Source of the DNA: Streptomyces seoulensis
GTDB taxonomy: Bacteria; Actinomycetota; Actinomycetes; Streptomycetales; Streptomycetaceae
DNA length: 64,000 nt
Reading direction: 5' to 3'
Assembly (NCBI RefSeq): GCF_022846655.1
Contig: NZ_AP025667.1
Span: 285,001-349,000, forward strand
A program made the translations under genes and the position numbers. This document shows, piece by piece, positions 1 to 64,000 of the stretch. Positions within the stretch are counted from its first letter, which is position 1. Each line of letters starts with the position of its first letter. The notes below the pieces were generated by a model, which was not told the DNA's origin, did not search any database, and was given only the letters and a program-made list of their open reading frames with translations.

Positions 1-2855
<2,855 letters not shown>

Positions 2856-2942
2856 AGTTGCTCGCGTCCACTGTGTTGGTTCTGAAACCACGAACAGCAT
2901 CCATGTGCCACACATGGGTTTTGGCTGAAACAGTTTCATAGT

Positions 2943-3061
2943 GTTTCGGTGGTCATAGCGTGAGGGAAACGCCCGGTTACATTCCGAACCCGGAAGCTAA
3001 GCCTCACAGCGCCGATGGTACTGCAGGGGGGACCCTGTGGGAGAGTAGGACGCCGCCGAAC
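2943..3061 (+). rRNA. 5S ribosomal RNA
   Basis: The stretch starts GTTTCGGTGGTCATAGCGTG and ends GGACGCCGCCGAAC. These two ends pair to form helix I, and CGCCCGGTTACATTCCGAAC gives loop B/helix III. It lies about 87 nt after the 23S end, the usual spacing in a 16S-23S-5S operon. Ends are accurate to a few bases. Confidence 0.96.
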
Positions 3062-3073
3062 AAATTTTATGGG

Positions 3074-3105
3074 AAACCCCCGCACCATTTGGTGCGGGGG
3101 TTTTC
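3074..3105 (+). terminator. rRNA operon intrinsic terminator
   Basis: AACCCCCGCACC, loop ATTT, GGTGCGGGGGTT form a 12-bp perfect stem followed by TTTTC. This is a strong rho-independent terminator directly after 5S rRNA, closing the rrn operon. Confidence 0.93.
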
Positions 3106-3122
3106 TGCGTTCCGGACCTTTT

Positions 3123-3671
3123 TCAGAAACTGGCGTCCGCTGTTTCCACGACGCCGGCCTCGCGGCCCGGTGCGCTGTGGAACTTCCAGTACAGGTTGGT
3201 GTGGGCGATGACCTTGTCCGGGGTCGGGGCGCCGAACTGGGTCAGGTCCTCGGTCGTGTGGGCGTCGGTGACCAGGGTGGCGTCGTAGCCCCGGGTGATC
3301 GCGCCGTGCAGCGTCGAGCGGATGCAGATGTCCGTCTGGGCGCCCGCGACGACGATGCGGCCCACCTTGCGGTCCCCGAGTACGGACTCCAGGTCCGTGG
3401 CCTCGAAGGAGTCCGGGTAGTTCTTGGGGACCAGGGGCTCGTCGTCCTGGCGCTTCAGCTCGGGGACGTACTCCCACTGGGCGCTGCCCTGGGGCAGGCC
3501 CTCGTCCGAATGCTGAATCCAGATCACGGGTACGGCGGCCGTGCGGGCCTTGTCGAGCAGCGAGGCGATGTTCGCGATCACCTGGTCGCGGTTGTGGGCA
3601 CCCGCCATGACCCCGTTCTGGACGTCGATGACGAGGAGGGCCGTGTTCGGGCGGTCGGGGAGGGTTGTCAT
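3123..3671 (-). CDS. Cysteine hydrolase (isochorismatase-like)
   Basis: A 182-residue isochorismatase-like hydrolase. The family fold is visible: VIDVQNG near the N-terminus supplies the catalytic Asp, the Lys of PKNYPDSF is the candidate catalytic Lys, and AGAQTDICIRST supplies the nucleophilic Cys, completing an Asp-Lys-Cys triad. Substrate is unknown; family members act on isochorismate, nicotinamide or N-carbamoyl compounds. ATG at 3671 is preferred over the GTG nine bases upstream because TACAGT ends 7 nt before it, the leaderless pattern seen repeatedly here. It is divergent from the GNAT gene and its 3' end sits just beyond the rRNA terminator. Confidence 0.86.
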   Translation of the reverse strand: MTTLPDRPNTALLVIDVQNGVMAGAHNRDQVIANIASLLDKARTAAVPVIWIQHSDEGLPQGSAQWEYVPELKRQDDEPLVPKNYPDSFEATDLESVLGDRKVGRIVVAGAQTDICIRSTLHGAITRGYDATLVTDAHTTEDLTQFGAPTPDKVIAHTNLYWKFHSAPGREAGVVETADASF

Positions 3672-3706
3672 GAGGGTCACTGTAGGGGCGTACTACCGTG
3701 GGGCGC
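3672..3706. promoter_or_regulatory. Compact divergent leaderless promoters
   Basis: Only 35 bp separate two outward-facing start codons. On the minus strand TACAGT (3684-3679) lies 7 nt before ATG 3671; on the plus strand TACCGT (3694-3699) lies 7 nt before ATG 3707. The -35 region of each promoter must lie at or inside the opposite coding sequence, so the two RNA polymerase footprints overlap. Confidence 0.55.
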
Positions 3707-4267
3707 ATGGGAGTTGTGGTTGGTCAGGGGTATGTGGTCCGGGCGGTACGGGAGCAGGAGTGGGGGGATGTGAAGCGGTTGCGGCTGGATGCCCTGCGGG
3801 ACCCGGTCGCTCATCTCGCGTTTCTGGAGACGTACGAGGATGCCGCCGCCAAGCCGGATTCGTTCTGGCAGGAGCGGACCGCCGCGGCCGGCACCGAAGG
3901 CAATGGTGTGCGGCAGTTCGTGGCCGAGGCGCCCGGTGGAGGTTGGGCCGGGTCGGTCACCGTGCTCCTGGAGGAGGGCGGCAGTGAGGACTGGGCCGGG
4001 CATGCGGTCGAGCGGAGGCAGGGGCATGTCGTCGGGGTGTTCGTGCGGGCCGAGCACCGGGGGAACGGGCTGATCCAGGAGCTGCTGGACGCGGGCGTGG
4101 CGTGGGCCTGGGAGCAGGAGGCCGAGCGGGTGCGGCTCTTCGTGCACGCCGACAATCCGCGGGCTCAGGGGGCCTACCTGCGGGCCGGGTTCAAGCCGAC
4201 CGGGCTCGTCGTGTCGTTCTCGAAGAACGAGGACGAGCGGGAGCTGGAGCTCGTTCTAGACCGGTAG
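3707..4267 (+). CDS. GNAT family N-acetyltransferase
   Basis: A 186-residue single-domain GNAT acetyltransferase. The acetyl-CoA loop is seen in VVGVFVRAEHRGNGLIQELL (motif A, R/Q-x-x-G-x-G/A type), followed by LFVHADNPRAQGAYLRAGF, the conserved motif-B end with the N-P-x-A-x-x-x-Y-x-x-x-G-F pattern. The acceptor substrate cannot be told. ATG 3707 is chosen over an in-frame GTG at 3698 because TACCGT ends 7 nt upstream. The stop overlaps by 12 bp the stop of the convergent VirD4-like gene. Confidence 0.85.
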   Translation: MGVVVGQGYVVRAVREQEWGDVKRLRLDALRDPVAHLAFLETYEDAAAKPDSFWQERTAAAGTEGNGVRQFVAEAPGGGWAGSVTVLLEEGGSEDWAGHAVERRQGHVVGVFVRAEHRGNGLIQELLDAGVAWAWEQEAERVRLFVHADNPRAQGAYLRAGFKPTGLVVSFSKNEDERELELVLDR

Positions 4268-5716
4268 GTCCTCGTGTGGCCAGCGGGCGCGGCCCTGTTC
4301 GCGGGAGCGGAGCAGGGCGAGGGTGGGGAGGCCCTGGGCGGTACCGCTGCTGAGCAGCTCGGGGAGCTGGGGGACGGGGGCCACCGCGGCGATGTCGTCG
4401 AGGACCAGGGTGAGTGGTGGGTCGAGCCGACCGGAGGATGACCGTTCGGCCATGCGCCGGCCGTGCTCGACCACGCTGGAGACGAGGGCCGTCAGCAGGG
4501 GCATCGCGCCCGGCCGTGTCCTGGGGTCCTCGATGGGTTCACCGACCACATAAAGCGTGCCCCCTTCGCTGACGAAGGAATCCAGGGCGATCGTGTCGGT
4601 TCGGTGTGGGGTGCATGACTCCCGGATGTTGACCGTGAGGAGCGCGGACAGTGCGCGGCTCGTCAACTCCTGGGCGATGTCCCGGCGTTCCGGGTGCGAG
4701 GTGAGCGCGGCCTCGAGCTCGCCCGCGGAGCCCGGGGCGGCCTTGGGGTGGGTGCGCAGGGTGCGTACCGCGTCCTGGATCTGGGTGCCCTGGGCCCAGC
4801 GGTGGACGTGGCGGACGGTGCGGCCGTCCAGCGCGGCGGCGTGCAGGTAGCTGCGCAGCAGGGTCGTGGCGGTGTCGGTGACGGCCTGGTCGATGCGGGC
4901 TGTGGGCCGGACGGGGGCGAGGAGTGCCGTCGCCCGGCTCAGCGCCGTGGGCCGGTCCTCGCAGCCCGCCGTGGGGGACCAGTGCAGGCGGGCCGGGGTG
5001 TCGCAGCGGTGGGTGGGGTCGTAGAGGAGGACGGGGCCGAGCTTGGCCCGCGCGTCCTTGGTGTCCTGCCACAGGGCCGGGTTCGAGGTGACGACCAGTG
5101 CGGGGCCGGGGGCGTCCTGGAGGGCCGTGGTGGCGCGGGCTTGGCGGGTCTCGGGGGCGCCGTAGAGCAGCGGGCCCTGGGCGGCCGGAGGTTCGGCCGG
5201 GACGTGTTCGACTGCGGGCTCGGGCGGTGCTGCCGGGGCCGGCTGTTCGGTGCGGGGTTCCGGCACCTCGTGCTGCCGCTCCGGCTCCGGCTTCGGCTCC
5301 GGCTCCGGCTTCGTCGGCTCGGGCGGCGCGGTGACCCGGCGTACCCGGCCCGCGCGCCAGCGGGCGATCGTGCCGAGGACGAAGACGGTCAGGACGAGCA
5401 GGATCAGCAACTGGCCGATGAACAGGCCCCAGAAGAGGCCCCAGCCGGGGAGCTGGGCCGGTGGGGTGTCGGGCCAGGCGCCGGCGATGTCGTGGGGGCG
5501 GCCGATGAGGTGGCGTATGGCCAGCGGGGTGCGGGTGAAGGTGAGCGGGGCGGGCCAGCCGCCCCGGGCGAAGAGGGCGGCCAGGCCCGTGGCCGTCCAC
5601 ACCAGTACCGTCATGCCGAGGAGGAAGCCGAGCAGGCCGACCAGCAGGCCGTCCGGGATTCCGCCGCTCTGGCCGGCGCTTCCGGATTCCCGGCCGCCCC
5701 GCTCGTCCGCTCGCAC
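4256..5716 (-). CDS. VirD4/TraG-like membrane protein with degenerate P-loop (cmdA-like)
   Basis: A 486-residue relative of type IV secretion coupling proteins. Two membrane helices (about residues 21-50 and 93-116) are followed by a Pro/Glu-rich linker (about 125-185) and a cytosolic domain. Where VirD4 proteins carry GxxxxGKT this protein reads GAPETRQAR, so the phosphate-binding Gly-Lys-Ser/Thr is missing. The following GPALVVTSNPALWQDT and VLLYDPTH segments still match the family, and the Walker B equivalent is LTLVLDDIA. It may be a non-hydrolysing scaffold. Start is GTG with GGGAGAAG upstream; it is last in the operon, 10 nt after the VirB4-like ATPase. Probably the S. coelicolor cmdA (SCO4126) equivalent; that link is recalled, not searched. 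Confidence 0.78.
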   Translation of the reverse strand: MRADERGGRESGSAGQSGGIPDGLLVGLLGFLLGMTVLVWTATGLAALFARGGWPAPLTFTRTPLAIRHLIGRPHDIAGAWPDTPPAQLPGWGLFWGLFIGQLLILLVLTVFVLGTIARWRAGRVRRVTAPPEPTKPEPEPKPEPERQHEVPEPRTEQPAPAAPPEPAVEHVPAEPPAAQGPLLYGAPETRQARATTALQDAPGPALVVTSNPALWQDTKDARAKLGPVLLYDPTHRCDTPARLHWSPTAGCEDRPTALSRATALLAPVRPTARIDQAVTDTATTLLRSYLHAAALDGRTVRHVHRWAQGTQIQDAVRTLRTHPKAAPGSAGELEAALTSHPERRDIAQELTSRALSALLTVNIRESCTPHRTDTIALDSFVSEGGTLYVVGEPIEDPRTRPGAMPLLTALVSSVVEHGRRMAERSSSGRLDPPLTLVLDDIAAVAPVPQLPELLSSGTAQGLPTLALLRSREQGRARWPHEDLPV

Positions 5717-5726
5717 CCGCTTCTCC

Positions 5727-7139
5727 CTATGCCACCGTCGACTCTGAGTCGCCCAGATGCTGTTCCACGAAGGCCGCGGCCCGCTGTTCGGCCTCCAGCT
5801 CGGCGGCGCGCAGGGCGTCGTCGGCCGCCAGGTCGTCGGAGGACTGGGTCATCGCCCGGTCGGTGAAGACCAGGTTGCGCTCCGTCTCCGTGACCAGGTG
5901 TTTGACCACCTGGACGTTGCCGTTGACGTCCCAGACCGCGATGCCGGGGGTGAGCGTCGGGATGATCTCGACGGCCCAGCGCGGCAGGCCGAGTACCCGG
6001 CCGGTCGCTCTGGCCTCGTCGGCCTTCTGGGCGTAGATGGTCCTGGTGGAGGCCATCTTGAGGATCGCGGCCGCCTCCTTCGCCGCCGCGCCGTCGACCA
6101 CGTCGGAGAGGTGGTGGACGACGGCGACGAAGGACAGGCCGAGGCGGCGGCCGAACTTCAGCAGCCGCTGGAACAACTGGGCCACGAACGGGCTGTTGAT
6201 GATGTGCCAGGCTTCCTCGACCAGGAAGATGCGCTTCTTGCGGTCGGGCCTGATCCATGTGTGCTCCAGCCACACGCCGACGATCGCCATGAGGATCGGC
6301 ATGGCGATGGAGTTGCGGTCGATGTGGGAGAGGTCGAAGACGATCAGCGGGGCGTCCAGGTCGATGCCGACCGTGGTCGGACCGTCGAACATGCCGCGCA
6401 GGTCGCCGTCGACCAGCCGGTCGATGACCAGGGCGACGTCCAGGCCCCAGGCGCGTACGTCGTCTATGGCGACGTTCATCGCCTCGGCGGACTCCGGCTC
6501 GGGGTGGCGGAGTTGCTCGACGATGTCCATGAGGACGGGCTGGCGGTCGACGATGGTCTCGTTGACGTAGGAGTGGGCGACCTTCAGGGCGAAGCCGGAG
6601 CGTTCGTCCAGGCCGTGGCCGAGCGCGACCTCGATGATCGTGCGGAGCAGCGCGAGCTGGCCCGTGGTGGTGATCGCGGGGTCGAGCGGGTTGAGGCGGA
6701 TGCCGTGGTTGAGGGCGGCGGTCGGGTCGAGCCGGATGGGGGTTATCCCCAGCTCCTCCGCGATGAGGTTCCATTCGCCGACGCCGTCCTCGCCCTGGGC
6801 GTCCAGGACGACGACCTGGCGGTCCTTGAAGCGGAGCTGGCGCAGGACGTACGTCTTCTCCAGCGCCGACTTGCCGTTGCCGGACTCGCCGAGGACCAGC
6901 CAGTGCGGGGCGGGGAGCTGCTGGCCGTACAACTGGAAGGGGTCGTAGATGTAGCCCTTCCCGGAGTAGACCTCGCGGCCGATGATGACGCCGGAGTCGC
7001 CGAGGCCGGGGGCGGCCGTCGGCAGGTAGACCGCCTGGGCCTGGCCGGTGGAGGTGCGCACCGGGAGCCGGGTGGTCTCGACCTTCCCGAAGAGGAAGGA
7101 CGTGAAGGCGTCGGTGAGGACGGACAGCGGATCTCGCAT
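5727..7139 (-). CDS. VirB4-like ATPase (cmdB-like)
   Basis: A 470-residue cytosolic ATPase corresponding to the C-terminal motor of VirB4/TraC. Walker A is GESGNGKSA (about 84-92) and Walker B is IFLVEEAWH (about 304-312). Downstream, LKFGRRLGLSFVAVVHHL and the QKADEARATGRVLGL segment are typical of VirB4 motor domains. In this operon the N-terminal part of VirB4 is encoded by the gene just upstream, so the classical protein is split in two. ATG 7139 has AGAGG about 8 nt upstream, overlapping the previous stop. Expected to power assembly or transport by the membrane complex. Probable cmdB equivalent. Confidence 0.88.
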   Translation of the reverse strand: MRDPLSVLTDAFTSFLFGKVETTRLPVRTSTGQAQAVYLPTAAPGLGDSGVIIGREVYSGKGYIYDPFQLYGQQLPAPHWLVLGESGNGKSALEKTYVLRQLRFKDRQVVVLDAQGEDGVGEWNLIAEELGITPIRLDPTAALNHGIRLNPLDPAITTTGQLALLRTIIEVALGHGLDERSGFALKVAHSYVNETIVDRQPVLMDIVEQLRHPEPESAEAMNVAIDDVRAWGLDVALVIDRLVDGDLRGMFDGPTTVGIDLDAPLIVFDLSHIDRNSIAMPILMAIVGVWLEHTWIRPDRKKRIFLVEEAWHIINSPFVAQLFQRLLKFGRRLGLSFVAVVHHLSDVVDGAAAKEAAAILKMASTRTIYAQKADEARATGRVLGLPRWAVEIIPTLTPGIAVWDVNGNVQVVKHLVTETERNLVFTDRAMTQSSDDLAADDALRAAELEAEQRAAAFVEQHLGDSESTVA

Positions 7140-7148
7140 GGAGAGCCT

Positions 7149-8708
7149 CTACCTTCGGATGCCGGTGGCGAACGGGAGGGTGTTCACGAACGCGCGGTGG
7201 TGCTCGCGGTCGCACCACTCCAGCTTCAGGTACGACTTGCCCGCCGAGGCGCGGATGGTGCGCTTGTCGCGGTTGAGCGCCTCGGGGGAGCGGGCGGAGA
7301 CGGTGATGTAGCCGACGAGGTTGACGCCGGCGGCGCCGCTGGCGAGGTCCTCGCCGCGCTGGTCGAGGCGGGAGTTCGCGGCGACGTCGCGCGGGTCGAC
7401 GGTGCGGTTCATCTTGGCGGCGCGGGACGCCTCGGCCTCGTCGTTGGTCTTCTCCGTCAGCATGCGCTCGATGGCGACCTCGGTGGGTTCGAGGTCCATG
7501 GTGACGGCGACGGTGCGGATCACGTCCGGGGTGTGGACGAGGAGGGGGGCGAGGAAGTTGACGCCGACGGGGGTCATCGGCCACTCCTTCACCCAGGCGG
7601 TGGCGTGGCACCAGGGGGCGCGGGTGGTGGACTCGCGGGTCTTGGCCTGGAGGTAGGTGGGCTCCATGGCGTTCAGCTCGGCCGGCCAGGCGTTGCGCTG
7701 GGTCATGGCCTGGATGTGGTCGATGGGGTGGTCCGGGTCGTACATGGAGTGGATCAGGGAGGACAGGCGGCCCTGGCCGAGGGGCTGGCGTACCCGGATG
7801 TCGGCTTCCTGCAGGCGGGAGCAGATGTCGGTGAGCTCGCGGGCCATGACGATGGCGAGTCCGGCGTCGCGGTCGAGCTTGCGGCCGGCCTGGGGGCGGG
7901 CGGCGCGGGCCATGGCGTGGGCCTCGGCGGCCAGGTCGCGGCTGTAGCTCATGCAGGCCACGAGGTAGGCGCGGTGCTGCTCGCTGCTGGTGGACACCAT
8001 GGACTGGAGCTGGTCGTAGGAGCTCTGGAGCCACTCGGGGGAGCGGCCGTCGCCGCGCAGTACGACGTCCTTGGCGTGGGCGTCGGGGTCGGCGGGCAGG
8101 GTGCGGGCCAGCATCTGGATGCGGGTGACGAAGCCGTCGCCGTTGGCCACGTGCTTGAGGAGGGTGCCGAAGCGGTCGACGAGGGCTTCCTGGTCCTCGG
8201 AGTCGCGCAGGCCGACGCCGGGGCCCTCGATCTCGATGGCGGCGGTGACGGTCTTGCGGTCGGCGTGCAGCAGTACGGCGATCTCGTCGGGGCCGAAGGG
8301 GGCGGCGAGCCAGGTGATGCGGCCGATGCCGGGGGGCGGGCCGATCTCGACCTCGCGGCCGTCGAGGCGGATGCCGGACTCCATGACGGGGGAGCGGTAG
8401 ACGGCGGCGCGCTTGACGGTGCGCTTGTAGGAGCGGTTGATCTCGAACCACTTGTAGAAGGTGCGGCGCTTGTACGGCACGTAGACCGCGGCGATCGCGA
8501 GCATCGGGAAGCCGCTCAGGAGCGCGATGCGCAGGGGGAGGGCGGGGACGAGGAGGCCGCACATCATGCCGAGGAACGCGCCGACGACGATCAGGGCGAT
8601 CTCGCCGGACTCGCGGTTGCGGCCGATGATCGCGTTGGGCCGGGCGCGGCCGATGAGATACGTACGGCGGGGCGTGACCGGATGGGACATGTGGGCCTCG
8701 GTCGTCAA
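7149..8708 (-). CDS. SCO6880-type / VirB4 N-terminal-like membrane protein (cmdC-like)
   Basis: A 519-residue protein with an N-terminal pair of membrane helices (about 36-70, IALIVVGAFLGMMCGLL and LLSGFPMLAIAAVYV) of the PrgI/VirB3 kind, then a long soluble region resembling the N-terminal domain of VirB4 and Streptomyces SCO6880-family proteins. No Walker motif is present. The start is TTG at 8708, overlapping the upstream stop as TTGA, because GGAGGTGAAGG stands directly upstream; the next ATG (8690) lacks such a site. With the following ATPase it seems to make a two-chain VirB3-VirB4 unit. Confidence 0.8.
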   Translation of the reverse strand: MTTEAHMSHPVTPRRTYLIGRARPNAIIGRNRESGEIALIVVGAFLGMMCGLLVPALPLRIALLSGFPMLAIAAVYVPYKRRTFYKWFEINRSYKRTVKRAAVYRSPVMESGIRLDGREVEIGPPPGIGRITWLAAPFGPDEIAVLLHADRKTVTAAIEIEGPGVGLRDSEDQEALVDRFGTLLKHVANGDGFVTRIQMLARTLPADPDAHAKDVVLRGDGRSPEWLQSSYDQLQSMVSTSSEQHRAYLVACMSYSRDLAAEAHAMARAARPQAGRKLDRDAGLAIVMARELTDICSRLQEADIRVRQPLGQGRLSSLIHSMYDPDHPIDHIQAMTQRNAWPAELNAMEPTYLQAKTRESTTRAPWCHATAWVKEWPMTPVGVNFLAPLLVHTPDVIRTVAVTMDLEPTEVAIERMLTEKTNDEAEASRAAKMNRTVDPRDVAANSRLDQRGEDLASGAAGVNLVGYITVSARSPEALNRDKRTIRASAGKSYLKLEWCDREHHRAFVNTLPFATGIRR

Positions 8709-10033
8709 CGCCCTTCACCTCCAGAGCGGTTGGTGCTGCTGTTGCGGGTGTTGCTTGCGTGCGGGGTGTTGGCGGGGCTGGGGGCGCGGGGCGCGGGGGC
8801 GGCGGTGCCGCCGCTCTGGGGGGTGCGGCCGCTGTGGGCGGCGACGCCGCCGCTGGCCGGGTTGGCGGGGCGGGGGGTGCTCGCGCTCTGGCCGCCGCCG
8901 CCCGCGTTGCTGTCGGCGCGGGTGCTGTGGGTCTTGATGCCCTGGGCGACGAGGGTGGCGGGGGAGCTGATGACGGCGGCGGCCTTGCCCTCGGCGCCCT
9001 GCATGATGCGGTTGTTGCGGGAGCCGGCGATCTCGTCGCCGAAGCCGGGGACGAAGCGGTAGATCATCGCGCTGGCGAAGATGGCGAGCAGGATGATGGA
9101 GAGGCCGGAGACGACGGCGCCGAAGGCGTCGGGGCCGTTGTCGCCGGAGAGGGCGCCGGCCAGGCCGAGGACGATCACGATGACCGGTTTGACCATGATG
9201 ACGGCGATCATGATGCCGGCCCAGCGGCGGACGTGGCCCCACAGGTTCTTGTCGACGAGGCCCGCGTAGACGACGGTGCCGAGGAGGGCGCCGACGTAGA
9301 GCAGGGCGGCGCGGATGACCAGTTCGAGCCAGAGGACGCCTGCGGCGAGGATGCTGACCAGGGAGACGACGATCAGCATGATCGGGCCGCCGCCGATGTC
9401 GTCGCCCTTGTTCAGGGCGGCGGAGAAGGTGCCGAAGAAGGTGTCGGCCTGGTCGCCGGTGGCTTTCGCCAGTACGTCGGTGACGCCGTCCGCGGCGGAG
9501 ACGACGGTGTAGAGGATCAGGGGGGTGAAGGCGGAGGCCAGCACCGTGAGCCAGAGGAAGCCGACGGCTTCGGAGATGGCGGTGGTGAGGGGGACGCCTC
9601 GTACCGCCCGCTTGGCGACCGCCAGGAGCCACAGGACGAGGGTGAGGATGGTGGAGGCGGCGAAGACCACGGCGTACTGCTGGAGGAACTTCGGGTTCGT
9701 GAAGTCGACGTTCGCCGTCTCCTTCACCGCGTCACTGAGCTTGCCGATGGTCCAGGACGCGGCGTCCGCACAGCCCTTGGCCAGGGAGGAGAGGGGGTCG
9801 AGGGAGGAGGTGAGGGGGTTGTCGGGGGTGAGGCCCTTGCGGGAGGTTCCGCCGCCGCTGCTGTCCTTGTCGCAGAAGTCGCGCGCCGCGCCGTGGATCA
9901 GGTCGCAGGGGTCGTTGCTCTTCGTGGGCTTCGGGCTGGGTGCCGCGAAGGCCCGGGTGGCCGTGAGGACGGCCGCGGTCTGGGCGGCGCCGACGATGCC
10001 GGCCAAGGTGAGTACGCGGCGATCAGCGCGCAT
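8705..10033 (-). CDS. VirB6/TrbL-like polytopic membrane protein (cmdD-like)
   Basis: A 442-residue integral membrane protein. A signal-like helix with AFAAP cleavage pattern (about 8-32) precedes a Cys-containing loop (NDPCDLIHGAARDFCDKD), then about five to six membrane segments between residues 115 and 325, and a low-complexity Ser/Ala/Pro/Asn tail of roughly 100 residues. This topology fits the VirB6/TrbL core channel of type IV secretion systems. Start ATG 10033 has GGAGGG about 8 nt upstream and overlaps the upstream gene by 11 bp; the downstream start overlaps the stop. A longer frame extends upstream but inside the preceding gene. Confidence 0.8.
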   Translation of the reverse strand: MRADRRVLTLAGIVGAAQTAAVLTATRAFAAPSPKPTKSNDPCDLIHGAARDFCDKDSSGGGTSRKGLTPDNPLTSSLDPLSSLAKGCADAASWTIGKLSDAVKETANVDFTNPKFLQQYAVVFAASTILTLVLWLLAVAKRAVRGVPLTTAISEAVGFLWLTVLASAFTPLILYTVVSAADGVTDVLAKATGDQADTFFGTFSAALNKGDDIGGGPIMLIVVSLVSILAAGVLWLELVIRAALLYVGALLGTVVYAGLVDKNLWGHVRRWAGIMIAVIMVKPVIVIVLGLAGALSGDNGPDAFGAVVSGLSIILLAIFASAMIYRFVPGFGDEIAGSRNNRIMQGAEGKAAAVISSPATLVAQGIKTHSTRADSNAGGGGQSASTPRPANPASGGVAAHSGRTPQSGGTAAPAPRAPSPANTPHASNTRNSSTNRSGGEGR

Positions 10034-10841
10034 AGGTGAACCCTCCGTACTCCTCGACCGTCTTCGACATGTCGTCCGCGCTGGAAGCCTTGTCGTCGCC
10101 GGGGACCGGTGCCGGTCCTTCCGTCTGGGAATGCGTGATGATCTTCCAGTCACCGGCTGCCCACTGGAGCTTCATCGTGATGGTGAACCAGCTATTGGTG
10201 ACCGGGTTGGTGGACTTGCTGCCCGCCAGCCCCAGCAGCCCGCTGCACCAGACCGCGACCGTGGCGGTGTCGCCGCCGGACTCGGTGACCTTGGTGCCGA
10301 TCGGGCTCGTGCGTGAGACGAAGGTGGACCCGTTCGGGGCGGCGCCGTCGGCGCTCAGGCCGAGGCTCTGATTGAAGGCGGTCGTGTATGCCTGGTCCAT
10401 CTCCGCCTTCGAACTCGTCACCCTGGACGGGGTCATGACGGTCTGGAGGACGGAGTCACGCCGGGCCTTGTTGAACATCTCCGCCGACCCCAGCGCCACC
10501 GCATAGTTGGCCGCCGCACTCTCCGCCCCCTGTTTCGTGTGGGGGAAGTTCGTCGGGATGCCGTTCTGCTTGGTGGGTACCGGGGTTTCGCCCGAGGCGG
10601 CCGTGGGGGCCGCGGCCGCGTGTTCGGGGCCCTTGGCGGGGCTTTTCGCCGCGGGGGAGTTGTCGCGGTTGGCGAAGGCGATGGCTGCGATGAGGAGGAC
10701 CACCACGCCGACGACCGTGATGAGGCTGCGGGAGGAGGAGCGGGGGGTGCGGCGGGGGGCGCCGCCGTAGGGGTCGCCGCCGGGCAGGTGGGTGCGGGTC
10801 TGCCCGGTGTCGGGATAGCCGTGCTCGCCTGAGGTGCTCAT
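10023..10841 (-). CDS. VirB8-like single-pass membrane protein (cmdE-like)
   Basis: A 272-residue bitopic protein: a short Pro/Arg-rich cytosolic N-terminus, one membrane helix (about 39-57, SLITVVGVVVLLIAAIAFA), an Ala/Pro-rich stalk, then an extracytoplasmic domain of about 170 residues ending in FTYAR. The layout (one helix and a C-terminal domain with SWFTITMKLQWAAGDWKIITH, as in NTF2-like folds) matches VirB8/TcpC-type scaffold proteins, but similarity is by architecture rather than signature residues. It overlaps the VirB6-like gene by 11 bp, indicating translational coupling. Confidence 0.68.
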   Translation of the reverse strand: MSTSGEHGYPDTGQTRTHLPGGDPYGGAPRRTPRSSSRSLITVVGVVVLLIAAIAFANRDNSPAAKSPAKGPEHAAAAPTAASGETPVPTKQNGIPTNFPHTKQGAESAAANYAVALGSAEMFNKARRDSVLQTVMTPSRVTSSKAEMDQAYTTAFNQSLGLSADGAAPNGSTFVSRTSPIGTKVTESGGDTATVAVWCSGLLGLAGSKSTNPVTNSWFTITMKLQWAAGDWKIITHSQTEGPAPVPGDDKASSADDMSKTVEEYGGFTYAR

Positions 10842-10978
10842 GCCGCGTACGCCCTCTCCGCCTCGTGTTCATACGACGGTAGCCGGGCTGGTTCTCGCGC
10901 GGGCGCGGTGTGGTGACTCGACATCAGGGAAACGCAACCTCAGCCGGTGGACACGACGGACGGGTGGGGGACGGGGTG

Positions 10979-11287
10979 TCAGACAGCCATGCCGTACACG
11001 ATGGTGAACAGCGTGCCGAGGGAGCCGATGATGAAGACCCCGGTGAGACCCGCGATGATGAGTCCCTTGCCCTGTTCCGCGCTGAAGGTGTCCCGCAGTG
11101 CGGTGGCGCCGATGCGCTGTTTGGCCGCGCCCCAGATGGCGATGCCGAGGCAGAGCAGGATGGCGACGGCCATCACCACCTCGATCATCACCTTCGCTTC
11201 GTTGCCCAGGCTGCCGAAAGGCCCCCAGTCCGGAGCGATCCCGCCGATGATGGTGTTGATGTCTCCCTTGTCGGCCGCAAAGAGCAT
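10979..11287 (-). CDS. VirB2-like small membrane subunit (cmdF-like)
   Basis: A 102-residue protein with two hydrophobic helices (about 35-55, VMIEVVMAVAILLCLGIAIWG, and 78-100, LIIAGLTGVFIIGSLGTLF) joined by a short basic loop. That is the hallmark of VirB2/TrbC-like pilin or channel subunits. ATG 11287 is preferred because GGCGGTGA lies 5 nt upstream; a GTG at 11296 would add three residues. It is the first gene of the six-gene minus-strand operon, 137 bp before the VirB8-like gene. Confidence 0.68.
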   Translation of the reverse strand: MLFAADKGDINTIIGGIAPDWGPFGSLGNEAKVMIEVVMAVAILLCLGIAIWGAAKQRIGATALRDTFSAEQGKGLIIAGLTGVFIIGSLGTLFTIVYGMAV

Positions 11288-11585
11288 GTAAGTCACCGCC
11301 CCTGGTGGGTAGTTGTGCCGCTCCTCTGCGGTGTGCAGAGGTCAGGACTCATTGTCGCCGACAACGTCGCCTTCGTATGTCGACTTGGCGGCATTCACTG
11401 GCGGGTCTCGTGCATTCGGCGCGTACGGTCACTCTGTGTATCACGGCAGGTCACGCCGGGCAATGACGCGGGAGCGAAACCTGTGGCGTGGTTCCGTCGT
11501 TGGGCCCTCTTACGGCCCTTCGGCTCCCGGCGCGGTTTCTGACGGCCGGTCGGGTGAGACGTCGAGACGATGTTCTCACGCGGTG
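11288..11585. other. Intergenic region upstream of the T4SS-like operon
   Basis: About 300 bp with no supportable gene. It should hold the promoter of the minus-strand membrane-complex operon and the 3' end of the tetR transcript. A small hairpin CCTCTGC-GGTGT-GCAGAGG (11323-11341) lies in the probable operon leader. No operator-like palindrome was recognised. Confidence 0.5.
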
Positions 11586-12194
11586 TCAGCGGGGCTTGAG
11601 TCCGTGCAGCAGCAGGTGGACGTGGGTGTCGAGCCCAGCCAGGGCCTCCTCGGCGTCCAGGGCGCAGCCGGCGATGAGCGCGGCGAGGCCGTGCAGGCTC
11701 GCGGCGGCGACGAGGGTGATGCGCTCGGGGTCGCCCCGGACGATCTCGCCGCGCTCCTGGGCGTCGGCGAAGGTGCGGGTGAGGGCGCCGAAGGACTGGT
11801 CGACGGCGGCGGCGAGCCGGTCGGAGCTGTCGGGGTCGTGCTTGCGCGCGAACATCAGCTCCAGCAGTTCGGGGTTGTCCACCGCGAAGCCGAGGTAGGC
11901 GCGGGCCAGGGCGGTCATGCGCTGCTCGAAGTCCGCGTCGTGGCCGTCGGCGCCCGCCGCGGACAGGGCCTGGTCGAGGCGCTGGTAGCCGTCGAGGGCG
12001 AGGGCATCGAGGAGGGCCTGCTTGTCCTTGAAGTGGCGGCCGGGAGCGGCGTGGCTGACGCCGGTGGCGCGGGCCAGCTCGCGCAGGGAGAGGGCGCCGG
12101 CGCCCTTCTCGCGCAGCGTGCGTTCGGCGCTCTCCAGGAGGGCGGCGCGCAGGTCGCCGTGGTGGTACGGGCGGCTCGTGGGGATGCGCGGCAT
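11586..12194 (-). CDS. TetR family transcriptional regulator
   Basis: A 202-residue TetR-type repressor. The N-terminal helix-turn-helix is clear (HHGDLRAALLESAERTLREKGAGALSLRELARATGVSHAAPGRHFKDKQALLDALA), with a WHG-like C-terminal domain. It is divergent from an SDR oxidoreductase, which is its most likely target. ATG 12194 is selected because TACGAT ends 7 nt before it; an ATG nine bases upstream (12203) would overlap that -10 element and is the alternative. The 98-bp gap holds five degenerate 18-bp repeats. Confidence 0.88.
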   Translation of the reverse strand: MPRIPTSRPYHHGDLRAALLESAERTLREKGAGALSLRELARATGVSHAAPGRHFKDKQALLDALALDGYQRLDQALSAAGADGHDADFEQRMTALARAYLGFAVDNPELLELMFARKHDPDSSDRLAAAVDQSFGALTRTFADAQERGEIVRGDPERITLVAAASLHGLAALIAGCALDAEEALAGLDTHVHLLLHGLKPR

Positions 12195-12292
12195 GGGGGT
12201 CATCGTATCCCGATGTTGTCGGCGCCAGCTTTGTTTACGGTGGCTGCATTGTTGTCGTTGACATCATTGTTGGCGTTGCCTACATTGTGGTC
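12195..12292. promoter_or_regulatory. Divergent tetR/SDR promoter with 18-bp iterons
   Basis: Units begin at 12212, 12230, 12248, 12266 and 12284, exactly 18 bp apart. The two best are ATTGTTGTCGTTGACATC and ATTGTTGGCGTTGCCTAC; the outer ones share about 11-12 of 18 bases. Leaderless -10 elements are TACATT (12281-12286, 6 nt before ATG 12293) and, on the minus strand, TACGAT (12207-12202). The repeats are candidate operator sites for the TetR protein, though TetR sites are usually palindromic. Confidence 0.5.
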
Positions 12293-13234
12293 ATGGCCGA
12301 GACGAGCGGAGCGCGCGCTGCGCGCCAGTGGAATGTGGACCGTATGCCCGCGCTGAGCGGCCGTACGGCCGTGGTGACGGGCGCCAACAGCGGGATCGGC
12401 TTCGTCGCCGCCGCCGCGCTGGCCCGGGCGGGCGCGCACGTGGTGTTCGCGGTGCGGGACCTGGCGCGGGGCGCCGCCGCCGCGGGGCGGGCGGGCGGCA
12501 GCACCGAGGTGCGCCGGCTCGACCTGGCGGACCTGGACTCGGTGCGTGAGTTCGCCGAGGGCTGGGACCGCCCGCTGGACCTGCTGGTGAACAACGCCGG
12601 CGTGATGATGCTCCCCGAGGGGCGGACCAAGCAGGGCTTCGAGACCCAGTTCGGCACCAACCACCTCGGGCACTTCGCCCTGACCAACCTGCTGCTGCCC
12701 CATGTCACCGACCGCGTGGTGACCGTCTCCTCGGGCCTGCACCGGGGCGGCGACGGCCGGATCAGCTTCGACGACGTGAACCTGCGCGGCCGCTACACCC
12801 CGACCCGCGCCTACGCCCAGTCCAAATTGGCCAACCTCCTCTTCACTCTTGAACTCCAGCGGCGTCTGGCCGAGGCGGGTTCGCCGGTGCGCGCCCTCGC
12901 GGCCCACCCCGGCTACGCGGCCACCAACCTTCAGAGCCATGCCGCGAGCCCGCTGGCCCGTGCCTTCATGGGCATCGGCAACAAGGTGTTCGCCCAGGAC
13001 GACAAGGGCGGCGCTCTGCCCACCCTGTACGCGGCCACCGAGGACCTGCCCGGCGCTTCCTACGTCGGCCCCGGCGGCCTCGGCGAGATGCGCGGCGCCC
13101 CCGCGCTGGTCGGCCGCAGCGCGGCGGCGAGCGATCCGGTGGCGGCCCGGCGGCTGTGGACGCTGTCGGAGGAGCTGACCGGGGTGACCTGGGGGCTCAC
13201 GGCACCCGCGACCGGGGACGTTGACAGGGTGTGA
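12293..13234 (+). CDS. Short-chain dehydrogenase/reductase
   Basis: A 313-residue classical/extended SDR. The Rossmann dinucleotide site is TAVVTGANSGIG (TGxxxGIG), NNAGV follows at the expected distance, and the catalytic pair appears as YAQSKLAN (YxxxK) after a Ser in TVSSGLH. It closely resembles the retinol dehydrogenase/WW-domain oxidoreductase-like subgroup common in Streptomyces. It reduces or oxidises an unidentified carbonyl/alcohol with NAD(P)H. ATG 12293 is preceded by TACATT-N6, indicating a leaderless transcript. Control by the divergent TetR protein is likely. Confidence 0.9.
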   Translation: MAETSGARAARQWNVDRMPALSGRTAVVTGANSGIGFVAAAALARAGAHVVFAVRDLARGAAAAGRAGGSTEVRRLDLADLDSVREFAEGWDRPLDLLVNNAGVMMLPEGRTKQGFETQFGTNHLGHFALTNLLLPHVTDRVVTVSSGLHRGGDGRISFDDVNLRGRYTPTRAYAQSKLANLLFTLELQRRLAEAGSPVRALAAHPGYAATNLQSHAASPLARAFMGIGNKVFAQDDKGGALPTLYAATEDLPGASYVGPGGLGEMRGAPALVGRSAAASDPVAARRLWTLSEELTGVTWGLTAPATGDVDRV

Positions 13235-13309
13235 CCGCCGGGCGGGCGGAGCGTGACCGGCGCCGCTAGGCTGGACGGCACTTCGGCCGACCGTGGCTGG
13301 CACGACGGC

Positions 13310-13369
13310 GGTTCGTACGGCAGTGGTGCGCACCGCAGTGGTTCGTGCGGCAGCGGTTCGCAGGAGAAT
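13310..13369. repeat. 15-bp tandem repeat upstream of the protease gene
   Basis: Three to four imperfect 15-bp units: GGTTCGTACGGCAGT (13310), GGTGCGCACCGCAGT (13325), GGTTCGTGCGGCAGC (13340) and a decayed fourth GGTTCGCAGGAGAAT (13355). They lie 53-112 bp before the protease start codon. Function is unknown; they could be part of the promoter or an old slippage product. Confidence 0.6.
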
Positions 13370-13421
13370 CCCGGCGAGGTCCGGGCAGGTTTCTCACCCT
13401 GGGCGGAGGGAGTGAGGACTG

Positions 13422-14189
13422 ATGAAGCGCGGATCGGGCGACCCGGTCAGTTCGCGGCCCGCACTGCTGGGCGCGGTGGTGATGCTCGCCCTGACCTCGG
13501 CCTCGGTGGCGGCGGCCGATGACGGCCGCGGCCCGCTGGAGGTGACCGTGACGGCGTCCGCCGACGCGCGGACCGCACGGGTCGGCGCGCTTTTCGGCGC
13601 GGACGGCGCCGGACGGCCCGAGCACGGCCACTTCTGCACCGCCTCGGTCGTGCACAGCCCCGGCCGCGATCTCCTCGTCACCGCCGCGCACTGCGTGACC
13701 CGTGCCGACGGGAAGCTGTTCTTCGCGCCGGGCTACCGGGACGGCAGGGCGCCGTACGGGATGTGGCCGGTGCGCGGGCGGGTGGTGCCCGCGGAGTGGA
13801 CGGCGGACCGGGACGAGGACAGTGACGTGGCCTTCGCGCACGTCGCCGAGGTGGACGGCAGGCGGGTCGAGGACGTGGTCGGCGCGAACCGGTTCACCAG
13901 CGGGACCGTGACCGGCGCGACGGCCGTCACCCTCGTGGGTCAGCCCGACGCCCGTGAGGCGCCGGTCATGTGCACCGACCGGCCGGTGGCGCGGGGCCGT
14001 ACCCAACAGCGCGTGCACTGCCCCGGCTTCACGGCCGGGACCAGCGGCAGCCCGTGGGTGAACGGGGCCGGGCAGGTGGTCGGGGTGCTCGGCGGACACG
14101 AGCAGGGCGGTTCGACGGCGGACGTCTCCTACAGCGTGGTGCTGGGGGGCCGGGCCGCCGCGCTGTACCGGACGGCCATCGGGTCCTGA
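13422..14189 (+). CDS. Secreted trypsin-like serine protease
   Basis: A 255-residue S1-family protease. An N-terminal signal peptide (ALLGAVVMLALTSASVAAAD) targets export. The catalytic triad is readable: His in LVTAAHCV, Asp in DEDSDVAFAH and Ser in FTAGTSGSPWV. Cys pairs near the active-site His (FCTASVV...AAHC) support the chymotrypsin fold. It resembles the V8-like/trypsin-like peptidases exported by Streptomyces. RBS-like GGAGGGAGTGAGGA precedes ATG 13422. No propeptide or C-terminal binding domain is evident. Confidence 0.88.
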   Translation: MKRGSGDPVSSRPALLGAVVMLALTSASVAAADDGRGPLEVTVTASADARTARVGALFGADGAGRPEHGHFCTASVVHSPGRDLLVTAAHCVTRADGKLFFAPGYRDGRAPYGMWPVRGRVVPAEWTADRDEDSDVAFAHVAEVDGRRVEDVVGANRFTSGTVTGATAVTLVGQPDAREAPVMCTDRPVARGRTQQRVHCPGFTAGTSGSPWVNGAGQVVGVLGGHEQGGSTADVSYSVVLGGRAAALYRTAIGS

Positions 14190-14292
14190 AAGGGCGTCGG
14201 ACCGGTCACGGATAGGCCGAATTGTTGGCCTGCGGGGCGGGCGCGGGTCCAAAGGTGCCTTGAACCGGCCGGTTATGGGGGAGGGTTGACCC

Positions 14293-15294
14293 GTGCGCAA
14301 AGTATGGGTGGCCGGGGGCGCCGCGATCGGGCTCGGCCTGAGCTTCGTGATGCTGCTCGTCGTCGGGGTGTACATCGTCGCGGGCAACCTCGCCGGCGGT
14401 GTCGCCGCCGGCGGCGTCGGGCTGGCCAAGGGTGCCGTGCCGGCGGCGTACCAGACGCTGGTGCAGAAGTGGGGCAACCTCTGTCCCGCCATCAACCCCG
14501 CGCTGCTGGCGGCCCAGTTGTACCAGGAGAGCGGGTTCAACCCCGGTGCCCGCAGTCCCGCCAAGGCGCAGGGGATAGCGCAGTTCATCCCCGGCACCTG
14601 GGCCACCCACGGGGTGGACGGGGACGGCGACGGGGACCGGGACGTGTGGGACCCCGACGACGCGATCCCCTCGGCCGCCTCCTACGACTGCGAACTGGCC
14701 AAGTACGTCAAGGACGTTCCCGGTGACGTCTCGGCCAACATGCTGGCCGCCTACAACGCGGGCGCGTACGCGGTCATCCGGTACGGGGGTGTGCCGCCGT
14801 ACCGGGAGACCCGGAACTACGTGAAGACGATCACGACGCTCTCCAAGAGCTTCGCCGCGCCGGTCGCCCGGGTCGACCCCTCCCGGCAGGCCGCCGGGGC
14901 CATCGCCTACGCGCAGAGCAAGCTCGGCACCCCCTACCTGTGGGGCGGCACCGGTACGGCCGCGCAGAGCGGGCGGTTCGACTGCTCGGGGCTGACCCAG
15001 GCGTCGTACGACAGTGTCGGGATCAAGCTGCCGCGCGTGGCGAACGACCAGTACAACGCGGGTCCGCATCCCGCGCGGAACGAACTGCTCCCCGGTGACC
15101 TGGTCTTCTTCTCGCACGACCCGGCCGACTCGCGGGCCATCCACCACGTGGGCATCTACGTGGGCGGCGGCTACATGATCGACGCGCCGCGCACGGGCGC
15201 GGTGATCCGGTTCGACCCGATCGACGGTGTCGACTACTTCGGTGCCACCCGGGTCACCGAGGATGGCGCGAAAGCGCTCCCCACCCGTGTGTAG
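14293..15294 (+). CDS. Bifunctional lytic transglycosylase / NlpC-P60 wall hydrolase
   Basis: A 333-residue membrane-anchored wall hydrolase. One N-terminal helix (about 5-33) precedes a SLT-type lytic transglycosylase domain (about 55-190: AAQLYQESGFNPGA with catalytic Glu, AQGIAQFIPGTWATHG, and MLAAYNAGAYAV) and a C-terminal NlpC/P60 endopeptidase (about 205-320: FDCSGLTQASYDSVG with nucleophilic Cys, and HHVGIYVGGGYMIDAP with His). This domain pair is that of CwlT/VirB1-like hydrolases, which open peptidoglycan for Gram-positive type IV secretion systems. It may serve the membrane complex encoded 3 kb away. GTG start has GGGGGAGGG about 8 nt upstream. Confidence 0.9.
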   Translation: MRKVWVAGGAAIGLGLSFVMLLVVGVYIVAGNLAGGVAAGGVGLAKGAVPAAYQTLVQKWGNLCPAINPALLAAQLYQESGFNPGARSPAKAQGIAQFIPGTWATHGVDGDGDGDRDVWDPDDAIPSAASYDCELAKYVKDVPGDVSANMLAAYNAGAYAVIRYGGVPPYRETRNYVKTITTLSKSFAAPVARVDPSRQAAGAIAYAQSKLGTPYLWGGTGTAAQSGRFDCSGLTQASYDSVGIKLPRVANDQYNAGPHPARNELLPGDLVFFSHDPADSRAIHHVGIYVGGGYMIDAPRTGAVIRFDPIDGVDYFGATRVTEDGAKALPTRV

Positions 15295-15523
15295 CGGAGC
15301 GTCAACCCACCCCCTGAGCTGCGCGTACGGGTATCTCTTCGATAACGTCTGAGTGATCATTCGGTGGAGGGTGGAACGTATTCACAGGTGCTGTGCGTTC
15401 CTGTTCACGTAGCCGAGCAGACGTCAGTGCGCCAGTGCAACGGAAGCGGATCTACGACCCACGGGGGGTTGGCGCGACGCACACTGGGTGCGTCCGGTAA
15501 GACGACGAAGGGGCCGCAGCACC

Positions 15524-16228
15524 ATGGCTGTACTCGCCGAATCCGGATCTAACCCCGACGTCGAGCTGCTCTATGACATCAACGGCCTGGCGAAGGCCGC
15601 TCCGCACTGGTTCGACCGGGTCATGGAGTTCGTCGGCGAGTACGGGCTGCCGGTCGCCATGGTCCTGCTGGTCCTGGCGTGCTGGCTGACGGTCAGGCGC
15701 AAGGGCGGTCCCGACGCGGTGTCCTCGGTGACCGCGCTGGTCTGGGCGCCGCTCGCGGCGGCCGTGGCCGTACTGGTGAACGTGCCCATCCGGGGCTTCG
15801 TGGAGCGGCCCCGCCCCTTCATGGACCACCAGGGGCTCGACGTCCTCATCGCGGGCAAGAGCGACTACTCATTCGTCAGCGACCACGCGACGATCACCAT
15901 GGCGCTCGGTGTCGGCCTCTTCGTCGCCAACCGCCGCTTCGGCATCGCCGGTATCGCGCTCGCCCTGCTGGAGGGCTTCTGCCGGGTCTTCATGGGCGTG
16001 CACTACCCGACCGACGTGATCGGCGGCTTCGCCCTCGGTACGGCGGTCGCGCTGCTGCTGTCCCCGCCCGCCACGGCGCTGCTCACCCCGCTGGTGCGGG
16101 CCATCGCCCGTTCCCCCCGCGCGGGGAGGCTGGTGAGCGCCGGTCCGGTGGGCGGTGAGCGCGGCGACGCGCTGTTCTCCGGCGGGCGAGAGCCGGCCGG
16201 GTCGGGGGAGAAGGACCTGGCCGCCTAG
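15524..16228 (+). CDS. PAP2 superfamily phosphatase
   Basis: A 234-residue integral membrane phosphatase of the PAP2 family. Conserved blocks: RGFVERPRP (motif 1), FVSDHATITMALG (motif 2 with catalytic His) and RVFMGVHYPTDVIGG (motif 3, R-x5-H-x3-D). Five to six hydrophobic segments fit a lipid phosphatase such as undecaprenyl-pyrophosphate or phosphatidate phosphatase, with the active site outside the membrane. ATG 15524 follows GACGAAGGGGCC; the 229-bp upstream gap shows no gene. A strong terminator follows. Confidence 0.87.
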   Translation: MAVLAESGSNPDVELLYDINGLAKAAPHWFDRVMEFVGEYGLPVAMVLLVLACWLTVRRKGGPDAVSSVTALVWAPLAAAVAVLVNVPIRGFVERPRPFMDHQGLDVLIAGKSDYSFVSDHATITMALGVGLFVANRRFGIAGIALALLEGFCRVFMGVHYPTDVIGGFALGTAVALLLSPPATALLTPLVRAIARSPRAGRLVSAGPVGGERGDALFSGGREPAGSGEKDLAA

Positions 16229-16243
16229 GGCCCGTTGATCCTG

Positions 16244-16280
16244 GAGAAGGCCGCGGCGACGGGTTCGCCGCGGCCTTCTC
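16244..16280 (+). terminator. Terminator after PAP2 gene
   Basis: GAGAAGGCCGCGGCGA, loop CGGGT, TCGCCGCGGCCTTCTC form a 16-bp perfect stem. It lies between convergent genes and can act in both directions. Confidence 0.85.
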
Positions 16281-16285
16281 GTGTG

Positions 16286-16351
16286 TCACAGCCCCTGCGG
16301 ACGGCCCTGTCTCACAGCTCCTGCGTCAGAGCCCCTGTGTCACAGCCCCTG
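16286..16351. repeat. Repeated 3'-end of the oxidase gene
   Basis: Four copies of TCACAGCCCCTG or one-base variants begin at 16286, 16312, 16326 and 16340. The last includes the stop codon and final codons of the oxidase gene, so the others look like local duplications of its 3' end. Confidence 0.6.
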
Positions 16352-17905
16352 GGCGTAGCCGAAGAAGCGGTCGGGGTCGTACCGCTTCTTCACCTCGCCG
16401 AGCCGGGCGCCCGCGCTGCCGTAGTAGGCCCGGCGCCAGTCGGTCAGCGCGGGGTCGGTGTAGTTCTGGTAGGCGGCGCCCGAGGCGTGGGGGCGCATCG
16501 CGGTGTGGGTGGAGGCCAGCCAGGAGCGGGCGGCCGTGCCGGAGGTGCCCGCGTCCCAGGAGGCGAGGTACTGGGCCAGCATCCGGGAGCGGCGGTGCAC
16601 GAAGGCGGTCGCGTCGGGGGAGACCCGGTTGACGGCGCCGCCCAGCGCGGTGAGCGCCACACTGCCCGCGCCGCCGGACATCGCGCCGACCCGCTTCAGC
16701 AGGGTCGCGACGCCCGCCGCGGACAGTGAGCGGTCGAAGAAGTCGGAGCGGGCCGCGTAGGTCTCCCGGCCGAGGGCGCCGCGTGGGGAGCGGCCGGGGG
16801 CGGTGCCGGGCAGGTGGCACTGGGCGTCGGTGGCGAAGGCCGAGCAGCCGGCGTAGACCTCCATCGCCTCCTCGTAGCCCCGGCTCCGGATGCTGACCGC
16901 CGAGGCGTCGGCGCCCGCGCGGTGGGCGAGGCGGTCCACGGCGTTCTCCAGGTCGCCCCGGGTGCCGAGCGAGAAGCAGGAGACGGAGACGGTCGGGGTG
17001 CGGCCCCGGTCGCGTTCCAGGTGCAGCGCGGACCAGATCTCGTCGGGCTGGGCGGGCCCCCACTCCTGCCAGGCCCGGAGCACCGCCGCCGCCCGTGCCG
17101 ACGGCCAGCGCAGGGAGGCGGTCACCGCCCGCGGGGCGGGGTGGGTGGTGAAGCGCAGCTCGGTGACGACGCCGAAGTTGCCGTTGCCCGCGCCACGCAG
17201 CGCCCAGAACAGGTCGGGGTGTTCGCGGGCGTCGGTGGTGAGGGTGCGGCCGTCCGCCGTTACCAGGGTGGCCTGGGTGAGGTTGTCGCAGGTCAGGCCG
17301 TAGGCGCGGGAGGCGACGCCGTGGCCGCCGCCGAGGACCAGGCCGGATATGCCGACCGTGGGGCAGGAGCCCGCCGGTATGGTCGCGCCCTTGGCGGCCA
17401 GCGTCCGGTACACGTCGATCAGCTTGGCCCCCGCGCCCACCACGGCGTGCCCGCCCGAGGCGCTCACCCGGTTCAGGGCGGACACGTCGACGATCAGGCG
17501 GCCGTCGCCGGAGGAGTAACCGGCGTAGGAGTGGCCGCCGTTGCGGATGGCCACCTTGATCCGGCGGGCACGGGCGTACGCCAGCAGGGTGCGGATGTCG
17601 GCCGGGTGCGCGGCGTAGGCGACGGCGGCGGGGCGCAGGGTGTCGAAGCGGGTGTTGTAGAGGCGGCGGGCCGGGGTCCAGGACGCGTCGCCGGGGCGGA
17701 CGAGGGTGCCGTCGAGGTCGCGGGCGAGGGCGGCCCAGTCGGCGGCGGCCTTCGCGGACGCGGTCCGGGTGGCGGTGGTGAGCTGCCGGGAGGCGGACCC
17801 GGAGCTTGAGGGGCCCGGCCGGGCGGAGGCCCCGTCGCCCGGTGCGCATGCGGTGAGCGCGGTGAGGGCGGTGGCGCCGCCCGTGAGAAACGTCCGCCGG
17901 TCCAT
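16340..17905 (-). CDS. FAD-dependent oxidase, berberine-bridge type, Tat lipoprotein
   Basis: A 521-residue secreted flavin oxidase. MDRRTFLTGG is a twin-arginine signal and LTALTAC a lipobox, so the protein is probably folded, exported by Tat and lipid-anchored. The FAD-binding (PCMH) domain has RNGGHSYAGYSSGDG, whose His can carry the 8-alpha linkage. Cys in AYGLTCDNLTQATLV sits where bicovalent enzymes attach FAD at C6. The C-terminus YQNYTDPALTDWRRAYYG...RYDPDRFFGYAQGL is the BBE domain. Substrate may be a sugar, a peptide-derived or a natural-product alcohol. It is divergent from pstS. Confidence 0.9.
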   Translation of the reverse strand: MDRRTFLTGGATALTALTACAPGDGASARPGPSSSGSASRQLTTATRTASAKAAADWAALARDLDGTLVRPGDASWTPARRLYNTRFDTLRPAAVAYAAHPADIRTLLAYARARRIKVAIRNGGHSYAGYSSGDGRLIVDVSALNRVSASGGHAVVGAGAKLIDVYRTLAAKGATIPAGSCPTVGISGLVLGGGHGVASRAYGLTCDNLTQATLVTADGRTLTTDAREHPDLFWALRGAGNGNFGVVTELRFTTHPAPRAVTASLRWPSARAAAVLRAWQEWGPAQPDEIWSALHLERDRGRTPTVSVSCFSLGTRGDLENAVDRLAHRAGADASAVSIRSRGYEEAMEVYAGCSAFATDAQCHLPGTAPGRSPRGALGRETYAARSDFFDRSLSAAGVATLLKRVGAMSGGAGSVALTALGGAVNRVSPDATAFVHRRSRMLAQYLASWDAGTSGTAARSWLASTHTAMRPHASGAAYQNYTDPALTDWRRAYYGSAGARLGEVKKRYDPDRFFGYAQGL

Positions 17906-18079
17906 GTCCGTCGCCCTTCTCGGCCGTACCGGGCCGGGTGGCCCTTCCTGGAGCCAGACGGCGGGTTGGGGGCCGGGGTTCCGGCGAGGGGCGAGAACGC
18001 GTCACGCGCGGGCGCGGGCCGGGACCTGAGCGTGTCCTGGCCGTGAGCGTTCCGTCACCTCACCGGGCCGACGGCAGGG

Positions 18080-18101
18080 GTTCACCCCTCGTTCACTTCG
18101 G
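18080..18101 (+). promoter_or_regulatory. PHO box (PhoP site) upstream of pstS
   Basis: Two adjacent 11-nt direct repeats, GTTCACCCCTC and GTTCACTTCGG, match the Streptomyces PHO box consensus whose core is GTTCACC. A third weaker unit, GCTTCACCTGT, lies one unit further on (18112-18122). They stand 133 bp before the pstS start, as expected for PhoR-PhoP control of pstSCAB during phosphate starvation. Confidence 0.85.
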
Positions 18102-18233
18102 GCCATCGGCGGCTTCACCTGTTCTGCCTAATTTCGGCCGTAGCCGGTGCGGAGTGCGGACAGGATGCACTCGCGTACCAACCCGACATCGCACGCCGCC
18201 CTTCGCGGCGGCTCCTGGAAGGAACTTCCGAAC

Positions 18234-19355
18234 GTGAAGCTTCAGCGCAAGAACCGGCTGCGCGCCCTCTCGCTCGGTGCGGTCGCCGTCTCCGGTGCCC
18301 TGGCCCTGACGGCGTGCGGTTCCGACGACACGGGCACGAAGACGGGCGGCGGCTCGTCCTCGGCCGCCGCCGGGTCGGTCAAGTGCGACGGTGCCAAGGG
18401 ACAGCTCCTGGCCGACGGCTCCTCGGCGCAGAAGAACGCGATCGACGCGTGGGTGAAGAACTTCTCCCAGGCGTGCGGCGTGCAGATCAACTACAAGGGC
18501 GCCGGTTCGGGCGCCGGTGTCACGTCCTTCAACCAGGGCCAGATCGCGTTCGCCGGCTCCGACTCCGCGCTGAAGCCGGAGGAGGTCGTCGCCTCCAAGA
18601 AGGTCTGCAAGGGCGGCCAGGGCATCGACCTGCCGATGGTCGGCGGCCCGATCGCGCTCGGCTACAACGTGCCCGGCGTCGACGACCTGGTGCTGGACGC
18701 CCCGACGCTCGCCAAGATCTTCGACAGCAAGATCCAGAAGTGGAACGACCCGGCGATCAAGAAGCTGAACCCCTCGGCGAAGCTGCCCGACCTGAAGATC
18801 CAGGCGTTCCACCGCTCCGAGGACTCCGGCACCACGGACAACTTCACCAAGTACCTGATCGCCACCACCCCGGACAACTGGAAGTACGAGGGCGGCAAGG
18901 CGTGGCAGGCCAAGGGCGGCCAGGCGGCCTCCGGGTCGGCCGGTGTGGCCCAGGGCGTCAAGCAGAACCAGGGCGCGATCGGCTACTTCGAGCTGTCCTA
19001 CGCCAAGGACATGACCACCGTGGCCATCGCCACCGGTGCCAAGACCCCGGTGAAGCCCTCCACCGACTCCGCCACCGCCGACATCGCGGCCGCCAAGGTC
19101 GTCGGCACCGGCCAGGACCTCGCCCTCCAGCTCGACTACAAGACCAAGGCCGAGGGCGCCTACCCGCTCACCCTGGTCACGTACGAGATCGTCTGCGACA
19201 AGGGCAACAAGCCCGAGACGCTGGCCGCGACCAAGGCGTTCCTGCGCTACCTCGCCAGTGAGGACGGCCAGAAGGTCCTCGTGGAGAACGACTACGCGCC
19301 CATCCCCGAAGAGATCATCGCCAAGGTCCGCACGACCGTCGACGGCCTGAGCTGA
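18234..19355 (+). CDS. pstS: Phosphate ABC transporter substrate-binding protein PstS
   Basis: A 373-residue lipoprotein that captures phosphate outside the membrane. The signal sequence ends in the lipobox LTACG. The PstS fold shows DGSSAQKNAIDAW, GAGSGAGVTSFNQGQIAFAGSDSAL (phosphate-binding Ser/Asp region) and FHRSEDSGTTDNFTKYL. GTG 18234 is chosen because it gives a proper lipoprotein signal and has GGAAGG about 12 nt upstream; an upstream extension would bury the signal. It is first in pstSCAB, preceded by a PHO box, with 134 bp to pstC, a gap that may hold an RNA structure giving excess pstS message. Confidence 0.96.
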   Translation: MKLQRKNRLRALSLGAVAVSGALALTACGSDDTGTKTGGGSSSAAAGSVKCDGAKGQLLADGSSAQKNAIDAWVKNFSQACGVQINYKGAGSGAGVTSFNQGQIAFAGSDSALKPEEVVASKKVCKGGQGIDLPMVGGPIALGYNVPGVDDLVLDAPTLAKIFDSKIQKWNDPAIKKLNPSAKLPDLKIQAFHRSEDSGTTDNFTKYLIATTPDNWKYEGGKAWQAKGGQAASGSAGVAQGVKQNQGAIGYFELSYAKDMTTVAIATGAKTPVKPSTDSATADIAAAKVVGTGQDLALQLDYKTKAEGAYPLTLVTYEIVCDKGNKPETLAATKAFLRYLASEDGQKVLVENDYAPIPEEIIAKVRTTVDGLS

Positions 19356-19489
19356 CCCGATTCCGAGTGTGCGCACCGGCCCCGCTCGTGGGGGCCGGGC
19401 GCACCGTCCGGTGCACCGCCGCCCGGAGCCGTACCCCGCGTACGGCTCCTGCGAGCCGCCCCGCGCGGCTCAGCAGACCGGAGAACCCG

Positions 19490-20491
19490 ATGGACATATC
19501 GACGACAACCGACGTACCCCCGCCCGCACAGCGGCCGGACGCCGAGCAACGGCGGACGGCCCGCGGCGTGACCCGCCCCGGTGACCGGATCTTCCTGGCC
19601 CTGTCCCGCGGCTCGGGCATCCTGCTGCTGGTGATCATGGCCGCGATCGCGGTCTTCCTCACCTACCGCGCGTGCCTGGCGATCAGCGCCGACCACGGCA
19701 ACTTCCTGACCACCTTCGAGTGGAACACCAACACCGAGCCGCCGGTCTTCGGCATCGCGGTGCTGGCCTTCGGCACGGTCGTCTCGGCGGTCGTCGCCAT
19801 GGCGCTGGCGCTGCCGGTCGCGGTCGCCATCGCGCTGTTCCTCACCCACTACGCCCCGCGCCGGCTGAGCGGCCCGATCGCCTACGTGATCGACCTGCTC
19901 GCCGCCGTGCCCTCGATCGTCTACGGCCTGTGGGGCGCCCTGATCCTGGTCCCGCACATGCAGGGCCTGTACGGCTGGCTGGACCGGTTCCTCGGCTGGA
20001 CCGGGATCTTCGCCTGGAACGGCGGCGCCCCGCGCGCGATGCTCACCGTCGGCATCCTGCTGGCGATCATGATCCTGCCGATCATCACCAACGTGAGCCG
20101 CGAGGTCTTCCGCCAGGTGCCCCGGATGCACGAGGAGGCCGTGCTCGCCCTCGGCGCCACCCGCTGGGAGGTCGTCCGCATGGCGGTGCTGCCCTTCGGG
20201 CGCTCCGGCGTGATCTCCGCCGCGATGCTCGGTCTCGGCCGGGCGCTGGGCGAGACGATGGCGGTGGCCACCGTGCTCTCCCCGAGCTACGACATCCAGG
20301 CCAGCCTGCTCGACCCCGGCGGCGGCACCTTCGCCCAGAACATCGCCTCCAAGTTCGGCGAGGCGTCCGTGCAGGGCCGGGACGCGCTGATCGCCTCCGG
20401 TCTGGTCCTGTTCGTCATCACCCTGCTGGTCAACGGCGCGGCCCGCGCGATCATCGCCCGCCGCAAGGAGTACTCGGGGGCCAACGCATGA
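19490..20491 (+). CDS. pstC: Phosphate ABC transporter permease PstC
   Basis: A 333-residue inner-membrane permease with about six to seven hydrophobic segments. The ABC permease EAA-type loop is HEEAVLALGATRWEVVRMAVLPFGRSGV, followed by LGRALGETMAVATVLS, diagnostic of PstC/PstA. It pairs with PstA to form the phosphate channel. ATG 19490 has CGGAGAA upstream; a longer in-frame extension is not hydrophobic and lacks an RBS. It overlaps pstA by 4 bp (ATGA), so the two are translationally coupled. Confidence 0.96.
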   Translation: MDISTTTDVPPPAQRPDAEQRRTARGVTRPGDRIFLALSRGSGILLLVIMAAIAVFLTYRACLAISADHGNFLTTFEWNTNTEPPVFGIAVLAFGTVVSAVVAMALALPVAVAIALFLTHYAPRRLSGPIAYVIDLLAAVPSIVYGLWGALILVPHMQGLYGWLDRFLGWTGIFAWNGGAPRAMLTVGILLAIMILPIITNVSREVFRQVPRMHEEAVLALGATRWEVVRMAVLPFGRSGVISAAMLGLGRALGETMAVATVLSPSYDIQASLLDPGGGTFAQNIASKFGEASVQGRDALIASGLVLFVITLLVNGAARAIIARRKEYSGANA

Positions 20492-21549
20492 GCACCGCAC
20501 TGAATCCCCGCGACGGCGCCGGTGTGCGGCGCGGCGCCGGGCTGCCGAAGTGGTCCCTGTGGGCCGTCGCGGCCGGTTCCGTCGCCGCGGCCGTGGGCAT
20601 CGGGCTCGTGGCCGGCCTCACCAGCCGCGTCCAGTGGGGCCTGATCGCCGCGCTGCTGTTCGTCCTCGGCACCTATGTGGTCGCCGCCCGCGCGGAGGGC
20701 CGCCGCCAGGCCAAGGACCGGGTCGCGACCGCACTGGTCTGGGTGGCGTTCCTGCTGGCCGTCGTCCCGCTGGTGTCGCTGGTCTGGACGACCGTCTCGC
20801 GCGGGGTGAAGGTCCTCGACGGCTACTTCCTCAGCCACTCCATGGGCCTGGTCGCCGACTCCGAGCCCGGCGGCGGCATCTACCACGCGATCCTCGGCAG
20901 CCTGGAGCAGGTGGGCCTCGCCACCGCCATCGGCGCCCCGATCGGTGTGCTCACCGCGATCTACCTGGTGGAGTACGGCCGCGGCCGGCTCGCCCTGGCG
21001 GTGACCTTCTTCGTCGACGTGATGACGGGCATCCCGTCCATCGTCGCGGGCCTGTTCATCCTCAGCCTGATGCTGATCCTCGACCTCCAGCCCTTCGGGT
21101 TCGCCGGTTCGCTGGCCCTGGCGATCCTGATGATGCCGGTGGTGGTGCGCTCCACCGAGGAGATGCTGAAGCTGGTCCCGAACGAACTGCGCGAGGCGTC
21201 CCTGGCGCTCGGCATCCCGAAGTGGCGGACCATCCTCAAGGTGGTCCTGCCGACCTCGCTCGGCGGCATCACGACCGGCGTCATGCTGGCCGTCGCCCGG
21301 ATCGCGGGCGAGACCGCGCCGGTGCTGCTGCTGGTGTTCGGCAACCCCTTCATCAACGCCAACCCCTTCGAGGGCGCCCAGGCGTCGCTGCCGCTGTACA
21401 TCTACCAGCAGTACGCGCAGAGCGCGGGCGCGGGCGCGGCCTACGACCGTGCCTGGGCCGCTTCGCTGACGCTGATCGCGTTCGTGATGATCCTCAACCT
21501 GGTGGCCCGCGGCATCGCCCGCTGGAAGGCCCCCACGACCGGTCGCTGA
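20488..21549 (+). CDS. pstA: Phosphate ABC transporter permease PstA
   Basis: A 353-residue membrane permease, partner of PstC. The EAA-like loop is LREASLALGIPKWRTILKVVLPTSLGGI and the following VARIAGETAPVLLLVFG is typical of PstA. Hydrophobic segments span residues 20 to 345. Start ATG overlaps the pstC stop; pstB follows after 37 bp. Confidence 0.96.
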   Translation: MSTALNPRDGAGVRRGAGLPKWSLWAVAAGSVAAAVGIGLVAGLTSRVQWGLIAALLFVLGTYVVAARAEGRRQAKDRVATALVWVAFLLAVVPLVSLVWTTVSRGVKVLDGYFLSHSMGLVADSEPGGGIYHAILGSLEQVGLATAIGAPIGVLTAIYLVEYGRGRLALAVTFFVDVMTGIPSIVAGLFILSLMLILDLQPFGFAGSLALAILMMPVVVRSTEEMLKLVPNELREASLALGIPKWRTILKVVLPTSLGGITTGVMLAVARIAGETAPVLLLVFGNPFINANPFEGAQASLPLYIYQQYAQSAGAGAAYDRAWAASLTLIAFVMILNLVARGIARWKAPTTGR

Positions 21550-21586
21550 CCGCGGCCCCCCTCAGTGACCGACTGGAAGTGAAGCA

Positions 21587-22363
21587 ATGGCCAAGCGAAT
21601 CGATGTGAGCGGACTCACCGCCTTCTACGGCTCACACAAGGCGATCGAGGACATCTCGATGACCGTGGAGCCGCGTTCGGTGACGGCGTTCATCGGCCCC
21701 TCCGGCTGCGGCAAGTCGACGTTCCTGCGCACCCTGAACCGGATGCACGAGGTGACCCCCGGCGGCCGGGTCGAGGGCAAGGTGCTGCTCGACGACGAGG
21801 ACCTGTACGGCAGCGGCGTCGACCCGGTGTCGGTGCGGCGCGAGGTCGGCATGGTCTTCCAGCGCCCGAACCCGTTCCCGACCATGTCCATATTCGAGAA
21901 CGTGGCGGCGGGCCTGCGCCTGAACGGCGGGTACCGCAAGAGCGAGCTGGACGACGTGGTGGAGAAGTCGCTGCGCGGCGCCAACCTGTGGAACGAGGTC
22001 AAGGACCGGCTGAACAAGCCCGGCTCCGGCCTCTCCGGCGGCCAGCAGCAGCGGCTGTGCATCGCGCGGGCCATCGCCGTGCAGCCCAGGGTGCTGCTGA
22101 TGGACGAGCCCTGTTCCGCGCTCGACCCGATCTCCACCCTCGCGATCGAGGACCTGATCGGTGAGCTGAAGGAACGGTTCACGATCGTCATCGTGACCCA
22201 CAACATGCAGCAGGCGGCGCGTGTCTCGGACCGTACGGCCTTCTTCAACCTCGCCGGGGTGGGGCAGCCGGGCCGGCTGGTGGAGATCGACGACACCGAG
22301 CGGATCTTCTCCAACCCCTCGGTGCAGGCCACGGAGGACTACATCTCGGGCCGCTTCGGCTGA
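21587..22363 (+). CDS. pstB: Phosphate ABC transporter ATPase PstB
   Basis: A 258-residue ABC ATPase. Walker A is GPSGCGKST (37-45), signature LSGGQQQR (149-156), Walker B VLLMDEP (169-175) and the H-loop [23 protein letters not shown] is characteristic of PstB. It drives high-affinity phosphate import with PstSCA. RBS GAAGTGAAG precedes ATG. No phoU follows; the next gene is convergent pit, separated by a bidirectional terminator. Confidence 0.97.
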
Positions 22364-22414
22364 GCCGGTGAGCCCCTCGTGGTGTTGCGTGGCGGTGCCA
22401 CCGCGAGGATGCGG

Positions 22415-22451
22415 GAAGGGCCCGCTCCCGGTGATCCGGGGGCGGGCCCTT
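22415..22451. terminator. Bidirectional terminator between pstB and pit
   Basis: AAGGGCCCGC and GCGGGCCCTT form a 10-bp perfect stem, with additional pairing of CCCGG/CCGGG inside. T-runs are short. Placement between two convergent phosphate transport genes fits termination in both directions. Confidence 0.82.
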
Positions 22452-22471
22452 CTGCGTCGGCGGGGCGGTGC

Positions 22472-23470
22472 CTACAGCACGGCCAGGTTGACCAGCTCGA
22501 AGGCGCCCGCCGCGACCAGCGCGGCGGCCGGCATGGTGATGAACCAGCCGAGCACGATGTTCTTGGCGACGCCCCAGCGGACCGCGTTGACCCGCTTGGT
22601 CGCGCCCACACCCATGATCGCCGAGGTGATGACGTGGGTGGTGGAGATCGGCGCCTTGAACAGGAACGCCGTGGTGAACATGATCGACGCGCCGGTCGCC
22701 TCGGCGGCGAAGCCCTGCGGCGGGTCCAGCTCGATGATCTTGCGGCCCAGGGTGCGCATGATGCGCCAGCCGCCGGCGTAGGTGCCCAGCGACAGCATCA
22801 GCGCGCAGGAGATCTTGACCCAGACCGGGATCGGGTCGCCGAAGGTCTCGTTGCCGGAGATCACCAGGGCGAGCACCACGACACCCATGGTCTTCTGCGC
22901 GTCCTGGAGACCGTGGCCGAGCGCCATGCCCGCCGCCGACACCGTCTGGGCTATGCGGAAGCCGCGCTTGGCCTTGTGCGGGTTGGCCTTGCGGAACATC
23001 CACAGGATGGCCGTCATCACCAGGTAGCCGCCGATCAGACCGACGACCGGGGAGAGGAACATCGGGATGACGACCTTCTCGACCACCCCGCTCCACAGCA
23101 CGTCGATGCCGCCCGCCAGCGCCGCGCCCACCATGCCGCCGAACAGCGCGTGGGAGGAGGACGAGGGCAGGCCGAAGTACCAGGTGGCGAGGTTCCAGAC
23201 GATCGCGCCGATCAGCGCGGCGAAGAGGATGCCCATCCCCTTCGAACCGTGCGGGGTCTCGATCAGGCCCTCGGAGACGGTCTTGGCGACACCGGAGCCG
23301 AGGAAGGCACCGGCGAGGTTCATCACGGCCGCCATCGCCAGCGCCGCGCGCGGGGTCAGCGCGCGCGTCGACACCGAGGTGGCGATGGCGTTCGCGGAGT
23401 CGTGGAAGCCGTTCGTGTACGTGAAGATGAGCGCGACCCCGACGGTCACGATCAGAGCGAAGGTGTCCAT
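22472..23470 (-). CDS. Low-affinity inorganic phosphate transporter (Pit family)
   Basis: A 332-residue polytopic membrane permease of the Pit/PiT family. The duplicated signature is present: GFHDSANAIATSVSTRAL near the N-terminus, and AISTTHVITSAIMGVGATKRVNAVRWG near the C-terminus, with PSSSSHALFGGMVGAALA between. It imports metal-phosphate by proton symport. It lies 7 bp downstream of the DUF47 partner gene and is convergent with pstSCAB. In S. coelicolor the equivalent is SCO4138 (recalled). Confidence 0.95.
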   Translation of the reverse strand: MDTFALIVTVGVALIFTYTNGFHDSANAIATSVSTRALTPRAALAMAAVMNLAGAFLGSGVAKTVSEGLIETPHGSKGMGILFAALIGAIVWNLATWYFGLPSSSSHALFGGMVGAALAGGIDVLWSGVVEKVVIPMFLSPVVGLIGGYLVMTAILWMFRKANPHKAKRGFRIAQTVSAAGMALGHGLQDAQKTMGVVVLALVISGNETFGDPIPVWVKISCALMLSLGTYAGGWRIMRTLGRKIIELDPPQGFAAEATGASIMFTTAFLFKAPISTTHVITSAIMGVGATKRVNAVRWGVAKNIVLGWFITMPAAALVAAGAFELVNLAVL

Positions 23471-23477
23471 CGACGCC

Positions 23478-24098
23478 TCAGGACTCCTTGACGGCGATGG
23501 TCTCCACCGTGTTCGCCACGTGCTCGAACGCGTCCGCCGCCTCTTCGAGCACGTCCACGACCTGCTTGAGCTTCAGCACCTCGATGGCGTCGTACTTGCC
23601 GTTGAAGAGCTGGGCGAGCAGCTTGCGGTGGATCTGGTCCGCCTGGTTCTCCAGACGGTTCACCTCGATCCAGTACTCGGTGAGGTTGGACATGGTGCGC
23701 AGGTTCGGCATCGCCTCCGCCGTCAGCACCGCGGCCCGTGCCAGCACCTCGATCTGCTGCTCGACGCCCTTCGGCAGCTCCTCGATGTTGTAGAGGACGA
23801 CCAGATCGACGGCCTCCTCCATGAAGTCCATGATGTCGTCGAGCGACGAGGCCAGGTTGTAGATGTCCTCGCGGTCGAACGGCGTGATGAAGGAGGAATT
23901 GAGCTGGTGGAAGATCGCGTGCGTGGCGTCGTCACCGGCGTGTTCCGCGGCCCGCATACGCTCTGCGATCTCGGCCCGGGCGGAGGAGTCCGCCCCGAGC
24001 AGTTCCATCAGGAGCTTCGAGCCCGTGACGATGTTGTCCGCGGACGCGGCGAACATGTCGTAGAAGCTCGTCTCCCTGGGGGTCAGACGAAAGCGCAC
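23478..24098 (-). CDS. DUF47/PhoU-like Pit accessory protein
   Basis: A 206-residue all-helical protein of the DUF47 (YkaA, PhoU-like) family, e.g. FYDMFAASADNIVTGSKLLMELL and IFHQLNSSFITPFDREDIYNLASSLDDIMDFMEEAVDLV, the latter with acidic residues typical of metal sites. Genes of this family almost always precede pit and modulate it. GTG start has GAGGAC 5-9 nt upstream. Seven bp separate it from pit, indicating one operon. It is divergent from csoR. Confidence 0.93.
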   Translation of the reverse strand: MRFRLTPRETSFYDMFAASADNIVTGSKLLMELLGADSSARAEIAERMRAAEHAGDDATHAIFHQLNSSFITPFDREDIYNLASSLDDIMDFMEEAVDLVVLYNIEELPKGVEQQIEVLARAAVLTAEAMPNLRTMSNLTEYWIEVNRLENQADQIHRKLLAQLFNGKYDAIEVLKLKQVVDVLEEAADAFEHVANTVETIAVKES

Positions 24099-24252
24099 GT
24101 GTGGTCCTCGGGATGCTTTGGTTTCGGTCAGGCTGATGCTAGGCGCATCATCCGGCCACGGCTATCGGGCCATCCCCCAGTGTCGCCCATCGGGCACAGT
24201 GCTCGGCACGGGGGACCTTCGACCGGTCCGCTACCCCGCGAAGTTCGTTACG

Positions 24253-24273
24253 ATATACCCACCAGGGGTATGC
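24253..24273. promoter_or_regulatory. CsoR-type operator
   Basis: ATATACCCACCAGGGGTATGC carries the G/C-run dyad (TATACCC...GGGGTAT) typical of Cu(I)-CsoR operators. It lies 32 bp before the csoR start, consistent with autorepression relieved by copper. Confidence 0.72.
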
Positions 24274-24304
24274 ATCCCCGTCCGTCCCGAGATGGAGGCC
24301 CGCG

Positions 24305-24610
24305 ATGACGACGACCGAGGCCGGCGCCACGCACGGTTACCACCACCAGAAGGACGAGCACCTCAAGCGCCTGCGCCGGATCGAGGGCCAGATCCGGGGG
24401 CTCCAGCGCATGGTGGAGGAGGACACGTACTGCATCGACATACTCACGCAGGTCTCCGCCTCCACCAAGGCCCTGCAGTCCTTCGCGCTGCAACTGCTGG
24501 AGGAGCACCTGCGGCACTGCGTCGCGGACGCGGCCGTCAAGGGCGGCGACGAGATCGACGCGAAGGTGGACGAGGCGACGAAGGCGATCGGGCGCCTGCT
24601 GCGCACCTGA
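24305..24610 (+). CDS. csoR: Copper-sensing repressor CsoR
   Basis: A 101-residue CsoR/DUF156 regulator, all-helical and lacking a classical HTH. The Cu(I) ligands Cys43 (DTYCIDIL), His68 and Cys72 (EEHLRHCV) keep the C-x24-H-x3-C spacing of CsoR. RRIEGQIRGLQRMVEED is the conserved DNA/tetramer surface. Cu(I) binding releases DNA and derepresses copper efflux genes. An operator lies upstream. No copper pump or chaperone is adjacent, so it acts in trans, as SCO4136/S. lividans CsoR does (recalled). Confidence 0.93.
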   Translation: MTTTEAGATHGYHHQKDEHLKRLRRIEGQIRGLQRMVEEDTYCIDILTQVSASTKALQSFALQLLEEHLRHCVADAAVKGGDEIDAKVDEATKAIGRLLRT

Positions 24611-24631
24611 GCCGGACCCGCGCCGTCCCGG

Positions 24632-24805
24632 CTAGGCGGCGGCTCCGCGCTCCTCGGTGACCCGGAGCACCTCGTCTATGCTCGCCAGGCTCAGCCGGTC
24701 CTCGGCGGCCGAGGCGGCGATGATCAGCTCGCCGCACAGTTCTATCTCGGCGAGGGCCACGTGGTCCTGCACCGCCGTACCGCCGACCGGAGCCACGCGC
24801 GTCAC
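24632..24805 (-). CDS. Small conserved hypothetical protein (57 aa)
   Basis: A 57-residue frame starting GTG ACG CGC GTG, preceded by AAGGAAGAG as a strong ribosome-binding site. The product has an Ala/Glu/Leu-rich amphipathic body (VALAEIELCGELIIAASAAEDRLSLASIDEVL) and no membrane segment or known motif. The composition and third-position GC fit a real Streptomyces gene. It lies between csoR (convergent) and the lipoprotein gene. Function unknown. Confidence 0.68.
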   Translation of the reverse strand: MTRVAPVGGTAVQDHVALAEIELCGELIIAASAAEDRLSLASIDEVLRVTEERGAAA

Positions 24806-24897
24806 CTCTTCCTTGCCGGTACCGGCTTCCTAGAGTAGGGATCGCGCCACGCGCCGCGCATGGCACGGACGGGCTAGTCCACGCGTGACGGGCCTGA

Positions 24898-25770
24898 CTA
24901 GTCGGCCGGGACCCCCTCGCCCTCCGCGATCCGGCCCGCGTAGATGTCCGCGGGGCGCGGGAGCGTCACCTCGACACGGGTGCCGAAGGCGTGCAGCAGG
25001 GTGGTGGAGGCGACCGCCACGGCCGCCGCCTGCCGTCCGTTGACGAAGCTGAAGCGCTGGCGGAGCTTGCGGATGCGGCCCTCGTCGTCGAGATAGGCGT
25101 CGAACGGGACCTCGGCCGTGGCGAACCCTTTCGCCGCCGCCGCGAGCGGGCCCCGGTTGTCCGCCGAGGCGGCACGGGCCGCGCTCGCCAGGTCGGCGGT
25201 GCCCCGGTAGTGCCGTACGGCGGTCCCGCCGACGCTCGTGCGGCCCACGAAGGTCGCCGTACGCGTCCCGCGCAGCACCTCCACCGCCGCGTACGGGTCG
25301 GTCGCGCCGCCGGTGACCAGGTTGCCGTCGGCGACCGTCGCGGCCTCCACCCGGACCCATTTGTCGGCGGGCACACCCGCGCCCCGGTTCTTCATGAACA
25401 GGGCGCCGGGGGCGAGGAGTTCGGTGATGGGCCGGTGTTCCGGGGTGCCCGTGGGGTCCGCCGGGAGGATCACCGTCAGACGGCCCAGACGGCGCCGGAA
25501 GTCGTAGACCCCCCGGCCCCGGATGGTGACCCGGGTGCCGCCGGTCGCCATCTCCATGGAGGTGGTGGCCCGCGCGCCGCCCGCCTCGCGCAGGGTGTCG
25601 GCCGCCTGCCGGAGCACGGCCACCGGCTCGCCGCCCGCGCCGTTCACCCCCTCGGCGGCGACCCCGCTGCCGGAACACCCCGAGGCGCCCGCCCCGAGTC
25701 CGACCGTGAGTCCCATGATCCCCACCGCGACGCCCGTCCTGCCCGCGCGCGTGTGCTGCCACCGATCCAT
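24898..25770 (-). CDS. Exported lipoprotein, LolA/LppX-like
   Basis: A 290-residue secreted lipoprotein: basic N-terminus, hydrophobic segment (VAVGIMGLTVGLGAGASG) and a lipobox-like SGCSG, then a soluble domain with repeated beta-strand patterns (ATTSMEMATGGTRVTIRGRGVYDFRRRLGRLTVILP). This resembles the LppX/LprG-LolA fold used to carry lipids or lipoproteins, but similarity is structural and modest. Probably a single-gene unit or joined to the 57-residue gene downstream. Confidence 0.7.
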   Translation of the reverse strand: MDRWQHTRAGRTGVAVGIMGLTVGLGAGASGCSGSGVAAEGVNGAGGEPVAVLRQAADTLREAGGARATTSMEMATGGTRVTIRGRGVYDFRRRLGRLTVILPADPTGTPEHRPITELLAPGALFMKNRGAGVPADKWVRVEAATVADGNLVTGGATDPYAAVEVLRGTRTATFVGRTSVGGTAVRHYRGTADLASAARAASADNRGPLAAAAKGFATAEVPFDAYLDDEGRIRKLRQRFSFVNGRQAAAVAVASTTLLHAFGTRVEVTLPRPADIYAGRIAEGEGVPAD

Positions 25771-25935
25771 GGCCCGCCTTACCCCCAGCCGGTTATGTCC
25801 GTCACTGGCCCCCTGTCTTCCCGGTTAACGACGGGTAGGGAGTGCCGTCACGCGCTGTCCGGTCCCCGGAGGACCGCCGAGGCGGGGACGAGGGGCTCCG
25901 GACACGCCCCGGCGCGCGGCCGGTAGCGTGGCGCC

Positions 25936-26100
25936 GTGGCGTCGGAGGAGGGCCCCCAGGGGGCGCGGGAACACCGCACGGAGACGGCCGAGCAGGGACG
26001 CTTCTGCGTGGCCCGGTGCAGTTGCGGCTGGCGCGGTCCCGCACGCCGGGCGCGCAGCCAGGCAAGGACGGACGCGGAGGGGCACCTCGGGGGAGTGTGA
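25936..26100 (+). CDS. Small Cys-containing protein (54 aa)
   Basis: A 54-residue frame with leaderless signals: TAGCGT ends 6 nt before GTG 25936. The product contains GRFCVARCSCGWRGPARRA (C-x3-C-x-C) followed by RSQARTDAEGH, a pattern recalled from small Streptomyces proteins that may bind a metal. It is the only supportable gene in the 370-bp gap between the lipoprotein and Nudix genes. Overlapping minus-strand frames look like shadows. Function unknown. Confidence 0.7.
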   Translation: MASEEGPQGAREHRTETAEQGRFCVARCSCGWRGPARRARSQARTDAEGHLGGV

Positions 26101-26140
26101 ACGCTCCGGCGTGCGCTCCCCGTGTTCTTTGCCCGGGCTT

Positions 26141-26560
26141 TCAGTGGTGTTCGAGGCGCTGGGTGAGCGCGTCGAGCAGGTCCCGGTCGCGGGGGTGGGT
26201 CAGCCGGGTACGGGCCTCGGCGGGCGGCAGCCACAGCACCCGGTCCACCTCCGAGCTGGGCACGAAGGCCCCGGAGACGGCTTCGGCGGCCCAGTACCGC
26301 ACGTGCTTGGGGCGCCCGTCGACCGGATACCGCAGCGTCGGCAGCTCGGCCCCCGGGTCGGCCGCGTGGCCGGTCTCCTCCCTGACCTCCCGTACGGCCG
26401 CCGCGAGCGCGCTCTCGCCGCGCTTGAGCTTGCCCTTGGGGTGCGACCAGTCGTCGTAGCGGGGGCGGTGCACCAGGCACACCTCCAGGGCGCCGGTGCC
26501 GGGTGCCCGGCGCCAGAGGACGCAGCCGGCGGCGTGGATGGGTTTCGGGGTGTCGTTCAC
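26141..26560 (-). CDS. Nudix hydrolase
   Basis: A 139-residue Nudix (MutT-like) enzyme. The Nudix box is G-x5-E-x7-REVREETG (GESALAAAVREVREETGHAA) and the N-terminus HAAGCVLWRR with WSHPKGKLKRGE is typical of the diadenosine polyphosphate or oxidised nucleotide hydrolase subgroup. It hydrolyses nucleoside diphosphate linkages with Mg2+. GTG start has CGGGAG 6-10 nt upstream. It follows ppk and the CHAD gene, probably in one minus-strand operon linked to polyphosphate/nucleotide metabolism. Confidence 0.9.
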   Translation of the reverse strand: MNDTPKPIHAAGCVLWRRAPGTGALEVCLVHRPRYDDWSHPKGKLKRGESALAAAVREVREETGHAADPGAELPTLRYPVDGRPKHVRYWAAEAVSGAFVPSSEVDRVLWLPPAEARTRLTHPRDRDLLDALTQRLEHH

Positions 26561-26598
26561 GCGGGCTCCCGGGGGCGGGCCGGCACGGCCCGGCTGGG

Positions 26599-27639
26599 TC
26601 AGGGGGTGTGCTGCCAGGTCTGCTGGAAGGTGAATCTCGCCGCTTCCACCTCGTGGCGCTGGTCGGCGTGGAGGACGCCGAGGGCGTAGGCGGTGGCCGG
26701 GGTGATGCGGGGGGTGCGGGCCGCCTGGGCGGCCTCGGCGGCGGCCTCGGCCGCGTCGCGGTGCCGGGTCAGGGCCTCGGCGGCCGGGCGGAGGCGCGGG
26801 TCGGGGAGGGCGGTGCCGGGGATCTCGCGGGCGTAGCGGTGCAGGCGCAGCAGTAGGCGGACCTGGTGCCAGGGGCCGTCCTGGGGGTGCGGGGCGGGGT
26901 CGGGGGAGAGGCCGTGGACCAGGGCCTGCGCGTTGTAGGGGTCCCCGGCGGTGACCAGGGGGAGGGTGGCGACGGCGCCCGCGAGGCGGTCCTCGGCCGC
27001 GGCGGCCAGGGGGCCCAGGCCGGTGCCGGACGCGGCAGGGGTGAGCGGGACGTCGCTGGCGAGCAGGGCGACCCGGTCGGCCACGGCGTGGAAGCGGGCG
27101 GAGCCCAGCGCCTCCAGCGCGGCGGAGTGGGCGCGGGTCCGGGCCAGGGTGAGCCTGCGCTCCAGCAGGGCGCCCGCCTTGGCCGCGCCCACGGTGAGGC
27201 TGCCGCGCTCGGTGCCGGGCGCGGGGGCGCCGGTGCGCGGTGCACCGGCGTGCGCGACGGCCCGTACCGCCGGCGGAGTCGAGCCCGACAGGCGGTGCAG
27301 TGCCGGCAACAGCCGGTCCAGCCGGGCTCCTTGCGCGTGCTCCAGCGCCAAGGTGCCCGACACCCAGGCGAGTTCCGGGCGCATGGTGTCCGCCCAGGCG
27401 GGGTCCAGCAGCGCCCGGAAGGTGTGCAGGGCGGCGCTGATCCGGCGGGCGGAGCGGCGCAGCGCACGCCCCGCGTCGACGGCACCCTCCGCGCCGCCCA
27501 GCCCGTTCCCGGTCTCCCGGTGTGACCGGAGCGCCCGCAGGAACTCCGTCGCCTGCGACCGGAGATACCCGGCGAGGTCGTCCCCGGTGGGGGCCGGGAC
27601 CTGCTCCGGGCGGGGCGGGTCAGGGTGTCGTCGTGCCAC
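26599..27639 (-). CDS. CHAD domain protein
   Basis: A 346-residue helical protein of the CHAD family, whose members bind polyphosphate granules. Basic helices such as [21 protein letters not shown] and [14 protein letters not shown] match the expected charged surface. The first family motif, usually VHxxRVxxRR, here reads [13 protein letters not shown], so the conserved His is absent. GTG 27639 has an ideal GGAGG 8 nt upstream and overlaps the ppk stop by 20 bp, giving translational coupling. A TTG at 27660 is possible. Context supports a role with polyphosphate kinase. Confidence 0.85.
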
Positions 27640-29872
27640 GCCGGCGCCTCCGGGCGTCAATGAGCATCTCCTGGATGTTGCGCAGGGGGTGTCCGTCGGC
27701 GTCGGTCGCGTGCCGGGTCCACTCGCCGTCGGGGCCCAGGTGCCAGGAGGCGGTGGTGTCGGACATGCCGGTGTCCAGCAGGCGGTTGAGGGTCGCCCGG
27801 TGGCTGGGGTCGGTGACCCGGACCAGGGCCTCGATCCGGCGGTCGAGGTTGCGGTGCATCATGTCGGCGCTGCCGAACCACACCTCGGGCTCGCCGCCGT
27901 TGCCGAAGGCGAAGACGCGGGAGTGCTCAAGGAACCGGCCGAGGATCGAGCGGACCCGGATGTTCTCCGACAGCCCCTCGACACCGGGCCGCACCGCGCA
28001 GATGCCGCGCACCCAGACGTCGACCGGCACGCCCGCCTGGGACGCCCGGTAGCAGGCGTCGATGACGGCCTCGTCGACCATGGAGTTGACCTTGATCTTG
28101 ACGAAGGCCGGACGGCCCGCCCGGTGGTGCTGGATCTCCTTGTCGATCCGCGATATCAGGCCGTCCCGCAGCGACTTGGGGGCGACCAGCAGCCGGCGGT
28201 AGGTCTCGCGGCGGGAGTAGCCGGAGAGCCGGTTGAAGAGGTCGGAGAGGTCCGCGCCGACCTGGGGGTCGGCGGTGAGCAGGCCCAGGTCCTCGTACAG
28301 CCGGGCGGTCTTCGGGTGGTAGTTGCCGGTGCCGACGTGGCTGTAGCGGCGCAGGACGTCGCCCTCCTGGCGGACCACCAGCGACAGCTTGCAGTGGGTC
28401 TTCAGGCCGACCAGGCCGTAGACGACGTGGCAGCCCGCCTCCTCCAGCTTGCGCGCCCACTTGATGTTGGCGTGCTCGTCGAAGCGGGCCTTGATCTCGA
28501 CCAGGACGAGGACCTGCTTGCCGGACTCGGCGGCGTCGATCAGGGCGTCCACTATCGGCGAGTCGCCGGAGGTGCGGTACAGCGTCTGCTTGATCGCCAG
28601 CACGTCCGGGTCCTGCGCGGCCTGCTCCAGGAACGCCTGCACGGAGGTGGAGAAGGAGTCGTACGGGTGGTGCAGCAGCACGTCCCGCTGGCGCAGCGCG
28701 GCGAAGATGTCCGGCGCGGACGCGGATTCGACCTCGGAGAGGTCGCGGTGGGTGCCCGCGACGAACTTGCGGTACTTCAGCTCCGGCCGGTCCAGGCTGT
28801 GGATGCGGAACAGGCCGGTGAGGTCGAGCGGGCCGGGCAGCGGGTAGACCTCGGACTCGGAGATCTTCAGCTCGCGGACCAGGAGGTCGAGCACCTCGCG
28901 GTCGATGTCCTCCTCGACCTCCAGGCGGACCGGCGGCCCGAAGCGGCGCCGCATCAGCTCCTTCTCCAGCGCCTGGAGCAGGTTCTCCGCGTCGTCCTCC
29001 TCCACCTCCAGGTCCTCGTTGCGGGTGAGCCGGAAGGCGTGGTGCTCCAGCACCTCCATGCCGGGGAACAGCTCCTCCAGGTGCGCGCCGATCACGTCCT
29101 CCAGGGGGACGAACCGGCCGGGGCTGCTCTCCAGGAAGCGGGACAGCAGCGGCGGCACCTTGACGCGGGCGAAGTGCTTGTGGCCGCTGACCGGGTTGCG
29201 CACCACGACGGCCAGGTTCAGCGAGAGGCCGGAGATGTACGGGAAGGGGTGCGCGGGGTCCACGGCGAGCGGGGTGAGGACGGGGAAGATCTGGTGCCGG
29301 AACAGCGTGAAGAGGCGGGCCTGCTCCTTGTCGGTCAGCTCGCTCCAGCGGACCAGGTGGATGCCCTCCTCCGCGAGCGCGGGGGCGACGTCCTCGTGGT
29401 AGCAGGCGGCGTGCCGGGCCATCAGCTCGCGCGAGCGGGCCCAGATCATCTCCAGCACCTCGCGCGGCTGGAGCCCGGATGCGGAGCGGGTGGCGACGCC
29501 GGTGGCGATACGGCGCTTCAGGCCGGCGACCCGGACCATGAAGAACTCGTCCAGGTTGCTGGCGAAGATCGCGAGGAAGTTGGCGCGCTCCAGCAGCGGC
29601 GTGGTGGGGTCCTCGGCCAGCTCCAGCACGCGTTCGTTGAAGGCGAGCCAGCTCCGCTCCCGGTCCAGGAAGCGGCCCTGCGGCAGCGGGGCGCCACCGG
29701 TTTCCCGCTCCTCGTACACGTCCAGATCGGCGTCGAGATCGGGCTCCAGGTCGGAGACGGCCGCCGCGACCGTGTGCGGGCGGTGGGCGGCGATGGAGCC
29801 CACGGGGGGCTGCGGCCGCAGGGCGGTGTCGGAGGACGGGTGGGCCGGTACCTGGGCTTCTCGCTGGCTCAT
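27620..29872 (-). CDS. ppk: Polyphosphate kinase PPK1
   Basis: A 750-residue PPK1. Domains in order: N ([19 protein letters not shown]), head ([17 protein letters not shown]), and C1/C2 catalytic domains with both phospho-His regions, [17 protein letters not shown] and [26 protein letters not shown]. It makes polyphosphate from ATP reversibly, and in Streptomyces ppk is induced by PhoP and affects antibiotic output (recalled). ATG 29872 (MSQREAQ) is preferred because a PHO-box-like repeat lies just upstream; starting 123 bp earlier would place it inside the gene. It is the first of ppk-CHAD-Nudix. Confidence 0.95.
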
Positions 29873-29913
29873 GAACCCATTCTTCCGCGCCAGGGGCGTT
29901 ACGGCAGCGTCTG

Positions 29914-29935
29914 TTTTCAACTGGAGCGGGTGAAC
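29914..29935 (-). promoter_or_regulatory. PHO-box-like repeat upstream of ppk
   Basis: Reading the minus strand, GTTCACCCGCT matches a PHO unit very well and is followed directly by CCAGTTGAAAA, a weak second unit. It lies 42 bp before the preferred ppk start, where PhoP activation would be expected. Confidence 0.55.
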
Positions 29936-30058
29936 GGACGCGCCGCCCGCGGCCCTCTCGGGGCGCGGCTCGGAGTCGGGGGCCACGGGTTCCATCGCCC
30001 GAGGGTCGCAAGCGGTTCTGAATCAAGGGTTACGGGCACATGACGTCCGGGAAATCGG

Positions 30059-30083
30059 GGGGCGGCCCGCAGGGGACCGCCCC
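30059..30083 (-). terminator. Terminator after the ABC transporter operon
   Basis: GGGGCGG and CCGCCCC pair around an 11-nt loop, six bases beyond the permease stop codon on the minus strand. There is no T-run, as is common in Streptomyces. Confidence 0.5.
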
Positions 30084-30088
30084 GCCGG

Positions 30089-31039
30089 TCAGCCGGTACG
30101 GCGCCGCAGCACCGCGAAGCAGGCGACGGTGAGCAGCGCGGTCACGACCAGCAGGAGGGCGCTGGTGGTGAGCTGGAGGGGCCAGTAGTGGGATTCGGGG
30201 TGGTAGCTGTTGTAGAAGCCTGTGCCGCCGCGCTGTTCGTAGAGGCGCAGGCAGGCGTCCCCGCTGGTCGCGCGGCACTCCGGGGTGGGAATGTGCGCGC
30301 CGGTGCGGGTGACCAGGCCGTACGAGAGCTCGACACCGGTGAACAGGCCGGGATAGCCGTTCCGGAACGGCGCCACCTCGGTCACGGGCGTCTGGAGGTG
30401 GGGCATGAGCCAGTGGGCGCCGCCGAGCAGCACCGCCGAGGCGGCCACGGTGATGCCCAGGGCGGGCAGCGTGCGGCGGACCAGCAGGCCGGTCAGTGCA
30501 CCTGCGGCGAGCGCGGTCAGGCAGGCGGTGACGGTCGTGGGGCCGTTGGCGTGGAAGGTGAAGGGCTCCCACCAGCGGCTGTAGGGGCCCGTCCGGTCCT
30601 CGGGCGCCGCCCAGGCGTACCGGTGCAGGACCACCAGCAGCGTCGCGCTCACCGTGAGTACCCCGGCGGGCAGCGCCAGCCGGACCGCCAGCCAGCGCAC
30701 GGGAGTGACTCCTTGGGTCCAGGCGATCAGCGCGGTGCCCGACTCCAGCTCCCGCGCGGTCAGCGTGGCGCCCGCCCATGCCGCCACGAGGATCGGCAGC
30801 AGGACCACGGCGGCGGTCATGAAGCCGTACATGGCCTGGAACATGCCCATGTCGACCATGCACCTGCTGAGCTTGCTGCACGCCTCTGCTTGCCGCCAAC
30901 TGCGGTCGGCCTCGTCCGCGAGCGGGCCCGCCGTCCACAGCAGCAGCCCACCGATCGACACCACCAGGACGGCCCAGACGACCACCGCCCACCGATGCAG
31001 ACGGAACGTCCAGCGGGCGGAAACGGTCAGGGTGCTCAC
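30089..31039 (-). CDS. ABC transporter permease
   Basis: A 316-residue membrane protein with six or so hydrophobic segments (e.g. WAVVVWAVLVVSIGGLLLW, AAVVLLPILVAAWAGATL, LQLTTSALLLVVTALLTVACFAVL). ELESGTALIAWTQGVTPVRWLAVRL is the coupling-helix region of ABC-2 type permeases. A large extracytoplasmic loop (about 205-275) holds Cys pairs. Start GTG 31039 overlaps the ATPase stop by 4 bp (GTGA). It forms a YtrA-type operon with the ATPase and the GntR regulator, of the sort that answers cell-envelope stress. Confidence 0.86.
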   Translation of the reverse strand: MSTLTVSARWTFRLHRWAVVVWAVLVVSIGGLLLWTAGPLADEADRSWRQAEACSKLSRCMVDMGMFQAMYGFMTAAVVLLPILVAAWAGATLTARELESGTALIAWTQGVTPVRWLAVRLALPAGVLTVSATLLVVLHRYAWAAPEDRTGPYSRWWEPFTFHANGPTTVTACLTALAAGALTGLLVRRTLPALGITVAASAVLLGGAHWLMPHLQTPVTEVAPFRNGYPGLFTGVELSYGLVTRTGAHIPTPECRATSGDACLRLYEQRGGTGFYNSYHPESHYWPLQLTTSALLLVVTALLTVACFAVLRRRTG

Positions 31040-31920
31040 GCGGCGTACTCCTCGGTCATGGTGAGCGCGGGCGCGCCCGGGCTGCGCAGGTGGGCGAGGA
31101 CCAGGTCCTCCAGGGTGGGCGCCTCGGTGCGCCAGTCGCCCGGGACGGGCCCCGTCGGCCGGATCAGCGCGGAGAGCTGGCGGCCGGTCGTGCGGGACTC
31201 GACCACCGTGTGCCCGGCCAGTCCCTCGGTCCCGGCGGAGCCGGAGACGCGGAGGTGGGCGGCGAGCAGCTCGTCGATGTCGCCGGCCAGCCGGACCCGG
31301 CCGGAGCCGATCAGCAGCAGGTGGTCGCAGGACTCCTCGACCTCCGCGACCACGTGCGAGGACATGGCGATGGTGGTGCCGTGCTCGGCTGCCGTGCCCA
31401 TCAGCACGCCCATCAGGTCGTGCCGGGCGAGCGGGTCGAGGTCGGCCATCGGCTCGTCCAGCAGCAGCAGTTCGGGCCGCTTGCCGAGCGCGAGGGCGAG
31501 CGCGACGCGGGTGCGCTGGCCGCCGGAGAGGGACCGTATCCGGGCACCGGGGTCGAGCTCGCCCCCGGCGACGATCCGCTCCGCGCCGGCCGCGTCCCAG
31601 TGGCCGGGGTTGAGGTCGGCGCCCATGCGCAGCGTCTCGGCGACCGTGAGCTGCGGATACAGCGGCTTGGCCTGCGCGACGTAGCCCACGCGGGGCCGGG
31701 CCCCGGCCGGGGAGGTGCCGAGGACGCGCAACTCGCCCTCGGTCGGCCGCAGCAGGCCGGACGCGATGGCGAACAGGGTGCTCTTTCCCGCGCCGTTGGG
31801 GCCCACCACGGCACACACCCGCCCGGCGGGCAGCCGGAACGCGCAGTCGCGCAGCGCCCAGCCACCCCGCCGCCCGTACCGTCTGCCGAGGCCGACGGCC
31901 TCGATCGCGGTGTCGCTCAT
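31036..31920 (-). CDS. ABC transporter ATP-binding protein
   Basis: A 294-residue ABC ATPase: Walker A VGPNGAGKST (about 38-47), signature LSGGQRTR (about 133-140), Walker B LLLLDEPM and the H-loop SSHVV. The C-terminal 80 residues are the usual accessory domain of drug/lipid exporters. ATG 31920 overlaps the GntR stop (ATGA). A longer frame runs upstream into the regulator and is not used. Expected substrate is an antibiotic or lipid; not deducible. Confidence 0.92.
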   Translation of the reverse strand: MSDTAIEAVGLGRRYGRRGGWALRDCAFRLPAGRVCAVVGPNGAGKSTLFAIASGLLRPTEGELRVLGTSPAGARPRVGYVAQAKPLYPQLTVAETLRMGADLNPGHWDAAGAERIVAGGELDPGARIRSLSGGQRTRVALALALGKRPELLLLDEPMADLDPLARHDLMGVLMGTAAEHGTTIAMSSHVVAEVEESCDHLLLIGSGRVRLAGDIDELLAAHLRVSGSAGTEGLAGHTVVESRTTGRQLSALIRPTGPVPGDWRTEAPTLEDLVLAHLRSPGAPALTMTEEYAA

Positions 31921-32303
31921 GAACGTTCTCCCTGGAAGCTCTTGTCGAGTACGGCCGTGAAGAGGGCCGCCATGTCGTCCCGGTCCCACCCGGTCCGGAC
32001 CGCGCGCTCCGCCCATTCCTCCAGCTCGGCCCGCAGCGGCGAGTCGGCCGGGGCGGCGCCGAGGGAGCGGCGGACGAAGGTGCCCAGGCCCCGCCGCGCC
32101 TCCACCAGTCCCTCCCGCTCCAGCTCGCGGTACGCCTTCAGGACGGTGTTGGGGTTGATGGCGGTGGCCTCCACGACCTCGCGGGCGGTGGGCAACTGGT
32201 CGCCGGGGCGCAGCAGTCCGAGGCGCAGCGCCTGTTTGGTCTGCTGGACGATCTGCACGTAGGTGGCGACCCCGCTGTGCCGGTCGATGCGGTATTCGAC
32301 CAC
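31917..32303 (-). CDS. GntR regulator, YtrA subfamily
   Basis: A 128-residue GntR-type repressor with a winged HTH (YVQIVQQTKQALRLGLLRPGDQLPTAREVVEATAINPNTVLKAYRELEREGLVEARRGLGTFV) and only a short C-terminal tail, the YtrA layout that couples to ABC transporters. GTG 32303 is favoured: AAAGGG is 11 nt upstream, whereas GTG 32315 leaves almost no spacing. First gene of the regulator-ATPase-permease operon, with a palindrome upstream for autorepression. Confidence 0.88.
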   Translation of the reverse strand: MVEYRIDRHSGVATYVQIVQQTKQALRLGLLRPGDQLPTAREVVEATAINPNTVLKAYRELEREGLVEARRGLGTFVRRSLGAAPADSPLRAELEEWAERAVRTGWDRDDMAALFTAVLDKSFQGERS

Positions 32304-32320
32304 GCGCTGAACCACCCTTT

Positions 32321-32336
32321 CACTAATTGAGTAGTG
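32321..32336. promoter_or_regulatory. YtrA-type operator palindrome
   Basis: CACTAATTGAGTAGTG is an inverted repeat (CACTA-N6-TAGTG) 18 bp before the GntR start. AT-rich against its surroundings, it likely overlaps the promoter and binds the encoded regulator. Confidence 0.68.
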
Positions 32337-32352
32337 GAAGGGTGGTGTAGAA

Positions 32353-32383
32353 GAGGGGCGCCCGTCAAGTCCGGACGCCCCTC
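32353..32383. terminator. Terminator downstream of mshD
   Basis: GAGGGGCG and CGCCCCTC pair around a 15-nt loop that itself pairs in part (CCG/CGG). It lies 25 bp beyond the mshD stop and ahead of the gntR promoter. Confidence 0.65.
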
Positions 32384-32407
32384 AACTCAGCGAACAGGGA
32401 CCAGGGT

Positions 32408-33334
32408 TCACGTCTCCGTGCGGTACATCAGGTCGGTCTCGTGGGTGGTGAAGCCCAGGCGTTCGTAGACCGAGACCGCCGCCTTGTTGTCCGCGTCGAC
32501 GTAGAGCATCGCGGTGGGCAGGCCCTGGCCGGCCAGGTGGCGCAGGCCGATCGTGGTGAGGGCCTTGCCGAGGCCGTCGCCCTGGCGGCCGGGGCGCACC
32601 CCGAGGACGTACACCTCGCCGAGCCCCTCCTCGGCGTGCGTCTTGGTCCAGTGGAAGCCGATCAGTTCGCCGTCCTGCTCGGCCAGGAAGAACCCGGCCG
32701 GGTCGAACCACGCCTCGGCCTCCCGGTCGTCCAGGTCGCGCCGGGTGAGCGAACCCTGCTCCGGGTGGTGGGCGAACGCGGCCGCGTTGACCGCGAGCCA
32801 CGCCTCCTCGTCCCGGCCCGGCTCGAAGGCCCGTACCGTCACGCCCTGGGGCAGCACCGGGTCGGGCAGTTCCAGGCCGGTCAACGGGCGCCGCATCTGC
32901 CGGAGTTCGCGGAACAGGGTCAGCCCCAGCACCTGCGCGAGATGCCGGGCCGCGGGATGCCCGCCGTGCGCCCACACCCGCAGCCGCTTGCCGGAGGCGG
33001 CCAGGAGCGCGGTGCCCAGCGCCCGCCCGTGTCCCCGGCCCCGGTGCGCGGGACGCACGACCAGCTCGGCGGCGGGCGCCTCCACCGGGTCGGTGTCCTC
33101 CAGTTGCGCGTAGCCGACCAGATCGTCCCCGGAGTACAGCAGCAGATGGGAGACGCCCGCGCGGGCGCCGCCGCGCAGTTGCAGCCGGCCCTGCTCGGAC
33201 ACCGGCTGCTGGCCGTCCTCGCGGGCGGCCTCGGCGAGGACGGCCAGCACGGCCTCGGCCTGACCGGGCGTGAGTGCGGCGTGCGTCTCGATGGAGCGGG
33301 CGGGGAAGGACCGTACGGAGTCGTCGCTGCTCAT
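32408..33334 (-). CDS. mshD: Mycothiol synthase MshD
   Basis: A 308-residue protein of two tandem GNAT domains. The N half contains LVVRPAHRGRGHGRALGTALL and the C half VYVLGVRPGRQGDGLGKALTTIGLRHL, each with the acetyl-CoA loop; LYVDADNKAAVSVYERLGFTTHETDLMYRT is the typical MshD C-terminus. It acetylates Cys-GlcN-Ins in the last step of mycothiol synthesis, the main thiol of actinobacteria. ATG 33334 has TACCCT 7 nt upstream, so the transcript is probably leaderless. Divergent from the ABC-F gene. Confidence 0.94.
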   Translation of the reverse strand: MSSDDSVRSFPARSIETHAALTPGQAEAVLAVLAEAAREDGQQPVSEQGRLQLRGGARAGVSHLLLYSGDDLVGYAQLEDTDPVEAPAAELVVRPAHRGRGHGRALGTALLAASGKRLRVWAHGGHPAARHLAQVLGLTLFRELRQMRRPLTGLELPDPVLPQGVTVRAFEPGRDEEAWLAVNAAAFAHHPEQGSLTRRDLDDREAEAWFDPAGFFLAEQDGELIGFHWTKTHAEEGLGEVYVLGVRPGRQGDGLGKALTTIGLRHLAGQGLPTAMLYVDADNKAAVSVYERLGFTTHETDLMYRTET

Positions 33335-33422
33335 GCGTACGAGGGTACGGCGCGCGCCCGGCGCCGGGCGCTGAAGGAATCTCGTTTCCGCCCGGCCGGG
33401 TCGAGCGGGGAGAATGCGGGGC

Positions 33423-35042
33423 ATGGGACATCTGGACGTCGCGCATATCGAGTACTACCTGCCGGACGGGCGGGCGCTGCTCGGTGATGTGTCCTTCCGC
33501 GTCGGCGAGGGCTCGGCCGTCGCGCTGGTCGGGCCGAACGGCGCGGGCAAGACGACGCTGCTGCGGATCATCGCGGGCGAACTCGACGCGCACGGCGGCA
33601 AGGTGAGCGTCAGCGGCGGACTCGGGGTGATGCCCCAGTTCGTCGGCGGCGTCCGGGACGAGTCGACCGTGCGCGACCTGCTCGTCTCCGTCGCCCCGAA
33701 GCGCATCCGCACGGCCGCGAAGGCGGTCGACGAGGCCGAGCACGCGATCATGACCGTGGACGACGAGGCCGCGCAGATGGCGTACGCCCAGGCCCTCTCC
33801 GACTGGGCCGAGGCCCAGGGGTACGAGACGGAGACCCTGTGGGACATGTGCACCACGGCCGCCCTCGGCATCCCCTACGACCAGGCCCAGTGGCGCCAGG
33901 TGAACACCCTGTCCGGCGGTGAGCAGAAGCGGCTGGTGCTGGAGTACTTCTTCCGGGGCCACGACGAGGTGCTGCTGCTGGACGAGCCGGACAACTACCT
34001 GGACGTGCCCGGCAAGCGCTGGCTTGAGGAGCAGATCCGGGCCACCCGCAAGACGGTGCTGTTCATCTCCCACGACCGCGAACTCCTCGCCCGCTCGGCC
34101 GAGCGGATCGTCAGCGTGGAGCCCGCCGAGGGCGGCGCCGACGTCTGGGTGCACGGCGGCGGCTTCGCCACCTACCACGAGGCCCGCCGCGAGCGCTTCG
34201 CCCGCTTCGAGGAGCTGCGCAGGCGCTGGTCGGAGAAGCACGCCCAGCTCAAGAAGCTGGTGGTCACCCTCCAGCAGGCGGCCTCGGTCAGCCATGAGAT
34301 GGCCTCGCGGTACGCGGCCGCGCAGACCCGGCTGCGCAAGTTCGAGGAGGCCGGGCCGCCGCCCGAGCCGCCCAAGGAGCAGGACATCCGGATGCGGCTG
34401 CGCGGCGGCCGTACCGGGGTGCGCGCGATCACCTGCGAGGCGCTGGAGCTGACCGGGCTGATGAAGCCGTTCGACCTGGAGGTCTTCTACGGCGAGCGGG
34501 TCGCGGTCCTCGGCTCCAACGGCTCCGGCAAGTCGCACTTCCTGCGTCTGCTGGCCGGGGCAGAGATCGCGCACTCGGGGCTGTGGAAGCTCGGCGCGCG
34601 GGTCGTGCCGGGGCACTTCGCGCAGACCCACGCCCACCCCGAGCTGGTCGGCCGCACCCTGCTGGACATCCTGTGGTCCGAGCACTCCCAGGCCCGCGGC
34701 CCGGCGATGTCGATCCTGCGCCGGTACGGGCTGGACCGGCAGGCCGAGCAGAACTTCGAGCGGCTGTCCGGCGGCCAGCAGGCCCGGCTGCAGATCCTGC
34801 TGCTGGAGCTCGCGGGGACCACCGCCCTGCTGCTGGACGAGCCGACCGACAACCTCGACCTGGAGAGCGCCGAGGCCCTCCAGGAGGCGCTGGAGGCGTA
34901 CGACGGGACCGTGCTGGCCGTCACCCACGACCGCTGGTTCGCCCGCTCCTTCGACCGCTACCTGGTCTTCGGCTCGGACGGCCGGGTCCGGGAGACCCCG
35001 GAACCGGTGTGGGACGAGCGCCGGGTGGAGCGCGCCCGCTGA
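33423..35042 (+). CDS. ABC-F family ATPase
   Basis: A 539-residue soluble protein with two ABC domains and no membrane part. Walker A motifs are GPNGAGKTT and GSNGSGKSH; signatures are LSGGEQKR and LSGGQQAR; Walker B motifs are VLLLDEPDNYLD and ALLLDEPTDNLD. A charged linker of about 80 residues joins them (ARRERFARFEELRRRWSEKHAQLKKL). ABC-F proteins act on ribosomes, either tuning translation or protecting from antibiotics. ATG 33423 is chosen over 33414: GAGAAT ends 7 nt before it (leaderless), and the upstream codon would leave no space. Confidence 0.92.
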   Translation: MGHLDVAHIEYYLPDGRALLGDVSFRVGEGSAVALVGPNGAGKTTLLRIIAGELDAHGGKVSVSGGLGVMPQFVGGVRDESTVRDLLVSVAPKRIRTAAKAVDEAEHAIMTVDDEAAQMAYAQALSDWAEAQGYETETLWDMCTTAALGIPYDQAQWRQVNTLSGGEQKRLVLEYFFRGHDEVLLLDEPDNYLDVPGKRWLEEQIRATRKTVLFISHDRELLARSAERIVSVEPAEGGADVWVHGGGFATYHEARRERFARFEELRRRWSEKHAQLKKLVVTLQQAASVSHEMASRYAAAQTRLRKFEEAGPPPEPPKEQDIRMRLRGGRTGVRAITCEALELTGLMKPFDLEVFYGERVAVLGSNGSGKSHFLRLLAGAEIAHSGLWKLGARVVPGHFAQTHAHPELVGRTLLDILWSEHSQARGPAMSILRRYGLDRQAEQNFERLSGGQQARLQILLLELAGTTALLLDEPTDNLDLESAEALQEALEAYDGTVLAVTHDRWFARSFDRYLVFGSDGRVRETPEPVWDERRVERAR

Positions 35043-35045
35043 GCC

Positions 35046-36497
35046 CTACGCCTGGTGGGTCTCCGGCGGGGGCGTCGGCGCACCCGGCAGCCGGACGGTG
35101 GCGACCGTGCCGCCGTCCGGGGCACGGGTGAGGGTCACCTCGCCGCCCGCCTGCTGGACCGTGCGGGCCACGATGGACAGGCCGAGGCCCGAGCCGGGGA
35201 GCGCGCGGGCGCTGGGGGAGCGCCAGAACCGGTCGAAGACGTAGGGGAGTTCATCGGCCGGGATGCCCGGACCGTGGTCCCGTACGGTCAGCACGCCGTC
35301 GGTCAGCCGGACCTCGACCGTGCCGCCCTCGGGGCTGAACTTCACCGCGTTGTCGAGGATGTTGACCACCGCGCGCTCCAGCGCGGAGGGCTCCGCCCGG
35401 ACGAACCAGGGCTCCAGGTCCGCCGTGATCGTCAGCTCCGGCCCGCGCAGCCGGGCCCGGCGCAGCGCCTCCTCGACGGTCTCCTGGAAGGAGAACACCT
35501 GCACCCGCTCCCCGCGCTGCCCCTCGGAGCGGGACAGCTCCTGCAGATCACCGATGAGCGCGGCCAACTCGGTCATCTGCGCCTTCACCGAGGCCAGCAG
35601 GGCCTTGCGGTCGGCGGCCGGGATCGGGCGGCCCGTCTCCTCGCTACGGGTCAGCAGCTCGATGTTGGTGCGCAGCGAGGTCAGCGGGGTGCGCAGCTCG
35701 TGCCCGGCGTCCGCGATCAACTGCTGCTGGAGGTCGCGGGACCCGGCCAGCGCGGTCGTCATCGAGTTGAAGGAGCGGGAGAGCCGGGCCACCTCGTCGT
35801 CGCTGTCCTCGGCCACCGGGATACGGACGGCCAGGTCCTCGGTGCGGGCCACGTGCTCCACGGCCTCGGTCAGCTTGTCCACGGGCCTGAGGCCCGCCCG
35901 CGCCACCGCGAGCCCGGCCGCGCCCGCGCCCACGACCCCGATCCCGGAGACGAGCAGCAGGATCAGCGCGAGGTCGCTCAGCGTCCGCTGGGTGTCCTTC
36001 AGCGAGAAGGCCACCATGACGGCGACCTCCGGGTACGCCTGCGAACCGGGTGTCCCGCCCACGGGTACGGCGCTGGTCATCACCCGTACGTCGTCCCCGT
36101 CGGAGTCCACACCGTCGCGCAGGGTGCGCCGGCCCAGCGTGGCGTTGCGCGCTGCGGCCACGTCCGCCGCGGTGACCTTCACCGTGCCCTCGGAGTAGGG
36201 GGTGACGCAGGTGCGGCCCTCGGCGGTCACGATCTGGAGGTAGAGGAAGGAGGGCGGGCCCTCGTCGACGCCGGGGGAGCGCGGGCAGGTCAGCAGCAGG
36301 GTGGTCACCTGGTCGGGGCTGAGCGGGCGCCCGAGGCTCTGCAGGCGCTCGTCCATCTCGCTGTAGAGCTTGCCCTGCACGATGAACCAGCAGGTCACCG
36401 ACACCGCGGCCACCGCGAAGGCGACGGCCGCCGCGACCAGCATGGCCAGCCGGGCCCGGATCGGCAGCGCCCGGTAGTGGCGCATCAGCTTCCTCAC
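35046..36497 (-). CDS. Sensor histidine kinase, MprB-like
   Basis: A 483-residue membrane kinase. TM1 (about 14-36) and TM2 (about 177-200) flank a 140-residue external sensor; a HAMP domain, HisKA ([21 protein letters not shown] with the phospho-His) and HATPase_c ([25 protein letters not shown]) follow. The C-terminus is Pro-rich. GTG 36497 overlaps the response regulator stop (GTGA); ATG 36485 is a possible start. It forms a pair with the regulator upstream and resembles MprAB/CseC-like systems; an HtrA-like protease lies nearby, as in mycobacterial mprAB-pepD. Confidence 0.92.
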
Positions 36498-37228
36498 TCG
36501 GCGCCGCCTGGCCGCAGTGCGTAGCCGACGCCCCGGACGGTGTGCACGAGCCGGGGCTCGCCGCCCGCCTCGGTCTTGCGGCGCAGGTACATCACGTACA
36601 CGTCGAGGGAGTTGGAGGTGGGTTCGAAGTCGAAGCCCCACACCGCCTTGAGGATCTGCTCGCGGGTCAGCACCTGGCGCGGGTGCGCCATGAACATCTC
36701 CAGCAGCGTGTACTCGGTGCGGGTCAGCTCCACCGGCCGTCCGCCCCGCGTGACCTCCCGCGTGGCGAGGTTCATCCGCAGGTCGCCGAAGGTGAGCGCC
36801 TCGTCCTCGCGGGCCTCGGCCGACACGCCCGACGCGTACGAGCTGCGCCGCAGCAGGGCCCGGATGCGGGCGAACAGCTCGTCCAGCTCGAAGGGCTTGA
36901 CCAGGTAGTCGTCGGCGCCGGCGTCCAGCCCCGTCACCCGGTCCCCGACCGTGTCACGGGCCGTCAGCATCAGGATGGGGGTGGTGTCCCCGGTGCTCCG
37001 GATGCGGCGGGCGGCGGTCAGACCGTCCATGCGCGGCATCTGGATGTCCAGCACGACCAGGTCGGGCCGGTAGGCCCCGGCCTGCTCCAGCGCGTCCGCT
37101 CCGTCGACGGCGACCCGGGTGTCGTACCCCTCGAAGGCGAGGCTGCGTTCCAGGGCCTCGCGCACGGCCGGTTCGTCGTCGACGATCAGGATGCGCTGGG
37201 GGTCACGGTCGCCTTCGGCGGGGCTCAT
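36494..37228 (-). CDS. OmpR-family response regulator, MprA-like
   Basis: A 244-residue response regulator. The receiver has the acidic pair in LIVDDEP, phospho-Asp in [13 protein letters not shown], Thr in LMLTARD and Lys in [13 protein letters not shown]. The C-terminal OmpR/PhoB winged helix ends [17 protein letters not shown] 37228 has AAGAGG 10 nt upstream; a longer frame begins 60 bp earlier without a site. It is cotranscribed with the kinase and probably controls envelope stress genes including the HtrA-like gene upstream. Confidence 0.93.
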
Positions 37229-37319
37229 CGCTCGCGGTACCTCTTGGGTGCGGTGGGTCGTGGACGGGGCGCTGCTCAAGCCTCGCACGTTTCGGCTCCG
37301 CCGCGTCCGAGGCCGGGGG

Positions 37320-37553
37320 TCAGACCCCGGCCGGGGTCAACCGGGTCAGCGCGGTGAGCCGGTTCAGCGGCACCTTGCGGCGGTGCGGGCGGGCGGCGGA
37401 GGTGCGCAGGCCCATGAGCTGGGGCGCGGGGGTGGACAGTTCGGGCAGACGGCGGGTGGGGTCGGGGGTGTGCAGCTCGTGCGCCACCTCGAGGGCGACG
37501 GCGACGTTCGCCGGTCCGGAGACAGGGGCCTGGTGCGAGACGTTCTTGATCAT
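37320..37553 (-). CDS. Small basic hypothetical protein (77 aa)
   Basis: A 77-residue frame with a good site (GGGAGAA, 4-10 nt before ATG 37553). The product is basic, Pro/Thr/Leu-rich ([24 protein letters not shown]) with no signal or membrane segment. A GC hairpin GGCCGGGGGT-CAG-ACCCCGGCC (37311-37332) spans its stop and may be a terminator. It lies between the MprAB-like pair and the HtrA-like gene, all on the minus strand. No family recognised. Confidence 0.55.
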
Positions 37554-37570
37554 GACGTTCTCCCTGCTGC

Positions 37571-37600
37571 TCGGTGCTGCTCGGTGCTGCTCGGTGCTGC
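37571..37600. repeat. Perfect 10-bp triple tandem repeat
   Basis: TCGGTGCTGC occurs three times in a row, with flanking partial copies (GCTGC before, GCTGCTCGGTGCCGC after, to about 37616). The 10-bp period is near one helical turn. It lies between the htrA-like stop and the start of the 77-residue gene, 18-47 bp before its start codon. Confidence 0.7.
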
Positions 37601-37636
37601 GCTGCTCGGTGCCGCGTTGCGCTCGAAGACGTGCTG

Positions 37637-38665
37637 TCAGCTCGTGGAACCTGCCCGCAGCTTCGCCAGGTCGGCCTTGACGGTGTCGACCGGGATGGCG
37701 AAGCCGAGCCCGATGCTGCCCGCGTCGGAGGACGAGGAAGCCTGCGAACCCGAGGAGTACATGGCGGAGTTGATCCCGATGACCCGGCCGGAGGCGTCGA
37801 TGAGGGCGCCGCCGGAGTTGCCGGGGTTGAGCGAGGCGTCGGTCTGGATGGCCTTGTAGGTGGTGGTGGAGGAGCCGGTGTCGCCGTTGAACTCACGGCC
37901 GCCGAACTGGAACGGCCACTGCTCGTCGCCGCCCTGGCCCTGGCTGCCCCGGCCCTCGTCGGTGGAGACGGTCACGTCCCGTGCGAGCGCGGAGACGATG
38001 CCGCTGGTCACGGTGGAGGTCAGCCCCTCGGGGGAGCCGATCGCCACGACCGTGTCGCCGACCTGGACGCCCGAGGAGGTGCCGAGCGGCGCGGCCTTCA
38101 GCCCCGAGGCGCCCTCCATCCGCAGCAGCGCCAGGTCCTTGGAGCTGTCGGTGCCGACCACGCGTGCGGTGCGGCTGGTGCCGTCGCTGGTGCGCACCTT
38201 GACCGAGGAGGCGCCGGAGACGACGTGGTTGTTGGTGACGATCTCGCCGTCGCCGCTGACGATCACGCCGGAGCCGGTGGACGAGCCGGTCGCGAGGGTC
38301 GCGTTGACCTCGACCACACTCGGGGTGAGCGCCGCGGCGATGTTCGCCACGTCGCCCTTCTTGCCGGCCGCGACCACCGGGGTGGCCGTGTCGGTGGCGG
38401 TGGTGTCGTGCCCGGTGAGCTGCTGGATGGCGTAGGCGGTGCCTCCGCCGACCGCGGCCGCGACCAGGGCGACCGCCGCGAGCAGGGTCACCGGCCCGCC
38501 GGGACGCTCGCGCCGCCGCCCGCTGCCTGTCGCGGGTGCGTGGGCCGGCGGGGGCGGCCACTCGGGGTGCACGTCAGCCGCGAGGGGAGCCGCGTACGGC
38601 TGAGCGGGACTCCCCTGCGGATGCTCGTACTCGTGGCCGCCGGTGCGGCGCGTGCTCTCGGTCAT
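37637..38665 (-). CDS. HtrA/DegP-like membrane-anchored protease lacking PDZ
   Basis: A 342-residue S1C protease: cytosolic Pro-rich N-terminus, one membrane helix (about 58-82, GPVTLLAAVALVAAAVGGGTAYA), then the protease domain outside. Catalytic residues: His in IVTNNHVVSG, Asp in DSSKDLALLRM, Ser in LNPGNSGGALID. The chain stops right after the protease domain (LAKLRAGSTS), where most HtrA proteins continue into a PDZ domain. ATG 38665 gives the expected topology. Nearness to an MprAB-like pair suggests envelope-stress control, as for mycobacterial PepD. Confidence 0.9.
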   Translation of the reverse strand: MTESTRRTGGHEYEHPQGSPAQPYAAPLAADVHPEWPPPPAHAPATGSGRRRERPGGPVTLLAAVALVAAAVGGGTAYAIQQLTGHDTTATDTATPVVAAGKKGDVANIAAALTPSVVEVNATLATGSSTGSGVIVSGDGEIVTNNHVVSGASSVKVRTSDGTSRTARVVGTDSSKDLALLRMEGASGLKAAPLGTSSGVQVGDTVVAIGSPEGLTSTVTSGIVSALARDVTVSTDEGRGSQGQGGDEQWPFQFGGREFNGDTGSSTTTYKAIQTDASLNPGNSGGALIDASGRVIGINSAMYSSGSQASSSSDAGSIGLGFAIPVDTVKADLAKLRAGSTS

Positions 38666-38766
38666 ACGAGGAGCATGTCCCGCGACCATGAGAGCTTCCT
38701 GAGCCCCGGCTGAGAACCCCGGCAGAACCTCGTTCGGTTCCGATGAGACCTGCGGTGACCTGCGGT

Positions 38767-39792
38767 TCAGCCCACGCAGCCGCAGCTTCCGCGGACCTGG
38801 AGGCGGGAGGGGAAGGTCTTCAGCCGCTCCCGGCGGGAGCCTGCCACGCGCAGGCCGTCGTCCAGCACCAGGTCGACCGCCGCGCGGGCCATCGCCGGGC
38901 GGTCGGAGGCCACCGTGGTCAGCGGCGGGTCCGCGAGCGCCGCCTCCTTGATGTCGTCGAACCCGGCGACCGCCAGCTCGCCCGGCACGTCGAGGCGCAG
39001 CTCGCGGGCGGCCCGCAGCACGCCGATGGCCTGGTCGTCGGTGGAGCAGAAGATCGCGGGCGGGCGCCGGGGCCCGGCCAGGATCTCCAGCGCGACCTTG
39101 TAGGCGTCGTAGCGGTTGTAAGGGGCCTCGAAGAGGCGGCCCTCCGTCGACAGGCCCGCCTCGGACATCGCCCGGCGCCAGCCCTCGACGTGGTCGGAGA
39201 CCGGGTCGCCCACGGCCGGGGTGTCGGCGGTGCCGCCCATGCAGGCCACGTAGTCGTGGCCGTGCTCCAGCAGGTGGCGGACGGCGAGCTGGGCGCCGCC
39301 GAGGTCGTCGGTGACGACGGCGACGTCGTCGATGGCCTCCGGGCGCTCGTGCAGCAGCACCACGCGGGCGTCCCACGCGTCGATCTCGGCGGCGGCCTGG
39401 TCGTTCAGCGCGTGTGAGACGAGGATGAGACCGGAGACCCGCATGCCGAGGAAGGCCCGCAGATAGTGGACCTCGCGTTCGGCGATGTAGTCGGTGTTGC
39501 CGACCAGGACCATCTTCCCGCGCTCGGAGGCGGCCTGTTCGACCGCGTGCGCCATCTCCCCGAAGAAGGGCTGGCGGGCGTCCGGGATGATGAGACCTAT
39601 CAGGTCGGTGCGCCGCGAGGCCATCGCCTGGGCCACCCGGTCCGGGCGGTACCCCAGCTCCTGGATGGCCGCGAGGACACGCTCGCGCGTGGCCGGGGCG
39701 ACCGGCCGGGGTCCGTTGTTGATGACATAACTGACCACGGCGGTGGAGGTACCCGCCAGCCGTGCCACGTCATCCCGAGTCACCTTCGCCAC
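38767..39792 (-). CDS. LacI family transcriptional regulator
   Basis: A 341-residue LacI/PurR regulator. The HTH is [54 protein letters not shown], followed by the periplasmic-binding-like sensor ([26 protein letters not shown]). An odd C-terminus RGSCGCVG holds a Cys-Gly-Cys, which could make it redox or metal responsive. GTG 39792 has TAGACT 6 nt upstream, so it is probably leaderless. No sugar genes adjoin it, so targets are unknown. Confidence 0.92.
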
Positions 39793-39899
39793 GCGCGGAG
39801 TCTACGCGGATTGACCCGCTCTGGGCAGGGCATTCGTGGCGCGGATGCGAGGCCGGCGGCAGCCGGGGATGCCCTCGCCATACCCCGGCCGCCCGCGTC

Positions 39900-40694
39900 C
39901 TACGCGTCCGCCGCGACCCCGCTGCCCTCGCGGACCGCGGAGGCGTCCCGTTCCGCCGCCTTTGCCCGGCCGGACGCGGCCCGCTTGGCCTCGGCCCTGG
40001 CCTCCTCGGCGGCCCGGTCGGGCTTCTCCGGGGTGACGAAGCGGTATCCCACATTGCGGACGGTGCCGATCAACGACTCGTGCTCCGGGCCGAGCTTGGC
40101 CCGCAGCCGCCGTACGTGCACGTCCACGGTGCGGGTGCCGCCGAAGTAGTCGTAGCCCCAGACCTCCTGGAGGAGCTGGGCGCGGGTGAAGACGCGGCCG
40201 GGGTGCTGGGCCAGGTACTTCAGCAGCTCGAACTCCTTGAAGGTCAGGTCGAGCACCCGGCCCTTGAGCTTCGCGGAGTAGGTGGCCTCGTCCACGGAGA
40301 GGTCGCCGTTGCGGATCTCCATGGGGGAGTCGTCGCCCACGAGCTGCTGGCGGCCCATGGCGAGCCGGAGCCTGGCCTCGACCTCGGCCGGGCCGGCGGT
40401 GTCGAGCAGTACGTCGTCGATGCCCCAGTCGGCGGTGACGGCGGCGAGCCCGCCCTCGGTGACCACCAGGACGAGCGGACAGCCCGGTCCGGTGGAGCGC
40501 AGCAACTGACACAGGCTGCGCACCTGGGGGAGGTCGCGGCGGCCGTCGACGAGGATGACATCGGCGCCGGGGGTGTCTACGAGAGCGGGACCCTCAGCCG
40601 GGGCGACCCGCACGTTGTGCAGCAGCAGGCCGAGAGCGGGGAGCACCTCCGTCGACGGCTGGAGGGCGTTGGTCAGGAGCAGCAGAGAACTCAT
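39900..40694 (-). CDS. glnR: Nitrogen regulator GlnR
   Basis: A 264-residue OmpR-type orphan response regulator. The sequence [20 protein letters not shown] and the winged helix ([56 protein letters not shown]) match Streptomyces GlnR very closely. Asp50 is present, but the acidic pocket residues needed for phosphorylation are absent from the N-terminal strand, as known for GlnR, which is controlled by other modifications. It governs glnA, amtB, nir and, through cross-talk with PhoP, links nitrogen to phosphate. ATG 40694 has AGGAGG about 10 nt upstream. A Lys/Glu/Ala-rich tail follows the HTH. Confidence 0.96.
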
Positions 40695-40810
40695 ACGTCT
40701 GGTTCCTCCTCGGTCCCTGCGAGGACGTGTGCCGGTGCGGTACAGCTCTGCGATCCCGTCGGCCCCGTACACCGGCGTGGCCCGCCTCGTATACAACGCG
40801 TCCAGAAGCA

Positions 40811-40843
40811 CAAAAGGACCCGGGGGCAACGCTGCCCGAGTCC
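40811..40843 (-). terminator. Terminator-like hairpin in the glnR upstream region
   Basis: Reading the minus strand, GGACTCGGGCAGC, loop GTT, GCCCCCGGGTCC forms an imperfect stem followed by TTTTG. It lies about 117-149 bp before the glnR start. The gene further upstream runs the other way, so there is no obvious transcript for it to end except a long glnR leader or antisense RNA. Confidence 0.5.
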
Positions 40844-40865
40844 TCTGCCAAGCAGAATAGCCCAC

Positions 40866-41708
40866 ATGAGCAACCGTCCGGCGGGTCATGCGCCACGTTC
40901 CACCATTCGTCCGAATTCCGAGACGGGCCAAGACCCCACTGTCCGGACTTTTCTCCGTACGGCCGACGGAATTGCGGTCGATTCCGTATACGATCCCGGA
41001 CCCGCCGTATACGAAGAGGGCCCCGCCGAGACCGTGTTCGTGGTCGCGCACGGCTTCACCGGGGACGCGGACCGGCCGCACGTGCGCCGGGTGGCCCGCG
41101 CGCTGGCCGCGTACGGGGCGGTGGTGACCTTCTCCTTCCGGGGCCACGGTGCCTCCGGCGGGCGGTCCACGGTGGGGGACCGCGAGGTGCTGGACCTGAC
41201 GGCGGCCGTGGAGTGGGCGCGCGGCTTCGGGCACGCGCGCGTGGTGAGCGTCGGCTTCTCCATGGGCGGCTCGGTGGTGCTGCGGCACGCGGCCCTGAAC
41301 CCCGGCTCGGTGGACGCGGTGGTCTCGGTCAGCTCACCCGCCCGTTGGTACTACCGGGGCACCGCGCCGATGCGCCGGCTGCACTGGCTGGTCACCCGTC
41401 CCGAGGGCCGTCTGGTCGGCCGCTACGGCTTCCGCACCCGCATCCACCACCGCGACTGGGACCCGGTGCCGCTCTCCCCGGTGGAGGCGGCCGCCCGGAT
41501 CGCGCCCGTCCCGCTGCTGGTGGTGCACGGCGACAGCGACGGCTACTTCCCGCTCGACCACCCCCGGATGCTCGCCGACGCGGCCGGTGAGGCGGGCGAA
41601 CTCTGGCTGGAGCCGGGCATGGGCCACGCCGAGAACGCGGCCGGGGACGAGCTGCTCGCCCGGATCGGCCGGTGGGCGCGGGAGCGCGCCGGGCGGGGGA
41701 CGGACTAG
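40866..41708 (+). CDS. Alpha/beta hydrolase
   Basis: A 280-residue serine hydrolase. The oxyanion region is [10 protein letters not shown], the nucleophile elbow is [11 protein letters not shown] (G-x-S-x-G), the acid lies in [13 protein letters not shown] and the His in PGMGHAEN. It resembles lysophospholipase/BAAT-type esterases; substrate unknown. ATG 40866 follows CAGAATAGCCCAC, a -10-like element 6-7 nt upstream, so it may be leaderless. Divergent from glnR; moaD-like gene follows 54 bp after the stop. Confidence 0.9.
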
Positions 41709-41762
41709 CCTTGGCGGCACCGTCTTAATCTTTCTATTTCCCGCCGTCACACGAGGAACGAG

Positions 41763-42017
41763 ATGCCCAAGGTCACGGTGCGCTACTGGGCCGCCGCGAA
41801 GGCCGCGGCCGGGATCGCCGACGAACCGTACGACGCCGACACGCTCGCCGAGGCGCTGGCCTCCGCGCGCGAACGGCACCCCGGCGAACTCACCCGCGTG
41901 CTGGCTAGGTGCGCGTTCCTCGTCGACGGCGCTCCCGTCGGGACCCGCGCGCATGAGACGGTACGGCTGGCCGAGGGCGGCACGGTCGAGGTGCTCCCGC
42001 CGTTCGCAGGAGGATGA
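41763..42017 (+). CDS. MoaD/ThiS family sulfur carrier
   Basis: An 84-residue ubiquitin-like protein ending in FAGG, the Gly-Gly tail that is adenylated and thiocarboxylated for sulfur transfer. The N-terminal VTVRYWAAAKAAAG and EVLPPFAGG match MoaD of molybdopterin synthase. RBS GAGGAACG precedes ATG. No moaE is adjacent. It is followed at 4 bp by a membrane protein whose own RBS (AGGAGG) lies inside the moaD 3' end, so the two are cotranscribed. Confidence 0.9.
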   Translation: MPKVTVRYWAAAKAAAGIADEPYDADTLAEALASARERHPGELTRVLARCAFLVDGAPVGTRAHETVRLAEGGTVEVLPPFAGG

Positions 42018-42021
42018 GGCG

Positions 42022-43089
42022 TTGAGCGACCAGCAGTCGTACGAGGGCGGCCCGTACTCGGGGTACGACCCCTACGGGCAGCAGCAGGCACCGGGGAACT
42101 GGGCCCCCGCCCAGGGACAGCCGCAGTACCCGAACCCCTACGCCGACCCCTACGGGACCCCGCAGGCGGCCGCCGGGTACGACGCCCAGCCCGCCCAGCA
42201 GTGGCAGGGGCAGACCTGGGACACCCAGAACCACGCGCGGGTACCGGTCGCGGAGCAGCCGTACCCCGCCCCGCAGCCGGCGCAGGCCCCGCAGCCGGCG
42301 CAGGCTCCCGCCGACCCCGCCCAGGCCGCCGGCCTCACCGCCGCCGACCGGGCCCGTCTGGAGGGCCGCCCGCAGATCGTCGAGCCCGGCATCCAGCCCG
42401 CCGCGCTCACCGCGCTGCTCGGCGCGCTGCTCGCGGTGGCCGCGCCGTTCGGCTCGTACGCCCTGGTCGTGCCGCTGGTGCTGCTCCAGGCGGTGACGGC
42501 GGCCGGCTGGTTCCGGCTGAACGGCATGTGGCCGGCCCGTCAGGGCATCGCGCTGGCGTTCCTCGGCGGCCTGGTCGCCGACGCGGCGGTGCTGGCGGCG
42601 GGCCGTGAGCACGCCCCGGCCGCGATCCTCGGCCCGCTGGGCATCTGGGTCCTGCTGTCCCTGGTGTTCCAGCTCCGCTCGCACGCCTCGCCGGACGAGC
42701 GGATGTACGGCCTGATGGTCACGGTCGCCTCCTCGGCGCTCGCCATCCTCGCCACCGGCTACCTGGGTGCCTCCGCGCACGCGGTGTCGGTCGGTGCGGC
42801 GGCCGTCGCGGTCGCCGTCCTGGCCCGCGCGCTGCCCATGCCGACCCCGGTCTCGGTCGTCGTCTCCCTGCTCGCCGCGGCCGGCACCGGCATCGCGGTC
42901 GGCAACCTGACCGGCCTGGGCACCGAGGGCGCGGCCCTCGGCGCGGGCGCGGCGGTCTGCGCGCTCATCGGCCACCGGGTCGCCAGCTACGACTACCCCT
43001 CGCGCTTCGTCCACTTCACGGCCGGCGTCGCCCTCCCCCTGGCGGCCGCGGCCCCGGCGGTCTGGCTCCTGGGCCGGGTCTTCGCCTGA
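42022..43089 (+). CDS. Polytopic membrane protein with Gln/Pro/Tyr-rich N-terminus
   Basis: A 355-residue protein. The first 120 residues are low-complexity, rich in Q, P, Y and G (YEGGPYSGYDPYGQQQAPG), followed by eight or so hydrophobic segments to the C-terminus (e.g. ALTALLGALLAVAAPFG, AILGPLGIWVLLSLVFQL). Start is TTG 42022 because AGGAGG lies 8 nt upstream and no ATG or GTG fits. Such N-terminal tails are common in actinobacterial membrane proteins. Function unknown. Confidence 0.8.
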   Translation: MSDQQSYEGGPYSGYDPYGQQQAPGNWAPAQGQPQYPNPYADPYGTPQAAAGYDAQPAQQWQGQTWDTQNHARVPVAEQPYPAPQPAQAPQPAQAPADPAQAAGLTAADRARLEGRPQIVEPGIQPAALTALLGALLAVAAPFGSYALVVPLVLLQAVTAAGWFRLNGMWPARQGIALAFLGGLVADAAVLAAGREHAPAAILGPLGIWVLLSLVFQLRSHASPDERMYGLMVTVASSALAILATGYLGASAHAVSVGAAAVAVAVLARALPMPTPVSVVVSLLAAAGTGIAVGNLTGLGTEGAALGAGAAVCALIGHRVASYDYPSRFVHFTAGVALPLAAAAPAVWLLGRVFA

Positions 43090-43273
43090 CCCGCGTTCCC
43101 CGGCCGGGAGGCGAATTCCGGCCGGGGTTTCCGGAAAGCGCCGCGGGCAAAGGCGGGAAATGCCGCAGTCCGGCGCCTCCCCGTCACAGGTGATCCACAA
43201 TTCCCGCTGGACCGGCTCCGGCGGGGCTACGGTGGCCGCGCCGGAAACCGAGTCGCCGTCCTCTGGGGAGAAC

Positions 43274-44011
43274 ATGCGCGCCCTGCGAATAATCCTGATT
43301 CTCGTCGTGATCCTGGGCGGGCTCTTCGTGATCGCGGACCGGGTGGCGGTGCATTTCGCCGAAGGCGAGGTCGCGGACCGGGTACGGGCGCGGCAGAACC
43401 TCGCCTCGACGCCGGACGTGGACATCAAGGGCTTCCCGTTCCTCACCCAGATGGCGTCCGGTTCGCTGGACGACGTGGCGCTCGGCATCAAGGACTACGC
43501 GGCGCCCACCGGCACCGAGGGCCGCACGATCCGCATCGACGACCTGAAGGCCGACCTGAAGGACGTGAAGTTCTCCAGCGACTACTCCGCGGCCACCGCC
43601 GCCACCGCCGACGGTTCCGCGACCATCGCCTACGACCAGCTCATGAAGGCCGCCAAGACCGAGCCGACCGAGCTGGCGCCCGGCGTCACCGCCCAGATCA
43701 CCGGCCTCGGGGACGGCGGCAACGGCAAGATCAAGGTCTCGGTGAAGCTCGGCATCCCGGCGGTCGGCATCGAGCGCACCATCCCCGTGCTCAGCTCGCT
43801 GGAGGTCAAGGGCGGCAAGGTCGGGGTGCGCGCGGACTCGCTGCCCGTCATAGCGGGCGCCAACCTGGCCGAGGGCACCTTCCGCCGGATCACCGACTTC
43901 CAGCAGGCGCTGGACCAGTTGCCGGGCGGTATCGCGGTGGACAGCGTGCGGGCCACGGCGGACGGCGTGCGGATCGGCGTGACGGGTTCGGACCTGAAGC
44001 TGGCCGGGTAG
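43274..44011 (+). CDS. DUF2993 (LmeA-like) exported protein
   Basis: A 245-residue protein with one N-terminal membrane helix (RALRIILILVVILGGLFVIADRVAV) and a DUF2993 domain (DIKGFPFLTQMASGSLDDVALGIKDY, VRATADGVRIGVTGSDLKLAG at the end). Mycobacterial LmeA, of this family, binds phospholipid and supports lipoglycan synthesis. ATG 43274 has GGGGAG 5-7 nt upstream. A terminator follows at 44099. Confidence 0.87.
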   Translation: MRALRIILILVVILGGLFVIADRVAVHFAEGEVADRVRARQNLASTPDVDIKGFPFLTQMASGSLDDVALGIKDYAAPTGTEGRTIRIDDLKADLKDVKFSSDYSAATAATADGSATIAYDQLMKAAKTEPTELAPGVTAQITGLGDGGNGKIKVSVKLGIPAVGIERTIPVLSSLEVKGGKVGVRADSLPVIAGANLAEGTFRRITDFQQALDQLPGGIAVDSVRATADGVRIGVTGSDLKLAG

Positions 44012-44098
44012 GGACCCGCGAGAGCTTCGTACGCCTGTCCGACTGGCGAGACGCGCCGTCCATACCGCAGATGTGCGGTGGACGTGAAGACCGACGGG

Positions 44099-44137
44099 AG
44101 CGCCCGACGGCCCGGAATCCGGGCCCGAGGGCGCTTT
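44099..44137 (+). terminator. Terminator before the cysteine leader
   Basis: AGCGCCC and GGGCGCT enclose a second stem GCCCGG-AATCC-GGGC, then TTTCC. It ends the DUF2993 transcript and insulates the sulfur operon that follows. Confidence 0.72.
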
Positions 44138-44241
44138 CCGTGTCTCCGGAGGTCCCCGCGCGGACCACCATCCGGACGATCGCGTCTCACCATTCGACAC
44201 GTCGGTGACACGTGCGCCCGGACCTCCTTACGATCGACGTC

Positions 44242-44322
44242 ATGAAGCGACAGGCGGATCTCACGAAGCGGCGGGCAGTGGACCTGTGCCGCGTTGCCGC
44301 CATGCTCTGTCGCCCCTTCTGA
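44242..44322 (+). CDS. Leader peptide with two Cys codons (26 aa)
   Basis: A 26-residue frame, sequence MKRQADLTKRRAVDLCRVAA followed by MLCRPF. It belongs to a family of short Streptomyces putative leader peptides with an RRAVDLCRVAA core found before sulfur-assimilation genes (recalled). TACGAT ends 7 nt before ATG 44242, so it should be translated from the first base of a leaderless mRNA. Two UGC/UGU codons lie near the end. By analogy with leaderless Cys-rich small ORFs of mycobacteria, ribosome stalling at these codons when cysteine is scarce could control the rhodanese gene 127 bp downstream. Confidence 0.82.
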   Translation: MKRQADLTKRRAVDLCRVAAMLCRPF

Positions 44323-44449
44323 GCGGAAGTCACCGCACTCCCGCATCTCCCGGCCGCCCTGCTGGAAGGGCATTCGTGCGCCGCCGCACCCGTATGCGCG
44401 CGCACCCGTCTCACCGCACGCCACCGTGACTGCCCCGGAGGAGAAAAGC

Positions 44450-45295
44450 ATGAGCCGCAGCGACGTCCTGGTCGACGCCGACTGGGTGCAGGAGCACCTC
44501 GACGACCCGACCATCGCCCTCGTGGAGGTGGACGAGGACACGTCCGCCTACGAGAAGAACCACATCCGCAACGCGATCCGCATCGACTGGACCAAGGACC
44601 TCCAGGACCCGGTCCGCCGCGACTTCATCGACCAGGAGGGCTTCGAGAAGCTCCTGTCGGACAAGGGCATCGGCAACGACACCCTGGTCGTCCTCTACGG
44701 CGGCAACAACAACTGGTTCGCGTCGTACGCGTACTGGTACTTCAAGCTGTACGGCCACGACAACGTCAAGCTGCTCGACGGCGGCCGCAAGAAGTGGGAG
44801 CTGGACGCCCGCGAGCTGGTGCCCGGCGACGAGGTGCCCGAGCGGGCGAAGACCGAGTACCAGGCCAAGCCGCAGAACACCGCGATCCGCGCCTTCCGCG
44901 ACGACGTCGTGGCCGCGATCGGCGCCCAGAACCTGGTCGACGTGCGCTCGCCCGACGAGTTCTCCGGCAAGCTGCTCGCCCCGGCCCACCTCCCGCAGGA
45001 GCAGTCGCAGCGTCCGGGCCACGTGCCCAGCGCCCGCAACATCCCGTGGTCGAAGAACGCCAACGACGACGGCACCTTCAAGTCGGACGACGAGCTGAAG
45101 GAGCTGTACGCGGCGGAGGACGTCGACCTTGCCAAGGACACCATCGCCTACTGCCGCATCGGCGAGCGCTCGGCGCTGACCTGGTTCGTGCTGCACGAGC
45201 TGCTGGGCGTCACGAACGTCAAGAACTACGACGGTTCCTGGACCGAGTACGGCTCGCTGGTCGGCGTGCCGATCGAGCTGGGCGCGGCGAAGTAA
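44450..45295 (+). CDS. Thiosulfate sulfurtransferase (CysA/SseA-type rhodanese)
   Basis: A 281-residue tandem rhodanese. The N-terminal inactive domain has VEVDEDTSAYEKNHIRNAIRIDW; the C-terminal domain has LVDVRSPDEFSGK and the active-site loop AYCRIGERSALTWFVLHELLG, with nucleophilic Cys. It transfers sulfur from thiosulfate to thiols or cyanide. RBS GGAGGAG is 5 nt before ATG. A leader peptide gene lies upstream and an SseC-like gene 44 bp downstream, the same trio seen around mycobacterial cysA2-sseC. Confidence 0.94.
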   Translation: MSRSDVLVDADWVQEHLDDPTIALVEVDEDTSAYEKNHIRNAIRIDWTKDLQDPVRRDFIDQEGFEKLLSDKGIGNDTLVVLYGGNNNWFASYAYWYFKLYGHDNVKLLDGGRKKWELDARELVPGDEVPERAKTEYQAKPQNTAIRAFRDDVVAAIGAQNLVDVRSPDEFSGKLLAPAHLPQEQSQRPGHVPSARNIPWSKNANDDGTFKSDDELKELYAAEDVDLAKDTIAYCRIGERSALTWFVLHELLGVTNVKNYDGSWTEYGSLVGVPIELGAAK

Positions 45296-45339
45296 GCAAC
45301 CCGACCGACCTGCTGGTCAGACGCGTAACGGAGAAGGAC

Positions 45340-45627
45340 ATGTGTGGAGCGAAGGCCGGCGGCCCGGACGCTGCGACGATCAAGCCCGGTGAGACCACGA
45401 TCCAGGGGCAGGTGACGCGGGACGGCGAGCCGGTGACGGGCTACGTCCGCCTGCTGGACTCGACGGGCGAGTTCACCGCGGAGGTCCCCACCTCCGCCAC
45501 GGGGCAGTTCCGTTTCTACGCCGCCGAGGGCACGTGGACCCTGCGCGCGCTCGTGCCCGGCGGCACCGCCGACCGCACGGTCGTCGCCCAGCAGGGCGGC
45601 CTGGCCGAGGTCGCCATCGCCGTCTGA
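45340..45627 (+). CDS. SseC-like DUF1416 protein
   Basis: A 95-residue DUF1416 protein beginning MCGAKAGGP, the conserved N-terminal Cys motif of SseC. The rest (GETTIQGQVTRDGEPVTGYVRLLDSTGEFTAEVPTSATGQFRFYAAEGTWTLRAL) looks like an Ig/CNA-B-type beta sandwich. It is cotranscribed with the rhodanese and is linked with sulfur metabolism by context only. RBS GGAGAAGGA precedes ATG. Confidence 0.92.
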   Translation: MCGAKAGGPDAATIKPGETTIQGQVTRDGEPVTGYVRLLDSTGEFTAEVPTSATGQFRFYAAEGTWTLRALVPGGTADRTVVAQQGGLAEVAIAV

Positions 45628-45656
45628 GACGTACGCGGCCGTCTGCGGCCGGGGCA

Positions 45657-45699
45657 GGGGCCGCGCCCACCGGGTTGGACACCTGGGGCGCGGCCCTTC
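45657..45699 (+). terminator. Terminator after the sulfur operon
   Basis: GGGCCGCGCCC and GGGCGCGGCCC form an 11-bp stem around a 17-nt loop, followed by TTCC. It lies 30 bp beyond the SseC-like stop. Confidence 0.75.
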
Positions 45700-45725
45700 C
45701 GGCGCTCCGGCCCTACTCTGGACAC

Positions 45726-45989
45726 ATGTACGCACGGCGGCGTCGCTGGTACTTCGTGATGATGGGGGTCTGCGTCGTCCTCTTCGTCCTCGCCTGGTCG
45801 GTGGTCCGGATCTGGTCCGTCCCGGCGGCGGTAGGGATGTGCCTGTTCGCCATGGTCATCCCGCCGGTGGCCGCGATGGTCGCCAACCGGCGGGGCCCCG
45901 AGGACCGCTGGTGGGACTCCCCGTCCGGGGACAAGCAGTCCGACGAGTGGTGGGACGAACTCGACGGCAAGAAGCCCCCGCGTTCCTAG
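45726..45989 (+). CDS. DUF3099 small membrane protein
   Basis: An 87-residue protein with two membrane helices (YFVMMGVCVVLFVLAWSVV and VPAAVGMCLFAMVIPPVAAMVA) and an acidic, Trp-rich C-terminus (DRWWDSPSGDKQSDEWWDELDG), matching actinobacterial DUF3099. TACTCT ends 6 nt before ATG, indicating a leaderless transcript. Function unknown. Convergent with the VOC gene. Confidence 0.87.
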   Translation: MYARRRRWYFVMMGVCVVLFVLAWSVVRIWSVPAAVGMCLFAMVIPPVAAMVANRRGPEDRWWDSPSGDKQSDEWWDELDGKKPPRS

Positions 45990-46016
45990 CGGGTGCCGCG
46001 GCCGTCGGGGAGCCGG

Positions 46017-46388
46017 TCAGGCGTGACTCGTGTCGATGACGCAGAAGCGGTTGCCCTCGGGGTCGACGAGCACCACGAAGTCGGCGTCGTCGGGGTAGAG
46101 GTCCCAGTCGACGCGCCCGGCGCCCAGCGAGACGAGCCGGGCCACCTCGGCCTCCTGCCCGGCCCGGTCCTCGGCGTACAGGTCGAGGTGCACCCGCGGC
46201 CGCTCCTGCGCGGGCGAGGTGCTGAGTCCGAGGGCGATGCCGGGTCCCTGCCCGTCGGCCGGCACCAGCACCGTCCAGTCGCCGTCCACCTCGCCGTCAC
46301 GCGGGACGTACCCGAGGGCCCGCCCCCAGAACTCCGCGGCCCGCCGTACGTCGGCGGCTCCCATCACGATCGTCCCCAGTCGCAGCAT
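46017..46388 (-). CDS. VOC family (glyoxalase-like) protein
   Basis: A 123-residue protein with two beta-alpha-beta-beta-beta modules. LGTIVMGAADVRRAAEFWGRALGY begins the first and VDWDLYPDDADFVVLVDPEGNRFCVID ends the second; His/Glu candidates for a metal site include VHLDLYAED. It resembles the small VOC proteins linked with antibiotic resistance or unknown dioxygenase-like functions. The DsrE-like gene lies 24 bp upstream on the same strand, so the two may be one operon. Confidence 0.87.
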   Translation of the reverse strand: MLRLGTIVMGAADVRRAAEFWGRALGYVPRDGEVDGDWTVLVPADGQGPGIALGLSTSPAQERPRVHLDLYAEDRAGQEAEVARLVSLGAGRVDWDLYPDDADFVVLVDPEGNRFCVIDTSHA

Positions 46389-46412
46389 CCGCCGATTCTG
46401 GCAGGCGGACGA

Positions 46413-46775
46413 TCAGTAGACGAGGGCCTGCGTCCCGTCGGCCATGATCTCCTGCAGGAAGACCTGCGCCCCCGCGATCCGCACGCCCTCGATGACGTCC
46501 CCCTCGCCGATGTCCCGCCGCACCGCGCACTGCGTGCACAGCGTGACCCGCCCCGCCGCGAGCACGGACTCCAGCAGATCCTGCAACGGCGCCGCGTGCG
46601 GCAGCTCGAACTCGGCCGCCCTGCCCGGCAACGCGAACCACGCCGACTCCCCGGTCAGCCACACCGAGACCTCGACCCCACTGGCCACGGCCACCCCGGC
46701 CACGGTGAACGCCTGAGAACACCGCTCCGGCGCGTCGGCACCGGAGGTCACCTTGATCACGAGCTTGTTCGCCAT
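46413..46775 (-). CDS. DsrE family protein
   Basis: A 120-residue DsrE-like protein (KLVIKVTSGADAPERCSQAFTVAGVAVASGVEVSVWLTGESAW) with LCTQCAVRRDI carrying a CxxC, the position where the family holds sulfur-transfer cysteines. VIEGVRIAGAQVFLQEIMADGTQALVY is the typical end. ATG 46775 is chosen because the upstream extension is arginine-rich and out of family. Probably involved in intracellular sulfur handling, in line with the neighbouring rhodanese operon. Confidence 0.87.
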   Translation of the reverse strand: MANKLVIKVTSGADAPERCSQAFTVAGVAVASGVEVSVWLTGESAWFALPGRAAEFELPHAAPLQDLLESVLAAGRVTLCTQCAVRRDIGEGDVIEGVRIAGAQVFLQEIMADGTQALVY

Positions 46776-46904
46776 GTCGGCGATCGTAATGCGGCGGCCC
46801 GTGCGGGCTCCGGCACCGGGGCCCTCGCCAGGAGACTCCGACCCCGGCCGCGTAAGCTGGGCGCGGCTCTGTCGTACGTCCACTTTCGCTCAAGGAGCAC
46901 ACCC

Positions 46905-47003
46905 GTGGAGATCTTCTTCGAACTGCTGCTGGTCCTGGTCTGCGTCGGCGTGATCGCCTTCGCCGGACTGACCGTGAAGAAGCTGTACCAGGGCCAGCGC
47001 TGA
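46905..47003 (+). CDS. Small single-helix membrane protein (32 aa)
   Basis: A 32-residue frame MEIFFELLLVLVCVGVIAFA with a basic C-terminus LTVKKLYQGQR. AAGGAG lies 8 nt before GTG 46905. One membrane helix with the basic tail inside gives N-out topology. It is followed 35 bp later by the nitrobindin-like gene on the same strand. Size, RBS and composition support it as real; function unknown. Confidence 0.75.
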   Translation: MEIFFELLLVLVCVGVIAFAGLTVKKLYQGQR

Positions 47004-47038
47004 AGTAACGCCCCAGAACCGACCAGGAACGGCCGCTC

Positions 47039-47614
47039 ATGATCGAGATCCCGTCTGACCTGCACAAGGACCTCGTCCCCCTCGCCTTTCTGCTGGGCAA
47101 CTGGGCGGGCGCGGGTGTCCATGACTTCCCCGGCTCCGAGAAGTGCAACTTCGGCCAGGAGGTGAACTTCTCCCACGACGGCCGGGACTTCCTGGAGTAC
47201 CAGTCCCGTACCTGGGTCCTCGACAACGAGGGCAACAAGGTCCGCCCGCTGGAGTCCGAGGCCGGCTTCTGGCGGATCGACGCCGAGCGCAAGATCACGG
47301 TCACGATGACCCGTGACGACGGCGTGGTGGAGATCTGGTACGGCGAGCTGGCGGACAAGAAGCCCCAGATCGACCTGGTCACGGACGCCGTCGCCCGCAC
47401 CCCCGAGTCCCCGGCGTACACCGGCGGCAAGCGCCTGTACGGCTACGTCAAGGGCGACCTGATGTGGGTCGGCGAGAAGCAGACCCCCGAGGTCGAGCTG
47501 CGCCCGTACATGTCGGCCCAGCTCAAGAAGGCCGTCACCCCCGAGGACGTCGAGCGCTGGGCTAAGGACCTCCCGGAGGACATGCCGGACGACGGCATCG
47601 CGTTCTTCAAGTAG
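47039..47614 (+). CDS. Nitrobindin-like FABP-fold protein
   Basis: A 191-residue beta-barrel protein. LLGNWAGAGVHDFPG supplies the GxWxGxG nitrobindin motif, and FLEYQSRTW and FWRI follow the family. In haem-binding nitrobindins a His near the C-terminus (DHLAAVL in the mycobacterial protein, recalled) is the proximal ligand; here the matching segment reads LRPYMSAQLKK, with Tyr in its place. It may therefore bind another ligand. It sits before nur with a terminator between. Confidence 0.87.
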   Translation: MIEIPSDLHKDLVPLAFLLGNWAGAGVHDFPGSEKCNFGQEVNFSHDGRDFLEYQSRTWVLDNEGNKVRPLESEAGFWRIDAERKITVTMTRDDGVVEIWYGELADKKPQIDLVTDAVARTPESPAYTGGKRLYGYVKGDLMWVGEKQTPEVELRPYMSAQLKKAVTPEDVERWAKDLPEDMPDDGIAFFK

Positions 47615-47634
47615 GCCCGCGCCCACGGCCGCAC

Positions 47635-47658
47635 GGCGCCCCGTTCGAGCGGGGCGCC
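47635..47658 (+). terminator. Hairpin terminator before nur
   Basis: GGCGCCCCG-TTCGAG-CGGGGCGCC, a 9-bp perfect stem with a stable loop and no T-run, 20 bp after the nitrobindin-like stop. Confidence 0.65.
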
Positions 47659-47685
47659 CGGCCCGCTGGGCCCTACACTTCCAGT

Positions 47686-48123
47686 GTGGTGAGCACCGAC
47701 TGGAAGAGTGATCTCAGGCAGCGCGGTTACCGGCTGACGCCGCAGCGGCAGCTCGTGCTCGAAGCCGTGGACGCGCTGGAGCACGCGACGCCCGACGACA
47801 TCCTCGTCGAGGTCCGCAAGACCGCGTCCGGGGTCAACATCTCCACCGTGTACCGCACGCTGGAGCTGCTGGAGGAGCTGGGGCTGGTCAGCCACGCCCA
47901 CCTCGGCCACGGCGCGCCCACCTATCACCTCGCCGACCGCCATCACCATCTCCACCTGGTCTGCCGGGACTGCGAGAACGTGATCGAGGCGGACGTGGAG
48001 GTGGCCGCCGACTTCACCGCGCGGCTGCGCGAGCAGTTCGGGTTCGACACCGACATGAAGCACTTCGCGATCTTCGGCCGCTGCGCGGACTGCACGATGA
48101 AGAGTTCAACCACCCCGTCGTAG
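47686..48123 (+). CDS. nur: Nickel-responsive Fur-family regulator Nur
   Basis: A 145-residue Fur-family repressor nearly identical, as recalled, to S. coelicolor Nur. The N-terminal winged HTH is RGYRLTPQRQLVLEAVDALEHATPDDI...NISTVYRTLELLEELGLV. Metal ligands fit Nur: His70, His72 and His126 for the nickel site, and His33, His86, His88 and His90 for the second site. CxxC pairs (93/96, 133/136) are present. With Ni it represses nickel uptake and the Fe-superoxide dismutase gene. TACACT ends 6 nt before GTG 47686: leaderless. Confidence 0.93.
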   Translation: MVSTDWKSDLRQRGYRLTPQRQLVLEAVDALEHATPDDILVEVRKTASGVNISTVYRTLELLEELGLVSHAHLGHGAPTYHLADRHHHLHLVCRDCENVIEADVEVAADFTARLREQFGFDTDMKHFAIFGRCADCTMKSSTTPS

Positions 48124-48133
48124 GCTGGCCCGT

Positions 48134-49099
48134 ATGAAGAGCCCCCTGCTGTCCCTGCCCGGCGCCGTTCCCGCCGAGGGCGCGGACGAAGGCGTCGCCG
48201 CCCACTACGGCGACCTGTTCCGCGAGCAGCGCGCCCTCGCCGACGGCACCGGTTTCGTCGACCTCTCCCACCGGGGCGTCGTCGCCGTCACCGGCGCGGA
48301 CCGGCTGAGCTGGCTGCACCTGCTGCTCACCCAGCACGTCAGTGACCTGCCGGTGGGTGAGGCCACCGAGGCGCTGGTCCTTTCCGCCAACGGGCACATC
48401 GAGCACGCCCTGTACCTGGTGGACGACGGCACCACCGTGTGGGCGCACGTCGAGCCCGGCACCCAGAAGGCGCTCATCGCCTACCTGGAGTCGATGAAGT
48501 TCTTCTACCGCGTCGAGGTCGCCGACCGCACCGCCGACTTCGCGGTGGTCCACCTCCCCGCCGGCTCCATCGCCGAGGTCCCCGAAAGCGCGGTGGTCCG
48601 CGAGACCCCGTACGGCCGTGACCTCTTCCTGCCGCGCGAGGAGCTGGAGGAGTTCGCCGCCCGCTCCGGCCCGGCCGCCGGCCTCCTCGCCCACGAGGCG
48701 CTGCGGGTCGAGCAGCACCGGCCCCGCCTCGGCTTCGAGACCGACCACCGCACCATCCCGCACGAGCTGGGCTGGATCGGCACCGCCGTCCACCTCCAGA
48801 AGGGCTGCTACCGGGGCCAGGAGACGGTCGCCCGCGTGCAGAACCTCGGCAAGCCGCCGCGCCGCCTGGTCTTCCTCCACCTCGACGGCAGCGACGTCCA
48901 CCTCCCCCCGCCCGGCACCGAGATCCGCCTCGCGGACGACGGCCCTGACGGCCGCAAGATCGGCCTGGTGACGACGTCCGTACGCCACCACGAACTCGGC
49001 CCGGTCGCCCTCGCGGTGATCAAGCGCAACGTCCCCACCGACGCGCGGCTCCTGGCCGGAGACACGGCGGCGGCACAGGAGACGGTGGTCGAGCCGTAG
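48134..49099 (+). CDS. ygfZ: Folate-binding Fe-S assembly protein YgfZ
   Basis: A 321-residue GcvT-like protein. The diagnostic motif is KGCYRGQETVARVQN (K-G-C-Y-x-G-Q-E), and GADRLSWLHLLLTQHVSDLP is the folate-binding N-terminal region. YgfZ proteins help repair or assemble certain Fe-S enzymes. The -10 element TAGGCT (48121-48126) overlaps the nur stop codon and lies 7 nt before ATG, so the gene has its own leaderless promoter despite the 10-bp gap to nur. Confidence 0.94.
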   Translation: MKSPLLSLPGAVPAEGADEGVAAHYGDLFREQRALADGTGFVDLSHRGVVAVTGADRLSWLHLLLTQHVSDLPVGEATEALVLSANGHIEHALYLVDDGTTVWAHVEPGTQKALIAYLESMKFFYRVEVADRTADFAVVHLPAGSIAEVPESAVVRETPYGRDLFLPREELEEFAARSGPAAGLLAHEALRVEQHRPRLGFETDHRTIPHELGWIGTAVHLQKGCYRGQETVARVQNLGKPPRRLVFLHLDGSDVHLPPPGTEIRLADDGPDGRKIGLVTTSVRHHELGPVALAVIKRNVPTDARLLAGDTAAAQETVVEP

Positions 49100-49207
49100 G
49101 TGAGCGGCAGACCTGTGCTGCGGCACATCGGGGCGATGCATCTGAGCGGCTTCGTCCTGATGTGCTCGTTCGTGGTATTGCCCGCCTGGCTGATCGAGAT
49201 GGCTTAG
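49100..49207 (+). CDS. Putative small membrane protein (35 aa)
   Basis: A 35-residue frame starting with GTG immediately after the ygfZ stop codon. The second half (MHLSGFVLMCSFVVLPAWLIEM) forms one membrane helix. No separate RBS stands out beyond the purine-poor CGTAGG, so it would depend on reinitiation after ygfZ. Composition is plausible but not proof. Function unknown. Confidence 0.42.
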   Translation: MSGRPVLRHIGAMHLSGFVLMCSFVVLPAWLIEMA

Positions 49208-49214
49208 CGCCCGC

Positions 49215-49640
49215 CTAGACCTCGATCAGCACCGTGAACGGGCCGTCGTTCACCAGGGACACCCGCATCTGGGCGCCGAAGCGGCCCGTGGCGACCGTCG
49301 CGCCGAGGGTGCGGAGCTGGGCGACGACCTCGTCCACCAGGGGTTCGGCGACCGCGCCGGGGGCGGCCGCGTTCCAGGTGGGGCGGCGGCCCTTGCGGGC
49401 GTCGCCGTAGAGGGTGAACTGGCTGATGACCAGCAGCGGGGCGTCGATGTCGCTGCATGATCTCTCGTCGGCCAGCATGCGCACCGACCAGAGTTTGCGG
49501 GCCAGTTGGGCCGCCTTCTCCTTGGTGTCCTCGTGGGTCACGCCGACCAGGACGCACAGGCCCTCGCCCTCGATCGCGCCCACCGTCTCGCCCTCCACGA
49601 CGACGCTCGCGCCGTCCACCCGTTGCACCACCGCACGCAT
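49215..49640 (-). CDS. dtd: D-aminoacyl-tRNA deacylase
   Basis: A 141-residue [18 protein letters not shown] is the typical start; [15 protein letters not shown] (SQxTLY motif) and [14 protein letters not shown] (NxGPxT, the cross-subunit Gly-cisPro) build the active site. It removes D-amino acids mischarged on tRNA. ATG 49640 is the only start that fits the family. Convergent with the preceding genes, divergent from rsiG. Confidence 0.95.
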
Positions 49641-49799
49641 GCGCCCCATCATGCCGTGCGCCGGGCGCGCGCTCGTCCAGGGGGCCCACAATCGATCAAT
49701 ACCCCCCATCCAGGGCCGTTCGGGGGCAGTCGGTCACATAGCGGCCACCGGGGGTGGCACGATGCTCCCACAACCGGTCGAGGGGACGGTCCGCAGCAC

Positions 49800-50387
49800 A
49801 TGAGCACACCGAGCACCAGTGATCCGGTCACCCACCGGCCGCCCGCGCAGCGCGCCGACAGCCCGCCCGGCCCACTGCCCGGGCAACCCGCTCCGTCCGC
49901 CCTGGCCCCGCTGAGCCTGTCCGAGCTGCGCGCGCTGCGCCGGGACGCCCAGCGCGACGAGGCGGACCTGAGCTACGTACGACGGCTGCTCCAGGGCCGG
50001 ATCGACATCCTGCGCGCCGAGCTGGCCCGGCGGGGCGGGGCCCGCGTCCCGGAGCCGGCGGACGGGTCCGTGGTGGACCGGCTGTCGGAGATCCTCGCCG
50101 ACGGCCCGGCCCGCCACCGCTCCTCCGCCCGCCACGTCACCCTGGGCACCCCGCACAGCGAGGAGTACGGCAGGCTCGCGGCGGAGATGCTCGCCGAGGT
50201 CGAGCTGTCCGACCTGACCGCCCGCACGGACGACGAACTGGCGGACGCGATGGGCAGGTTGACCCGGTACGAGCAGGAGATCTCGCACCGCCGCCAGGGT
50301 CTCCAGCGCACCGCCGACGACTGCGGGGGCGAGATCGCGCGCCGGTACCGGGCGGGCGAGGCCCAGGTGGACGATCTGCTGGCCTGA
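49800..50387 (+). CDS. rsiG: c-di-GMP-dependent anti-sigma factor RsiG
   Basis: A 195-residue coiled-coil protein. Both signature motifs E-x3-S-x2-R-x3-Q-x3-D are intact: E54/S58/R61/Q65/D69 and E158/S162/R165/Q169/D173. In Streptomyces, RsiG with two molecules of c-di-GMP sequesters the sporulation sigma factor WhiG. The N-terminal 35 residues are Pro-rich and disordered. ATG 49800 begins MSTPSTSDP. No sigma factor gene is next to it, as is known for rsiG. This ties the region to development, with devA downstream. Confidence 0.93.
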
Positions 50388-50452
50388 CCTGCCGGGGCCG
50401 GGGCGAGAGAAATGGACGCGACACGCGCCGTCCCCGCGCCTACCGTGGCCCC

Positions 50453-51691
50453 ATGATCGACGTACGCCCCGCGGCAGAGGACGAGTTCGACAACTGGCAC
50501 CGCGCCCTGGACACCGGTTTCCTGCAGGAACCGGTGCTCACCGCCGAGCAGCGGGAGGCCCGGCGCAGGCAGTTCGAGCCGGGACGCCTCCTCGGCGCCT
50601 TCGACGGCGGCCGCTGCGTGGCCACCTTCCGCTCCTTCGCGCAGGAGGTCACCGCGGTCGGCGGCGCGTACGTCCCGTCGAACGCCGTCTCCAACGTCAC
50701 CGTCTCCCCGACGCACCGCCGCCGCGGTCTGCTCACGCGGATGATGCGCGAGGACCTGGCGGCGGCGCGGGAGCGCGGTGACGTGATCGCCACCCTGATC
50801 GCCGCCGAGTACCCGATCTACGGCCGGCACGGCTTCGGCCCGGCGACCTGGGCGACCAACTGGACCGTGGACGTGACGCGTTCCGGGCTGGACCCGCGCT
50901 GGGCGGGCCCGGAGGACGGCGGCCGGATCGACCTCGTGGACGGCGCCGAGGTGCGCGCGCTGGGCCCGAAGCTGTCCGAGCGGGTGCGCGCGGTCACGCC
51001 GGGCGCGCTCGGCCGGGACGAGCTGTGGTGGGACGCCCGTACCGGTGTGGCCCGCTTCGGCCGGGACTGGACCGAGCCGTTCTTCGCGGTGTACCGCTCG
51101 GCCTCCGGCGAGGTCGAGGGCATGGTGTCCTACCGGTGCGAGAGCAAGTGGGAGGGGCAGCAGCCGGACAACGCGGCCAAGGTGGAGTGGCTGACCTCCG
51201 CGACCCCGGCGGCCGAGGCCGCGCTGTGGCGCTACCTCTGCTCGATCGACTGGATCGCCCACGTCAAGAGCGGCTGGCGGGCCCCCGACTCCCTGCTGCC
51301 CTTCCTCCTGCCCGACGTGCGCGCGGCCCGCGTCGAGACGCACACGGACTGGCTGTGGGTGCGGCTGTTGGACGTCGTACGGGCGCTGGAGGCGCGGACC
51401 TACGAGCGGTCCGGGTCCCTGGTGATCGAGGTGCTGGACGAGGACGGCACGGCGGGCGGGCGGTACCGGCTGGAGGCGTCTCCCGAGGGGGCCTCGTGCA
51501 CCCCGGCGGGCGGTGCGTCCGCCGATCTGACGCTGCCGGTGGCCGAGCTGGCCACGGTGTGGCTGGGGGACGGCTCGCTGACCCGGCTGGCGGCGCTCGG
51601 CCGGGTCCAGGAGGGGCGGGAGGGCGCCGCCCGTGCGGCCGACGCCCTCTTCCGCACGTCCGGGCGGCCGTGGTGCCCGGACTCCTTCTGA
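50453..51691 (+). CDS. Eis-family GNAT acetyltransferase
   Basis: A 412-residue three-part Eis-like protein: N-terminal GNAT domain ([23 protein letters not shown], acetyl-CoA loop), central GNAT-like domain, and C-terminal SCP2-like domain. Tyr in [10 protein letters not shown] is the expected general acid, and the chain ends in Phe, whose carboxylate serves as base in Eis. Members acetylate aminoglycosides or protein lysines. TACCGT ends 6 nt before ATG, so it is probably leaderless. Confidence 0.92.
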
Positions 51692-51769
51692 CCGCGCTCG
51701 GCGGTCGCTGCCGGTCCCTTCTGCCGTGCCGGTGGCCGCTCATCCGTAGCGTGCCGTTGACGTGCCGGT

Positions 51770-51837
51770 GTTCGGTTGTGGCTGTGCGCTGACGTTGTTC
51801 GGTTGTGGCTGTGCGGATGTTCAGTTGTGGCTGTGCG
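51770..51837. repeat. Triple 19-bp direct repeat
   Basis: GTTCGGTTGTGGCTGTGCG occurs exactly at 51770 and 51797 and with one change (GTTCAGTTGTGGCTGTGCG) at 51819. Spacings are 27 and 22 bp. It lies 78 bp after the Eis-like stop and about 190 bp before the GntR gene. T/G-rich composition stands out from its surroundings. Confidence 0.8.
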
Positions 51838-51927
51838 TTCCCGTGGCCGCCTACTGCCGGGCTCCCGGCTCCCCTCCGGAGGGAAGCCCGGTCGGCCAAC
51901 CGTCGGAATGTTCGACCAGGTCGGCCG

Positions 51928-51942
51928 AGTTGGCTGCCAACT
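51928..51942. promoter_or_regulatory. 15-bp palindrome, devE-like promoter
   Basis: AGTTGGCTGCCAACT, a perfect palindrome around a central base, ends 88 bp before the GTG start of the first GntR gene. The same element, central base changed, occurs at the same distance before the second GntR gene. Confidence 0.75.
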
Positions 51943-52029
51943 TCACTGTACTTATCTCCGCATGGAAGCGGCTCATAACCACCTTCCCGCGAACTGCCGC
52001 AAGATGGCGGGAAGTTGTAGCCTTTGTCC

Positions 52030-52935
52030 GTGGACCCGGAACACGTCTCCGCCACTGGACCGAAGAGGTCACCACGGTCACGGCAGTCACGCGTCACACC
52101 TCGCGTGGTGGCCGACACCCTGCGCACCCGGATCGACTCCGGCGTGCTGCGGCCCGGCGAGCGGCTGCCCACCCAGGCGGAGCTGGCCCAGGAGTTCGGG
52201 GTCGAGCGCGGCACGGTCCGTGAGGCGCTGCGCATCCTGCGCGTGGAGCGGCTGCTCACCGGGACGTCGCAGGGCAGCCCGGCCACGGTGGCCGTCCCGC
52301 CCGGCACGGCCGGCCCGGCCGCGCCCCCGCAGCCCACCATGGCGGGGCTCGCGCCGCGCGTCGCCGCGGCCTTCGCGGTCCCGCACGTCCGGATCGACGC
52401 CCTCTGTCTGACCTCCGTCTCGCTCACCCTGGCCATCGGCGAACCGCTGCGGCAGATCCACGCGGGGCGGCTGGAACCGGCCAAGATCGACGTACGGCTG
52501 CTGCTGCCGAGCCGGGACATCACCCTCGCCTTCCCCGCCCCGGTGGACGTCGCCGACACCGCCCTGCTGCACCGGCGCTGGCTGGCCCAGCGCAACGCCC
52601 AGGGCCAGGTGCTGCGGCACAACCTGATGGCGCTGCGCACCACGCACGGCATCGACGTCCAGGTCCGGTTCCGGGCGCTGCCGTTCACCCCGCCGGTCAA
52701 GCTGTACCTCCTCAACGGCGCGGAGGCGCTGTTCGCCTACTACACGCTGGCCCGGCGGGAGCGGGACATCGGGCCGGAGCATCTGGCGCTGTACGACGCC
52801 GAGGGCACCCGGTCGATGCTGTTCGCCTTCGCGCGGGGCGCGGGCGCGCGGGACACCGGGTTCGTGACGCAGTCCCGGCTGTGGTTCGACGCGCTGTGGG
52901 AGACGATCAGCTCGGAGCTGGTGCTGACGCCGTAG
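52030..52935 (+). CDS. DevA-like GntR regulator (devE-like paralogue)
   Basis: A 301-residue GntR-type protein. Winged HTH: VVADTLRTRIDSGVLRPGERLPTQAELAQEFGVERGTVREALRILRVERLL. The C-terminal domain (VRIDALCLTSVSLTLAIGEPLRQIH...RALPFTPPVKLYLLNGAEALFAYY...WFDALWETISSEL) is shared with the next gene along its whole length and is not a standard FadR or UTRA domain. It is the tandem paralogue of devA. GTG 52030 is chosen by TAGCCT 6 nt upstream, matching the devA layout. Likely role in aerial development. Confidence 0.85.
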   Translation: MDPEHVSATGPKRSPRSRQSRVTPRVVADTLRTRIDSGVLRPGERLPTQAELAQEFGVERGTVREALRILRVERLLTGTSQGSPATVAVPPGTAGPAAPPQPTMAGLAPRVAAAFAVPHVRIDALCLTSVSLTLAIGEPLRQIHAGRLEPAKIDVRLLLPSRDITLAFPAPVDVADTALLHRRWLAQRNAQGQVLRHNLMALRTTHGIDVQVRFRALPFTPPVKLYLLNGAEALFAYYTLARRERDIGPEHLALYDAEGTRSMLFAFARGAGARDTGFVTQSRLWFDALWETISSELVLTP

Positions 52936-52973
52936 CCGCCGCAGAGGGCCGGTCCGGCGACGAGGAGCGACCG

Positions 52974-52988
52974 AGTTGGCAGCCAACT
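52974..52988. promoter_or_regulatory. 15-bp palindrome, devA promoter
   Basis: AGTTGGCAGCCAACT, perfect apart from the central base, ends 88 bp before the devA GTG. With the copy at 51928 it defines a duplicated operator, probably bound by DevA, its paralogue, or both. Confidence 0.75.
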
Positions 52989-53075
52989 CTTCCTTTGTTG
53001 TCCTCACTTGGCGGTTACTTCCAAACAAGGTTGCGACAACTGCCCGTAGATGGAAGGAGGTTGTACCGTTTGGTC

Positions 53076-53948
53076 GTGACCCAGGAGAACGTGGCAGTGA
53101 ACGGCAGACGGTTCACCGCCCAGGAGATCGCCGACGCCCTGCGCGCGCGCATCCGCGCCGGCGACCTCAGGGCGGGCGAGCGGCTGCCCACCCAGGCCGA
53201 GCTGGCCGAGGAGTTCGGCGTGGAGCGCGGTGCCGTGCGCCAGGCCCTGCGGGTACTGCACGACGACGGCCTGCTCAGCGGTGTCACCAAGGGCAGCCCG
53301 CCGCGCGTCGCGGAGCCCGCCCCCGCGCAGGACGGCCCCCAGCCCACGATGGTCGCCCTCGCCGCCCGGCTGGCCGAGGCGTTCACCGCGCCCCACGTCC
53401 GCGTCGACGCCGTCTGCCTGACCGCGCAGAGCCTGATCCCCGCCCTCGGTGAGCCGCTGCGCCTGATCCACGAGGGCCGGGTCCGCCCCGAGCGCATCGA
53501 CGTACGCGTCCTGCTGCCCTCGCGCGACATCGACCTCGCCTTCCCGGTCCCGGTGGACCCCGCCGGTGACGACGCCGACCCGGTGCACCGGCGCTGGCTG
53601 GCGATGCGCAACGCCCAGGGCCAGGTGCTGCAGTACAACCTCAACGCCCTGCGCGCCACGCACGACATCGACGTCCACGTCACCTTCCGCGCCCTGCCGT
53701 TCACCCCGCCGGCCAAGCTGTACCTGCTCAACGGCGCGGAGGCGCTGTACGCGTACTACATGGTCACCCGCCGCGAGGAGTCCACCGACGAGGGCACCCT
53801 GGAGATGTTCGACACCCTCGGCTCGGAGTCCATGCTCTTCTCCTTCGAGAAGCGGTCCGGCAGACGCGACGCCTCTTTCGTGGAACAGTCCCAGAAGTGG
53901 TTCGACGCCCTCTGGGAAACCATCACCACGGACCTGACACTCTCCTAG
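53076..53948 (+). CDS. devA: GntR-like developmental regulator DevA
   Basis: A 290-residue paralogue of the preceding gene. HTH: IADALRARIRAGDLRAGERLPTQAELAEEFGVERGAVRQALRVLHDDGLL; C-terminal domain ends WFDALWETITTDLTLS. Gene order GntR-GntR-HAD phosphatase is that of S. coelicolor devE/devA/devB, in which devA mutants are blocked in aerial growth and septation (recalled). GTG 53076 has TACCGT 6 nt upstream. The stop overlaps the devB start by one base (TAGTG). Confidence 0.85.
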   Translation: MTQENVAVNGRRFTAQEIADALRARIRAGDLRAGERLPTQAELAEEFGVERGAVRQALRVLHDDGLLSGVTKGSPPRVAEPAPAQDGPQPTMVALAARLAEAFTAPHVRVDAVCLTAQSLIPALGEPLRLIHEGRVRPERIDVRVLLPSRDIDLAFPVPVDPAGDDADPVHRRWLAMRNAQGQVLQYNLNALRATHDIDVHVTFRALPFTPPAKLYLLNGAEALYAYYMVTRREESTDEGTLEMFDTLGSESMLFSFEKRSGRRDASFVEQSQKWFDALWETITTDLTLS

Positions 53949-54712
53949 TGACTTCTGAGACGACGGAGACGGCGCCGCACGAGCCGGTGGCGACCGAGAC
54001 GGCTGAGGAAAAGACCGCGTACGAGACCGAGAGGCTCCGGGAACTGACCGGCGCGCGGGTCGTCCTCTGGGACTTCGACGGCCCGGTCTGCCGGCTGTTC
54101 GCCGGGCACAAGGCGGAGGAGATCGCGGCCGGGCTGGTGGAGTGGCTGGCCGGGCGCGGGCTGCACGGGCTGCTCAGCGAGGACGAGCGCGCGACGCTGG
54201 ACCCACAGGTGGTGCTGCGGGCCGTGGACCGCCGGCATCCCGGCAGCGACCTCGTCACCGAGCTGGAGGAACGCCTCACCCAGGAGGAGCTGCTGGCCGC
54301 CGCCTCCGCCTGGCCGACCGAGTACGCCGACCCGCTGATCCGGACCTGGGCCGCCGTGGGCTCCCGGCTGGCCGTCACCACCAACAACTCCCCCCGCGTG
54401 GTCGGCGCCTACCTCGCCGGCCGGGGCCTGACCGGCTGCTTCGCCCCGCACATCTACGGCCGCACCGCCGACCTGCACCACCTCAAGCCCGACCCGCACT
54501 GCCTCAACCGGGCCCTCGCCGCACTGGGCGCGGACCCCGGCTCCGCGCTGATGATCGGGGACTCGCCCTCCGACCTCGTCGCCGCCGACCGGGCCGGGGT
54601 GCGCTTCCTCGGCTACGCGAGCGGCGAGCGGCGGGCCAAGGTGCTGCGCGCCTCGGGCGCCGACACGGTCCTCACCTCCCTGGAGCCCCTGCTGCTCGCC
54701 CTGCGGGGGTAG
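53948..54712 (+). CDS. devB: HAD-superfamily hydrolase DevB
   Basis: A 254-residue haloacid-dehalogenase-type phosphatase. Motif I is VLWDFDGPVCRLF (nucleophile D and acid D), motif II Thr in LAVTTNNSP, motif III Lys in HHLKPDPHC and motif IV GDSPSDLVAADRAG. An extra 40-residue acidic N-terminus precedes motif I. Substrate unknown; probably a sugar or nucleotide phosphate. It overlaps devA by one base and must be cotranscribed. Confidence 0.88.
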   Translation: MTSETTETAPHEPVATETAEEKTAYETERLRELTGARVVLWDFDGPVCRLFAGHKAEEIAAGLVEWLAGRGLHGLLSEDERATLDPQVVLRAVDRRHPGSDLVTELEERLTQEELLAAASAWPTEYADPLIRTWAAVGSRLAVTTNNSPRVVGAYLAGRGLTGCFAPHIYGRTADLHHLKPDPHCLNRALAALGADPGSALMIGDSPSDLVAADRAGVRFLGYASGERRAKVLRASGADTVLTSLEPLLLALRG

Positions 54713-54849
54713 CGGCCGGCACGCCTGTGCGACCCGTAGCCGGTACGGGGGAACCGGCCCGGAGTCGTGGGGCCGTGACCGGTTCCGGAGCCTGTAGCGT
54801 GCTGCCACTTCCGCCCCCTTCGGCAGGGCGCACGGCGAGAGAACGGGCC

Positions 54850-55938
54850 ATGTCCCCCGAAACGGTTTCGATTGCTCGGCAGAACGCCGCCGAGGCGAGC
54901 GGCGACGACAAGGTGGTCGAAGGGCCGCTCCACGGGTACCACCACGAGACGTACGTCTTCCCGCTGGCCGACGAGGCCGGACGGCTCCATCCGGGGCGGT
55001 GGAAGTGCCGGGAGCCCAGGGACGGGCTGCTCTGGTTCGACCGGCGCTGCTTCGCCTCGGAGGAGCGGCTGCTCACCGCGCTGGGCGACCGGGTGCCGCG
55101 CGTCCCCGGCCTGGTGGAGGTGGGCGGGATGCGTCTGATGCGGTTCATCGAGGGCACCACCCTCGGCACGCGCCACCCCTCCGGCACCGAGGTGCCGGAG
55201 GCGCTGTGCCGCCAGATCACCGAGCTGTTCGGGAAGCTGGCCGCGATCGGCCCGGAGGCCGTCACGGCCGAGCGGCGCTGCGCCGCCGAGGACCGCCCGG
55301 CGGACGGCGACAGCGACGGCTTCCTGGAACGGCTGGTCCACTTCACCGAGCACCGGGTCTACCGCCGCAACCTCGACCGCTTCGAGTCCCTCTTCGCCGA
55401 ACTGGGCCTCACCGAGACCTCGTTCAAGCATCTGCGCGCCCATGTGCACGGCCTGGCCAGGCGGCCGTTCTGCCTGCTCCACGCCGACCTGCACCGGGAG
55501 AACTTCATCGTGGACCCGGTGGACCGGCTGTGGACCATCGACTGGGAGCTGGCCATGGTCGGCGACCCGCTCTACGACCTCGCCACCCATCTGCACCTCA
55601 TGCGCTATCCCGTCCCGCAGGCCCGCGAGACGGCCGCCCGCTGGCACACCGCCGTCCGCGCGGTGCGCCCCGGGAGCGTGCGCGGCTGGGCCGACGACCT
55701 GCCGCCGCTGCTCGCCTACAAGCGTGCGCAGTCCGTCTTCACCGACGTCATCCGTTCCGCACTCGCCCTGGAGAGCGCCGACCCGCCCCCGGTCCTGCCC
55801 CTCGCGGTGAAACTGCGCGAGATCCTGGCCGCGGGCGCGCTTCCCCTGGGCCTGGTCGACGTCCCGGCCCCCCGGCGCGTGGCCTCGGCCCTCACCCGCT
55901 GGCACCGCGTGCACGGCACCGGGCGGGACGTGAGCTGA
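54850..55938 (+). CDS. Aminoglycoside phosphotransferase-like kinase
   Basis: A 362-residue APH/ChoK-fold kinase. The catalytic loop is CLLHADLHRENFIVD (H-x-D-x4-N) and the Mg-binding Asp is in TIDWELAMVGDPLYDLATHLH. The nucleotide-binding N-lobe is loose, as usual in the family (GYHHETYVFPL). Natural substrates may be sugars, choline or antibiotics. ATG 54850 follows CACGGCGAGAGAAC. The 137-bp gap after devB suggests its own promoter. Confidence 0.88.
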   Translation: MSPETVSIARQNAAEASGDDKVVEGPLHGYHHETYVFPLADEAGRLHPGRWKCREPRDGLLWFDRRCFASEERLLTALGDRVPRVPGLVEVGGMRLMRFIEGTTLGTRHPSGTEVPEALCRQITELFGKLAAIGPEAVTAERRCAAEDRPADGDSDGFLERLVHFTEHRVYRRNLDRFESLFAELGLTETSFKHLRAHVHGLARRPFCLLHADLHRENFIVDPVDRLWTIDWELAMVGDPLYDLATHLHLMRYPVPQARETAARWHTAVRAVRPGSVRGWADDLPPLLAYKRAQSVFTDVIRSALALESADPPPVLPLAVKLREILAAGALPLGLVDVPAPRRVASALTRWHRVHGTGRDVS

Positions 55939-55988
55939 ACCGCCGCCTTCCTGGCCCCGGCCGCGCGGATGCCCGATGCTGAGGGGTG

Positions 55989-56483
55989 ATGCTGCTCTTC
56001 CTCGACATCGACGGCCCTCTGATCCCCTTCGGCGCACCGGATGCCTCGTACCCGGTGTTCGAGCGGGGAGTCGGCGTGCTGCCGGGCGAGAGCGGGCATC
56101 CGCTGCTCTGCCGGGTCGATCCGGGGCTCGGGGCGAGGCTGGTGGCGCTCGGGTGCGACCTGGTGTGGGCGTCCACCTGGATGGACGACGCCAACGCGGT
56201 GCTCGCGCCCTGGCTGGGACTGCCGCCGCTGCCGGTGGTGCCGTGGCCGGACGAGGACGAGCCGCCCGCGCTCATCCACTGGAAGACGCGGCCGCTGGTC
56301 GACTTCGCGGCGGGACGGGCGTTCGTCTGGATCGACGACGAGATCACGGAGGCGGACCGGGCGTTCGTCGCCGTCCACCACCGTGCCCCGGCCCTGCTGC
56401 ACCGCGTGGACCACGCCTACGGGCTGACGGAGGCGGACTTCACGGCACTGCGGGAGTGGCTCGGCAGGCACCCGTCGGACTGA
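55989..56483 (+). CDS. HAD-like domain protein
   Basis: A 164-residue HAD-fold protein starting MLLFLDIDGPLIPFG (motif I with both Asp), with LVWASTW at the motif II position and AFVWIDDEITEADRAF at motif IV. The family is widespread in Streptomyces and is usually annotated as HAD domain-containing; phosphatase activity is inferred only. An in-frame GTG lies one codon upstream (55986). Convergent with the aldo/keto reductase. Confidence 0.84.
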   Translation: MLLFLDIDGPLIPFGAPDASYPVFERGVGVLPGESGHPLLCRVDPGLGARLVALGCDLVWASTWMDDANAVLAPWLGLPPLPVVPWPDEDEPPALIHWKTRPLVDFAAGRAFVWIDDEITEADRAFVAVHHRAPALLHRVDHAYGLTEADFTALREWLGRHPSD

Positions 56484-56486
56484 CGC

Positions 56487-57530
56487 TCAGGCGGCCGAGC
56501 GCTCCCCGGCCCACCGGCGCCGCAGGTGGGACTCGGTCAGGGCGGGCGGGGCGTACTCCATGTCGAGGGCGCCGACGTCCGTGCCGGGCGGGACGACCGC
56601 GTCGACACGGTCCAGGATCTCGTCGGACAGGGTGACCTTGTCGCCCGCGAGCAGATCGTCCAACTGCTCCATGGTGCGCGGGCCGATGATCGCGGAGGTG
56701 ACGCCGGGGTGGCTGATCACGAAGGCCAGCGCGAGGTGCGTCAGCGAGACCCCGGCCTCCTCGGCGACCGGGATCAGGCGCTCGACGGTGTCGAGGCGCC
56801 GCTCGTCGCGCAGGTACCGGAAGCCGTAGGTGGAGCGGTGGGTGTCGGCGGGCCGGTCCTTGCGGTAGCGCCCGGTGAGCATGCCCCCGGCCAGCGGGCT
56901 GTAGATCAGCGTGCCCATCCCGTACCGCTCGCACACGGGCAGGACCTCGCGCTCGATACCCCGGTTGAGCAGGGAGTACGTCGGCTGTTCGGTGCGGAAG
57001 CGCTGCAGCCGGTGGTGTTCGGCGACCCACTGCGCCTCGACGATGTCGGAGGCGGGGTGGCCGGAGGTGCCGATCGCGCGGACCTTGCCCGCGCGCACCA
57101 GGTCGGTGAGGGCGGAGAGGGTCTCCTCGATGTCGGTGTCCGGGTCGGGCCGGTGGACCTGGAAGAGGTCCACATGGTCCGTACCCAGCCGGCGCAGCGA
57201 GTCCTCGAGCGCCCGCGTCAGCCAACGCCGGGAGCCGCCCTGCATGTTGGGGTCCGTGGTGCCCGTGCCGGCGTCCATCGGCAGCCGCGCCTTGGTGGCG
57301 AGCACGACGGAGTCCCGGCGCCCCTTGAGCGCCTTGCCGACGATCGTCTCCGACTCCCCGTAGGAGTAGATGTCGGCGGTGTCGACGAAGTTGATCCCGG
57401 CGTCCAGCGCCTTGTGGATCATGCGTACGGAGTCGTCGTGGTCCGGGTTGCCGATGGCGCCGAACATCATCGCGCCCAGGCAGTACGGGCTGACCTTCAT
57501 TCCGGTCCGGCCCAGCGTGCGGTACTTCAT
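56487..57530 (-). CDS. Aldo/keto reductase
   Basis: A 347-residue AKR. MKYRTLGRTGMKVSPYCLGAM is the family start; the tetrad Asp-Tyr-Lys-His is seen in FVDTADIYSYGESE (D, Y), VLATKAR (K) and DLFQVHRPD (H). IIGPRTMEQLDDLL is the NADPH-binding C-terminal signature. It reduces an unknown carbonyl with NADPH. RBS GAGGAGACTC precedes ATG 57530. Divergent from a TetR gene, its likely regulator. Confidence 0.93.
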   Translation of the reverse strand: MKYRTLGRTGMKVSPYCLGAMMFGAIGNPDHDDSVRMIHKALDAGINFVDTADIYSYGESETIVGKALKGRRDSVVLATKARLPMDAGTGTTDPNMQGGSRRWLTRALEDSLRRLGTDHVDLFQVHRPDPDTDIEETLSALTDLVRAGKVRAIGTSGHPASDIVEAQWVAEHHRLQRFRTEQPTYSLLNRGIEREVLPVCERYGMGTLIYSPLAGGMLTGRYRKDRPADTHRSTYGFRYLRDERRLDTVERLIPVAEEAGVSLTHLALAFVISHPGVTSAIIGPRTMEQLDDLLAGDKVTLSDEILDRVDAVVPPGTDVGALDMEYAPPALTESHLRRRWAGERSAA

Positions 57531-57588
57531 GAGTCTCCTCCAACCCGCGGTGGCCGGGGCCGGCCGCGGCGCGTTACGCTCACGAAAA

Positions 57589-57630
57589 CGGAACAGTGTT
57601 CCGGGAAGAACGATACGGAACGCTGTTCCG
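57589..57630. promoter_or_regulatory. Paired TetR operators
   Basis: Two 15-bp inverted repeats of the form CGGAAC-N3-GTTCCG: CGGAACAGTGTTCCG (57589-57603) and CGGAACGCTGTTCCG (57616-57630), 27 bp centre to centre. They lie between the divergent aldo/keto reductase and TetR genes and are textbook TetR-type sites. Confidence 0.85.
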
Positions 57631-57651
57631 GTTAGCAAGTGGAGGTCTGGC

Positions 57652-58233
57652 ATGACCGACGCCGAGCCGTCCCGCCCGCGCCTGAGGGCCGACGCGCGGC
57701 GCAGCATCGACACGCTGCTCACGGCCGCCGCCGAGGTGTTCGCCGAGTCCGGCGTGGACGCGCCCGTACGGCAGATCACGGCCAAGGCGGGCGTCGGCGC
57801 GGGCACCCTCTACCGGCACTTCCCGCAGCGCTCCGACCTCATCGCCGCGGTCTTCCGCCACGAGGTCGACGCCTGCGCCGACACCGCGCCCGCGCTCGCC
57901 GCCGAGCACGAACCCGTCGAGGCCCTGCGCCTCTGGCTCCTGCGCTTCACCCACTTCATCGCCACCAAGCGCGGCCTCAGCGCCGCCCTGCACTCCGGCG
58001 ACCCGGCCTACGACAGCCTCCCCGCCTACTTCCAGCTCCGCCTGCTCCCCGCCCTGGAGGGCCTCCTCGGCACGGCGGCCGAGGCGGGCCGCATCCGCAC
58101 CGACATCGACCCCGAGGACCTCCTCCGCGCCGTCGGCAACCTGACCCTCCCGGCCCAGGACGACGACGGCCACACCACCCGCATGCTCTCGCTGCTGATC
58201 GACGGGCTGCGGTACGGGAGCGGGGCGGCGTGA
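57652..58233 (+). CDS. TetR family regulator
   Basis: A 193-residue TetR repressor. HTH: DTLLTAAAEVFAESGVDAPVRQITAKAGVGAGTLYRHFPQRSDLIAAVF. The C-terminal domain (LRLWLLRFTHFIATKRGLSAALHSGDPAYDSLPAYF) matches the common Streptomyces subgroup beside reductases. ATG 57652 follows GGAGGTCTGGC. It should repress the divergent reductase and itself through the paired operators. The following gene overlaps its stop by 4 bp. Confidence 0.92.
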   Translation: MTDAEPSRPRLRADARRSIDTLLTAAAEVFAESGVDAPVRQITAKAGVGAGTLYRHFPQRSDLIAAVFRHEVDACADTAPALAAEHEPVEALRLWLLRFTHFIATKRGLSAALHSGDPAYDSLPAYFQLRLLPALEGLLGTAAEAGRIRTDIDPEDLLRAVGNLTLPAQDDDGHTTRMLSLLIDGLRYGSGAA

Positions 58234-58814
58234 CGACGGAGCACCGACGGGCGCTGCGGGAGCGCTATCTGGCCGCGCCCGTGATGCCGGCTCCGCCGCC
58301 GTGGCGGCCGGTGGGCGACGGCCCGGTCCCGGTCGGCGGGCTGCTCGGCATCGGCTTCGCCGCGCATCCGGAGACCGGGCGCGACCTGGTGATGGTGGTG
58401 TCCACCAGCGGGCACGGCCTCTTCGACGCGGTCACCGGCGAGCGGATCGCCCGCGACCACGACCCGGACCCCGAGACGGACACCCCGGACATGTCGGCCG
58501 ACCTCACGTGTCCCGGCCTCGGCCCGGTCGCGGACACCCCGGTCCGCATCGCGGGTCTCTTCGGCGGCGGCCTGCACAGCGGCTCGGGGACGGGCTGGAC
58601 CGTGAGCGTGGTCAGCCCGGACTGGCCCCACGACCGCGTCATCCTCTCCGCGTCCGGCGGCGTCAACACCGGCCCGCCGGGCGGCACATGGTGGCACGTC
58701 CTCCACTCCACCCACTCCGAGTTCCGCGCCGCCGGCTTCTCCCCGACGGGCCACACCCTCGCGGTGGCCACGAGCAGCGACCTGACCCTGTGGAGCACGG
58801 ACGGCCATGACTGA
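58230..58814 (+). CDS. Hypothetical protein, WD-repeat-like C-terminus (194 aa)
   Basis: A 194-residue protein starting GTG within the tetR stop (GTGA). No family is recognised with confidence. The C-terminal FRAAGFSPTGHTLAVATSSDLTLWSTDG reads like one WD40-type blade, and the middle is Gly/Thr-rich with beta-strand patterns (RDLVMVVSTSGHGLFDAVTGE). No signal or membrane segment. It overlaps the next gene by 8 bp, so tetR and two unknown genes form one operon. Confidence 0.75.
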   Translation: MTTEHRRALRERYLAAPVMPAPPPWRPVGDGPVPVGGLLGIGFAAHPETGRDLVMVVSTSGHGLFDAVTGERIARDHDPDPETDTPDMSADLTCPGLGPVADTPVRIAGLFGGGLHSGSGTGWTVSVVSPDWPHDRVILSASGGVNTGPPGGTWWHVLHSTHSEFRAAGFSPTGHTLAVATSSDLTLWSTDGHD

Positions 58815-59229
58815 GGAACGGCTCGACGCGGAGTGGGTACGGGCCTGGTGCGCAGGCATGGAGGCGGGGCCGGGCGGCAGCGGGCTCGTCCGGGCGACCG
58901 AGGAGAGCCACCGGGCCACGGACGCCCTGGTGGAACTCACCCCGGTCCCCTCCGACCTGACCACGCTGTACTGGGTGCTCGCCGAGGCCCGCCTCCCCGA
59001 CGGACGCTCCGTCCACCCGGCCGCGACGGTCGCCGCCCGCTTCCGCGAGCACGGCGAGATCGGGATCCCGGGCGAGGAACCGGCCCTGCTCTTCGCCACG
59101 ACACCCGACGGCCACGCCTACGCCCTGTCCAGCTCCGGCCGGGTCTGGCGGGCCACGAGCCCATCGCCAACAGGGCAGTTCGATCTGGAGGCAAGCAGTC
59201 TCCGGGAGTTCCTGGAGTTCAGAAGGTGA
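58807..59229 (+). CDS. Hypothetical protein (140 aa)
   Basis: A 140-residue soluble acidic protein. The C-terminal LLFATTPDGHAYALSSSGRVWRATSPSPTGQFDLEASSLREFLEF has the feel of SMI1/KNR4 (SUKH) proteins, where a similar strand-turn-helix end is seen, but the match is too weak to assign. It overlaps the previous gene by 8 bp and its stop overlaps the convergent oxidoreductase by 11 bp. Confidence 0.72.
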   Translation: MTEERLDAEWVRAWCAGMEAGPGGSGLVRATEESHRATDALVELTPVPSDLTTLYWVLAEARLPDGRSVHPAATVAARFREHGEIGIPGEEPALLFATTPDGHAYALSSSGRVWRATSPSPTGQFDLEASSLREFLEFRR

Positions 59230-60121
59230 CCAGGACCTTGCCCAGCAGTCCGCCGGCCTCGAACCGCTCGTGGGCGGTGCGGATTTCGGTGAAGGGGTGG
59301 CGGGCGGCTACGCGCAGGCGCAGTTCGCCGGTGTCGACGAGCTCGGCCAGGTGCGCGAGGTCGGCCGCACTCTCCTGAACATAGCTCTTGCGGGCGTTCG
59401 GCAGGTCGGGCAGGGGCTCGTCCGAGATGGAGACGTAACGGCCGCCGGGAGCGAGGGCGGTGGACGCGTCGACGCCTGCGGTGTCGAGGACGACGTGGTA
59501 GTGGCCGGCGGGGAGGTCGGCTGCCCGGTGCCACGCACGAGCGGCTCCCAAGTCAACTGCTGACGGCTCGTGTTCCGGTCGGGAGACGAGGGCGTCGACC
59601 TGTACGCCGGTGTGCCGGGCGAGTTGCACGGCCAGACCGCCCACGCCGCCGATCGCGCCTGTGATCAGGACACGTTCACCGGGAGCCGGTCCGGCGGCAC
59701 GCAGGGCTTGGAGCGCGGTGGTCCCGGCCAGGGGGAGTGCGGCGGACTCGGTCAGCGGCAGGCTCGTAGGTGCCGGAGCGAGCAAGTGCCCAGGCAGCGA
59801 GACCAGTTCTGCCCAGGTGCCACGTCCGGTGGCGATCTGCGCCGACATGCCGATCACCTCGTCACCCACCCGGTGCCCGGGATCTGCGCTGGCGACGACC
59901 CGCCCCGCGAGATCCCATCCCAGCGTCGCGGGCAAGGGTGGGCCGACCTGCCAGGCGCGGGTCTTCCAGTCCACCGGATTGAGGCTGGTGGCGGTGACGG
60001 CGACGAGGACTTCGCCGTCGGTGAGGGCAGGCCGGGCGATCTCGCGCACGGTCAGCACTTCGGGTCCGCCGTGATGGTCGATCTGCACGGCGCGCGTGGT
60101 CAGGGGGAGGTTCTCGCTCAT
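59219..60121 (-). CDS. NADPH-dependent quinone oxidoreductase-type MDR protein
   Basis: A 300-residue zinc-free medium-chain dehydrogenase/reductase. The GroES-like N domain (SLNPVDWKTRAW, TLGWDLAGRVV) is followed by the Rossmann site RVLITGAIGGVGGLAVQLA. It reduces quinones or enones with NADPH. ATG 60121 (MSENLPLTTRAVQ) is preferred over one 27 bp upstream, which lies in the MerR operator. Divergent from a MerR gene that likely controls it. Confidence 0.92.
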   Translation of the reverse strand: MSENLPLTTRAVQIDHHGGPEVLTVREIARPALTDGEVLVAVTATSLNPVDWKTRAWQVGPPLPATLGWDLAGRVVASADPGHRVGDEVIGMSAQIATGRGTWAELVSLPGHLLAPAPTSLPLTESAALPLAGTTALQALRAAGPAPGERVLITGAIGGVGGLAVQLARHTGVQVDALVSRPEHEPSAVDLGAARAWHRAADLPAGHYHVVLDTAGVDASTALAPGGRYVSISDEPLPDLPNARKSYVQESAADLAHLAELVDTGELRLRVAARHPFTEIRTAHERFEAGGLLGKVLVTF

Positions 60122-60134
60122 GCCCGGACGGTAA

Positions 60135-60156
60135 ACTCTCACACCCATGTGAGAGT
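60135..60156. promoter_or_regulatory. MerR-type operator
   Basis: ACTCTCACA and TGTGAGAGT form a perfect 9-bp inverted repeat around CCCA. It lies between the divergent oxidoreductase and MerR starts, the classical place for MerR-family activation by DNA twisting. Confidence 0.85.
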
Positions 60157-60171
60157 CAAGGGGAGTTGCCC

Positions 60172-60579
60172 GTGCGCATCGGAGAGCTGTCCCGCCGGAC
60201 CGGCGTCCACGAACGGCTGCTGCGCTACTACGAGGAGCAGGACCTCCTTCACCCGGAACGCCTCCCCAGCGGCTACCGCGAGTATCGCGAGGGGGACGTC
60301 CACACGGTGTCCCGTATCCGCGGTCTGCTCGCGGCGGGGCTGAACACCGCCACCATCGCCACGATCCTGCCGTGCCTGCGGGAGGAGACGGACCGCCTGG
60401 TACCGACCTGCCCCGACCTCCTCCTGCACCTCTTCAAGGAACGCGACCGCATCACCCAGGCCATTCAGGATCTCCAGACTTCCCGGGAGGCCCTGACGCG
60501 GGTGATCGAGGCGGCCCCGGCGGAGGTGGCCCGCAGCTCTGTCGGCCCGGTGGAGCCGGACGTCAGCCCCACACGCTGA
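60172..60579 (+). CDS. MerR family regulator
   Basis: A 135-residue MerR protein. The winged HTH RIGELSRRTGVHERLLRYYEEQDLLHPERLPSGYREYREGDVHTVSRIRGLLAAGL is followed by a dimerisation helix (EETDRLVPTCPDLLLHLFKERDRITQAIQDLQTSREAL). One Cys lies in the hinge; no metal-binding cluster is seen, so it is likely a small-molecule or redox sensor. GTG 60172 has GGGGAG about 7 nt upstream. Confidence 0.92.
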   Translation: MRIGELSRRTGVHERLLRYYEEQDLLHPERLPSGYREYREGDVHTVSRIRGLLAAGLNTATIATILPCLREETDRLVPTCPDLLLHLFKERDRITQAIQDLQTSREALTRVIEAAPAEVARSSVGPVEPDVSPTR

Positions 60580-60599
60580 GCGGCTTCCGCGCGGCGTCC

Positions 60600-61469
60600 C
60601 TACGGTGCCGCGGGCGTGAAGTCGTACGCCGCCCAGTCGGACAGCGGGCGGTAGCCGAGGCGTTGGTAGAGGGCGTTGCTGGTGGGGTTGGACCGGTCGG
60701 CGAAGAGGACGACGTCCTGGGCGCCGGCGGCCAGGGCGGCCCGGCTGACCTCGGCCGCGACGGCACCCGCGTAGCCGTGCCCGCGCAGGTGGGCCGGGGT
60801 GTAGACGATGTCGACCTGGATCTGGCCGCCGATCAGCGGGTTCATGCCCGCGACGGAGACGGGGGTGCCGTCCGGGGTCTCCCAGAGGGTGTAGCGCTTG
60901 TCGGCGTAGCGGGTGCTGAGCCAGGTGTCGGCGTCGACGGTGACGTCCTCCCCGACGGCCTTGGCGAACTCGCCGCACCAGAAGATGGCTTGGTCGAGAT
61001 CCTGCTCGCCCAGCACGCGGGCCCGGCCCGCCGGGAGTGGCTCGGGCGGGGTGAGGGTGCCGAGTTGGTACAGGCGGACCCGAACGTCGCGGAGCTTCGC
61101 CGCCGCGCCGGTGTGCCGCTGCCACGCCTCGGCGAAGGCGGTGGCGGTGTCCTGGTCCCCGCTGACGGAGGTGGGGGAGTGTCCGAGGCCGGCGAGGTGG
61201 GCGGCGAGGGAGTCGGCCTGCTCGGGCGTGAGCGGGGAGAGGCCCAGGGCGTGCGGCGGGAGCCGGTAGAAGGTGCCGGTGACCTCGCCGTCCTGTTCCA
61301 GCACGCCGAAACCGGGCGTCTGCGCGAACGCCGCCGCGCCCCGCACCCGCACCCGCTCGGCCCAGGTGAGCTGCATCAGATGCGCTCCGGGCCGCGACCG
61401 CAGGAAGCCTCCGGCCCGGGCGAGGAAGTCGTCGACGTCGTCGGTGAGGTACCAGTCGGTTGAACGCAT
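60600..61469 (-). CDS. GNAT family acetyltransferase
   Basis: A 289-residue GNAT protein with its catalytic domain at the C-terminus: DIVYTPAHLRGHGYAGAVAAEVSRAAL (acetyl-CoA loop) and LFADRSNPTSNALYQRLGYRPLSDWAAYDF. The N-terminal half is a degenerate GNAT-like domain. Substrate unknown. Convergent with the MerR gene, 20 bp apart. Confidence 0.88.
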   Translation of the reverse strand: MRSTDWYLTDDVDDFLARAGGFLRSRPGAHLMQLTWAERVRVRGAAAFAQTPGFGVLEQDGEVTGTFYRLPPHALGLSPLTPEQADSLAAHLAGLGHSPTSVSGDQDTATAFAEAWQRHTGAAAKLRDVRVRLYQLGTLTPPEPLPAGRARVLGEQDLDQAIFWCGEFAKAVGEDVTVDADTWLSTRYADKRYTLWETPDGTPVSVAGMNPLIGGQIQVDIVYTPAHLRGHGYAGAVAAEVSRAALAAGAQDVVLFADRSNPTSNALYQRLGYRPLSDWAAYDFTPAAP

Positions 61470-61566
61470 GCTTCATGCTTCCGCAAGCGGGGGAGGTGGC
61501 GGGTGGTTTCACGCCAGGTCATGCGTCCCCTTGCCGCCCACTCGGGCGCCCGTAGACTCGCGCGCC

Positions 61567-62607
61567 ATGGAAACGATCTTCAGGCTCGGCGAGATCAGTT
61601 GTCCCTCGGGAACCCTGGTCGTCGTGGACGGCGGACATCTGGGTCTGTGGAGCGGGGAACGGTCACCGGCGGAGATCGACCCCGCTCTGCTCGGCGCCGA
61701 TGACCCGGAGACTGCCGAGGAGGTGGCCGACTCGGTCGACTTCGCCGTGGTCGGCCCGGACGCCTCGGCGGCGGCCCGGAGCTTCGGTCGCCAGCCGGGC
61801 GCCATGCTGCACGACATCCCTGCCTCACGGGCGGCGGAACTAGAGGGGGTGTTCGGGGAACACTGCCGGACCGGCGGCCTGGACGCCCGCCTGGAGGCGC
61901 TGCCGAGCCGTGAACCACATGCCCGGCGCGCACGCCGCACGGCCGCCGAGGGCGGCGGGAGTTTCCTGATGTTCGGGATCCCCGTCGTCGCGGTGGAAGG
62001 CGTCCCCCGCGACCGCCGCCTGCCGGTGCTGGCCACGCGAACCGGGAACGGGCCGCACTGGTCGGAGATCACGGTCCGTACGAGCGAGGCCCCGGCGGAG
62101 ACGTCCGTACCGCTCGGCCACATCGGCGTCGACTGGGCCCGCGTGCTCTTCGGCGACGTCGACGCCCTGAACACCTGGCAGCACGACGAGCCCGTGGACG
62201 GCCTCGCCGACGTCGCCTTCTGGGGCGCGGCGGCGGACGAGGCCGCCGCGGTCTTCGCGGCCCCTGAGCTGGGCGAACCCGGCGAGCCCGGCATTCGCGG
62301 CTGGACCGGACTGGCCGTGGCCGAGGCCATGGAGAAGGCTCACGCGGTCCAGAGCTGGGCACGGGAGAACGGCCGCCGCCTGATGGTGGACTTCCGGCCC
62401 CACTCCCACCACTGGCAGGTCATGCGCCGGATCCGCGCCTCGGAACTCGAGTCCGGAACGGTGGACATCGGAGCGGCCCGACTGCTCTGCGCGATGACGA
62501 CCTGGGGAGACGGCTACTTCCCGCTCTCGGCGGACCTGGACGCGTCGGGGGAACTGGTCGCGGTGCGGCTGAGTTTCCTGGACACGGTCGCGGAGCCACG
62601 CTGCTGA
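61567..62607 (+). CDS. Hypothetical protein with DUF4241-like C-terminus
   Basis: A 346-residue soluble protein. The start METIFRLGEISCPSGTLVVVDGG and the end TTWGDGYFPLSADLDASGELVAVRLSFLD resemble DUF4241, whose members open with a position-fixing Asp-Pro/Gly-like segment and close with GDGxYPV. Between them lies an unrelated-looking region of about 200 residues. TAGACT ends 8 nt before ATG 61567, possibly leaderless. Function unknown. Confidence 0.76.
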   Translation: METIFRLGEISCPSGTLVVVDGGHLGLWSGERSPAEIDPALLGADDPETAEEVADSVDFAVVGPDASAAARSFGRQPGAMLHDIPASRAAELEGVFGEHCRTGGLDARLEALPSREPHARRARRTAAEGGGSFLMFGIPVVAVEGVPRDRRLPVLATRTGNGPHWSEITVRTSEAPAETSVPLGHIGVDWARVLFGDVDALNTWQHDEPVDGLADVAFWGAAADEAAAVFAAPELGEPGEPGIRGWTGLAVAEAMEKAHAVQSWARENGRRLMVDFRPHSHHWQVMRRIRASELESGTVDIGAARLLCAMTTWGDGYFPLSADLDASGELVAVRLSFLDTVAEPRC

Positions 62608-62705
62608 GGCCGAGGGCGGTCTCCGGTTCCTCCTGGGCTCGGGAGGACCAGGGCGCGGAACGTCGTACACCGGGCGGCAACCCCCCGTCACACCCCCGGC
62701 ACAAC

Positions 62706-62733
62706 ACTTTTGCAAGCAGGTGCTTGCAAAAGT
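62706..62733. promoter_or_regulatory. 28-bp perfect palindrome
   Basis: ACTTTTGCAAGCA and TGCTTGCAAAAGT are perfect inverted arms around GG, 25 bp before the XRE regulator start. A 13-bp arm is unusually long; the site is most likely the operator at which the regulator controls itself. Confidence 0.82.
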
Positions 62734-62758
62734 TAGCGGGAGTGGGCATGGTGGAGGC

Positions 62759-63232
62759 ATGGCATCGCTCAACGTCGGCAATCTCGGTGAGTATCTGCGC
62801 GAGCAGCGGCGCAACGCACAACTGTCGCTGCGGCAGCTCGCCGACGCCGCCGGGGTGTCGAATCCGTACCTGAGCCAGATCGAGCGCGGGCTGCGCAAGC
62901 CCAGCGCGGAGGTGTTGCAGCAGGTCGCCAAGGCGCTGCGGATCTCCGCCGAGACGCTGTACGTCCGCGCGGGCATCCTCGACGCCGAGCGGGACCGGGA
63001 CGAGGTCGAGACGCGCGCCGTCATCCTCGCCGACCCCTCGCTGAACGAACGGCAGAAGCAGGTCCTGCTCCAGATCTACGAGTCCTTCCGCAAGGAGAAC
63101 GGACTCGGTGGCGAAGGCCCCGTACGACCCGAGGAGTCCGAAGGTACGGAAGCGCAGCCGAGCGACACCCCCGTGAGCGGCACCCGCACGGACGACGGCA
63201 GTGATGCCGGTCCGCGGCGGACGGCCGGATGA
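62759..63232 (+). CDS. XRE family HTH regulator
   Basis: A 157-residue regulator. The N-terminal HTH is NLGEYLREQRRNAQLSLRQLADAAGVSNPYLSQIERGLRKPSAEVLQQVAKALRI, followed by a helical segment (LADPSLNERQKQVLLQIYESFRKEN) and a disordered Ser/Thr/Glu tail. ATG 62759 has GGAGG only 1 nt away, so an unusual initiation or leaderless start should be considered; no better in-frame start exists apart from a GTG inside the palindrome. The HBHA-like gene follows 77 bp downstream. Confidence 0.9.
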   Translation: MASLNVGNLGEYLREQRRNAQLSLRQLADAAGVSNPYLSQIERGLRKPSAEVLQQVAKALRISAETLYVRAGILDAERDRDEVETRAVILADPSLNERQKQVLLQIYESFRKENGLGGEGPVRPEESEGTEAQPSDTPVSGTRTDDGSDAGPRRTAG

Positions 63233-63309
63233 AGCCGGACCAGGGCTCCGGCCACCGCACGCGGACCACACCAACCTCAGCCGAACGCGAATCCGGGAGG
63301 ACCATCACC

Positions 63310-63927
63310 ATGGCCATCACCGACGACCTGCGCAAGACCTTCAGCGACCCGACTCCGCTCTACTTCGCCGCCGGTACCGCCGATCTCGCCATCCGGCAGG
63401 TCCGCAAGGTGCCGAGCCTGGTCGAGCAGCTCCGTGCCGAGGCCCCGGCCCGCATCGAGCAGGTGCGCGGCACCGACCCGAAGGTCGTGCAGGAGCGGGC
63501 CACGGCGCGCGCCAAGGAGGCGCAGGAGACCATCCAGACCAAGGTCAACGGGTTCATCGGCACCCTCGACGTCGACCTCAAGAAGGTCGGCGAGACCGCC
63601 CAGGACCTCGCCCTGCGCGGCGTCGGCGTGGCCGCCGAGTACGCCGTCAAGGCCCGCGAGGCCTACGAGAAGGTCGCCGAGCACGGCGAGCAGGCCGTGA
63701 AGACCTGGCGCGGCGACGCCGCCGAGGAGATCGAGGAATTCGCCATCGCGGTCGAGGGCCAGCCCGAGCCCGGCACGGTCAAGGAGGCCCCGAAGCCGGC
63801 CACCGCCACCGGTCCGGCCGTCGCCAAGCCCGACCCCGCCGCCAAGAAGCCCGTGGCGAAGAAGCCGGCTCCGGCCGCCGCCCGCAAGGCCCCTCAGCCG
63901 AAGAAGCCGACGCCGCCGGCCAAGTGA
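63310..63927 (+). CDS. Heparin-binding haemagglutinin-like protein
   Basis: A 205-residue protein with a long helical, probably coiled-coil N-terminal part (residues 5-155) and a Lys/Pro/Ala-rich tail (KKPVAKKPAPAAARKAPQPKKPTP). This is the layout of mycobacterial HBHA, whose tail binds sulfated sugars; in Streptomyces such proteins are of unknown role. No signal peptide. RBS GGGAGG is 9 nt before ATG. It is probably cotranscribed with or controlled by the XRE gene upstream. Confidence 0.87.
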   Translation: MAITDDLRKTFSDPTPLYFAAGTADLAIRQVRKVPSLVEQLRAEAPARIEQVRGTDPKVVQERATARAKEAQETIQTKVNGFIGTLDVDLKKVGETAQDLALRGVGVAAEYAVKAREAYEKVAEHGEQAVKTWRGDAAEEIEEFAIAVEGQPEPGTVKEAPKPATATGPAVAKPDPAAKKPVAKKPAPAAARKAPQPKKPTPPAK

Positions 63928-63947
63928 CGGCGGACGGCGCGAGAAGT

Positions 63948-63980
63948 ACGGGCCGGGCACCATCGGGGTGCCCGGCCCGT
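63948..63980 (+). terminator. Terminator after the HBHA-like gene
   Basis: ACGGGCCGGGCAC and GTGCCCGGCCCGT form a 13-bp perfect stem with a 7-nt loop, followed by TCTG. Confidence 0.85.
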
Positions 63981-64000
63981 TCTGCGGGTAGCGTGACCGC

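Follow-up and report, generated by a model that had tools for sequence, protein, structure and literature searches.

A conserved type IV secretion-like operon with a degenerate coupling protein suggests a developmental envelope machine in Streptomyces

The cmd operon of Streptomyces seoulensis is best read as a vertically inherited, VirD4-independent envelope machine, derived from a type IV secretion system (T4SS) and used for sporulation. In the 64-kb stretch of DNA analyzed here (the window), six tightly packed open reading frames on the minus strand (4256-11296) are the counterpart of the Streptomyces cmdABCDEF operon (Table 1). We think it reasonably probable that cmd is a type IV secretion machine that has become a core developmental part of the cell and whose main cargo is not DNA. 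Relatives of VirB1 (the TgdA type), VirB4 (CmdB), VirB8 (CmdE) and a coupling protein (CmdA) were identified, and the VirB6-, VirB2- and VirB3/VirB4N-like parts (CmdD, CmdF and CmdC) have homologues in the same order on plasmids. If this reading is right, Streptomyces maintains a core T4SS with a dead coupling protein that serves the cell's own development.

Table 1. Features of the cmd region, numbered from the first base of the window
Feature	Position	Strand	Description
cmdF	10979-11296	-	105 aa, two transmembrane segments; first gene of the operon; VirB2-like by size, topology and position
cmdE	10023-10841	-	Bitopic, VirB8-like; NTF2-like domain, probably extracellular (DUF8175, PF26526)
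cmdD	8705-10033	-	Polytopic, VirB6/TrbL-like; start ATG at 10033
cmdC	7149-8708	-	SCO6880 family; N-terminal hydrophobic stretch (VirB3/PrgI-like) and VirB4 N-domain-like region
cmdB	5727-7139	-	VirB4 motor ATPase domain, Walker A intact
cmdA	4256-5716	-	Degenerate VirD4/TraG coupling protein, no Walker A, ends after Walker B
tgdA-type VirB1-like wall hydrolase	14293-15294	+	N-terminal hydrophobic segment, SLT, NlpC/P60; divergent from the operon
23S (cut by window edge) and 5S rRNA	1-3061	+	Conserved downstream landmark (Rfam)

Genes cmdC and cmdD overlap by 4 bases and cmdD and cmdE by 11, with gaps of 9 to 10 bases on either side of cmdB and of 137 bases between cmdE and cmdF. The initial annotation had recognized these six close-packed genes but placed their upstream end at 11287, which is an ATG inside cmdF; the true end is the GTG start at 11296. 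Its proposal that they are the equivalent of S. coelicolor cmdABCDEF (SCO4126-4131) is supported, in a comparison of features, by the six-gene order, the CmdB Walker lysine at residue 90 and the nearby tgdA-type gene. S. coelicolor cmd and tgdA have in common with the window the number and order of genes, the ATPase lysine 90 and an SLT gene near cmdF, and the S. coelicolor cluster likewise has one close orthologue in nearly every Streptomyces. Two flanking features were absent from the initial annotation, the end of an rrn operon, with an rRNA match downstream in 45/80 loci, and the divergent hydrolase. The latter matches PF01464 (E 1.1e-15) and PF00877 (E 1.5e-24), with a hydropathy peak at residues 12-30. 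It is divergent from cmdF in 49/80 Streptomyces loci (within upstream DNA of about 5.8 kb at most) and directly adjoins cmdF in 17 of the 20 loci of other genera; the SLT and NlpC/P60 pair also occurs in one plasmid cluster and one Frankiaceae cluster. Together, the domains, hydrophobic segment and conserved position indicate a membrane-anchored VirB1 wall hydrolase. SCO4132 (tgdA) is reportedly the subject of Xie 2013.

CmdB carries an AAA_10 domain (E 2e-13), a TraG P-loop and a weak HerA-domain match, and matches both VirB4/TraC profiles and the solved VirB4-like chain 4ag5 (E 5.8e-6). Its Walker A motif, GESGNGKS, begins at residue 84 and is present in 80/80 Streptomyces loci, and the median dN/dS of the gene is 0.053, so that the VirB4 motor named in the initial annotation stands as a VirB4 ATPase that keeps its nucleotide site. 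The VirB8-like gene is similarly borne out: the predicted fold of CmdE is VirB8-like, with T4SS proteins making up the best 26 of 50 PDB rows, and hydropathy gives one hydrophobic segment, as expected of a VirB8 protein with a single transmembrane segment and an NTF2-like domain. This domain probably lies outside the cell; SCO4130 appears in a glycoprotein table, in a study that also found some intracellular glycoproteins.

For CmdC, CmdD and CmdF, the assignments come from profile homology together with position and topology, and not from folds. CmdD has several hydrophobic segments, and its profile matches genes in three Streptomycetaceae plasmid clusters (E 7e-79 to 7e-38), which is consistent with a VirB6/TrbL-like protein; against TrbL_4, its homologues on two plasmids gave weak matches below the cut-off (E 0.03), and the seven others tested gave none. 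CmdF was found in 75/80 Streptomyces loci at an identity of at least 92% (median, 97%) and is highly constrained (median dN/dS, 0.053). Its profile recovers small genes of three plasmid clusters (L101-L103; E 5e-19 to 3e-21) and none in the other loci among the 21 searched, and these homologues, with its topology, size and position, suggest that CmdF is VirB2-like and may act as a pilin. CmdC belongs to the SCO6880 family (NF042935, 171.8 bits). On the CD1110 VirB4 profile it weakly matches positions 140-362 (E 0.22), just ahead of the region matched by CmdB (370-707); its N terminus is hydrophobic, and in the Frankiaceae homologue there is a weak PrgI match (E 0.048).

The VirD4-like protein of the initial annotation, CmdA, is indeed a relative of coupling proteins by alignment and by its TraG-D_C match, but not a working one, having lost both its Walker A and its C-terminal lobe. 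The P-loop GK of an active VirD4/TraG coupling ATPase is absent from all 72 Streptomyces CmdA sequences scored, while GK[STG] was retained in 11/11 coupling proteins of other clusters. When aligned with those proteins, CmdA stops after Walker B, and its subthreshold TraG-D_C match (E 0.0021) covers only profile positions 1-49 of 126. Purifying selection on cmdA (median pairwise dN/dS, 0.343) implies that the protein nevertheless does something, perhaps structural. The loss of the ATP site speaks against DNA cargo passing through a normal coupling protein. We present as new that CmdA, by these alignments, belongs to the coupling proteins but has its Walker A destroyed.

The link to type IV secretion, for which the initial annotation called for explicit testing, is supported as to ancestry but is not itself new, since the authors of the cmd study already discussed VirB4 homology and suggested a type IV-like channel (PMC2782261). 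The cluster has so far been known for membrane genes that act in development; to this we add an assignment for each part, the loss of function in the coupling protein and the reading of TgdA as VirB1. Profile comparison finds homologues of CmdA, CmdC, CmdD and CmdF, with gene order kept, in T4SS clusters on actinobacterial plasmids, among them S. alboflavus pMDJK44.2 and Rothia p1 and, reportedly, SLP2. These clusters share with cmd the order SLT/C40, VirB2-like, VirB8-like, VirB6-like, SCO6880, VirB4 and coupling protein. Unlike cmd, the plasmids have GK[STG] in all four of the coupling proteins read. A relaxase is typed or annotated on three of the five plasmids read, whereas none of the three families searched lies near cmd; the other two plasmids, L101 and L103, are typed non-mobilizable, and in them an M23 peptidase gene replaces SLT/C40. 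A missing relaxase does not by itself set cmd apart, because 140/261 plasmid records with a CmdB relative are typed non-mobilizable. Among Gram-negative bacteria, Bordetella Ptl, Brucella VirB, Bartonella Trw and Helicobacter ComB have a T4SS core without a coupling protein, and such VirD4-less systems have protein, pilus or DNA-uptake roles (PMC12857230). In contrast to these, cmd belongs to a Gram-positive, descends vertically, has its role in sporulation and retains a remnant of the coupling protein that lacks the ATP site.

Published mutants of related species support the cellular role proposed in the initial annotation, as does near-universal conservation of the locus. Disruption of the genes disturbs sporulation in S. 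coelicolor, S. lividans and S. avermitilis, with single-gene phenotypes from S. coelicolor and cluster disruptions only in the other two (PMC2782261). In S. coelicolor, deletion of cmdB, cmdC, cmdD, cmdE or cmdF, or of all six genes, gives pale, poorly sporulating colonies, and cmdA is the only published single deletion with normal sporulation; aerial branching and delay accompany the septation defects (PMC2782261). Changes to CmdB K90 abolish complementation, although, as the authors point out, they may also destabilize the protein (PMC2782261). Actinorhodin is overproduced in deletions of cmdB, cmdD, cmdE and cmdA-F but not of cmdC, cmdF or cmdA, and cmdA is therefore not alone on that trait; actII-orf4 is activated early in the mutant (PMC2782261). 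The genes named by a subsequent transposon screen include cmdBCDEF, tgdA and SCO5677 but not cmdA. The antibiotic phenotype of tgdA mutants is also that of cmdBCDEF mutants, and both loci have a part in forming aerial hyphae.

The inactivated coupling part, together with the impaired spore formation of deletion mutants in relatives, points to protein export or wall remodeling as the probable function, not DNA transfer. We speculate that CmdB uses ATP to build an envelope complex from CmdC, CmdD and CmdE in aerial hyphae that are growing or septating, where TgdA would open the peptidoglycan locally. The complex could then extrude a short CmdF pseudopilus or, in the manner of VirD4-less systems, move proteins across the envelope with no functional coupling protein. 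Its failure would disturb aerial growth and septum placement, and chromosome segregation secondarily. Such a machine would account for the dispensability of cmdA in sporulation, would make cmd and tgdA parts of a single system and would open cargo, localization and epistasis to concrete tests in a model organism. Against this reading, coupling might come from another ATPase, unlinked to cmd, for example SCO5677. We put forward more tentatively the specific proposal that a Gram-positive machine whose coupling protein is dead helps to build aerial hyphae and spores by protein export or by extrusion of a CmdF pseudopilus, and that such DNA-free chromosomal systems arose at least twice, in Streptomycetaceae and Frankiaceae. 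The Frankiaceae form a separate lineage of the cluster, in which our search found no coupling protein.

An alternative, which we consider unlikely, is a T4SS-shaped scaffold or sensor that transports nothing, positions TgdA and feeds back on development, with CmdB needed for assembly only. The antibiotic phenotype common to tgdA and cmdBCDEF mutants, their joint action in aerial hypha formation, the early activation of actII-orf4 and the fact that no cargo is known for cmd would all suit such a complex, but a dedicated motor whose ATP site is required and the strong constraint on the VirB2-like CmdF suggest extrusion or transport. Rather unlikely, too, is that CmdB is an FtsK-like/VirB4 DNA pump that clears chromosome ends through sporulation septa as these close, the channel being formed by the other Cmd proteins. 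The 6-8% anucleate spores, uneven DNA and incomplete DNA separation in cmdB and cmdA-F deletions (PMC2782261) are expected from a DNA-moving machine as well and so count against our preferred reading; in the authors' analysis, Phyre matched CmdB to RecA and FtsK motors (PMC2782261), and this, like the AAA_10 and HerA-domain matches, also fits a pump. However, the coupling protein no longer has an ATP site and can be deleted with sporulation still normal, the wall-hydrolase mutant gives the same antibiotic phenotype, aerial branching and delay accompany the septation defects, and transfer of an SLP2-derived plasmid was unchanged in the cluster deletion (authors' data not shown; PMC2782261).

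The absence of a nearby relaxase among the families searched also argues against a DNA mover. PF08751 and PF03389 had no matches genome-wide, and PF03432 had a single match at 6.389 Mb, far from the locus; a relaxase just outside the window, which the initial annotation named as a sign of an integrative element, was thus not found for these families. Its statement that the window lacks relaxases and integrases holds for these three families and for tyrosine integrases, the nearest of which lies at 775.5 kb, about 480 kb away, and no tRNA is present within the window. Nor is the distribution patchy, as it would be for an integrative conjugative element (ICE): CmdB orthologues occur in 120/121 Streptomyces genomes and 61/61 Streptomycetaceae genomes (17/17 genera), with 88-98% identity in 119 of the 120 other Streptomyces species sampled. 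CmdB sequences group in one clade that has support of 99/99 and is recovered in 100% of bootstrap trees, and all six cmd genes are under purifying selection (median pairwise dN/dS, 0.05-0.46). The best reading is that the cmd system is core in Streptomyces and vertically inherited. That it is instead the fossil of a defective integrated conjugative element, kept by chance beside the rrn operon, is highly improbable: T4SS genes without a relaxase or integrase found nearby would fit, as would a screen of 11 Streptomyces strains that places a defective ICE, which may be the cmd locus, near the chromosome middle in all of them (PMC9513070), but conservation, purifying selection and clear deletion phenotypes already contradict it.

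A further relationship concerns type VII secretion, in which EccE is a homologue of CmdC. The window's CmdC alone gave no match to the EccE model reaching E 1, and the homology is drawn from a profile alignment of CmdC and EccE over 347 columns (hhalign probability, 93.9; E 1.6e-7), with four controls at 0.2-0.5. It offers a lead on the relation between type IV and type VII secretion.

The six genes cmdF-E-D-C-B-A, packed on one strand, match S. coelicolor cmdABCDEF (SCO4126-4131) by published description rather than by alignment with S. coelicolor sequence. This equivalence, proposed in the initial annotation, is borne out by the gene set, a nearby SLT gene and CmdB, the VirB4-type ATPase, whose Walker A motif (GESGNGKS) starts at residue 84 and so places the lysine at residue 90, as in the published K90 (PMC2782261). 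Earlier work already covers the cmd genes, their phenotypes, homology to VirB4 and the suggestion of a type IV-like channel; as far as our literature searches go, a tested part list for the system is new. Within that list, the C-terminal half of DUF8175 (PF26526) in CmdE is predicted to adopt a VirB8-like NTF2 fold. CmdE evolves fast (dN/dS 0.46), while almost no change is seen in CmdF or CmdB (0.053 each).

Coordinates of cmd and neighboring features in the window
Feature	Position	Strand	Remark
cmd operon	4256-11296	minus	cmdF-E-D-C-B-A
cmdC	7149-8708	minus	SCO6880 family
cmdE	10023-10841	minus	VirB8-like
Trypsin-like protease gene	13422-14189		flanks tgdA-type gene
tgdA-type gene	14293-15294	plus	SLT+NlpC/P60
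PAP2-family gene	15488-16228		flanks tgdA-type gene

CmdA, which the initial annotation described as VirD4-like, does align over its full length with the coupling proteins of other clusters, but its P-loop is gone and the protein stops shortly beyond Walker B. None of 72 Streptomyces CmdA proteins (an alignment of 71 plus that of the window) has GK at the P-loop position; of the 14 from other genera of the family, 10 lack GK and the remaining 4 carry an arginine after it. GK[STG] is present in 11/11 coupling proteins from plasmid, ICE-like and second-locus clusters, and Walker A of CmdB, encoded in the same operon as CmdA, is kept in 80/80 Streptomyces loci. Judged by sequence, CmdA is a dead coupling protein. 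It is under purifying selection (median dN/dS 0.343, near the 0.333 of CmdD), so selection retains it for some role apart from ATP-driven coupling. The P-loop loss fits published genetics: among single cmd deletions, that of cmdA alone left colonies dark grey and sporulating normally (PMC2782261), and the genes named in a subsequent transposon screen (cmdBCDEF, tgdA and SCO5677) do not include cmdA. However, deletion of cmdC or cmdF, like that of cmdA, did not bring actinorhodin overproduction (PMC2782261), which speaks against a simple reading of cmdA as the sole exception. Among the matches listed in the literature on cmd or SCO4127 and type IV secretion, a search outside which most subscription papers fall, no description of a dead coupling protein was found, and its presence across the family is new within that limit.

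The locus was also said to be free of a relaxase, and this held for the three relaxase families searched, none of which matched near cmd; the nearest tyrosine integrase lies about 480 kb away. Relaxase absence is not rare among CmdB relatives, since 140 of 261 plasmid records with one are typed non-mobilizable. Two of five plasmids read are so typed, yet their coupling proteins are intact. These two (L101 and L103), among the plasmid clusters nearest to cmd in CmdB identity (~48%), have no typed relaxase; the gene divergent from their operon encodes an M23 peptidase, in the place of the SLT+NlpC/P60 protein of cmd.

The usual route of DNA export is unlikely for the cmd machine, given that no relaxase was found nearby and its coupling protein is non-functional. 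In the S. coelicolor study, transfer of an SLP2-derived plasmid was unaffected in cmd mutants, which showed abnormal branching, irregular septation and 6-8% spores without DNA; CmdB was membrane-bound and needed its ATP-site lysine, and cmdB transcript rose at aerial growth (PMC2782261). Among systems lacking VirD4, a review gives precedents for exporting protein, elaborating pili and taking up DNA (PMC12857230). We favor a mechanism, in which cargo and pilus are what we infer, whereby the Cmd machine would export protein or extrude a CmdF pseudopilus, TgdA would open the wall for this export or extrusion, and the segregation defects would follow from those of the envelope.

In S. coelicolor, the putative lytic transglycosylase gene tgdA (SCO4132), reportedly with a role in differentiation, bears the next number after cmdF. 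In the window strain, the SLT+NlpC/P60 protein is encoded 3 kb upstream of cmdF in divergent orientation, with a TetR gene, a short-chain dehydrogenase and a trypsin-like protease between them. In other genera, 17/20 loci have the SLT gene directly beside cmdF, again in divergent orientation. Within our literature searches, the VirB1 assignment of the tgdA-type protein and the treatment of cmd and tgdA as one system are new. Judged by eye, a PAP2-like ORF likewise adjoins the tgdA-type gene in S. viridochromogenes. One family locus (L140) has neither cmdF nor tgdA within its 12.2 kb of sequence.

Two profile methods show CmdC (SCO6880 family) to be a homologue of the type VII secretion protein EccE. 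The EccE model TIGR03923 matched a Frankiaceae CmdC (L146:8013-9512) at E 7.7e-11. In a nine-genome search, it found true EccE above the cut-off in four Streptomyces. Matches below the cut-off fell on the CmdC-type genes of three Frankiaceae genomes (E at most 1.8e-10) and of another T4SS cluster (E 3.6e-4) and, in one Streptomyces, within the expected cmdC (E 0.066); the window CmdC gave no match to EccE up to E 1. When a 39-row CmdC profile was compared with a 4-row EccE profile, the probability was 93.9 (E 1.6e-7, 347 columns); four unrelated profiles used as controls gave 0.2-0.5. Another T4SS-T7SS structural link, TraF-EssB/YukC, is reported in a 2026 paper (PMC13037476). Among matches listed for EccE with VirB4 or for SCO6880, in sources partly accessible, no statement of CmdC-EccE homology was found, and to that extent the link is new.

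A parallel to cmd, new within the same searches, occurs in Frankiaceae (assigned by protein names), where a VirB4 orthologue at at least 78% identity is present in 26/29 genomes and forms a separate clade (support 100/99). All six loci read (18 kb each) contain CmdE-, CmdC- and CmdB-like genes; five have a CmdD-like gene (one only at E 0.063) and four a divergent SLT gene, the one tested being SLT+NlpC/P60. Neither the cmdF profile nor the CmdA profile, which finds the 11 other coupling proteins, matched in these six loci. A type IV system without working coupling therefore seems to have settled separately in Streptomycetaceae and Frankiaceae, or to predate both. A 2008 secretome paper noted a single VirB4-like gene conserved near the replication origin in three Frankia strains (PMC2266912).

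CmdB is found at at least 88% identity in 120/121 Streptomyces genomes (G120 is the one without a match) and at at least 81% in 61/61 Streptomycetaceae genomes from 17/17 genera, in two pieces in one genome. Class-wide, 95/296 genomes have a match with an E-value of at most 1e-20, those outside Streptomyces at no more than 37% identity except one at 76%. The cmd CmdB clade occupies one side of a branch (support 99/99, 100% of bootstrap trees), with its nearest neighbor unsure owing to long plasmid branches. The window CmdE shares 96%, 91% and 90% identity with proteins from S. sp. NPDC017615, S. griseoluteus and S. seoulensis, respectively.

The host genome is one contig of 6.54 Mb, with the window at 285001-349000, and an rrn operon has its 5S gene ~1.2 kb from the end of the cmd operon. 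This landmark is conserved: rRNA matches lie beyond the cluster in 45/80 Streptomyces loci, although 59/80 have <5 kb of sequence beyond cmdB, and in 5/6 of the loci with the full 10 kb. No TrwC or MobA_MobL relaxase was found genome-wide. At 4.77-4.80 Mb lies a second, distinct T4SS locus with SLT-, CmdC- and VirB4-like genes and an intact coupling protein about 15 kb on. A degenerate AAA domain protein at 2.356 Mb is weakly CmdB-like around its P-loop (GHPGSGTST), which has no lysine.
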